Positions 1-38,176 of a DNA stretch of 38,176 nucleotides are shown piece after piece. The position numbers and the translations under genes are program-made. The notes under the pieces were generated by a model that was given only the letters and a program-made list of their open reading frames with translations, did no database searches and was not told the DNA's origin. This DNA comes from Syntrophomonadaceae bacterium (GTDB lineage Bacteria > Bacillota > Dethiobacteria > DTU022 > UBA8154): assembly GCA_003563385.1 (NCBI GenBank), contig PWRZ01000099.1, positions 1 to 38,176 on the forward strand, in the 5' to 3' direction. Position 1 is the first letter of the stretch. The number at the start of each line of letters is the position of its first letter.

Positions 1-1122
1 CTACTGCAGGCCGAACCTCCAGGAGAGAAGATAAAAGAAATGCCGCACAAGCGGAGAAAAAACTGCCAGGATAACCACGGGAAAAATGGCGGCCAGGAAT
101 AATATCGATAAGTACTGCCACTTAATTTTTCCCTGGTAAAGATGTGCCAGACCGCGCGCATCCACGAGCCGGTCTCCCACCTTTAACCTCACCAGGAATG
201 TTGAAGCCATTCCTTTCCTTCCTTTTTCCAAAAAATCGATCATGTGAGAATGCGAGCCTACGACCACAATAAGCCTGGCCTTTTTTTCGTACGCAAGCAG
301 CAGCGCTATATCTTCACTTGTCCCCGGGGCTGATACCAGCCTGGCGTCAAGTCCCAGCCTGGAAATACGCTCCATACCGGGTGCCCTTCCATCAGGATAA
401 GCATGGACAATAATATCATCCACTTTCTTTAAAGTAACATCTGCTGTGCTATCCATATCTCCAATAATAATATGGGGCTTGAACCCCATTTCCAAAAGTG
501 CATCCGCTCCACCATCCACTCCAACCAGCACAGGTTTCATTTCTTTGATGTAATAGCGTACCGCCCGGAGGTCTCTTTTATAATTTTTCCCCCTGGCCAC
601 AACCAGGACATGCTTTCCGGTAATAGCGGTGTTTATTTCGGGGATATCAATATTGCCAAGGATTAAATCCTTTTCCTTGCGTGCATATTCCAGCGTGTTC
701 AATACAAACTGGTCCAGCTGTTTTTTGAGGTTCATTTCCGCCGCCGGGATAGAGTTTTCCAGGAATTCTTTTTTTATTACCCTTCCCTTTCCCAGCCAGC
801 TCGATTTACTGAAGATATGTTCCCCTCTTATAGTGACCACCTCTCCTTCAGCAACCCTGGAGAAAATGTTTTCACCGACCATATCGAGGATATAAACTCC
901 CTGCTGCAGTAAAAATTTGGCACCGCCGGCAGGGTAGTTACTACTAAATGTATTAAAAGCATTAACTACGGCGAGCACACCTTTTTCAACAAGCTCCTGG
1001 GCCGCCAGTTCATCGAGGTCCTGATGTGCGATCAGGGCAATATCGCCGGAACGCAGCCTCCTGCAGAGAACTTTTGTTTTGCGATCTTTTTTTATAACTC
1101 CCCTGTATATTTTTCTGGCCAA
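1..1122 (-). CDS. steA: SteA-like putative cytokinetic ring / thiamin pyrophosphokinase-fold protein
   Basis: ORF MARKIYRGVIKKDRKTKVLCRRL...; VDGGADALLEMGFKPHIIIGDMDS TPK-like motif, C-terminal TM helix; TAG stop at window position 1-3. Confidence 0.75.
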   Translation of the reverse strand: MARKIYRGVIKKDRKTKVLCRRLRSGDIALIAHQDLDELAAQELVEKGVLAVVNAFNTFSSNYPAGGAKFLLQQGVYILDMVGENIFSRVAEGEVVTIRGEHIFSKSSWLGKGRVIKKEFLENSIPAAEMNLKKQLDQFVLNTLEYARKEKDLILGNIDIPEINTAITGKHVLVVARGKNYKRDLRAVRYYIKEMKPVLVGVDGGADALLEMGFKPHIIIGDMDSTADVTLKKVDDIIVHAYPDGRAPGMERISRLGLDARLVSAPGTSEDIALLLAYEKKARLIVVVGSHSHMIDFLEKGRKGMASTFLVRLKVGDRLVDARGLAHLYQGKIKWQYLSILFLAAIFPVVILAVFSPLVRHFFYLLSWRFGLQ

Positions 1123-1189
1123 GAGCAGCTGCCCCTTTTAAGACCATTTCCTCACCCGTAGTATGTTTTTAAAAGTAACTTTTAATCCC

Positions 1190-1221
1190 GCTAAAATAAT
1201 AAGGCGCTCACAAAAAGCGCC
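1190..1221 (-). terminator. Rho-independent terminator after spo0A
   Basis: GGCGCT-TTTTGTG-AGCGCC hairpin (1203-1221) followed on the minus strand by TTATTATTTTA. Confidence 0.7.
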
Positions 1222-1264
1222 CTAAATATTATTTTCCATATTTATTATAATAGCGTGCTGCTAA

Positions 1265-2062
1265 CTAGAGGACTTTATACTCATATTTTTTGTTTTTTAA
1301 CCTGATCTTGTCAGCGACCAGGGCTATGAACTCGGAATTGGTTGGTTTACCTTTTTCTGTATTGATGGTATACCCAAAAAACTTCTTGATCGTTTCAATG
1401 TTATTCCTGGCCCATGCAACCTCTATGGCATGTCGTATAGCCCTTTCCACGCGGCTTGGAGTGGTATCGTATTTTTGGGCAATCCTGGGGTAAAGGACTT
1501 TTGTCACTGAGCCGAGCAGTTCAATTTCATCCACCACCATGGCAATGGCATCGCGCAGGTAAAGGTATCCCTTGATGTGTGCCGGTATACCTATTTCGTG
1601 TATTATCTGGGTTATCTCCTCAATAAAGTCCTCTTTTTCCGCCCTGGCAGGTATACTTTTTACAACAGGCGAGATGGGCTGTTTCCCTATCCTGTCCTTA
1701 CCAAGCTGCCTGATCCTCTCTGCGAGCACATCAAGACTGAACGGCTTTAGTATGTAATACGATGCCCCCAGCTCCACTGCCCTCTGGGTGATATTTTCAT
1801 GGCCAAAGGCAGTTAACATTACCACCTTTGGTTTTTGGTCAAATTCAGTGTTATTGAGCTGCTCCAAAACACCTATACCATCAAGGTGCGGCATAATAAT
1901 ATCCAGCAGAATGATACCTGGTTTTTGCTCATTTAATAATTCCAGTACTTCTTTACCGTTATAAGCATTGCCCACAACTTCCATATCATCTTCCTTGGAA
2001 AGGTACTCTGTCACTAGATCATTAAATTCCCGGTTATCATCGGCTACCACAATTCTTAACAT
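1265..2062 (-). CDS. spo0A: Stage 0 sporulation master regulator Spo0A (start placed at internal [10 protein letters not shown])
   Basis: Receiver domain ([20 protein letters not shown]) plus Spo0A C-terminal DNA-binding domain ([27 protein letters not shown]); adjacent to spoIVB. Confidence 0.96.
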
Positions 2063-2101
2063 AATAATAACCCCTTTCATTATCTTATTTTTATATAATT
2101 A

Positions 2102-2108
2102 TTCGACA
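2102..2108 (-). promoter_or_regulatory. Candidate 0A box (TGTCGAA) upstream of spo0A
   Basis: Exact TGTCGAA heptamer on the minus strand about 40 nt upstream of the spo0A start. Confidence 0.4.
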
Positions 2109-2152
2109 TCAGGAAGGGAATTCCTTCTTTTAGCAAAAATATCTTTACATTT

Positions 2153-3502
2153 TTACGAAAGGGGTAATATTTCTGCTTCCTTTACCATCCATTCTACATA
2201 TGTGGCATATCCCCTGGTGGGGTCATTGACAAAGACGTGAGTAACAGCCCCCACCAGGCGGCCGTTTTGAATAATGGGGCTGCCGCTCATGCCTTGAACT
2301 ATGCCGCCGGTAATATCGAGCAGGTTTTCATCTTTAACCCTGATAATAATTCCTTTATCGCCAGGCCTGTTCTGATTTGTTGTTCTCTCTATGTATATAT
2401 CGAAACTCTGAATATTGTTTCCCTCCACAACGGTCAATATTTCCGCCGGACCGGTCTGTACTTCAAATGCCAGGCCCAGCGGGATCGGGTCCGGGTAGGG
2501 TGTCATATAATCACCAATCCTTTCCAGCCTGCCGAATATCCCGAAGGGGGTGTTTTTTTCGATGGACCCCAATATATCTTTTTCTTCTCTAAAAATACCC
2601 GCTTTTTCCCCCGGCCTCCCGCGCTGGGCCATTTTAATATTAATTATATCGGCCCTTACAATCAACCCTTCCGCTATCTCAACAGCCGTATTTGTCTCCA
2701 GGTCCGTAATAATATGCCCCAGGGCCCCGTAGGAATTGCTTTCCGGATCGTAAAATGTCAGCGTGCCAACCCCGGCAGCGGTATCCCTGATATAAAGCCC
2801 TATGCGGAACTCCTGGACATCGGGACATAGAAAGGGCTCCACGGTAATATTTTCGGTGTGCCCACTTCTTTTAACAGTGAAGTTTATTTCCCCTTTCGTC
2901 GACTCACGAATGATCAGTGACGCCGCACTGTCAATATCCTTTATTGCTTTACCGTTTACTTTCATAATGATATCACCAATTTGTATGCCCGCTTCCTGGG
3001 CTGGCGAAAAGTGCTCTCCCTCTTTTTCGAGGTAATGATAGCCCACTACGATTACACCCTGATCATGTATTTTTATGCCGATAGAATGACCTCCGGCCAT
3101 AAACGACATCTCCGGCAGTATATCTACAGTAAGCTGCCTGATCGGAATAAGGCCATTGAAAAGGCTGAATTCCAGGTTTACACTGCCTTTTGTGAGCCCT
3201 TTTAGTGAAAAGTCCCCGTGGTAATCGATGCGGTTAAATTGATCAACATTCATCGGAGAGCCGTTAATATGGAGAATATCTTCCCTGTCCGCCCTGACGT
3301 AAAGATCCACAGGAAATTTAAATTGATAACTATGTTCCTGCCCTTCAAAGAGGCGTAAATTTTCGTCGAGGTGAACTTTTACCTCCAGTGGGAGTAAAAT
3401 AATAAAAAGGAGCAAAAACACTGCTACGGTTAATACTGCGTTTTTTCTCCTGTAGCTGGCCATTATGGAAATCATCCTCCCCAAAAGCAATTTAAAAAGC
3501 AA
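2153..3502 (-). CDS. spoIVB: SpoIVB serine peptidase (PDZ domain)
   Basis: GGHSIGIKIHDQGVIVVGYH, PDZ region, MSGSPIIQNGRLVGAVTHVFVNDPTRGY active-site Ser motif; upstream of spo0A. Confidence 0.93.
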   Translation of the reverse strand: MLFKLLLGRMISIMASYRRKNAVLTVAVFLLLFIILLPLEVKVHLDENLRLFEGQEHSYQFKFPVDLYVRADREDILHINGSPMNVDQFNRIDYHGDFSLKGLTKGSVNLEFSLFNGLIPIRQLTVDILPEMSFMAGGHSIGIKIHDQGVIVVGYHYLEKEGEHFSPAQEAGIQIGDIIMKVNGKAIKDIDSAASLIIRESTKGEINFTVKRSGHTENITVEPFLCPDVQEFRIGLYIRDTAAGVGTLTFYDPESNSYGALGHIITDLETNTAVEIAEGLIVRADIINIKMAQRGRPGEKAGIFREEKDILGSIEKNTPFGIFGRLERIGDYMTPYPDPIPLGLAFEVQTGPAEILTVVEGNNIQSFDIYIERTTNQNRPGDKGIIIRVKDENLLDITGGIVQGMSGSPIIQNGRLVGAVTHVFVNDPTRGYATYVEWMVKEAEILPLS

Positions 3503-3569
3503 TCTTAAATTGCCTCCGGGATATTTTTTTTATGCCAGGGCAGTTTACATAACAGGCATGTTTTATTTG

Positions 3570-3604
3570 CCAAAAATATAAAAAAAGACCCTTACGAGAG
3601 GGTC
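3570..3604 (-). terminator. Rho-independent terminator downstream of the acyl-CoA dehydrogenase gene
   Basis: GACCCT-CTCGTA-AGGGTC hairpin (3587-3604) followed on the minus strand by TTTTTTTATATTTTT. Confidence 0.7.
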
Positions 3605-3764
3605 CCAAAATAGTCTAACGCCCAACAGGGCAAAGGGTCTTTTTTTTAGCGTCTCCTTAAGCAGGTCAGTCGGCCCTTCCCACAGGGCCGCTAGACGGCG
3701 GGAACTTTGGAGGGCTCTCCAAAGGAGGGCTCTCCAAAAGTCCTTGCCGGGGGTGGTAATGGAC

Positions 3765-4946
3765 CTACATTCTTCCTTTTAAAATTTCATTGGCGGCAAC
3801 CAGCCTCTGTATTTCACCGGTTCCCTCGTAGATTTGCATTATTTTGGCATCTCTCATATATTTTTCCATTGGATAGTCTTTCATGTAACCATATCCTCCA
3901 AATACCTGGAGAGCCTCCACAGTTACCTGCATCGCTACGTCACCGGCAAATGCTTTGGCCATGGCAGAGGGACCGGAAAGGCGTTTCTCTTTTTTATCAA
4001 CGAGGTAAGCCGCTTTCAGCACCAGCACCCTGGCGGCATCGATTTTCATGGCCATTTCGGCCAGTTTGAACTGTATGGACTGGTAAGAAGCAATGGCCTG
4101 TCCAAATTGTTTTCTCCGCTGAGCATATTCAACCGCTTTTTCAAAAGCGGCCCGGGCTATCCCAACCGCCATGGCCCCGACAAGAGGCCGCGAGATATCC
4201 AGCGTTGTCATGGCTATACGGAAGCCCCCGCCCCTGGAACCAAGAATGTTCTCCGGCGGCACAGGCACATCTTCAAAAATTATCTCCGCCGTATCGGAGG
4301 CCCTGATTCCCATCTTGGACTCTTTTTTGCCAATGGAAACACCTGCAAAGCCCTTTTCCACTATGAATGCGGTCAGCCCCCTGGCACCTTTGCCGCGGTC
4401 CACGGTGGCAAACACAGTAAAGATATCGGCAAGGCTGCCGTTTGTAATAAAGCATTTAGTGCCGTTTAATACATACCCCTCTTCAGCTTCTTTTACATGG
4501 GTGGAAATTGAAGCTACATCGGAACCGGCCTCCGGCTCGGTAAGACAAAAAGCGGCCAGCTTCCCCTCCGAAAGGGGGGTCAGGTACTTCTCCTTCTGCT
4601 CCGGCGTTCCAGCCAGCAAAATAGGGTAACCGGCAAGAGAATTGGCGGCAGCACTGGTTGTTATACCGGCACAGGCGCGGGCCAACTCTTCCACGGCAAG
4701 GCAGGCTGTCAGGCATTCCATCTCTCCCCCGCCATATTCTTCCGGAAAAGTCATCGTATTGTAGCCCTGCATGCTCATATCCTTGATAATATGTACAGGG
4801 GTCTCTCCTTTTTCATCATACTCCGCTGCGATGGGCATGATCACTTTTTCGGCATACTCCCGGGCAGCTTTTTGCATCAGCTTTTGCTCCGCTGTAAGGT
4901 CAAAATTCATCACGGTGCCTGTTCCAAAATCGAAACAGGCTTTCAC
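3765..4946 (-). CDS. Acyl-CoA dehydrogenase
   Basis: CLTEPEAGSDVASI, GTKCFITNG, RRKQFGQAIASYQSIQFKLAEMA, QVFGGYGYMKDYPMEKYMRDAKIMQIYEGTGEIQR signature motifs. Confidence 0.95.
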   Translation of the reverse strand: MKACFDFGTGTVMNFDLTAEQKLMQKAAREYAEKVIMPIAAEYDEKGETPVHIIKDMSMQGYNTMTFPEEYGGGEMECLTACLAVEELARACAGITTSAAANSLAGYPILLAGTPEQKEKYLTPLSEGKLAAFCLTEPEAGSDVASISTHVKEAEEGYVLNGTKCFITNGSLADIFTVFATVDRGKGARGLTAFIVEKGFAGVSIGKKESKMGIRASDTAEIIFEDVPVPPENILGSRGGGFRIAMTTLDISRPLVGAMAVGIARAAFEKAVEYAQRRKQFGQAIASYQSIQFKLAEMAMKIDAARVLVLKAAYLVDKKEKRLSGPSAMAKAFAGDVAMQVTVEALQVFGGYGYMKDYPMEKYMRDAKIMQIYEGTGEIQRLVAANEILKGRM

Positions 4947-4958
4947 CTCCCCGCGTTG

Positions 4959-5825
4959 TTATTGGTCCATAAAGCCCATTTCCGCCAACCTTCTTTTAAT
5001 TTCTTTCCTCCTGGAAAGAAAGGGCTTCCTGGTGGCCTTGATCCAGTTTTCAAGGTGGTGCTCCTGCTTTTCGGCGGCCCAGAAATGGCCGCCATTTTTT
5101 TCTTCTTCCACGAAATCGATCTTTCCGCCCTCTGCCCCTGTTGAAAAAGTGCCTTCCGTTAAACAAAAGGGGCACCGGGCAGCACCATTATCGTGAAGCT
5201 GAAAAACAGTGCTGTAGCATGCAGGGCACTCTCCCGGGCCCGGCTTCCGCCTACTTCCTTTTCCCTTCAAGCAGCCGACCAGCTTCTGCCCCATGGTAAA
5301 AGCGCTATCCATTAAATCTTCCTGGAGGACGGCTTCAGCGGGGCCGGGTGCATATGCCTCGCGGTAATCCACTACTTCAAAACCCCAGCAGAGGGCAAGC
5401 TGATTGACCATGACACCAAGAGGATTCCAGGAGCTGTTTCCAGCCACTGAAAAAGTAACTGCTGCCCTGCGGCCGGGCCTTTTCTCATCCCGGTAAGAGG
5501 ACAGCATCAGGGAGCGGTCCAGGAGGCATTTTAAGGGGGCGGCCGGACTGAGCATGTACGTTGGGGCCGCTGCAACCAGCCCCTCACAGGACACTATCTT
5601 CTCCAGCAACAACTGGAAGTCATCTTCCTGGGGGCACTTGCCCCTGAACACGCAGGAAAGGCATCCCCTGCAGGTTGCTATGTTTAAAGAAGCGGCCTCA
5701 ATTATTTCGGCGCGGGCTCCCGCAGACTCCGCACCTTTAAGGGCCTGCCCCACAAGAACGTGCGAGTTGCCTTTTTTTCTCCTGGAACAAACCAGTCCCA
5801 CAACTGAAATATTTTCGGGCTTCAT
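4959..5825 (-). CDS. NADPH-dependent FMN reductase-like flavoprotein with C-terminal zinc-ribbon segment
   Basis: N-terminal flavodoxin-like GLVCSRRKKGNSHVLVGQALKGAE..CRGCLSCVFRGKCPQEDDF; C-terminal CPACYSTVFQLHDNGAARCPFC. Confidence 0.75.
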   Translation of the reverse strand: MKPENISVVGLVCSRRKKGNSHVLVGQALKGAESAGARAEIIEAASLNIATCRGCLSCVFRGKCPQEDDFQLLLEKIVSCEGLVAAAPTYMLSPAAPLKCLLDRSLMLSSYRDEKRPGRRAAVTFSVAGNSSWNPLGVMVNQLALCWGFEVVDYREAYAPGPAEAVLQEDLMDSAFTMGQKLVGCLKGKGSRRKPGPGECPACYSTVFQLHDNGAARCPFCLTEGTFSTGAEGGKIDFVEEEKNGGHFWAAEKQEHHLENWIKATRKPFLSRRKEIKRRLAEMGFMDQ

Positions 5826-5860
5826 AAACAGGCGACCTCTTTCTCAATGTAATTCCCGGT

Positions 5861-7603
5861 TTATTCCCTGTTACTGTACCTGGCCCTGTATTCCTGTGCC
5901 TTCTTCAGCAGCTCTTCGGCATGCCGCCTTGTTACTTCGCTGTTACTGCCTCCGTCAAGCAGCCGGGCTATTTCATAAACCCTTTCCTCTCCATTTAGCC
6001 TGTTAACACGGGTTATGGTACGGCCGCCGGCCGCTTCCTTGTACAGGTAGTACTGGCAATGGGCGGCGCTGGCTATTTGAGGGCTGTGCGTAACACATAT
6101 CACCTGGTGCCTGCCGCTCAGCAGGGACATTTTCTCAGACACTTTTTGGATCGTTTTTCCCCCTATGCCGCTGTCAATTTCGTCAAAGATGAGCGTGGGG
6201 ATGCGGTCCTGCTCTGCAAGTATACTTTTCAGCGCCAGCATGACCCGGGCCATTTCTCCCGCCGAGATAATCCTTGCCAGCGGCTTCAGAGGCTCCCCCG
6301 CATTGGCCGAAAACAAAAACTCCACCTCTTCATTTCCCCTGCTGTCCAAAGAGGGAAGCGGGCTGAAGTGGACACTGAAACAGGCTTCGCCCATACCGAG
6401 CTCGCCCAGCACCGACTTAACCATTCTTTCCAGCTCCCGGGCGGTCTCCTTCCTCTTTTCCGTCAGCAGCTCCGCCAGGGAGCGGGCCTCTTTGGATAAG
6501 GCATGGGCCTCTTTTTCCAGGGCAGCGGCCTGCTGCTCGCTGTTTTCCAAAAAAGCAATCTCTTCTTCAAAATTTTGAACCAGCAGGAAAAGTTTATTTA
6601 CCTCGCCGCCGTACTTCGCTTTCAAACGGCGGTAAACTTCAAGGCGGTTCTCTATTTCCATCCTTTCCTGCGGTGAAAAAGCGAGCTCCTCCACGTAGCG
6701 GTACAGCTCGTGCCCGAGCTCGGTAAGCCCGGCAATACAGTCTTCCAGTATTTTAACGAAATGCTCCAGCCTGCCGTCCACCCTTAACAGTGATTCAAAC
6801 TCCTTTTTTACACTGTTGATCCTGTCCAGGGCCGAATCTTCTGCCGTTTCCCCGCCATGCACTTCCGCACAGGCCCTGTTTGCCGCAAGCAGCAGCTTTT
6901 CGGCGTTGTCAAGGAGCAGCAGCCTGCGTTTCAACTCCTCTTCTTCCTCCTCGCCCAGGCCGGGGCTGACTATTTCATCTCTCTGGTGTTTGAGGAGCTC
7001 CAGCTTCCTGGCCCTGACCTCTCCATCCGCGCCCAAGGCCAGCAGCTTTCTTTTTGCCTCCTGCCAGCGGGCCAAAACATCCTCGTATTCACGCTTCACC
7101 TTTAAAAGCTCAGCGCCTCCAAGCTCGTCCAGTAAAAAAAGATGCTGCTCCTGCTTAAGCAGGGACTGGTGGGTGTGCTGCCCGTGCAGGTCGACCATAA
7201 CATTGCCGATCTCTTTGAGTGTTGCAAGCGGCACCGCCCTGCCGTTTACCCGGCAGATATTGCGGCCGCTGAGCGATATCTCCCTGGAAACAACCAGCTC
7301 TTCATCCCGGTAGAGACCGCCTTTTTCCAGGACCTCTTCAAGCTGGCTGTAACCGCCGGGGACCTGGAAAACAGCTTCTATGTAGGTGCGCTCCGAACCG
7401 CTTCTTACCTGTTCGCTGGAGGCCCTCTCGCCCAAAATAAGGCTGATCGCCCCAATAAGAATGGACTTGCCGGCCCCCGTTTCACCGGTCAACACGTTTA
7501 GCCCGGGGAAAAAATGGAGGGCCAGCTCATCTATCAGGGCAAATTCACTCATGTGCAGATAAACGAGCACAGGCACACCCCCTAAAAAAGTACATTTCTT
7601 CAC
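5861..7603 (-). CDS. recN: DNA repair protein RecN
   Basis: FALIDELALHFFPGLNVLTGETGAGKSIL Walker A, LHGQHTHQSLL, FDEIDSGIGGKT Walker B; start codon may lie slightly internal. Confidence 0.95.
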   Translation of the reverse strand: MKKCTFLGGVPVLVYLHMSEFALIDELALHFFPGLNVLTGETGAGKSILIGAISLILGERASSEQVRSGSERTYIEAVFQVPGGYSQLEEVLEKGGLYRDEELVVSREISLSGRNICRVNGRAVPLATLKEIGNVMVDLHGQHTHQSLLKQEQHLFLLDELGGAELLKVKREYEDVLARWQEAKRKLLALGADGEVRARKLELLKHQRDEIVSPGLGEEEEEELKRRLLLLDNAEKLLLAANRACAEVHGGETAEDSALDRINSVKKEFESLLRVDGRLEHFVKILEDCIAGLTELGHELYRYVEELAFSPQERMEIENRLEVYRRLKAKYGGEVNKLFLLVQNFEEEIAFLENSEQQAAALEKEAHALSKEARSLAELLTEKRKETARELERMVKSVLGELGMGEACFSVHFSPLPSLDSRGNEEVEFLFSANAGEPLKPLARIISAGEMARVMLALKSILAEQDRIPTLIFDEIDSGIGGKTIQKVSEKMSLLSGRHQVICVTHSPQIASAAHCQYYLYKEAAGGRTITRVNRLNGEERVYEIARLLDGGSNSEVTRRHAEELLKKAQEYRARYSNRE

Positions 7604-7630
7604 CTCTATTGCAGCCTTCCCAATCTCCTG

Positions 7631-8485
7631 TCAATCACCCATAAGCTTGTCATGCAGCAGCTTGTAAAAATTGCTTTCGGGAAAAGTAATTACTTTGGTA
7701 ACACTTGCAGCCCTCTTTACACTGATGCTGTCTTTATGCTGCAGGGCAAATCCTTCCTGTCCATCAAGCGTTAAGAATATATCGGCTTTTTCAGTGGAAA
7801 CGACAACTGTCACCAGGTCGTTTTTGCCCACTATAACAGAGCGCTGGTAAAGCAGGTGCGGGCATATCGGCGTTATCAGTATCACTTTCAAGGCCGGGTT
7901 AACTACCGGTCCCCCGGCCGACAGTGAATACCCTGTTGAACCGGTTGGAGTTGCTATGATCAGCCCGTCCCCGGGGTAGCTTTCCAGGAAATCCTCACTT
8001 ATGTAGGTATCCAGCTTGATTATCCTTGAAAACGGCCCCCGGGAGATAATGACATCATTAAGCACTATGGACCTGTGCACCTGTTCATCGTTGCGTATAA
8101 CCTCGGTGCAGAGCATCATCCGTTCACCGAGACAGTAGCTCCCGCTGATAATTTTTTGCAGTGATGGCCTTAACTTTCCAACCTCTATCTCCGCTAAAAA
8201 GCCCTTGTAACCGAGGTTTATGCCCAGTATAGGAAGACCGGTGTCGGCTATCTCCCGGGCCACCCTCAAAAAAGTACCGTCTCCTCCGACTACAATTACA
8301 ATATCCACTTTTAAAGGCCAGTCCTGTATCTCCTTCATCGGGGAAGGTACATTCAAGAGGTATTCTTTTTCAGGGGCAACGTAGACGGGCACCTTGTATT
8401 CAGAAAAAAAAGAGATAATTTCATCCAGTATCTGTTTCACATTTTCCTTCTGCCAGTTGGGAACAACCCCTATCCCTTTCAGCAA
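7631..8485 (-). CDS. nadK: NAD kinase
   Basis: VVGGDGTFLRVARE, NLGYKGFLAEIE, PGDGLIIATPTGSTGYSLSAGGPVV motifs. Confidence 0.95.
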   Translation of the reverse strand: MLKGIGVVPNWQKENVKQILDEIISFFSEYKVPVYVAPEKEYLLNVPSPMKEIQDWPLKVDIVIVVGGDGTFLRVAREIADTGLPILGINLGYKGFLAEIEVGKLRPSLQKIISGSYCLGERMMLCTEVIRNDEQVHRSIVLNDVIISRGPFSRIIKLDTYISEDFLESYPGDGLIIATPTGSTGYSLSAGGPVVNPALKVILITPICPHLLYQRSVIVGKNDLVTVVVSTEKADIFLTLDGQEGFALQHKDSISVKRAASVTKVITFPESNFYKLLHDKLMGD

Positions 8486-8509
8486 TACTACACCTCCTGC
8501 ACTGCTTGA

Positions 8510-9247
8510 CTACCGCAGCTCTTCGTGCGCCTGCATGACCACCCTGGAAATAATATCGGGTAAAGTTTCTTCTACGTGCAGCATCTCCTTATTTGCCCTG
8601 TTTTTCTGCAGGTATAGAAAATACTCTATATTCCCCTGGGGCCCCTTAAGGGGGGAATATGTCAGCCCTTTAAGGTCATAGGAGAGGTTTTTGGACGCAA
8701 TTATGAGCTCTTCAAGGACCTCCCTGTGAACGGACTGCTCCCTGATGACACCCTTTTTCCCCACCTGCTCCGGGCGTGCTTCAAACTGGGGCTTCACCAG
8801 GCAGATTATTTCCGCTATTCCAGCTCCGGCGATAACCGGTAAGACCAGTTTCAAAGAGATAAAAGAAACATCTATAACAGCAAGGTAAGGCCGCTCGGTG
8901 AGGTCGTCCTCTTTTAAAAAGCGCACATTAAAACGTTCCATCACCACAACGCGGGGGTCGTTGCGGAGCTCCCAGGCCAGCTGGCCGTAACCGACATCGA
9001 GCGCATACACTTTCCTGGCGCCGTGCTCCAGTGCACAATCTGTAAAGCCTCCCGTGGAAGCCCCCACGTCCAGGACCGTTTTGCCCCGAAGATCGACGGC
9101 AAACTCCTTCAAGGCTTTCCGTAATTTCATTCCTCCCCTGCTGACATAGGGGTTTCCCGGTCCGAGCAGTTCTATCATAACATCGGGGGGGAAAAAGAGC
9201 CCTGCTTTGTCCTGCTTCTTTCCATCAACATATACGTTCCCGGCCAT
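8510..9247 (-). CDS. tlyA: TlyA-family rRNA methyltransferase (S4 + FtsJ-like); full N-terminus to 9333 is out of frame at an A10 run
   Basis: YVSRGGMKLRKALKEF, LDVGASTGGFTDCALEHGARKVYALDVGYGQLAWELR; upstream codons give RLDTLLVERNIVPTRSRARAEIMAG in the same frame without an ATG. Confidence 0.9.
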   Translation of the reverse strand: MAGNVYVDGKKQDKAGLFFPPDVMIELLGPGNPYVSRGGMKLRKALKEFAVDLRGKTVLDVGASTGGFTDCALEHGARKVYALDVGYGQLAWELRNDPRVVVMERFNVRFLKEDDLTERPYLAVIDVSFISLKLVLPVIAGAGIAEIICLVKPQFEARPEQVGKKGVIREQSVHREVLEELIIASKNLSYDLKGLTYSPLKGPQGNIEYFLYLQKNRANKEMLHVEETLPDIISRVVMQAHEELR

Positions 9248-9332
9248 TATCTCGGCCCTGGCCCTGCTGCGCGTGGGAACAATATTTCTCTCTACCAGTA
9301 GCGTATCAAGCCGTTTTTTTTTTCGGCGGCCA

Positions 9333-11222
9333 TTATTTCACCTTTTCCCGAACCGGCAACAGGTTGAGTGCTTCTTCGGCTATACTCTCACCTGTCAGGC
9401 AGTGGCGCCTCAGCAGCTCTTCTCTCTTGCCGTGACCGGTAAAAGGATCTTTAAGACCCATCCGTTGCAGCCGCACTCCTTTTAGCCCTTCCTCATTCAA
9501 CATTTCCAGGACAGCGCTGCCAAAGCCTCCACAAATGAGGTGCTCTTCAACCGTGATTACATTTTTGCACCTGTCCATCCAGGTACAGAGCAGGTCCCTG
9601 TCCAGCGGTTCTATAAATCTCGGGTCAATGACGGTGCTTTTAATACCCCTCTGCAGGAGAAGCTGGTGCGCTTCAAGGGCGGGCTGGACCGCGGTGCCGG
9701 CAGCCAGTATGGCAATGTCGCGGCCTTCTCTCAGCAGGCGGCCCTTTCCGGGGGGGATGCAGCTTATTTGGGAAGAGGGCACTTTCTCCGCTTTATCCCG
9801 TGGATACCTTATGGCGGCAGGAGAATCGAGCTGCAGCGCCGTCTTTAACATGCAGGCCAGTTCCAGGCCGCTGCTGGGGGCCATCAGGACAATCCCGGGC
9901 ATGTTCCGCAGGTAGGAGAGGTCAAAGAGGCCGTTATGTGTATCCCCGTCCTCTCCAACCAGGCCGGCCCTGTCAACGGCAAAAACAACAGGGAGCCCCT
10001 GCAGGCAGACATCATGGAGGATCTGGTCATAAGCTCTCTGTAAAAAGGTGCTGTAAATAGCCACTACCGGCTTAAAGCCCTCCACGGCAAGGCCGGCGGC
10101 CATTGTTACAGCGTGCTGCTCGGCTATGCCGACATCAAAAAAGCGCTCCGGCAGCTTGGAGGCAAATTCTTCCAGTCCGGTTCCCGCCGTCATCGCTGCT
10201 GTAATGGCAGTAATGGAAGGGTCCTTATGGGCCATCTCCACCAGTACAGAGCCGAAAAGCTCGCTGTATGTACACTTGTTGGAGTCATCTTCGTGCCGGA
10301 ATGACCTGCCGGTATCCATGCTGAAGGGAGAAACGCCGTGGAAACGGTGCGGTTCTTTTTCTGCGTAGGGGTAACCTTTACCCTTTTGTGTAACCACGTG
10401 GACCAGAACAGGGCCGTTTCTGGCCTTTGCCTGCATAAAAAACTCCTGGAGCCTGGAAATGCAGTGCCCGTCGACAGGCCCCAGGTAGGTAAAACCGAGC
10501 TCCTCAAATAAAATCCCCGGGACAAGTAGATACTTTAAACTGTCCTTTAAGCGTTCGGCGGAACGCACCATCGTTTTCCCTATGGCCGGGATGCGCGCCA
10601 GGAACTGCTCCAGGTCCTCCTTGAGACGGTAATACTTCGGGTCCGTCCTCAACCGGGCCAGGTAAGAAGGCAGACCGCCCACATTCTCGTGAATGGACAT
10701 CTCGTTGTCATTCAATACCACTATAAAGTTGGTGTCGATGTCCCCGCCGTGATTGAGGGCCTCCAGGGCCATTCCCCCGGTGAGGGCCCCGTCACCGATG
10801 ATTGCGATGACGTTGTTCTTTTCAGACCTGATATCACGGGCCAGCGCCATTCCAAGTGCTGCTGAAAGCGAGGTGCTGCTGTGCCCGACACCAAAAACAT
10901 CGTACGGGCTTTCCTCTCTTTTGGGAAAACCGCTAATCCCGCCGTAACTGCGAATGGTCCTGAACTGCTCCCGGCGGCCGGTCAATATCTTGTGGGCGTA
11001 GCACTGGTGGCCGACATCCCAGACGATCTTGTCATACGGCGCATCAAACACCCTGTGCAGCGCTATTGTCAGCTCGACAACTCCCAGGCTGGAAGCAAGA
11101 TGCCCTCCCCTTTCGGAGATCACCTTTATCATGTAGCCCCTGCACTCGTCGGCCAGTTGCTCCAGCTCTTTTATGCTCATTTTTTTCAGGTCACCGGGAC
11201 TGTTAATACTGTCTAGAATCAA
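9333..11222 (-). CDS. dxs: 1-deoxy-D-xylulose-5-phosphate synthase
   Basis: WDVGHQCYAHKILTGRR, IGDGALTGGMALEALNH, DIGIAEQHAVT-like (FDVGIAEQHAVTMAAG), TTG start with GGAGG SD. Confidence 0.97.
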   Translation of the reverse strand: MILDSINSPGDLKKMSIKELEQLADECRGYMIKVISERGGHLASSLGVVELTIALHRVFDAPYDKIVWDVGHQCYAHKILTGRREQFRTIRSYGGISGFPKREESPYDVFGVGHSSTSLSAALGMALARDIRSEKNNVIAIIGDGALTGGMALEALNHGGDIDTNFIVVLNDNEMSIHENVGGLPSYLARLRTDPKYYRLKEDLEQFLARIPAIGKTMVRSAERLKDSLKYLLVPGILFEELGFTYLGPVDGHCISRLQEFFMQAKARNGPVLVHVVTQKGKGYPYAEKEPHRFHGVSPFSMDTGRSFRHEDDSNKCTYSELFGSVLVEMAHKDPSITAITAAMTAGTGLEEFASKLPERFFDVGIAEQHAVTMAAGLAVEGFKPVVAIYSTFLQRAYDQILHDVCLQGLPVVFAVDRAGLVGEDGDTHNGLFDLSYLRNMPGIVLMAPSSGLELACMLKTALQLDSPAAIRYPRDKAEKVPSSQISCIPPGKGRLLREGRDIAILAAGTAVQPALEAHQLLLQRGIKSTVIDPRFIEPLDRDLLCTWMDRCKNVITVEEHLICGGFGSAVLEMLNEEGLKGVRLQRMGLKDPFTGHGKREELLRRHCLTGESIAEEALNLLPVREKVK

Positions 11223-11259
11223 AGAAAATGAACCTCCAATAAACAGCAGTCACCTGCCC

Positions 11260-11841
11260 TCAGCGCTGCCTGTTTATTCTCCAAATAAACAACCGCTGCA
11301 GTGTAGTCATCAGCCGCGCTACGAACATGACAATCTCCGTTGAGTTGTTAATAGCAAGGGACTTACCGACCGCTTTGCCGCCTACGGTCAACGCCGATAC
11401 AAAACCGGTCAGCAATATGCTTACATAAATCTCGTTCAGTGATGAGCCGCTGGCAACCAGGTTAATAACTATAACCGCTGCTATGGCCCCGCTGACAACC
11501 CCGCTTATATCCCCGACTACATCATTACAGAAATTGGCGACCTGTTCCGCATTACGTACCAGGTACATACCTTTAATGGCCCCGTATTTCTTTTTGGCCG
11601 CCTTGGCATGGAAGGGCTTCTCATCGGCAGCCGTTACCGCTGTGCCAACGGTATCAAATATGATGCCCGTTAAAACAATCATTATCAATATAATAAAAGA
11701 AATAACAAGCGACGGTATGCTCTGGACCAGGTATCGTGTAAACAGGGCAAAAATAGATGCTAAAAAAAAAGTCCACGTGCTGACTATAATTACCCAGCGA
11801 AAAGTGCTCTTTTTTTTGCGTTCTCGACGATTTTTTGCCAA
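11260..11841 (-). CDS. oapA: OLE-associated membrane protein OapA-like (multi-TM)
   Basis: Polybasic N-terminus, multiple TM helices, located immediately 3' of the OLE RNA and 5' of dxs; TTG start with AAGGAG SD. Confidence 0.8.
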   Translation of the reverse strand: MAKNRRERKKKSTFRWVIIVSTWTFFLASIFALFTRYLVQSIPSLVISFIILIMIVLTGIIFDTVGTAVTAADEKPFHAKAAKKKYGAIKGMYLVRNAEQVANFCNDVVGDISGVVSGAIAAVIVINLVASGSSLNEIYVSILLTGFVSALTVGGKAVGKSLAINNSTEIVMFVARLMTTLQRLFIWRINRQR

Positions 11842-11868
11842 GTCTTTTACTCCTTACCCTTGCAGAAC

Positions 11869-12438
11869 AAAAAAAGACACGGGTGGTAACTTCATGGGTA
11901 AACTTTGCGGCTTAAGGTCCAGCAGGCTTTCCCAAATATTCACCAGTCTGTCACCAAACTGGCAGTTTCCTTTTAAGAATATTTCTGCCGTGTTGCCACC
12001 AGCAGGGCTGGACTACCACTAAGACCACACCTTAATCCCCATAAAGCCTCCCTCCGAACAGTCTAGGAGTTTTCCTCGATAGCACATTTACGCTCCCTAG
12101 CCTCTTTTGCAGCCCTGGTTTCGAAGGCGCACGCCTTTTCCCCCCAGGACCACTCAAGGCAGGCTACACTGTACACAGCATCTACCGCATACAGGTTCTC
12201 TCCCAAGTCGTAACCTTTTGCTTCTCAGCAATCCGCCACTTACTTGGGTCTCCACGAAGGCGGGGTCAACGCCTACATGCCTTTGTAGATCGCCCCACCT
12301 TCTTAACTCCCAGCACCGACCCCCAACTGGGCTTCGGCAGCCGGCACCAGGAACTTCATCGATATGCCCTTAAGCGGATTTTTAGGCCCGCCTTCAGGAA
12401 CGTGTGTGCTAACTAGAATACTGCACCACCCATGTCCC
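11869..12438 (-). ncRNA. ole: OLE (ornate, large, extremophilic) RNA
   Basis: ~0.57-kb intergenic gap with no credible ORF, between ispA and the oapA-like gene; dense nested pairings (GTCCAGC 12007-12013 with GCTGGAC 11917-11923; AAATATTC/GAATATTT 11977-11984 with 11934-11941; GCAA-capped hairpin); 5'/3' terminal 12-bp stem; own promoter. Confidence 0.85.
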
Positions 12439-12444
12439 GCTCCT

Positions 12445-12473
12445 ATTATAGCATAATGCCTGAACAGTCTCAA
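12445..12473 (-). promoter_or_regulatory. SigmaA promoter for OLE RNA
   Basis: Minus strand TTGAGA (12468-12473), 17-nt spacer, TG-C-TATAAT extended -10 (12445-12450). Confidence 0.8.
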
Positions 12474-12491
12474 TACAGCACCCACTTTTCC

Positions 12492-12622
12492 GGACACGGG
12501 GACGGTCCGGACAGGCGGACACGGGGACGGTTCTCCTGTCCGGCAGCTCCGCACCCACTTTTCCGGACACGGGGACGGTTCTCCTGTCCGGGGCAGGACA
12601 CGGGGACGGTTCTCCTGTCCGG
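12492..12622. repeat. Cluster of four REP-like hairpin repeats (consensus GGACACGGGGACGGTTCTCCTGTCCGG)
   Basis: Copies at 12492-12510 (8-bp deleted), 12517-12543, 12565-12591, 12596-12622; each full copy folds as GGACA-c-GGGGA-CGGT-TCTCC-TGTCC. Confidence 0.85.
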
Positions 12623-12623
12623 C

Positions 12624-13541
12624 TTAATGGTCCCGGAAAATTATGAAGCGGGTCAGCTCTTTTAAATTAGCGGCGCTTTCGCCAAATGACTGCAGCTCGT
12701 CTACGGCCTGCCAGTATAGCTGCTCCCTGAGGGCATTTGCTTGCTGCAGTCCGTAGAGGCTGACATAAGTGGCTTTTTCCTTTTTTTGATCCATGCCCTT
12801 TGTTTTTCCCATTTTGGCCTCATCTCCACGTACATCCAGTACATCGTCTACTACTTGAAAAGCCCTTCCCAGCGGTTCGGCAAAACGGGTGATTTTCTCA
12901 ATTTCTTCTTTTGTACAGCCGGCCAGCAAAGCCCCTACCCTGATGGAAGCGACCAGGAGCGCTCCCGTCTTGTGGGCATTTATATATTCCAGGGTTTGAG
13001 GATCAATCTTCTGCCCCTCCGACTGTAAATCAACCACCTGCCCGGCAACCATCCCCCGCACCCCGGCTGCCCTGGCTATTTCGTAAACCACCTGCAGCTT
13101 GAGGGCCGGTTTAACTTCTGTCCAGTAAAGGCGGCTTAACTCATGGCCCTGTTTCCCCTCGTCGGCCAATAATTCAAAGGCAAGAGTTAAAAGAGCATCA
13201 CCGGCAAGGATAGCCGTTGCTTCACCAAATACTTTGTGCGCGGTGAGGCGTCCCCTCCTGTAATCATCGTCATCCATAGATGGAAGGTCGTCGTGTATAA
13301 GCGAGTATGTATGAATTAATTCCAGGGCACAGGCAGCGGGTACTGCTCTTTGCCAGTCAGTTGTAAAAAGCTCCGCGGTCAGCAGTACAAGGACAGGCCT
13401 TACCCGCTTCCCGCCGGCAAAAACACTGTAGCGCATGGCCCGGTGAATGGCCTGCGGGTACTCATCCTCGCCGGGAAGATAATATTCCAGTGCGCTGTCT
13501 ATAAGCTCTGTTCTACCCTTTATTATTTTGGCATAGGCCAT
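12624..13541 (-). CDS. ispA: Farnesyl/geranyl diphosphate synthase (polyprenyl synthetase)
   Basis: GGKRVRPVLVLL, LIHTYSLIHDDLPSMDDDDYRRG, FQVVDDVLDVRGD Asp-rich motifs. Confidence 0.96.
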   Translation of the reverse strand: MAYAKIIKGRTELIDSALEYYLPGEDEYPQAIHRAMRYSVFAGGKRVRPVLVLLTAELFTTDWQRAVPAACALELIHTYSLIHDDLPSMDDDDYRRGRLTAHKVFGEATAILAGDALLTLAFELLADEGKQGHELSRLYWTEVKPALKLQVVYEIARAAGVRGMVAGQVVDLQSEGQKIDPQTLEYINAHKTGALLVASIRVGALLAGCTKEEIEKITRFAEPLGRAFQVVDDVLDVRGDEAKMGKTKGMDQKKEKATYVSLYGLQQANALREQLYWQAVDELQSFGESAANLKELTRFIIFRDH

Positions 13542-13567
13542 GGGCCCCTTCTCCCTTTAAAACGGGG

Positions 13568-13813
13568 TTATTGATCATCAAACTGCTCGAAATCAACTTT
13601 CTCCCCGTTTTTTAGCATCATTTCCAATTTGTACTCCGCTTCACTTAATAGCTTCCGGCAGTGGCCGGCAAGCTCCATGCCCTCCTCAAAATATTTAAGC
13701 GATTCTTCCAGTGGCAGTTCTTCCTTTTCCATCTTTTCCACCAGTATTTCCAGTTTCTTTAGGGCTTCTTCAAAAGTCATCTCATTGATCGCTTTTTCAC
13801 CGCTCATGGCCAA
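13568..13813 (-). CDS. xseB: Exodeoxyribonuclease VII small subunit
   Basis: MTFEEALKKLEILVEKMEKEELPLEESLKYFEEGMELAGHCRKLLSEAEYKLEM; adjacent to xseA. Confidence 0.95.
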   Translation of the reverse strand: MAMSGEKAINEMTFEEALKKLEILVEKMEKEELPLEESLKYFEEGMELAGHCRKLLSEAEYKLEMMLKNGEKVDFEQFDDQ

Positions 13814-13818
13814 TCCCT

Positions 13819-15138
13819 CTATTCTCCATCATTAAAGTCAAGGATGTCTGCAGGTTTTCTTTTTCTCACTGCCTGTACAAGGCAGTCGGCATTACCATCC
13901 CGGAATACCACTTTTACTAGCTGTCCTTTTTCCAGCTTTCCGGCAGAGCCAACCAGCCTCCTGCTTTCATCAATAACAAAAGAAAACCCCCTGGACATCA
14001 CTTTTAAAGGGCTCATTGCCTCCAGGTTGCTTGTGAGGTTTTTTATGGCCGCCTGTTTCAGCTTTAATTTATACTCCATCAGTCTCGCCATTCGCTGCCA
14101 CAGCTCGTCCACCCTCTGGTAACCCTGGTTTATTTTTTCCCGGGGGTAGATCATTGCCGTTGAAGAAGTCAGCCTGTACAAAACGAGTTTCCTGGTTTTT
14201 AGCGAGCCCTTTAAAGCCCCTCTGAGGCGGGATTCTGCTGTATCAATCAGCTTCAACAGCTCTTTTTTTTCCGGAACGACCAGCTCTGCAGCAGCTGTCG
14301 GAGTCGATGCCCTGCAGTCGGCAGCAAAATCGGCTATAGTAAAATCTGTCTCGTGCCCAACCGCGCTGACCACCGGCGTATCTATCTCGTAAATTGTCCT
14401 GGCAAGGGCCTCATCGTTAAAGGACCACAGCTCTTCAAGTGACCCTCCTCCCCTGGCCACAACAATAACATCCAGGTCTCCAGCGGCGTCAAGCTGCTTT
14501 AATGCATTAATGATCTGCAAGGGGGCTTCTTTCCCCTGCACGGCCACAGGATATATAAGAATACGCAAACAGGGAAATCTTCTCTGCACTGTTGTTATAA
14601 AGTCCCTTATTGCCGCACCGGAGGGGGAGGTAATAAGACCTACTCTTCGGGGGAACCGCGGGAGGGCTTTCTTTTTTTCCGGGGCAAAGATACCCTCCTG
14701 GCGTAATTTCTCTTTTAGCTGCTCAAAGGCAACAAAAAGAGCGCCCATGCCTTCCTGTTCCATTTCCTCGACATATAGCTGGCAGTAACCGCTGCGCTCA
14801 TAAAGGGATATGTTTCCGCGGGCGACCACTTTCATCCCTTCTTCCGGGGTAAACTGCAGGACCTGGTTCTTGCTGCGGAAAAAGACGCATCGAAGCACGC
14901 CTTCGCCGTCTTTCAGGGTAAAGTACATATGGCCGGAAGGCTTGTGCAGCTTAAAGTTGGATACTTCCCCCATAACGCGTACGTCCTGGAGTAACCTGTC
15001 TTTAAGCATCAGGCTTTTCAAGTAATGGTTTACCTGGGAGACAGTATAAACAAGTGGCTCTGTAAATAAGCTCGACTGTTTTTTTTGAAAGTACATTTTT
15101 ATCTTCCACTTTTTTATTTTTAAACGGCGCGAAAACAT
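13819..15138 (-). CDS. xseA: Exodeoxyribonuclease VII large subunit (true start probably MYFQKKQ near 15096)
   Basis: VMGEVSNFKLHKPSGHMYFTLKD, GLITSPSGAAIRDFITTVQRRFP, VARGGGSLEELWSFNDE, VSAVGHETDFTIADFAAD. Confidence 0.95.
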   Translation of the reverse strand: MFSRRLKIKKWKIKMYFQKKQSSLFTEPLVYTVSQVNHYLKSLMLKDRLLQDVRVMGEVSNFKLHKPSGHMYFTLKDGEGVLRCVFFRSKNQVLQFTPEEGMKVVARGNISLYERSGYCQLYVEEMEQEGMGALFVAFEQLKEKLRQEGIFAPEKKKALPRFPRRVGLITSPSGAAIRDFITTVQRRFPCLRILIYPVAVQGKEAPLQIINALKQLDAAGDLDVIVVARGGGSLEELWSFNDEALARTIYEIDTPVVSAVGHETDFTIADFAADCRASTPTAAAELVVPEKKELLKLIDTAESRLRGALKGSLKTRKLVLYRLTSSTAMIYPREKINQGYQRVDELWQRMARLMEYKLKLKQAAIKNLTSNLEAMSPLKVMSRGFSFVIDESRRLVGSAGKLEKGQLVKVVFRDGNADCLVQAVRKRKPADILDFNDGE

Positions 15139-15141
15139 TAC

Positions 15142-15227
15142 GGGGAAGGTGTGAAGCTCCTTTGTTTACAAGCAGTCCAATGACAACGGGACCCTGTAAC
15201 CAGGTGTTTGCGCTTCACCCCTTCCCC
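15142..15227. repeat. 16-bp imperfect inverted repeat enclosing an inner hairpin, upstream of xseA
   Basis: GGGGAAGGTGTGAAGC (15142-15157) vs GCTTCACCCCTTCCCC (15212-15227), 15/16 complementary; inner ACCCTG-TAAC-CAGGT hairpin. Confidence 0.7.
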
Positions 15228-15298
15228 TAAACGGCTTATAAAACTGTTTCCCCTACATTATTTATCTGTATCTTTTGTTATGTTTTATTATGCCTTCT

Positions 15299-16183
15299 TT
15301 AGCCTTCCGCGAGCCTTATTCCAGCTTCTACTGTATTATAAAGAAGCATGGTAACGGTCATCGGTCCCAGTCCACCGGGAACAGGTGTTATATGGGAAGC
15401 TTTTTTGGATACCTCTTCGAAATCAACGTCTCCCGCCAGGCGGAAACCTTTTTTCTTGGATGAATCGGGGATGCGGTTTACACCAACATCCATGACCACG
15501 ACGCCTTCCTTAACCATATCGGCGGTAATAGCATTGGGCTTGCCCATGGCCGCCACCAGGATATCAGCCTGCTTTGTGAAGTAAGTCATGTCTTTTGCTC
15601 CTGTATGGACAACCGTTACTACAGCATTAGCCCCCTTGGCTTTCTGCACCAACATGGCCGACAGCGGCTTGCCGACGATGTTGCTGCGCCCGCAGACAAC
15701 AACGTGCTTCCCGGCGGGATCATTGCCGGAACGAATCAGGAGCTGCTGTACACCGTGAGGGGTGCAGGGCAGTGGACAGGGCTCGCCCCTCAGCAGTTTG
15801 CCCAGGTTTACGGGGTGAAATCCGTCAACATCTTTCTCCGGTGAAATAAAGTTTATTACTTTGTCTACACTGATGTGATCGGGCAGAGGAAGCTGTACCA
15901 GGATACCGCTGAACTTGGGGTCTTTGTTCATGCCATCGATGACTTTAAGTACTTCTTCTTCGGGGATGTCGGCCGGAAGGCGGACCGTTTCTTCATACAA
16001 GCCGATCTCCTCGCAGCCCTTCGCCTTACTGGTTATATAAGATATCGATGCCGGATCATCTCCCACCAGGACGACGCCAAGACCGGGGACAATACCCTTC
16101 TGTTTAAGTTCGGCGACCTTTTCTTTCAACTCCGCCCTGATTTCCGCTGCCACTTCGTTACCGGAAATAACCTTTGCTGTCAT
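15299..16183 (-). CDS. folD: Bifunctional methylenetetrahydrofolate dehydrogenase/cyclohydrolase
   Basis: VGDDPASISYITSKAKGCEEIG, ILVQLPLPDHI, PEKDVDGFHPVNLG, VVCGRSNIVGKPLSAML, PVPGGLGPMTVTMLL. Confidence 0.97.
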   Translation of the reverse strand: MTAKVISGNEVAAEIRAELKEKVAELKQKGIVPGLGVVLVGDDPASISYITSKAKGCEEIGLYEETVRLPADIPEEEVLKVIDGMNKDPKFSGILVQLPLPDHISVDKVINFISPEKDVDGFHPVNLGKLLRGEPCPLPCTPHGVQQLLIRSGNDPAGKHVVVCGRSNIVGKPLSAMLVQKAKGANAVVTVVHTGAKDMTYFTKQADILVAAMGKPNAITADMVKEGVVVMDVGVNRIPDSSKKKGFRLAGDVDFEEVSKKASHITPVPGGLGPMTVTMLLYNTVEAGIRLAEG

Positions 16184-16213
16184 AAAACAACCTCCTTAAA
16201 TTATTATTATTAA

Positions 16214-19200
16214 TTATTTCCCCTGAAGCCCTTTTTCCTCAAGGTACTTTTCAAACCACTTTTCCACGCTGTCGCATGTGTCCACGCTTACAAATGCCGG
16301 CTTACCCTTATCGGGCAGTACAACATTGATCTTGCCGTTAGCCGAAACGAGCTGCTCTACGCTGTACAGAGGCGAACCGGGCCAGTACGGAGCTTCATCG
16401 AGTAAGTTCGAGCTCAGTTTTTCAAACAGGGGCACCGTATTGCTTATTTCCGGCCACACGTCAGCAGGCCTATCGATTTTTTGCTTGTAGCCCATCATCT
16501 CCATCAGCTCAAGCAGTACCTGCCAGTTTTCCCTGCCGCCGGCCGGCTCCAGTGCCGCCGTCAGCTTCTGCAGCCGCCGTTCGCTGTTGGTAAAGCTGCC
16601 CGTCGTCTCCGCAAAGGTGGCTGCCGGCAGGACTACGTCTGCCTTGCTGGCCAGCTCCGTAAGGAAGATATCCTGGACAACCAGCAAGTCGGCATTAGCC
16701 AGTTTTTCTGCAGTTTCTGTATCGGGGTCCTCACCAAAAACAAATACTCCTTTTACTTCCTTGCTTTCAACTGCCTGCAGCACCTGCTGGACATTTTTAC
16801 CGGCAGCAGAGGGTACAGGAGCTTTCCACTTTTGGGCAAACTTATTCCTGACCTCCTCGCTGCCGACATTCTGGTAGCCGGGCAGGTAATCCGGAGAGAC
16901 ACCCATGTCCAGCATCCCCTGGCTGTTGCAGCGGGCACGCAGGTTAATGATACCGCGGCGCGGCATGCCAACCTTGCCCAGGACAGCGCTCAATCCCGCC
17001 AGCAGCTGCACTGCTTCCGGGCTCAAATCCTTGCTGCCCAGGATCAGCAGGGACTTCTTAGACCCGGCATATTTTTTAACCAGGGCTGAAACATCTTCCG
17101 CCGATAAACCGCTTCCGGCCAGCAGGTCGTCCATCTTTGCATCTTTCAGCTTCTGTCCGACCAGCTCGTAGTTTTCTACGTATTTCTCGACGAAAGCTTC
17201 GTCAACGAGGCCCTCCTGCACGGCAGAAAGAAGCAGGGCGGCGAAAACAGTGGCATCGGCTGTCTCATTTAACTTGAAGAAACTGCTCGCATATTTCTTT
17301 AGTTTTGTCTCTTTGCTGTCTATCAGCCACAGCTCGGACCCCTTTTCGGCTGCCTGCTTGATCTTCAGCCCCGCTACCGGGTAATCATTAAAATCAACCC
17401 CCACGGCCAGTATGAAGTCGGCAGAGGCGATCTCCGCATAGGGATTGGTAGAAGCACCGATACCGAGAACATCAATGAGCGGGTTGCCCGGTTCTGACAA
17501 ACTGTTGATATTGTTCGTCCCCAGGTTGGCACGGGCAAACTTCTGGATCAGGTAGCTTTCCTCGTTGGTATAGCGGGGGCCGGCGAAAACAGCCAGGCTG
17601 TCGCCTCCAAAACGTGCCTTTAAGGACTTCGCTTTTTTAGTTGCATGTACCAAGGCATCGTTCCAGGTCGTTTCCTTAAGAACCCCGTTTTCCCTTATCA
17701 GGGGAGCGGTAATCCTGGCAGCGTCGTTCACATATTCAAAACCAAAACGCCCTTTCTTGCAGAGCAGGCCCTCGTTTACAGGCCCGGGTAAAGGCACAAC
17801 ACGGGCGATCCGGTCAGCAATCGTCTCCACCTGCAGGCTGCACCCCACCCCACAGTAGCCGCATACGGTCTGTGTCTCATTCAGCTCCCAGGGGGCCGGC
17901 TTTCTAAAGGGCATGTTTTCCAACAGTGCACCGGTAGGGCATACGGCTACACACTGCCCGCAGGCAACACAGGTGGTCTCCTGCAGGGGCAGGTCCAGTG
18001 AAGGACTGACGTATGTTTCAAAGCCGCGGTTAACCAGGCCAAGCGCCTCCGCACCAATAATTTCAGTGCAGGTACGCACGCACAGCCCGCAGAGGATGCA
18101 TTTGTTCCGGTCCCTGACAATAAAGGGATGAACCTCTTCTTCGTAATCATGCTTTTCGCCGACAATCCTTTCCGGCTTTACACCGTAGTCGGTTGCATAG
18201 GCGCGCAGCAAGCACTCAAAGGCATCGAAGCAGCCGCATTCGAGACACCTTTCAGCATCATTGAAGGCATCTTCCGGCTTGAGCCCCAGCTCAATCTCCC
18301 GGAAATTGTTAACGCGTATCTCCGGGGGCACCAGGGGCATTTTTACCTTGTCAATCTTTTCCCAGTCGGCAAAATGTTCTTCTGTAAGGTCGTCCTGGAT
18401 GATGCTGTAATCGGTCCTGTACGGCATTACCTTGCCGCCCAGGTGGTTGTTGATAACCTCCGCGGCACGCTTCCCGGCGGCAATAGCCTCGATAGCTATG
18501 CCGGGCCCGGTAACGGCATCCCCGCCGGCAAAGACTCCGGGGGTGGTGGTAAGGAAGGTCTCCTCTTTTGCGTCAATGGTGTTCCACTTGTCGATACCAA
18601 CCTCGTCCTTGATATTTTCGACACCGACATCCTGCCCGATGGCGGCAATAATGTTATCAACCTCAAGGGTAAAGTAGGCATCGGGAATCGGTTCAGGACG
18701 GCGGCGCCCTGAGGCATCCGGCTCTCCCAGCTGCATTTTCTGGCAGACCATCTTTTCCGCTTTGCCGTTACCCTCGATATTGACCGGGGCGGCGAGCAGG
18801 TAAAATTCCACTCCTTCTTCATCGGCCTCGATGACTTCTATATCCTGTGCGGGCATCTGCTCGCGTGCCCGCCTGTAAACCACCATAACTTGCTCTGCTC
18901 CCAGCCTCTTGGAGGTCCTGGCGGCATCCATGGCCGTGTTACCACCGCCTATTACTGCCACCCTGTTCCCTATCCTGACATCTTCATTGAGCATAACGGC
19001 CCTTAAGAACTCCGTTCCACCCAAAACACCGGGCATATCCTCGCCGGGAACTCCCATTCTGCGGCTGTGCTGGGCTCCTATGGCCAGGTAGACGGCATCA
19101 TAACCGTTTTTGAAGAGGTAATCAATGGTAAAATCCTCTCCCAGCTGCACGTTTGTTTTGGCTTCCACTCCCAGGTCCAGGATCAACTTAATCTCGGCGT

Positions 19201-19939
19201 CAAGTAACTTTTTAGGCAGACGATACTCCGGTATGCCGTACCGCAGCATGCCCCCCAGCTCCGGTAAGGCCTCGAATACGGTAACAGCGTGTCCCATCCT
19301 TCTCAGGAAAAACGCTGCTGTCAGCCCTGCCGGCCCCGAACCCACAACGGCCACCTTTTCCCCGGTGTCGGCTGCTACTTCGGGCATGTAAGGCTCATCG
19401 CTGGCCAGGTCCATATCCGCTATTAAGCGCTTGTAATAGCGTATGGCCACAGGCCCTTCAACAAGGTTGCGGCGGCAGTTCTCTTCACACGGAGCAGGGC
19501 AAACCCTGCCTATGGAAGCAGGCAGAGGCATAAACTCCTTGACCAGCTTCAAAGCCTCCCTGTACTGGCCGTTACCAACGAGGGCCGCATAACCCTGGGC
19601 ATCGCAGTTGGCCGGGCAGGCCAGGACGCAGGGGGCGCGGCAGTCGCCGCGGTGGTCCGAGAGCATCAGCTCCAGTGCCAGCTTGCGCGCTTTTTTTATC
19701 TCCTCGTTTTCGGTCTCTATAACCATTCCGTCTGCTATCTTGGTGGCGCAAGCCCGTAAAAGGCGCGGCATCCCTTCCACTTTTACCAGGCAAAGGCCGC
19801 AGGAGGCATATACCTCCAGCTCTCCGCTGAAACAAAGCGTCGGTATTTCAATGCCGTTTTCCATGGCCACGTCCAGGATAGTCTGATCGGTATAGCCACA
19901 AAACTCCTGACCGTTTATATTAATGCGTACTTGACTCAT
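16214..19939 (-). CDS. Large Fe-S flavoprotein: N-terminal 2Fe-2S, NfnB/GltD-like NAD(P)H domain, 2x[4Fe-4S], NuoG/FdhA-like C-terminal domain; StnC-like candidate
   Basis: CFSGELEVYASCGLCLVKVEG; CPAPCEENCRR; VAVVGSGPAGLTAAFFLRRMGHAVTVFE; CILCGLCVRTC / CVACGQCVAVCPTGAL; CGYCGVGC FDH-type cluster. Confidence 0.85.
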   Translation of the reverse strand: MSQVRININGQEFCGYTDQTILDVAMENGIEIPTLCFSGELEVYASCGLCLVKVEGMPRLLRACATKIADGMVIETENEEIKKARKLALELMLSDHRGDCRAPCVLACPANCDAQGYAALVGNGQYREALKLVKEFMPLPASIGRVCPAPCEENCRRNLVEGPVAIRYYKRLIADMDLASDEPYMPEVAADTGEKVAVVGSGPAGLTAAFFLRRMGHAVTVFEALPELGGMLRYGIPEYRLPKKLLDAEIKLILDLGVEAKTNVQLGEDFTIDYLFKNGYDAVYLAIGAQHSRRMGVPGEDMPGVLGGTEFLRAVMLNEDVRIGNRVAVIGGGNTAMDAARTSKRLGAEQVMVVYRRAREQMPAQDIEVIEADEEGVEFYLLAAPVNIEGNGKAEKMVCQKMQLGEPDASGRRRPEPIPDAYFTLEVDNIIAAIGQDVGVENIKDEVGIDKWNTIDAKEETFLTTTPGVFAGGDAVTGPGIAIEAIAAGKRAAEVINNHLGGKVMPYRTDYSIIQDDLTEEHFADWEKIDKVKMPLVPPEIRVNNFREIELGLKPEDAFNDAERCLECGCFDAFECLLRAYATDYGVKPERIVGEKHDYEEEVHPFIVRDRNKCILCGLCVRTCTEIIGAEALGLVNRGFETYVSPSLDLPLQETTCVACGQCVAVCPTGALLENMPFRKPAPWELNETQTVCGYCGVGCSLQVETIADRIARVVPLPGPVNEGLLCKKGRFGFEYVNDAARITAPLIRENGVLKETTWNDALVHATKKAKSLKARFGGDSLAVFAGPRYTNEESYLIQKFARANLGTNNINSLSEPGNPLIDVLGIGASTNPYAEIASADFILAVGVDFNDYPVAGLKIKQAAEKGSELWLIDSKETKLKKYASSFFKLNETADATVFAALLLSAVQEGLVDEAFVEKYVENYELVGQKLKDAKMDDLLAGSGLSAEDVSALVKKYAGSKKSLLILGSKDLSPEAVQLLAGLSAVLGKVGMPRRGIINLRARCNSQGMLDMGVSPDYLPGYQNVGSEEVRNKFAQKWKAPVPSAAGKNVQQVLQAVESKEVKGVFVFGEDPDTETAEKLANADLLVVQDIFLTELASKADVVLPAATFAETTGSFTNSERRLQKLTAALEPAGGRENWQVLLELMEMMGYKQKIDRPADVWPEISNTVPLFEKLSSNLLDEAPYWPGSPLYSVEQLVSANGKINVVLPDKGKPAFVSVDTCDSVEKWFEKYLEEKGLQGK

Positions 19940-19996
19940 GCGCTCAACTCAACCCCTTTACTGAAATAATTGTACCGGCTTTTAAGCAGCCTTCCA

Positions 19997-21775
19997 CTAA
20001 TCTACCAGAACAGCGTCGAACCTGCAGACATCATAACAGTTCCCGCACTTAATGCACTTTTCCTGATCGATTACGTGAGGCTCTTTCTTTTCTCCGGTAA
20101 TGAACTCGGCGGGGCAGCGCTTGGCACAGCGGCGGCAGCCGTTGCACAGCTCGGTGTCAATTACATAGGTGAGCAATTCACGGCAAACCCGCGCCGGGCA
20201 TTTGCGGTCCATAATATGGGCCACGTATTCATCGCGGAAATAATTAAGCGTTGTAAGGACGGGATTGGGTCCGGTCTGTCCAAGACCGCACAGAGCACCT
20301 TCTCTAACGTAATAGGCCAGTTCCTCCAGTAAATCGAGCTCTTCCGGCTTGGCATTCCCTTCTGTTATGCGGGTCAATATTTCCAGCATTCGCTTGGTCC
20401 CCAGGCGGCAGGGGACACATTTGCCGCAGGATTCAAGCTGTACGAAATTCAGGAAAAACTTGGCTACATCTACCATGCAGGTAGTTTCATCCATGACGAT
20501 CATACCGCCGGAACCCATGATGGCGCCTGTCTTGCCCACAGAGTCGTAATCGACCGGGGTATCCAGCAGGGTCTCCGGAATGCAGCCCCCGGAAGGACCT
20601 CCCAGCTGCACTCCTTTAAATTTCTTGTCGTCTCGGATACCGCCACCGACCCCGTAGATTACATCTCCCAGGGGAATGCCCATGGGCACCTCTATCAGCC
20701 CGCCCCGCTTCATTTTGCCGGCCAGGGCGAAAACCTTGGTCCCCTTACTCTTTTCCGTCCCGTAAGCGGCGAACTTGTCCGCCCCGTGAAGCACAATCCA
20801 GGGAACATTGGCAAAGGTCTCTACGTTGTTAATAGAAGTCGGTTTATTCCAAAGACCCTTTTCGGCAGGAAATGGAGGCCGTAGCGTGGGCATGCCTCTT
20901 TCCCCCTGCAGGGAAGCAATAAGGGCGGTTTCTTCTCCGCATACAAAAGCGCCCGCCCCCTTCTTGATCTTTATATTAAAGCTGAAATCGGAGCCTAGGA
21001 TATTCTCACCTAAAAGACTCGCTTCCTTGGCATCCTTTATGGCCTTTTCAAGACGAATAATTGCCAGTGGGTACTCAGCCCGGCAGTATACATGCCCCTC
21101 GGATGCACCGATTGCGTACGCCGCTATGGACATTCCTTCAACAACGGAGTGGGGATCGCCTTCAATGATACTGCGGTCCATGAAAGCACCGGGGTCTCCT
21201 TCGTCAGCATTGCAGACCACGTATTTCTGGTCACCGGGATTGTTCCTGGTAAAACGCCACTTCAAGCCGGTCGGGAAGCCGGCACCGCCCCTTCCACGGA
21301 GGCCGGAACGGAGCACTTCTTCTATAAGCTGTTCCGGGGTCATTTCTTTTATTGCTTTCTCGGTCCCTTTGTATCCGCCCCTTTCCCTGTAATCATCCAG
21401 GGATTCGGGATCGATAACACCGCAGTTGCGCAGGGCAATGCGCGTCTGCTGCCCAACTACATCTTCTCTCTCTTCAGTTATAAGCATGTCCTCCGGTGGT
21501 TCTCCCTTGCGGATATGCTCATCAATAATCCGGGTAGCATTTTCCTCCGTAACTCCCCCATATGAATAGAGCTTACCATCAGGAGTAATTACATCGACGA
21601 TAGGCTCCGCGTAACACATGCCGATACAGCCTGTCCTTTGAAGTTCCACGTTCAGGCCGTTTTTGGCTATTTCCTTATCCAGGACATCATAAGTTTTATA
21701 TCCGCCAGCCGCTATACCACAAGTGCTCAACCCTACCTTAATGACAGTTTTTCCGTGTTCCTGCAATACAGGCAC
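19997..21775 (-). CDS. NuoF/HydB-like FMN, NADH-binding subunit with N-terminal thioredoxin-like and C-terminal 2x[4Fe-4S]; StnB-like candidate
   Basis: GLRGRGGAGFPTGLKWRF, CNADEGDPGAFMDRSIIEGDPH, GAGAFVCGEETALIASLQGERG, SCGKCVPCRLGT; C-terminal CNGCRRCAKRCP / CIKCGNCYDVCRFDAV. Confidence 0.9.
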   Translation of the reverse strand: MPVLQEHGKTVIKVGLSTCGIAAGGYKTYDVLDKEIAKNGLNVELQRTGCIGMCYAEPIVDVITPDGKLYSYGGVTEENATRIIDEHIRKGEPPEDMLITEEREDVVGQQTRIALRNCGVIDPESLDDYRERGGYKGTEKAIKEMTPEQLIEEVLRSGLRGRGGAGFPTGLKWRFTRNNPGDQKYVVCNADEGDPGAFMDRSIIEGDPHSVVEGMSIAAYAIGASEGHVYCRAEYPLAIIRLEKAIKDAKEASLLGENILGSDFSFNIKIKKGAGAFVCGEETALIASLQGERGMPTLRPPFPAEKGLWNKPTSINNVETFANVPWIVLHGADKFAAYGTEKSKGTKVFALAGKMKRGGLIEVPMGIPLGDVIYGVGGGIRDDKKFKGVQLGGPSGGCIPETLLDTPVDYDSVGKTGAIMGSGGMIVMDETTCMVDVAKFFLNFVQLESCGKCVPCRLGTKRMLEILTRITEGNAKPEELDLLEELAYYVREGALCGLGQTGPNPVLTTLNYFRDEYVAHIMDRKCPARVCRELLTYVIDTELCNGCRRCAKRCPAEFITGEKKEPHVIDQEKCIKCGNCYDVCRFDAVLVD

Positions 21776-21784
21776 CCCCTTACC

Positions 21785-22303
21785 TTAATTATGAGCCGCT
21801 TCTTCCTTTTTCTTGTACTCCTTCAAAACCTTACGGGTGGCATCGGGCGTCAGCATGGCATAGGTTTCCCCGTTGATAACCATCACCGGGGACAGGCTGC
21901 AGCAGCCAATGCAGGCGACCTTCTCCAGGGAGAAAAGGCCGTCCTCCGTTGTTTGTCCCCCTTCTATCCTCAGCTCATCAGTTATGGCCTTGGAAATAAG
22001 CGGGGCACTGTTGACGTGGCATGCAGTCCCTTCGCACAACATAATAATATATTTGCCCAAGGGATGCAGCCTGAACTGGGCATAAAAAGTAACGATACCG
22101 AAAATCTTCGCCGGCGAGACCTCCAGCTTTTCAGCCAGGTAAGAAATGCTTTCCTTTGGAACATACCCCATCGCTTCCTGGATGTCCTGGAGGATAGCAA
22201 TAATCAAAGTAGAATCCCCGTTGTATTGTTCGACAACTTTATCGATTTCCTCGTAGGGGACCACCCCTGCCTCCATGGTTTTACTAGCTGCCATAAACAA
22301 CAA
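21785..22303 (-). CDS. NuoE/HydC-like thioredoxin-fold [2Fe-2S] subunit; StnA-like candidate
   Basis: YNGDSTLIIAILQDIQEAMGYVPKESISYLAEKLEVSPAKIFGIVTFYAQF; MLCEGTACHV..CIGCCSLSPVMVING. Confidence 0.9.
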   Translation of the reverse strand: MLFMAASKTMEAGVVPYEEIDKVVEQYNGDSTLIIAILQDIQEAMGYVPKESISYLAEKLEVSPAKIFGIVTFYAQFRLHPLGKYIIMLCEGTACHVNSAPLISKAITDELRIEGGQTTEDGLFSLEKVACIGCCSLSPVMVINGETYAMLTPDATRKVLKEYKKKEEAAHN

Positions 22304-22411
22304 CTCCTTTTAAAAAATTTCTTGTAAAATTACCGGCTAAAGGCCAATTTGTTCTATTCGCCATTGGCTTTAAAGAATCCTTTTTTTGCAGAAGTATAAT
22401 TAATAATTTAA

Positions 22412-22843
22412 TCACAAACAGTTGTCAGGGGTGTGCTGGACCCTGGCGATGCTTTTTCGAACGCTGTCCAGTACGCCGTTTACAAAGCGCGCTTCGTTCT
22501 CATCCTGGTATTTTTTGGCAAGCTCTATGGCTTCATTAATAGATACGGGAGGCGGGACCTCTTCCAGGTAGATTATTTCATAGAGGGCAAGGCGCAATAT
22601 ATTGCGGGTTGCCGCTGCCAGCCGTTCAAGTTGCCAGTTGACCAAATATTGCGCCAGCATACTGTCAATGTTTTCTTTTTCTCGACATACCCCATTGACA
22701 AGCTCCTCGCAAAATGCCTTTTCTTTATCAGAAAGAAAAGAATTTTCGAGCACATAAGCTGCGGCCTCTTTTCTGTCGTTCCCACCAACATCGATCATGA
22801 AAAGTATTTTAAGGGCCTGCTCCCTGGCCTGACGCCTTTTCAA
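22412..22843 (-). CDS. nusB: Transcription antitermination factor NusB
   Basis: MKRRQAREQALKILFMID, ILRLALYEIIYLEEVPPPVSINEAIELAKKYQDENEARFVNGVLDSV. Confidence 0.95.
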   Translation of the reverse strand: MKRRQAREQALKILFMIDVGGNDRKEAAAYVLENSFLSDKEKAFCEELVNGVCREKENIDSMLAQYLVNWQLERLAAATRNILRLALYEIIYLEEVPPPVSINEAIELAKKYQDENEARFVNGVLDSVRKSIARVQHTPDNCL

Positions 22844-22901
22844 TTGCAGCTACATCCTTTCAGGGGGTAAAATAAAAAACCACCTTTAAAGGCGGTAAAA
22901 C

Positions 22902-23126
22902 CTAAAACTTCTCGCGCTGGTACCAGAACCGGGACAGAAGACTGCGCAGCTCATCGTTTTTTTCTAATCTCCCACCTATGTAAACACCGGCCAGAACAGA
23001 TATTATGATAAATATCCCTTTCCAAAACCCGAACAAAGTGATTATAAGGGCCACCAGCAGGCCGATTAAGCCGCCGATTACCTTGCCCCTGTTTTCAGAA
23101 AAAAACCGCTCTATGCTGCCGTTCAA
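22902..23126 (-). CDS. DUF2273-like small membrane protein
   Basis: 74 aa, two TM helices (VIGGLIGLLVALIITLFGFWKGIFIIISVLAGVYIGGRLE), next to amaP/asp23. Confidence 0.8.
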   Translation of the reverse strand: MNGSIERFFSENRGKVIGGLIGLLVALIITLFGFWKGIFIIISVLAGVYIGGRLEKNDELRSLLSRFWYQREKF

Positions 23127-23141
23127 CTTGCACTCACACCC

Positions 23142-23717
23142 TTAACGAACATTTCTTTGTATCTTCTCCTGGGCCAGATTCTCTACCAGGACTTTCACTT
23201 CTGCGACACTTGCCCCACTGATTTCCTGCACATACCTGCGCACTTCTTCCTGGAGGCTGCCGACAAGGCCGGGAATGGGAAGATCGGGAATTGTTTTTAT
23301 ACGCAGGTAAATAATTAATCCCTGTTCGGAGGAATCTATCTGCGTATTAACTTCCAGGACACCCTTTATTTTTCTCGAAGCTGTTAAAACCATGCTTTCG
23401 ATTGCCTGAAAGGATATACGCACCTCACCGAGCTCGGTAAAGCTGACAATGCTGCCGCTCTTCTTATACCGCCCTCCCGTGCCGCCAAGGACAATCATCA
23501 ACACCCCGGCTGCGAGAATTAAAAACCCCAGGGCGGTTAAATCAAAGCGGTCTGCCAGGCCGTAAACTTCGTAACCGAACAGGACTTCCTCACGCAGAAA
23601 GCCCAGCGTTGTCAGGATAAAAAAAAGCCCTGCCAGTATTACAACTATACCGACTACAATAAAAACACGTCTTCTTGGTTCCATGGGAATTGACTTCCTC
23701 TCTGCAGCAGCAGGCAA
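23142..23717 (-). CDS. amaP: Alkaline shock response membrane anchor protein AmaP
   Basis: Two TM helices then Asp23-like SFTELGEVRISFQAIESMVLTASRKIKGV..; adjacent to asp23; TTG start 6 nt after AGGAGG. Confidence 0.8.
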   Translation of the reverse strand: MPAAAERKSIPMEPRRRVFIVVGIVVILAGLFFILTTLGFLREEVLFGYEVYGLADRFDLTALGFLILAAGVLMIVLGGTGGRYKKSGSIVSFTELGEVRISFQAIESMVLTASRKIKGVLEVNTQIDSSEQGLIIYLRIKTIPDLPIPGLVGSLQEEVRRYVQEISGASVAEVKVLVENLAQEKIQRNVR

Positions 23718-23756
23718 AGCTAACCTCCTGAGGACTGATTCAGGAGGCCTGCTTTG
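23715..23756 (-). promoter_or_regulatory. RBS/start-codon sequestering hairpin between asp23 and amaP
   Basis: CAAAGC-agg-CCTCCTGA-ATCAGTCC-TCAGGAGG-tta-GCTTTG; the 3' arm contains the AGGAGG SD and the TTG start of amaP. Confidence 0.65.
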
Positions 23757-23759
23757 ATG

Positions 23760-24149
23760 CTATTTAAGTTCATCTTCTGTTTTTTGCTGGGGGAAATATA
23801 CCCCTTGAACATGGACATTTACTTTTACAACCTTCAACCCGGTCATGTTTTCAATGGCCTTTTTTACATTTTCCTGGGCTACCCAGGAGACATCGGGAAT
23901 GCGAGAGCCGTAAGTAACAATCAGGTACAGGTCAACGGCTGCTTCTTCCTCGCCTACTTCCACTTTAACTCCCTTGGAGAGGTTTTTGCGGCCCAGCGCT
24001 TCGGCTATTCCGCCTACTATACCGCCGCTCATGCTGGCTACACCTTCCACTTCGGTAGCGGCCAGGCCGGCAATAATGGAAACCACCTCGTCAGCAATGC
24101 GGATGGAACCCAGTTCTGAAGGCAGTGTGCGACCTTTCTCTTCAGCCAT
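23760..24149 (-). CDS. Asp23/Gls24 family envelope stress response protein
   Basis: LGSIRIADEVVSIIAGLAATEVEGVASMSGGIVGGIAEALGRKNLSKGVKVEVGEEEAAVDLYLIVTYG. Confidence 0.92.
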   Translation of the reverse strand: MAEEKGRTLPSELGSIRIADEVVSIIAGLAATEVEGVASMSGGIVGGIAEALGRKNLSKGVKVEVGEEEAAVDLYLIVTYGSRIPDVSWVAQENVKKAIENMTGLKVVKVNVHVQGVYFPQQKTEDELK

Positions 24150-24233
24150 ATGTTTTATTCACCCTTTCCTTTAATTTTACCTTTAAACCATTATATCAAA
24201 TGCTGTTAATGCTTTCAAATTAAATTTAACTTT

Positions 24234-24809
24234 TTAGTTCTGCTGAATAACCTGGACCTGCTCCCTGGAAGTCCCCGTAACCGCGGCAACCATCTCAGAA
24301 ATTCTTAAAAAGTCCTCTTCATCCAGCTTCTCGCTCTGTACCATTACCGTGGAAACCCCTTTCCGGCTAAACAGCAGGGCATCTTTATAACCCTGTGCCT
24401 TCAACATGTTTTCAATGATCAGCTCTTTCTCCATCAACTCAACAAGGTATAATACCTGCTGCTCCGCTTCCCGTCGTGCTTCCTCCCCCACCTGGGGATT
24501 GTTAATTATTTCATTAAGCATTTCAAGCTCCTGGCCCCGGACCCGGTCCCTTTCGAGGCGATATTCCAGGAAAAAAGACTGCGGGTCGTCAAATTCCCAC
24601 CTGGATGGATCGTCCGGCAGTTCCTCTGCCAAAATAGCTTTTAACTCCGCCTCATCGGGGACTATCTCTATGCGGCTCATTTCCTTTTCCAGGCTGTTCA
24701 CAAACATGTATGTAACAACAGCTACCAGAATTATACTCAAAATCCAGGCCTTTTTTTTGCCCATCAGCCTTTCAGGCACCTCCTTTGCAGTTTTACTTTC
24801 CCTTTCCAT
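24234..24809 (-). CDS. spoIIIAH: Stage III sporulation protein AH
   Basis: TM helix plus conserved C-terminal domain (EAEQQVLYLVELMEKELIIENMLKAQGYKDALLFSRKGVSTVMVQSEKLDEEDFLRISEMVAAVTG); position in spoIIIA operon. Confidence 0.9.
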   Translation of the reverse strand: MERESKTAKEVPERLMGKKKAWILSIILVAVVTYMFVNSLEKEMSRIEIVPDEAELKAILAEELPDDPSRWEFDDPQSFFLEYRLERDRVRGQELEMLNEIINNPQVGEEARREAEQQVLYLVELMEKELIIENMLKAQGYKDALLFSRKGVSTVMVQSEKLDEEDFLRISEMVAAVTGTSREQVQVIQQN

Positions 24810-25416
24810 GCTCCAACACTGCAATTCGGTGTACAGGCAGGTCAAGAACACTTTGAATGGCTCGCACTATCTTTAGGCGGTTCGCGCTGCTTTCCGCCCC
24901 ACTGGCCACGACCAGAACCCCTTTGACCGTGGGTGGATCTTCCCTTAAGACAACAGGATGCTCTCCTCCACCACTCTCGCGCAGGACAACGTGTTCTTCC
25001 CTGTGGCTGTCTTCATAAATTTCCCTGCTCCCCCCCTCCCTGTCTGTTTCGATTGTCCGGCGCGTGCTTTCCTCCCGGTTCAGGGCCAGATGGTTTTCTT
25101 CGCCGGAGGTAAAATGAATGAATACCTGCACATGGCTTATCCCATCTATATGCTCAAGAACATCCTGTAATGAATTGCCCAGTTCACTTTCATACTTTTC
25201 GTATCCGGGTGGGGCGGTTTCCACGGCGTCCAAGTCATTCCTGTCAGCGCTGCTGCCGGGTATCCTTTTTAACGAAGAGGAAACCGTGCCCGCCAGCATT
25301 AATATTATTCCCAAAAATATCAGAAACAAAAGAGAATAACCCTTTTTTTTGCTGCCCTCCTGCATATTAAGCCCAATATTTTTTATTGTGTCCCAAAATT
25401 TTTTCATTTCGTTCAC
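24793..25416 (-). CDS. spoIIIAG: Stage III sporulation protein AG
   Basis: YEKYESELGNSLQDVLEHIDGISHVQVFIHFTSGEE; VKGVLVVASGAESSANRLKIVRAIQSVLDLPVHRIAVLEHG; ATGA overlap with spoIIIAF. Confidence 0.92.
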   Translation of the reverse strand: MNEMKKFWDTIKNIGLNMQEGSKKKGYSLLFLIFLGIILMLAGTVSSSLKRIPGSSADRNDLDAVETAPPGYEKYESELGNSLQDVLEHIDGISHVQVFIHFTSGEENHLALNREESTRRTIETDREGGSREIYEDSHREEHVVLRESGGGEHPVVLREDPPTVKGVLVVASGAESSANRLKIVRAIQSVLDLPVHRIAVLEHGKGK

Positions 25417-26102
25417 TCCTTCAGGTAATCTACGCGCACTTTTGATAAGGGCAGCTCAAGCAGCGCGGCCAGGTGATTTTCAAGCTGTGCTGCTTTTTCG
25501 ATGCATTCACGGTCTTTGCAGGAGTCCGCCTTCCCATCACTGCCGCCGTGTTCCTCCCGGCCGTTGTCGCCGTCCAGGCTGACCGAAACTATTACTTCTT
25601 CTATAACTGGGCCGACCCCGGTGGAACTTTCAGCAGCCTCCTCTCCATTCCCGGCCACATCCCTGACAAGGGCGTTTATCTTTTCCAGTGAACCAAAGCG
25701 CGGGCTTTCAGGGTCTTCCTCTACCGACAATTCCAAGCTGACGAGCTCGTAATCATGGTGCAGCAGCTCTTTTTCAATAAAGGTGTATAAACGGGAGCGA
25801 TATTCCTCCAGGGCAGCCCCGGTGCTGTGCTCGCTGATTTCCTTACCCCGCCCCAGGATTAAGGCCAGCTCCCTGCCGTCCGCTTCAGCTTCGAAGCCCG
25901 ACAAGAATGCCGGTTCCTCCCAGTACGGCGCTATTTGCATGATCTTTTGCACGGGAGAGAGAAGGACAAGTATCAAAAGTATACCTGTTACCATGCGCAG
26001 GTAACGCCTGAAAACGCCGTAAGGAAGTAACATCTCCAGCACCACGGCCAGGAATATGATAATGACCAGGTGCTCTACAAGTTCACCGATCACAGCGATC
26101 AT
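25413..26102 (-). CDS. spoIIIAF: Stage III sporulation protein AF
   Basis: Two N-terminal TM helices (VVLEMLLPYGVFRRYLRMVTGILLILVLLSPV), operon position. Confidence 0.9.
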   Translation of the reverse strand: MIAVIGELVEHLVIIIFLAVVLEMLLPYGVFRRYLRMVTGILLILVLLSPVQKIMQIAPYWEEPAFLSGFEAEADGRELALILGRGKEISEHSTGAALEEYRSRLYTFIEKELLHHDYELVSLELSVEEDPESPRFGSLEKINALVRDVAGNGEEAAESSTGVGPVIEEVIVSVSLDGDNGREEHGGSDGKADSCKDRECIEKAAQLENHLAALLELPLSKVRVDYLKE

Positions 26103-26124
26103 TTAAATTCACCCCGCATATCGA

Positions 26125-27321
26125 TCAGCGCAGCATAACAGCAGCATTGCTGGCCCCTATAATAATGGCTATGCCGATAAAAAAAGCCAGCCCCACCGTA
26201 ACTACTGCAGCAAAAATCATAATCAGGCAGTTGCCCATTGTGTAGAGGGCATCTCCCAGGGAATCTTCCCCGAGAGGCTGAACCAGTGCCCCGGCCAGCT
26301 TGTATATCACTACCAGTGAGAGCAGCTTGATAAGGGGAAACACAACCATGAATGCGAGAATGGCAAGCCCTGCTATGGTTGCGCTGTTTTTGACCAGCAG
26401 CGAATACCCGAGGACGGTTTCCACGGCGTCAGAAAGCATCTTCCCTACCACCGGAATGAAAGCCCCGGTCATAAACCGTGCTGTTTTAAGTGTGAGAGCG
26501 TCACCAATACCGCCGGCCACCCCTTTCACGGCGGTAAGGCCCACAAAAAGGGTTAACATTAACCCAAGCATCCAGGTGCTGACCTCTTTAAAAAGTCCTG
26601 CCAGACGGTTGATCTTCAGGTGCGGTGAAAAGTGGTCCAGCAGGTAAAGAACGGTGGCGAAAAAGATAAATGGGAAAATGACGTTGCGTACCAGGGAAGC
26701 CATCAGGTTAACAGAAAAAATAATCAAGGGGTGAAAAAGGCTTACAGAAGTAACATGCCCCATGGATGCCATTAAAGTAAGCAGCACGGGCAGCAGGGAG
26801 AGCATGTAGGTGACCATGTTTTCAACCGCGTTCCTGCCGATCTCCACCGCTATTGTGAAGCTGCTCAGGGCCAGCCCCAGTAAAACCAAAAAGGTAACAG
26901 CCTCCGCCAGCCTGGAAACATCCTCACCCGCAAAGTTGCCCCTCAGCGCCTTTAGCAGTGATGAAGCCACAGACAGGAGAATTAACTGGCCCATCAGCCT
27001 TAAGTTTCCTACTATTTCTCCGAAGAAAAACTTTAGAAGCCCCGCTGCTATTTCTTTTACTCCCGGTATAAACCCCTCTTCTTTCATTTCCCATATATCG
27101 CTAAAGTCCCAGGAGGGCATAAAATCACCGAATTCTTCCTCCATTTCCCGCCAGTACTCCTCCACCTGCTTCCATTCTTTAACAAACACGGAATTCTCCC
27201 CGCCGACGTGGTGGTACTCTTCCGCCGCAAAAGCAGTGTTCCAGCAGAACAGCGTCGCCACAAGGGCTGCCGGTAAAAATATAAATACTCTGCCTGTCCA
27301 TGGAACATTTATAAGGTTCAA
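26125..27321 (-). CDS. spoIIIAE: Stage III sporulation protein AE
   Basis: 398-aa polytopic protein; GVAGGIGDALTLKTARFMTGAFIPVVGKMLSDAVETVLGYSLLVKN. Confidence 0.93.
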   Translation of the reverse strand: MNLINVPWTGRVFIFLPAALVATLFCWNTAFAAEEYHHVGGENSVFVKEWKQVEEYWREMEEEFGDFMPSWDFSDIWEMKEEGFIPGVKEIAAGLLKFFFGEIVGNLRLMGQLILLSVASSLLKALRGNFAGEDVSRLAEAVTFLVLLGLALSSFTIAVEIGRNAVENMVTYMLSLLPVLLTLMASMGHVTSVSLFHPLIIFSVNLMASLVRNVIFPFIFFATVLYLLDHFSPHLKINRLAGLFKEVSTWMLGLMLTLFVGLTAVKGVAGGIGDALTLKTARFMTGAFIPVVGKMLSDAVETVLGYSLLVKNSATIAGLAILAFMVVFPLIKLLSLVVIYKLAGALVQPLGEDSLGDALYTMGNCLIMIFAAVVTVGLAFFIGIAIIIGASNAAVMLR

Positions 27322-27345
27322 ACCCTGCTCCCCCCGCCCCGCGGT

Positions 27346-27738
27346 TCAAGGCATAAAACCGAGAATGCTTTCCAGCACCGCTATTATTACCGGCACGGCC
27401 ATAACCAGGATAATAAGCTTGCCGGCAAACTCTATCTTGCCGGCTATGCTGCCTTCACCGGCATCCCTGCAGATCTGGGCGCCGAATTCTGACAGGTAGG
27501 CCACCCCGATAACCCTGAAAAGTATTTTCAAAAAAACTGTGTTCATGCCCGCATCAACGGCCAGCTCTGTTATTACATCGACGATCATTCCCAGGTAGCC
27601 GAACACAAATACTACTATAACAACCCCTGCAGCGAGGGAAAGCAGCTGAGCTATTTCCGGTCGATTCTGGCGTATAAAGAGCACAAAAATGGCCGCAACA
27701 ACGCCAAAAGCAACCACCGGCACTATCTCCATGCCCAA
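27346..27738 (-). CDS. spoIIIAD: Stage III sporulation protein AD
   Basis: Small TM protein GVAYLSEFGAQICRDAGEGSIAGKIEFAGKLIILVMAVPVI; operon position. Confidence 0.92.
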   Translation of the reverse strand: MGMEIVPVVAFGVVAAIFVLFIRQNRPEIAQLLSLAAGVVIVVFVFGYLGMIVDVITELAVDAGMNTVFLKILFRVIGVAYLSEFGAQICRDAGEGSIAGKIEFAGKLIILVMAVPVIIAVLESILGFMP

Positions 27739-27752
27739 ACACCTGCTTGATA

Positions 27753-27962
27753 TTACAAATTAAATATTACCCTGATGTTGTTGAACAGGTCTGCCACCAG
27801 CTGCAGGACCAGCAGCAGTACTACCACCACCCCCACAAGTGTGAGCATCTGTGCCTGTTCCTCTTTGCCGGCTTGTTTAAGGACAATGTTCAGTATAGAT
27901 ATAAAAATGCCAATTCCGGCGATCTGGAAAATGAGATCAACCCTGAGCACATCCATTGCCAT
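27753..27962 (-). CDS. spoIIIAC: Stage III sporulation protein AC
   Basis: 69-aa two-TM protein DLIFQIAGIGIFISILNIVLKQAGKEEQAQMLTLVGVVVVLL; operon position. Confidence 0.92.
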   Translation of the reverse strand: MAMDVLRVDLIFQIAGIGIFISILNIVLKQAGKEEQAQMLTLVGVVVVLLLVLQLVADLFNNIRVIFNL

Positions 27963-27977
27963 GCCCCTTTCTCCGCG

Positions 27978-28499
27978 TTAAAACAGAAAAATGACCACTG
28001 TAATTCCACCCATTAAGCCAAGGTATCTCCAAATTTTGCCGTTTTTGGCTTGCTCTTCCCGCGCTTCTGCAAGGGCCTGTCTCAATGATTCCTGCATTAA
28101 AGCGACCTGGGCCAGCTGGCCCTTTTTATCGCCCTTCCCCCAGACCTTACCGAAGCGCTCCAGAAGATGAAGGTCTTTTTTCATGTATTCCATTTCTAAG
28201 AAATTCTTCTTCAGGGCCTTCATCCAGCATTCACGGGCACTCAGTCCTCTGTTCAGCTTCATATACTGCGCCGTCTCCAGGAAGAGGCTGCCGGCGGGGT
28301 CATTCATTCTTTTCCCCAGGTTAAGGAAGGCTTCCGGAAGCGGTGTAAGGCCGTGCCCAATTTCGGACTGGAGCATTTCCAGGGACATTAACAGCTCTTC
28401 CAGGCAGCGCACGCGCTGCCGAAATGCTGCTGAAACGTTGTTCCCATACAAATATGCAGCTGTAATTATTAAAATGGCACCGCTCAGTTTAAGGTACAT
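27978..28499 (-). CDS. spoIIIAB: Stage III sporulation protein AB
   Basis: LEELLMSLEMLQSEIGHGLTPLPEAFLNLG; QVALMQESLRQALAEAREEQAKNGKIWRYLGLMGGITVVIFLF. Confidence 0.92.
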   Translation of the reverse strand: MYLKLSGAILIITAAYLYGNNVSAAFRQRVRCLEELLMSLEMLQSEIGHGLTPLPEAFLNLGKRMNDPAGSLFLETAQYMKLNRGLSARECWMKALKKNFLEMEYMKKDLHLLERFGKVWGKGDKKGQLAQVALMQESLRQALAEAREEQAKNGKIWRYLGLMGGITVVIFLF

Positions 28500-28508
28500 C
28501 TCCGCCGG

Positions 28509-29594
28509 CTACTCCCATCCGCTGCGGGCAGAATAAAGTGGCAGCCCTTTTTCACCTTCCACGATCATCTCCAGCGTTCCCGGCCCTTTTTTATTACTTA
28601 GAAAAATCAATCTTTCGAAGTAATTCTTCTCCAGCAGGCAGCCCAGTATGGGCCGGCGGCATATCTCCTCCAGGCTGCTCCCGTGGGCGGAGGCGATTAT
28701 CACCACGCCGGCGTTAATAATCTCCTCAATGGCGCCGGCATCTTCTTCTCTCCCGATCTCGTCAGTTATGATCACCTGTGGAGACATGGACCTCAACAGC
28801 ATCATTATCCCTTCCGCCTTGGGGCATGAATCAAGCACGTCGGTACGAAAACCGATATCCAGTTGGGGAACGCCCTGGTAACATCCTGCTATCTCGGAGC
28901 GCTCATCGACAATGCCCACTTTTTTTCCCCTCTGCCCCACAACACCCACACCGCTGCTGATCAGTAGTGCCAGGTCCCTTAACAGGGTCGTTTTACCACC
29001 TTGCGGCGGCGATACAATAAGGGTATTTAAAATATTTCCGCTACGCCTGTCTACAAGAAAAGGGAGCACTTTGGTGCCGGCGCCCTTGACCTGCCTGGCA
29101 ACACGAAAATTAATGAAACTGATATCGGTTATAGTTTTAATTTTTCCCCCTTCTACAACCGCCCTTCCGGCCAGGCCGACGCGGTGACCGCCCGGGATGG
29201 TCAGGTAGCCCTGCCTGAGCTCATCTTCATAAGCATACAGTGAATAGCCGCTTATCAGCTCAACAGTTTTTTCGATGTCCTCCCCGCTGGCGGGCCGGGC
29301 GTCTTCTATACGGGAAACCACCCCTTTACTGGATAGGTACGCTTCTCCACCGGCCCAGTATACTGTAAGGGGCCTGGAGTGCCTGATCCGTATTTCCTCC
29401 AACCTGGACAGCAGCTCCACGGGCAGCGCTTCGATAATACGGCTGATACCTGGTGCCAGGAAAGGGCAGATCTGTTCCATAACAATATTCGGGTTAAACG
29501 CCACAAACAGCTCACCTTCCATTATTTGAAATACCGTTGCCCGCCTTTTAGAAAATACTATTTTAAAAAATGCCCTTTTATGCAGGGGCTGCAT
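28509..29594 (-). CDS. spoIIIAA: Stage III sporulation protein AA (ATPase); start uncertain
   Basis: VSPPQGGKTTLLRDLALL Walker A, VGIVDERSEIAGCYQGVPQLDIGFRTDVLD, RSMSPQVIITDEIG Walker B. Confidence 0.94.
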   Translation of the reverse strand: MQPLHKRAFFKIVFSKRRATVFQIMEGELFVAFNPNIVMEQICPFLAPGISRIIEALPVELLSRLEEIRIRHSRPLTVYWAGGEAYLSSKGVVSRIEDARPASGEDIEKTVELISGYSLYAYEDELRQGYLTIPGGHRVGLAGRAVVEGGKIKTITDISFINFRVARQVKGAGTKVLPFLVDRRSGNILNTLIVSPPQGGKTTLLRDLALLISSGVGVVGQRGKKVGIVDERSEIAGCYQGVPQLDIGFRTDVLDSCPKAEGIMMLLRSMSPQVIITDEIGREEDAGAIEEIINAGVVIIASAHGSSLEEICRRPILGCLLEKNYFERLIFLSNKKGPGTLEMIVEGEKGLPLYSARSGWE

Positions 29595-29599
29595 TCTTT

Positions 29600-29639
29600 T
29601 TTACAAAAAGAAACTCCCGGCCAAACCCATGGCCGGGAG
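29600..29639 (-). terminator. Rho-independent terminator between the CD1247-like gene and spoIIIAA
   Basis: Perfect 9-bp hairpin CTCCCGGCC-ATGGGTTT-GGCCGGGAG (29614-29639) followed by TTTCTTTTT on the minus strand. Confidence 0.8.
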
Positions 29640-29762
29640 CATGTTATAAAACAATGTATTATTTTTCCAGGGCCTGACCTGGACGAGCCAGAACCGGGAA
29701 ACTGTATTCTTGCCAAAATTAGGCAAGGCTTTCGCAAGACTTTACGGATAAGAATCTAATTA

Positions 29763-30239
29763 CTACTCCTTATCGCCTTCCTGTTCTTCTTCCCTGCCCC
29801 CTTCTTCATCAAGGCATTCAATTTCATCTTCCCAGTCTTCATCATTTATAAATACAACTCTGCCGCAGCTGGGACAGAGGACCTCCAGGGATTCTTCATT
29901 TTCGAGAATATCCTCGTCAATGGGCACTTCCTGGCGGCACTCCGGGCACTCCACCGTAAAACTGACATCATATTCATCGTCAAGATCGTCATCATATTCA
30001 TCGATCTCTTCATCTTCGGAAATAATATCGTTTTCGAGCTCGGTAAGATCTTCATCGACAGCCTCAACATACGAAAACAGTTCCTCGTAGTCTTCCTTTA
30101 AGTTATCGAGCGAATCGACAATATCATCCAGGATAGCAATAATCTGACGGATCACTTTGCCTTCCTTGGTATCATCGTTAAGGCCCAGTCCTTCAGCCAG
30201 TCCCCGCAGGTAACCCAGTCTGGAATGCAGATCTTCCAT
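29763..30239 (-). CDS. CD1247 N-terminal domain-like, acidic zinc-ribbon protein (start at MEDLHSRL)
   Basis: MEDLHSRLGYLRGLAEGLGL..KVIRQIIAILDDIVDSLDNLKEDYEELFSYVEAVDEDLTELE; CPECRQEVPID..CPSCGRVV. Confidence 0.8.
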   Translation of the reverse strand: MEDLHSRLGYLRGLAEGLGLNDDTKEGKVIRQIIAILDDIVDSLDNLKEDYEELFSYVEAVDEDLTELENDIISEDEEIDEYDDDLDDEYDVSFTVECPECRQEVPIDEDILENEESLEVLCPSCGRVVFINDEDWEDEIECLDEEGGREEEQEGDKE

Positions 30240-30333
30240 CAATAAAAACCCCTTTCTATTATTTAATTCCGGTTTCAACAGCTATGGAACGGCAGCTTAA
30301 GGTAAGGTGCTGCCTCTTGTTCTAAATTGTAAA

Positions 30334-30891
30334 CTAGACGCGCTCCAGGTAGGCACCTGAACGTGTATCGATCCTTAAGACATCTCCTTCGTTAATAAAA
30401 AGCGGCACCTGCACAACAAGCCCCGTTTCCAGCCTGGCCGGTTTGCTCCCTCCTGCAGCGGTGTCTCCCTTGAACCCGGGGTCGGTTTCAACAACCCTGA
30501 GCTCCACAGAGTGGGGCAGCTCTATTCCAATGCTTTCCCCCTTGAAGAACAGCACGTATATTTTCATGTTTTCCTTTAAATACTTTAAGTTGTCCCCCAG
30601 CTGCTTGGCACTGAGGAAAATCTGCTCATAGTTTTCCGTATCCATAAAAATATATTCTTCCCCACTTTGATAAAGGTATTCCATTTCTTTTCTCTCCACC
30701 ATGGCCCGGGGGACTTTTTCACCCGCTCGAAAAGTCTTTTCCGCAATAGCACCGGTGCGCATGTTCTTTAACCGCGAACGGACAAACGCCGCACCCTTGC
30801 CCGGCTTGACATGCTGGAACTCGATAATGATATAGACCTCTCCCTCCAGCTCGATAGTTAAGCCGGTATGAAAATCATTGGTAGAAATCAT
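30334..30891 (-). CDS. efp: Elongation factor P (start at [10 protein letters not shown])
   Basis: [76 protein letters not shown]. Confidence 0.97.
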
Positions 30892-30919
30892 TCCATCAAT
30901 CACTCCCCCCGGTAAAAGT

Positions 30920-32017
30920 TCAACCAACCTCAAAATATTTTTCCACGGCAGTAATAATCCTGGGGCCACCGGGAGTTAAAACGACAAGGTCCTCAATTCT
31001 TACTCCTCCCCACCCCTCCAGGTAAATACCCGGTTCCACCGTAAAAACCATACCTTCCTGCAGGGTTCCTTTTCCCCTCGGCGACAGGGTCGGAAGCTCG
31101 TGTACCTCTATGCCCACCCCGTGACCGAGGCCGTGGCCGAAGCAGCTTCCATAACCTCTCTTTTGCAGGTAATTGCGCACAAGCGCGTCAACAGAGGAAC
31201 ACTCCACACCGCTTTTCAGGCTGCCGATGCCCAACTGCTGGGCCTCAAGCACCAGGTCAAATATCTCCTGCTGCTTTTGGGAGGGGCTCCCCAAAACAAA
31301 AGTCCTGCTAACATCGGAGCTGTAGCCTCCATAAACAGCCCCGCAGTCAATGGTGACCAGCTCACCTTCATTAATGAGCTTCCCTGTGGCGACGCCGTGA
31401 GGGAGAGAAGAACGGACCCCGGAAGCGACGATAATATCGAAAGGCAGCCGTTCCGAGCCCCCCCTGCGCAGGCGGTACTCCAGCTCGCTTGCTACCTCCA
31501 GCTCCGTCATTCCAGGCTTCAGCAGGGAAACCGTCTGCCGCAGGGCTTCATCAGCTGCAGCGGCAGCACTTTTTATTAATTCAATTTCGGAATCTTCCTT
31601 TAATGCCCTTAATTCTTCAAAAAAATTGTGAAGAGGCAGCAGCTCGACCGCAGCGGCAGTCAGGCGTATCTTTTCTTGAAGCTGGTTATACTCTCTCAGC
31701 GTGATATGAGCTTCTTCCAGGTAAAGGGTTTTTAGGCCCTTCTTTTTAAGAAAAGCGGCTGCGCTCTCATAATCATTGCTGCCTGTCACCCTGACAACTT
31801 CAAAAAAACGGGCCTGCTCCTCGGCCTGCTGCAGGTAGCGGAAATCGGTGTATAAAAAAGCTTCTTCCAGCGTCAACAGGATAAAACCGCTGCTCCCGCT
31901 AAAACCGCTTAAGTAAAATACATTGGCATTGTGGGTAACCAGGACTGCTTCTATGCCCTCATCGGTCATCTTACGGCGGGCTTTAGTCAACCTTGATTCC
32001 ATTTCAAAACTGGTCAA
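30920..32017 (-). CDS. M24 family Xaa-Pro aminopeptidase
   Basis: [62 protein letters not shown] metal-binding residues. Confidence 0.95.
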
Positions 32018-32469
32018 CTCTTCTCAACTGCCGGGGCTGCCAGTGACTGCAGGGCCAGTATATAACTGAGGGGGCCGAAGCCGCTAACCTGTCCCCAAAC
32101 AACGGGAGCAATGACGGAGCGGTGGCGGAATTCTTCCCGGGCATATATATTGGAGAGGTGCACCTCTACAGAAGGAATACTCACCGCCGACAGGGCATCC
32201 CTTAAGGCAATACTGTAGTGGGTCAGCGCACCGGCGTTGATGATTATGCCCCGGTACCTGCCCGGAGCGGTATGAATGAGATCTACCAGCCTGCCCTCGC
32301 TGTTAGATTGATAGCACTCTACCTTAAGCCCGTTCTTCCGGGCCTCCACGGCAATCATCTCGTTTATCCGCTCCAGGGTAACATCCCCGTATATTTCTTT
32401 CTCCCTGCTTCCCAGCAGGTTAAGGTTGGGCCCGTGCAGCACCAGTATCGTTTTGCTTTCCGTCTCCAT
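32014..32469 (-). CDS. aroQ: Type II 3-dehydroquinate dehydratase
   Basis: LVLHGPNLNLLGSREKEIYG; IIINAGALTHYSIALRDAL; VEVHLSNIYAREEFRHRSV. Confidence 0.96.
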   Translation of the reverse strand: METESKTILVLHGPNLNLLGSREKEIYGDVTLERINEMIAVEARKNGLKVECYQSNSEGRLVDLIHTAPGRYRGIIINAGALTHYSIALRDALSAVSIPSVEVHLSNIYAREEFRHRSVIAPVVWGQVSGFGPLSYILALQSLAAPAVEKS

Positions 32470-32646
32470 ACAGATTACCTCGTTTTGTCAGGTATTTATA
32501 CTATTCCCCCAATCAATTTCTAAATTCAACCCCTGCAGGGAAATTCCTGCTAATTAATTAAAATTAACCACGACATCTTCACAGCCGGTGCCTTCGCCAT
32601 TTTGGGGAGCGCTTTTTAAGTAAATGCTTGCCGCAATGCACGCCGT

Positions 32647-33222
32647 CTATTGACCCTGTGAGGAGCTCAGGGCATCGATTATAGAGCGGGCAGCCTTTTC
32701 AGGAGATACAGATGCATCAATACAGATATCGGCCCGGCGGTAGTAAGGGAGCCTTTTATTTAACAGCTCCGCAATTTTGCCCCGGGGGTTGTCGCCCTCC
32801 AGGAGAGGCCTGTTCGTGCATCCCTGCAGGCGGCGGTATACTTCCTCCGCGCTGATATCCAGGTAAACTATGATACCGTGCTTCCTCAATGACTGAACAT
32901 TACTTTCTCTTAAAACGGCCCCTCCACCGGTGGCAATAACACACGTCCCCGGCGGTTCGCTGCCCAGCTGTTCAATTATTTCGGCCTCCTTCTCACGGAA
33001 ATAATCCTCACCGCGCTCCCTGAAAATATCACTTATGCTCATACCGGTGACGGCACAAATTATTTCGTCTGAATCCAGGAATTTTACCTTCAACATCCGC
33101 GACAGCAGTTGGCCTACAGTTGTCTTTCCCGAGCCCATAAAACCGGTCAGGACAATATTTTTATGCGGATTGACCGGGGCCCCGGGGAGGCCTTTTTGCC
33201 CGTTTGCTTTTTCCGCTGTCAT
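32647..33222 (-). CDS. aroK: Shikimate kinase
   Basis: NIVLTGFMGSGKTTVGQLLS; FLDSDEIICAVTGMSISDIFRERGEDYFREKEAEII; VIATGGGAVLRE. Confidence 0.95.
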   Translation of the reverse strand: MTAEKANGQKGLPGAPVNPHKNIVLTGFMGSGKTTVGQLLSRMLKVKFLDSDEIICAVTGMSISDIFRERGEDYFREKEAEIIEQLGSEPPGTCVIATGGGAVLRESNVQSLRKHGIIVYLDISAEEVYRRLQGCTNRPLLEGDNPRGKIAELLNKRLPYYRRADICIDASVSPEKAARSIIDALSSSQGQ

Positions 33223-33271
33223 TTTAACTCACCCTCAATTCACCCTCAGGTTTGCTATAATTATACCGGGA

Positions 33272-33805
33272 TCACCAGTGCGCGGGGGGGTCCCTGGAGA
33301 CCCTCACCCTTCCGGTAACCGGCGTCACAATAACGTAGCGCTTTTCCGCACTGCCGGACTGCAGTATAACGGTACCCCCGCTGCTGGGCCTGCCCAGCCT
33401 GTTAAAATGAACGTACGGTACGTTGTCCTGAAGCGGAAAGGTGGTCAACCCCTTAAAGCGGATCTCCTCCGGCAGCTCTATGCACCTGTTCCCCTCTTCC
33501 AGGCTTAAGCTGTAGCAGTCATTGTATATATAGAATACCGCTTTTTGAGTATTTGCGGTACTGATCGCCTCCTGGCGCAGCAGCCTGATATTCCCGGCCA
33601 TTACCCTCGCAGCCGATTCAAGGCTCCAGCGGGAAAGGGGCGGCATCTGCCAGGCAATCAGCGCAGTTAAAAGAGCCAGGATGGAAATGTAGACAAGAAG
33701 CTCGATCAGTGTCAGGCCGCAGCGGCAGGATCTTTTTTTACAGCCCTTCGCCCCCTGCCCACGAGTACCATGACATTGTCCCTGGGACAGCCGGGAAAAC
33801 TTCAT
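33272..33805 (-). CDS. GspH/FimT-like pseudopilin
   Basis: GLTLIELLVYISILALLTALIAW prepilin-like N-terminus; cluster context; start placed at internal MKFSRLSQ. Confidence 0.75.
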   Translation of the reverse strand: MKFSRLSQGQCHGTRGQGAKGCKKRSCRCGLTLIELLVYISILALLTALIAWQMPPLSRWSLESAARVMAGNIRLLRQEAISTANTQKAVFYIYNDCYSLSLEEGNRCIELPEEIRFKGLTTFPLQDNVPYVHFNRLGRPSSGGTVILQSGSAEKRYVIVTPVTGRVRVSRDPPAHW

Positions 33806-34652
33806 ATGAGCGCACCTCCGCCTGGGAACTCCCCGCATTTACGGTATAATCCCCGCCAAACTGGTAGCATCCCGGCTGCAGGACAACACTGCCGTCTGAA
33901 TGCCGGACCGGCTCCACGAAGTAGACCTTTCCAGCCCGGCCAGACGGTCCTTCTACAAACAGCAGGGCACTGCAATCGCAGTCCAGGTAGACAGTACCTC
34001 TAAATACTATCACTTCCGCAGAAAGTGTAAGTATACCTTCCAGTTTCAGGGACGGATCGCCTTCGAAAAAAAGTGCTTTCGATGAAATAGCTGCCGGACC
34101 GGGCTCAAGGAGCAGCACACCGCTGCCGGGAGCAGCGGAACTTAAAAGGAGCGCCTCCTCACCCTTGTAATCGGTATCGCCCGCAATCAAGCCGCTTTTT
34201 TCGTCCAGCCATCCCAGCGATGCAGCATGGACATATGTCGCCGGAAGCGGCGGCAATACCTGGAACCTGAGGCCCACCAGGTCACGGGCCCCGTCCACGG
34301 TACCCGTGGATTGAATATGCAGCCACTCGCCCCCATCATCCCCGGGAAAAGCGGATACTGTTACCGCAAACGTACCGCCACCATCATCTTCACCGTAAAA
34401 AGAGCCGCGGAAGGAGGCATCATGCTCCACAAGCAGAGCAACCGCCTTCTCAATTCCCGATTCTGCCAGGTAATATGCTTTTTGGGCATTTTGATAATTT
34501 CGGGCGATCCTGACATCCGTTAAGGCAATATCGAGCAGGGCGCCTCCCAGCAGCAGTATGACAGCGGTTATTACCACGACCAGGATCATCACTGAGCCTT
34601 TCCTGTCATTGCAGATAATAGCGCTATTATCCTCCTTTAATCGTTTATTCAT
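33738..34652 (-). CDS. PilX-like pilus assembly protein
   Basis: KGSVMILVVVITAVILLLGGALLDIALTDVRIARNYQNAQKAYYLAESGIEKAV. Confidence 0.8.
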   Translation of the reverse strand: MNKRLKEDNSAIICNDRKGSVMILVVVITAVILLLGGALLDIALTDVRIARNYQNAQKAYYLAESGIEKAVALLVEHDASFRGSFYGEDDGGGTFAVTVSAFPGDDGGEWLHIQSTGTVDGARDLVGLRFQVLPPLPATYVHAASLGWLDEKSGLIAGDTDYKGEEALLLSSAAPGSGVLLLEPGPAAISSKALFFEGDPSLKLEGILTLSAEVIVFRGTVYLDCDCSALLFVEGPSGRAGKVYFVEPVRHSDGSVVLQPGCYQFGGDYTVNAGSSQAEVRSYEVFPAVPGTMSWYSWAGGEGL

Positions 34653-35115
34653 TTTTAACCCTTACCGCCGACCTGATCAGCACGGTATTATCGCTGTCCG
34701 CTGCCCGCACAGCAAACGAAATAACGCTGCCGCTTTTAGAGCTCGAGCTGAACGAGAGCTCCTCAATATTATAGGCGATTTTATTCTCGGCACTGCCTGT
34801 AAGAATTACAACTTCGTTTTGTTTCTTTTTTATGGTCCTTATTTTCCCGCTCGAATAACAGGTATAGCTGATCTTATCTTCTCCAACAAGTTCCAGGTTC
34901 CCGGCATAACGCAGCTCACCGGTTATAAAATCGGCGGCTATACGGGCATTCTGCTGTAGGTCGGCACGGGAGGCGCTGCGGTAAAACGCCTTCATACCGA
35001 AGACAAAAAAGGTAAACAGGGAGGCCATAACCAGGCCCACCAGGGCGGCGGCCACAACAAGCTCCAGGAGAATGAAACCTTCCCTGAGCAGCCGGCACCT
35101 GCTACCGCAACTCAT
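34645..35115 (-). CDS. PilW-like minor pilin
   Basis: EGFILLELVVAAALVGLVMASLFTFFVFGM prepilin cleavage motif. Confidence 0.75.
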   Translation of the reverse strand: MSCGSRCRLLREGFILLELVVAAALVGLVMASLFTFFVFGMKAFYRSASRADLQQNARIAADFITGELRYAGNLELVGEDKISYTCYSSGKIRTIKKKQNEVVILTGSAENKIAYNIEELSFSSSSKSGSVISFAVRAADSDNTVLIRSAVRVKNE

Positions 35116-35527
35116 GAAGCGGCCCCACGAAAGAAGTAATCGAAACAGGTCTGCGCGTCCCTTCATACCATACCTCTATCTCTATCTCCAGCCCCTGCAG
35201 GAGATAATTTTCCACAAGAACGGTTTTTCTGTCAATTCCATAAGAGATTTCAAAACCGGGCATCCCGGGCTGTTCACTTTCCCGGCCGCCATCCAGGAGG
35301 ACAGCCTTGCTTTCCAGTTCCTCGTAAGGGACTGCCTTCAAGCTTTCCATTTTTTCCTGTGCCAGGGCAGCCGCCTGCGTCTGGCGGCCAGAGGTAAAAA
35401 CCGCACTGATGCCCCCGGCAAGAATAAACAGCAGCGATACCGTAACTGCTCCCAAAAGGGCAACTGAAACGGCCACCTCAACAAGGGTGAGCCCTTCTTC
35501 GCCTGCAAATACATTTTTCTTAATCAT
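35102..35527 (-). CDS. PilV-like minor pilin
   Basis: EEGLTLVEVAVSVALLGAVTVSLLFILAGGI prepilin cleavage motif. Confidence 0.78.
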   Translation of the reverse strand: MIKKNVFAGEEGLTLVEVAVSVALLGAVTVSLLFILAGGISAVFTSGRQTQAAALAQEKMESLKAVPYEELESKAVLLDGGRESEQPGMPGFEISYGIDRKTVLVENYLLQGLEIEIEVWYEGTRRPVSITSFVGPLHELR

Positions 35528-35548
35528 GAACCGGCCTCACAGCTGTTT

Positions 35549-36697
35549 TTACCTGACCATTTCAAAAATTTCAAACATGGGCGTCATAACCGAGAGCACC
35601 AGCCCCCCTACCACGGCGGCAAGGAAAAGGATCAAAACAGGCTCCAGTATGGAACTGAAGCGCTTTATGGTGTAATCGGCTTCCGCTTCCAGGTACTCGG
35701 CGGCTGTCGAAAGAACTTCTACCAGGGAGCCCGTCTTCTCTCCGACGCCGACCATGCTGATTACTACCGCTGGAAACAGCCCGCTGCAGTTGGTAAAAGA
35801 ACGGGAAAGGGAACAACCACCGGCAATATCTTCCCTGGCAGCGTTAATGCCCGCGTGAAAAAACCTGTTCTCAACAACATTTTGGGCCAGCTGCAGCGAT
35901 TCCAAAATCCCCGCCCCACTGTGAAGCATAGTGCTCAGCGTGCGGCAGAAGCGGGCCGCCATTACCGAGCAATAAATGGGTCCAAGTAGGGGGAGGGATA
36001 TCAGCAGCTTATCACGGGCCAGGGATCCTTTTTCAGTTTTGGTTATTGACCTCCAGGAATATACAGCCACTAAGATAATAAACAAGACCAGGTACCAGTT
36101 GACAGCGATAACGCGGGCACCCTCCAGGACGGCCCTGGTAAGTAAGGGGAGCTCGACACCCATGCTCTCAAATATTAAAACAAAGCTCGGCAGCACTTTG
36201 GAGAGCAGAAATATTGCCACTATAAAGATGACTGCGGCAACTATCTTGGGGTAGACCGTTGCCGCTTTTATTCTCTGCTCCAGCTCGAACTGCTTTTCGA
36301 AGTGGAGCGCCAGCCTCTGAAGAACCTGCGGCAGTACGCCCCTGTCCTCACCGCTCCTGGCCACGTTTACCACTAAATCAGGAAAAACATCCTTTTGTTC
36401 ACACAGTGAATCAGCCAGAGAATTGCCCCTCTCTACGCCCCGGGCAACTTTTATAAGGCTATCTTTTAAAATTTTCTTTTCGGCCTTTTCAGCAAGAAGA
36501 TAAAGGCTTTCCAGGACGGGTATGCCCGCTTTGCTCATGGCCGCAAACTGGAAGCTGAAGTTTCGGAGGTCCCCGGCATGGAGGCGCCGTCCAAAAATAA
36601 AGCTTTTCAGCCGCCTCCCCAAAACAGCGGGGCCATTGCGGTAAAGGAGCGCGTCATTGATACTGCTTCTGCGGGCCCGAGGGGGAAAAATAGACAC
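35549..36697 (-). CDS. pilC: Type IV pilus / type II secretion inner-membrane protein PilC/GspF
   Basis: FSFQFAAMSKAGIPVLESLYLLAEKAEK; MAARFCRTLSTMLHSGAGILESL; repeated GspF domains. Confidence 0.92.
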   Translation of the reverse strand: MSIFPPRARRSSINDALLYRNGPAVLGRRLKSFIFGRRLHAGDLRNFSFQFAAMSKAGIPVLESLYLLAEKAEKKILKDSLIKVARGVERGNSLADSLCEQKDVFPDLVVNVARSGEDRGVLPQVLQRLALHFEKQFELEQRIKAATVYPKIVAAVIFIVAIFLLSKVLPSFVLIFESMGVELPLLTRAVLEGARVIAVNWYLVLFIILVAVYSWRSITKTEKGSLARDKLLISLPLLGPIYCSVMAARFCRTLSTMLHSGAGILESLQLAQNVVENRFFHAGINAAREDIAGGCSLSRSFTNCSGLFPAVVISMVGVGEKTGSLVEVLSTAAEYLEAEADYTIKRFSSILEPVLILFLAAVVGGLVLSVMTPMFEIFEMVR

Positions 36698-36700
36698 GTC

Positions 36701-37129
36701 TTATTCCCCCGTTCCTGTTAAATCGCCGCCTTCAGCGGCAGAATCGCCGCTGCGGTAGCCATCCCAGTCACCGACTGGCCATGACTTGAGGGGGTCCCCG
36801 GAAATGTAGTAGCCGTCAATCCCCTCAAATTGCCGGGCCAGCGCAGCAGGTATCATCGGTATTTCCTGTATGTAACCAAGGTCCCGCAGTTCTTTTAAAT
36901 TATCGACATCGCGTCCCTCACCGGCCTGAAACATTACGACAGCCGTGTCAATAACGCGCAGGTTGGCATCATGGGCTCTCTGCGCCGCACTTCGCTGTAT
37001 ATTGTTATACACGGGAACCCCGATGGCCACCAGCACTCCTATGATAACAATAACCACCATTAATTCCAAAAGGGTGAAACCATTCCTGCTGTCAACAGCC
37101 TTCCTGAAAAAACCGGTACTAACGGGCAT
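36701..37129 (-). CDS. Type IV pilin / GspG-like major pseudopilin
   Basis: NGFTLLELMVVIVIIGVLVAIGVPVYNNIQRSAAQRAHDANLRVIDTAVVMF. Confidence 0.9.
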   Translation of the reverse strand: MPVSTGFFRKAVDSRNGFTLLELMVVIVIIGVLVAIGVPVYNNIQRSAAQRAHDANLRVIDTAVVMFQAGEGRDVDNLKELRDLGYIQEIPMIPAALARQFEGIDGYYISGDPLKSWPVGDWDGYRSGDSAAEGGDLTGTGE

Positions 37130-37184
37130 GCCCGCACCTCCTTGAACTTTCCCCGGTAAGCCTTACACCGTTCACCGGCGCCGT

Positions 37185-38176
37185 TTAAAATGCGCTGTAT
37201 GCTTCGTGCATGACTTCCTGGATAGTAGTGATACCTTTCTCAGCTCTCTGCATACCATCCTCTAAAAGAGTAATCATGCCCTGTGAGACAACATGCCGCC
37301 TGATTTTCTCCGTATCGCCGGATTCCCTGATCAGCCTGCGTACCGTATCGCTCACCGCCATCACCTCGTGAATGGCGGTTCGCCCTTTAAAGCCGCTATA
37401 GCAGCATTCCGGACACCCTTTACCGCGATAGAAAGGGGGGAGCCTGGCACTGTCACTAAACAGCTCCCGGTAGGCAAAATTTTCTCCCTCTGAAGGTGTA
37501 TACTCCTCCAGGCAGCCGGTGCAGTTTAGACGTATCAACCGCTGCGATACAATGCCCACCAGTGAAGAGGTCAGCATAAAGGGCTCCACTCCCAAATCGA
37601 GCATCCTGGTTATGGCCCGCGGCGCGTCACCGGTATGCAGTGTTGAAAATACCAGGTGGCCGGTAATGGCCGCCCTGGTCGCTATTTCCGCAGTCTCGGC
37701 ATCGCGTATTTCGCCAACCATGATCACATTGGGGTCCTGGCGGAGAACCGTACGCAGGCAACGGGCAAAACTAAGCTCGATCCTGTGATTTACCTGCACC
37801 TGGTTGACTCCATGGAGGCGGTATTCAACGGGGTCCTCCACGGTAAGGATGTTTTTGCCCGGGTTATTAATATACTGCAGGGTGGAGTAGAGCGTGGTAG
37901 TCTTACCGCACCCGGTGGGACCGGTGACAAGGATCATGCCGTAAGCATGCTTTAAAAATTCCAGGTAACGCCGGCGATTGTGAACATTAAAACCGAGGTT
38001 CTCTATGGGCATGATCACCCTGTCAGGGTCAAAAAGGCGCAGGACCATCTTTTCACCGTAAATGGTGGGAATGGTCGATACACGGACATTTATTTCTTTA
38101 CCCTGCCATTCAAAGTGGATGTTCCCGTCCTGGGGGAGTCTTTTTTCGGCAATATCCATTCCGGCCATAATTTTCA
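37185..38176 (-). CDS. pilB: Type IV pilus assembly ATPase PilB/GspE (5' end outside the window)
   Basis: GMILVTGPTGCGKTTTLYSTL; QDPNVIMVGEIRDAETAEIATRAAITGHLVFSTLHT; CTGCLEEY..CPECCYSGFKGRTAIHEVM; ORF open at window edge. Confidence 0.94.
   Translation of the reverse strand, partial: KIMAGMDIAEKRLPQDGNIHFEWQGKEINVRVSTIPTIYGEKMVLRLFDPDRVIMPIENLGFNVHNRRRYLEFLKHAYGMILVTGPTGCGKTTTLYSTLQYINNPGKNILTVEDPVEYRLHGVNQVQVNHRIELSFARCLRTVLRQDPNVIMVGEIRDAETAEIATRAAITGHLVFSTLHTGDAPRAITRMLDLGVEPFMLTSSLVGIVSQRLIRLNCTGCLEEYTPSEGENFAYRELFSDSARLPPFYRGKGCPECCYSGFKGRTAIHEVMAVSDTVRRLIRESGDTEKIRRHVVSQGMITLLEDGMQRAEKGITTIQEVMHEAYSAF

Follow-up and report, generated by a model that had tools for sequence, protein, structure and literature searches.

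An OLE RNA gene with a class-wide short P9 arm, next to oapA, in a Syntrophomonadaceae bacterium

Introduction

What fills the gap of some 0.6 kb between ispA and a membrane-protein gene in this genome and, if it is an OLE RNA, does it carry all the elements from which OLE dimers are built? OLE is a membrane-associated bacterial RNA and, to our knowledge, among the largest structured bacterial RNAs without a known biochemical function. A preliminary description of the window (the whole 38,176-nucleotide stretch of DNA analysed here) had placed an OLE RNA in this gap and had read the adjacent membrane protein as its partner OapA; both identifications stand. Beyond them we report a short P9 arm, a conserved promoter, dispersed repeats upstream of it, and the genes for OapB and OapC. 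This OLE belongs to a known RNA class and is ordinary within it, and the point that deserves closer attention is that its P9 arm is short throughout the taxonomic class of the host. This taxonomic class, hereafter "the class", is presumably Dethiobacteria: it contains a MAG named Dethiobacter, a name that NCBI places there.

Results

A complete OLE RNA between ispA and oapA

All genes of the cluster lie on the minus strand, in the order xseA, xseB, ispA, OLE, oapA, dxs, tlyA, NAD kinase, recN. The preliminary description had this order right, apart from the NAD-kinase gene between tlyA and recN, which it did not list. The elements around the gap are:

9333 to 11222, minus strand: dxs (TIGR00204, 820 bits)
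11260 to 11841, minus strand: oapA, 193 aa, with a TTG start and an AAGGAG ribosome-binding site; CNNM-like membrane protein with DxxxD
11867 to 12445, minus strand: OLE RNA (RF01071), covariance-model span given by cmscan; predicted transcript from about 12438 to 11869
12624 to 13541, minus strand: ispA-type prenyl synthase gene (NF045485, 364 bits)

The Rfam covariance model of OLE, RF01071, which the preliminary description had proposed as a check, matches the gap very strongly (cmscan, 12445-11867, minus strand; 488.6 bits against a gathering cut-off of 50; E 1.5e-140) and along all 616 model positions (1-616). This is the sole Rfam match at the gathering threshold in the window, and the genome holds one copy of OLE. 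Standard pairs are formed in the window OLE at 133 of the 143 model pairs. Among 62 distinct short-arm OLEs of the class, 90.8% of cells pair according to the Rfam structure, compared to 38-45% after a shift of the partners by 1-3 columns; the percentage is biased toward that structure, which was taken from the family model. Stronger support for the fold comes from the excess of double changes: two-sided changes occur at 78 of the 143 pairs in these 62 sequences, against 29-43 in the shifted controls. P3, which is unpaired in the Rfam model, comprises 15 bp in the window; across 59 class and 35 long-arm OLEs its median length is 14 bp (12-16), its sequence takes many different forms and complementarity is found in both groups, with a mean duplex energy in the class of -19.0 kcal/mol versus -10.4 kcal/mol when one strand is shuffled. 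The kink-turn strands are conserved too. The elements of the RNA, apart from P9, map as follows:

12425 to 12431, minus strand: 5' strand of P1, GGGTGGT, pairing with ACCACCC at 11887-11881; read directly from the sequence
12396 to 12411, minus strand: 5' strand of P3/P3.1, the proposed membrane-spanning helix, pairing with 12097-12080
12392-12387 and 12378-12373, minus strand: P4, flanking L4
12379 to 12386, minus strand: L4, A-rich loop, dimer bridge B1; CTAAAAATCCG in 59/63 class and 35/35 long-arm OLEs
12328 to 12332, minus strand: L5, GCCCA, dimer bridge B2; kept in 61/63 class members
12278 to 12283, minus strand: L6 with GGC, dimer bridge B2; CAANGGCATG in 62/63 class members
12169 to 12248, minus strand: P7 and P8, full length; 79 nt between anchors (median 80 in the class, 81 in long-arm OLEs)
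12080 to 12097, minus strand: 3' strand of P3/P3.1, placed by P3 complementarity
11934 to 12012, minus strand: P12-P13-P14, the region including the published OapB-binding site; class pairing 88-99%, 85 nt, equal in all groups
11881 to 11887, minus strand: 3' strand of P1, ACCACCC, read directly from the sequence

The gap could also be imagined to encode protein, through ORFs of 83 or 88 aa, or to be a mere leader of oapA: ORFs are present on both strands and the RNA adjoins oapA. The full-length match to the OLE model and the many compensatory changes rule out the protein-coding reading and leave the alternative as a whole with next to no credibility; the 83- and 88-aa frames that overlap the RNA are purely mechanical, in line with their having been called spurious before. 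Apparent OLE fragments in relatives (G003, G011, G017, G065, G067, G077 and G095) were taken as assembly breaks, because several of them sit at contig ends.

A dedicated promoter in the class

Upstream and at the end of the RNA we recognised two further elements:

12445 to 12473, minus strand: putative OLE promoter, TTGAGA (12473-12468), 17 nt, TG-extended TATAAT (12450-12445)
11869 to 11875, minus strand: run of seven T after P1, possible terminator or processing site, read directly from the sequence

The window promoter, TTGAGA-17-TGCTATAAT, shares 11 of 12 positions with the sigma-70 consensus. Counting sites with at least 9/12 matches that end 6-22 nt before the conserved OLE 5' end, we find a dedicated promoter of the form TTGAGN-17-TGNTATAAT immediately before the RNA in 51 of 60 class members; shuffled upstream sequence yields 2. 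Among long-arm OLEs a promoter-like site stands at the same distance in only 11/34 (3 in shuffled sequence), which rules out that this promoter is a general OLE feature. As for the other end, the T7 run could terminate the transcript, yet a run of at least five T after P1 is found in only 23/63 class members, so that termination at this point is not a rule of the class. The OLE cluster of Halalkalibacterium halodurans is reported as one polycistronic transcript (PMC12265935).

Between ispA and the promoter (12478-12622) the window contains a dispersed repeat, GGACAGGAGAACCGTCCCCGTGTCC, in three exact copies and one partial copy, two of them flanked by GGAAAAGTGGGTGC. Allowing at most one mismatch, we count 16 copies of its 19-nt core in the genome and 0 in a reversed control; we did not find the repeat in the loci of other genomes, nor in open papers. 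Elsewhere in the window, 16214-19939 encodes a 1241-aa protein that joins a 2Fe-2S domain, a GltD/NfnB-like pyridine nucleotide oxidoreductase and a molybdopterin (formate dehydrogenase-like) domain, and its gene is adjoined by a NuoF-like gene at 19997-21775.

OapA, OapB and OapC

In all 74 relatives' loci where this could be checked, oapA is the gene directly downstream of OLE, as it is here; upstream, among the genes sought, we found ispA (44) or folD (23). The comparison of the 193-aa protein with OapA, suggested in the preliminary description, returned the OapA motif and a CNNM/CorB-like fold. Its DxxxD signature, D107/D111, is invariant in 19 aligned sequences, and the protein matches the Pfam CNNM family (PF01595, E 1.8e-07). 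An AlphaFold2 model (pLDDT 80) was used for a fold search, whose top hits are structures of the archaeal MtCorB (7m1t and 7m1u; probability 1.00, TM-score 0.46-0.53, E 0.013-0.08, weak by E-value); searched by sequence against solved structures, as a single sequence or as a profile, the protein gave no match, and only the fold search produced any.

The protein thus shares DxxxD and a CNNM-like fold with the CNNM/CorB (MpfA) Mg2+ transporters. Unlike them, it ends after the membrane domain at 193 aa, with neither the CBS pair nor the CorC domain, and lacks the conserved CNNM proline, having Gly where YfjD has Pro; DxxxD, the missing proline and a CNNM-like membrane fold are the marks of OapA. 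An invariant Lys156 aligns with the Mg2+-binding Glu of CorB in an alignment with E. coli YfjD that is tentative because identity is low, and this would argue, just as tentatively, against a CorB-like transport of Mg2+ by OapA.

At the level of the genome, where our statements rest on family searches, the other two partners are also present. The OapB gene lies between map and infA and matches the solved OapB structure 7k9b (E 4.9e-7, residues 4-92). The OapC/YbxF gene lies between rpoC and rpsL (neighbours rpoC, rpsL and rpsG) and encodes an L7Ae-type k-turn protein (PF01248; matches 3v7e/4lck, E 3e-14). OapA is the only CNNM-domain protein found in the genome, which fits the published anticorrelation of OLE and MpfA (PMC11332333); as the genome is an 84.8% complete MAG, an MpfA paralogue may have escaped notice.

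The P9 arm is short throughout the class

The P9 region of the window comprises:

12100 to 12160, minus strand: P9, shortened, with basal helices 12160-12156/12104-12100 and 12153-12144/12118-12109
12137-12133 and 12128-12124, minus strand: P9 end hairpin, loop GUGC

Arm length was counted between the P9 motifs GAGTGG and AAACC. Most Bacillota OLEs have an arm of about 64 nt with a self-complementary terminal loop, usually GGCC; the window arm measures 28 nt and forms a 5-bp hairpin. The arm is short in 63/63 distinct class OLEs (10-38 nt, median 27), versus 55-70 nt (median 64.5) in 36 other OLEs. Self-complementarity over 4 nt or more is seen in the terminal loops of 29/36 long arms, against 44% in shuffled loops, and in those of 4/63 class arms, against 7%. 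Likewise, GGCC occurs in 28/35 long arms versus 1/62 class arms.

Strict patterns applied to 399 genomes of the phylum identified long-arm OLEs in 85 genomes and short-arm OLEs in 16; seven of these 16 belong to the window's own class, and two match both patterns. The strict long-arm pattern was found in none of 98 class genomes. The short arm is not an effect of assembly, because the class includes a complete single-contig genome (G073) with it. In a tree built on the OLE RNA without the P9 arm, whose root is uncertain, the short-arm OLEs of the class all fall into one group. The short/long label changes 7 times on this tree, compared to a mean of 30 with shuffled labels; short arms appear in about six other places on it. 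Whether the change was a loss or a later gain of the long arm is a direction that rests on this RNA tree and its uncertain root. Short or intermediate arms are also seen in several unrelated families of the phylum (L083-L091), which suggests repeated P9 loss. One long-arm OLE, L035 (G023:C128), comes from a MAG assigned to the same order and groups with OLEs outside the class; it is probably a mis-binned contig or a transfer.

The shortening is confined to P9: the P5-P6, P7-P8 and P12-P14 spans have the same lengths in the class as elsewhere, and P3-P8, P12-P14 and the dimer loops L4, L5 and L6 are unchanged. This bears on the variants already published. PMC11332333 describes a variant 1 (TANB77) with shorter P7, P8 and P9, in which the OapB site is often absent, and a variant 2 (RF39) without P7 and P8. 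A shorter P9 is common to variant 1 and the window OLE, so the short arm might be variant 1 under another name; in the window, however, only P9 is short, P7-P8 (79 nt, like long-arm OLEs) and P12-P14 (85 nt) are full length, and OapB and OapC are present. Because P7, P8 and P12-P14 are full length we reject membership of either variant, and the identity with variant 1 is quite improbable. The score also speaks against it, 488.6 bits being well above the 390-bit full-length cut-off of PMC11332333, which was set for a different model and serves as a guide only. Since variants were sorted by bit score there, a P9-only truncation scoring like ours would probably be counted as full length. A search of the running text of open papers found no description of a P9-only OLE truncation.

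Two of three dimer bridges are kept

Cryo-EM structures of OLE dimers from C. acetobutylicum and C. botulinum contain three bridges: B1 joins L4 to L4, B2 joins L5 with L6 and L7, and at B3 the ends of the two P9 arms meet in a symmetric kissing loop, GGCC being replaced by GAUC or AGCU in other species (PMC12286853, PMC12265935, PMC12412911). B3 is a structural feature of these solved dimers and stands outside the published definition of the OLE family. The sequences of B1 (L4) and B2 (L5, L6) are kept in 59/63, 61/63 and 62/63 class members, respectively; they are nearly invariant and so lie beyond the reach of a covariation test. A symmetric P9 kissing loop, on the other hand, is not found in the window OLE, with its 28-nt arm and loop GUGC. 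Judged by sequence, B3 is the only one of the three bridges missing in the class.

Since neither the length of the arm nor its loop sequence suits B3, OLEs of the class would most likely dimerise through B1 and B2 only. We think it probable that they do so and that the P9 arch lies outside the core function of the RNA. Alternatively, short-arm OLEs may not dimerise, or may do so differently, with L4, L5 and L6 kept for intramolecular packing or protein contacts. P9 has been described as one of the OLE dimer centres (PMC12265935, PMC12286853), and conservation of a loop does not by itself establish an intermolecular contact; still, L4, L5 and L6 keep the exact B1/B2 sequences of the cryo-EM dimers as fully as long-arm RNAs do, and we regard this alternative as unlikely, if worth taking seriously. 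It is far harder to believe that the kissing function of P9 moved to another loop: OLE L7 loops are variable and P7 has its full length, yet self-complementary loops in P7, P8 and P13 of the class show no excess, and B1 and B2 are unchanged. The absence of any gain of such loops speaks against L7, L8 and L13 as new sites.

Discussion

The window OLE shares with the RF01071 RNAs of H. halodurans, C. acetobutylicum and C. botulinum the whole covariance model, P3-P8, P12-P14, L4/L5/L6 and the kink-turn strands, as well as oapA directly downstream, an isoprenoid-gene neighbourhood, and OapB and OapC in the genome. It differs from them in its P9 arm of 28 nt instead of about 64 nt, in the absence of a self-complementary loop (B3), and in a conserved dedicated promoter.

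We therefore put forward, with a probability of about 0.85, that the locus is a functional OLE RNA gene with its partner oapA, and that their products would form an OLE-OapA particle at the membrane, with B1 and B2 as its only dimer bridges. Transcription of the RNA would start at its own sigma-70-type promoter, with or without additional read-through from the ispA operon. The transcript would fold into a P4-P9 domain and a second domain (P1, P2 and P10-P15), joined by the P3 helix of about 14 bp, and an OapA dimer, assisted by OapB and OapC, would hold it at the membrane, two copies most likely meeting through the A-rich L4 loops (B1) and through L5-L6 (B2). By analogy with H. halodurans, where OLE is located at the membrane through OapA and has roles under alcohol, cold, Mg2+ and carbon stress (PMC11332333, PMC12265935), the particle may serve stress and Mg2+ adaptation.

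For the family at large, a whole class without the P9 arch, together with short arms that may have arisen about seven times in all, inclines us to the view that OLE dimers can be held by B1 and B2 alone, the P9 arch and its kissing loop being a lineage-specific addition and not part of the core function. We hold this slightly less firmly than the corresponding statement about the class. Recent OLE structures include the unusual P9 arch and kissing loop in the dimer, and the short-P9 lineage separates the role of this arch from that of the core, since it retains all other elements and the three known protein partners. It is thus a natural test of the need for a P9 joint between dimer copies, and its short-arm RNAs are open to in vitro tests and to swaps into H. 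halodurans. For the organisms themselves, the conserved promoter suggests that OLE of this class can be expressed apart from the isoprenoid operon.
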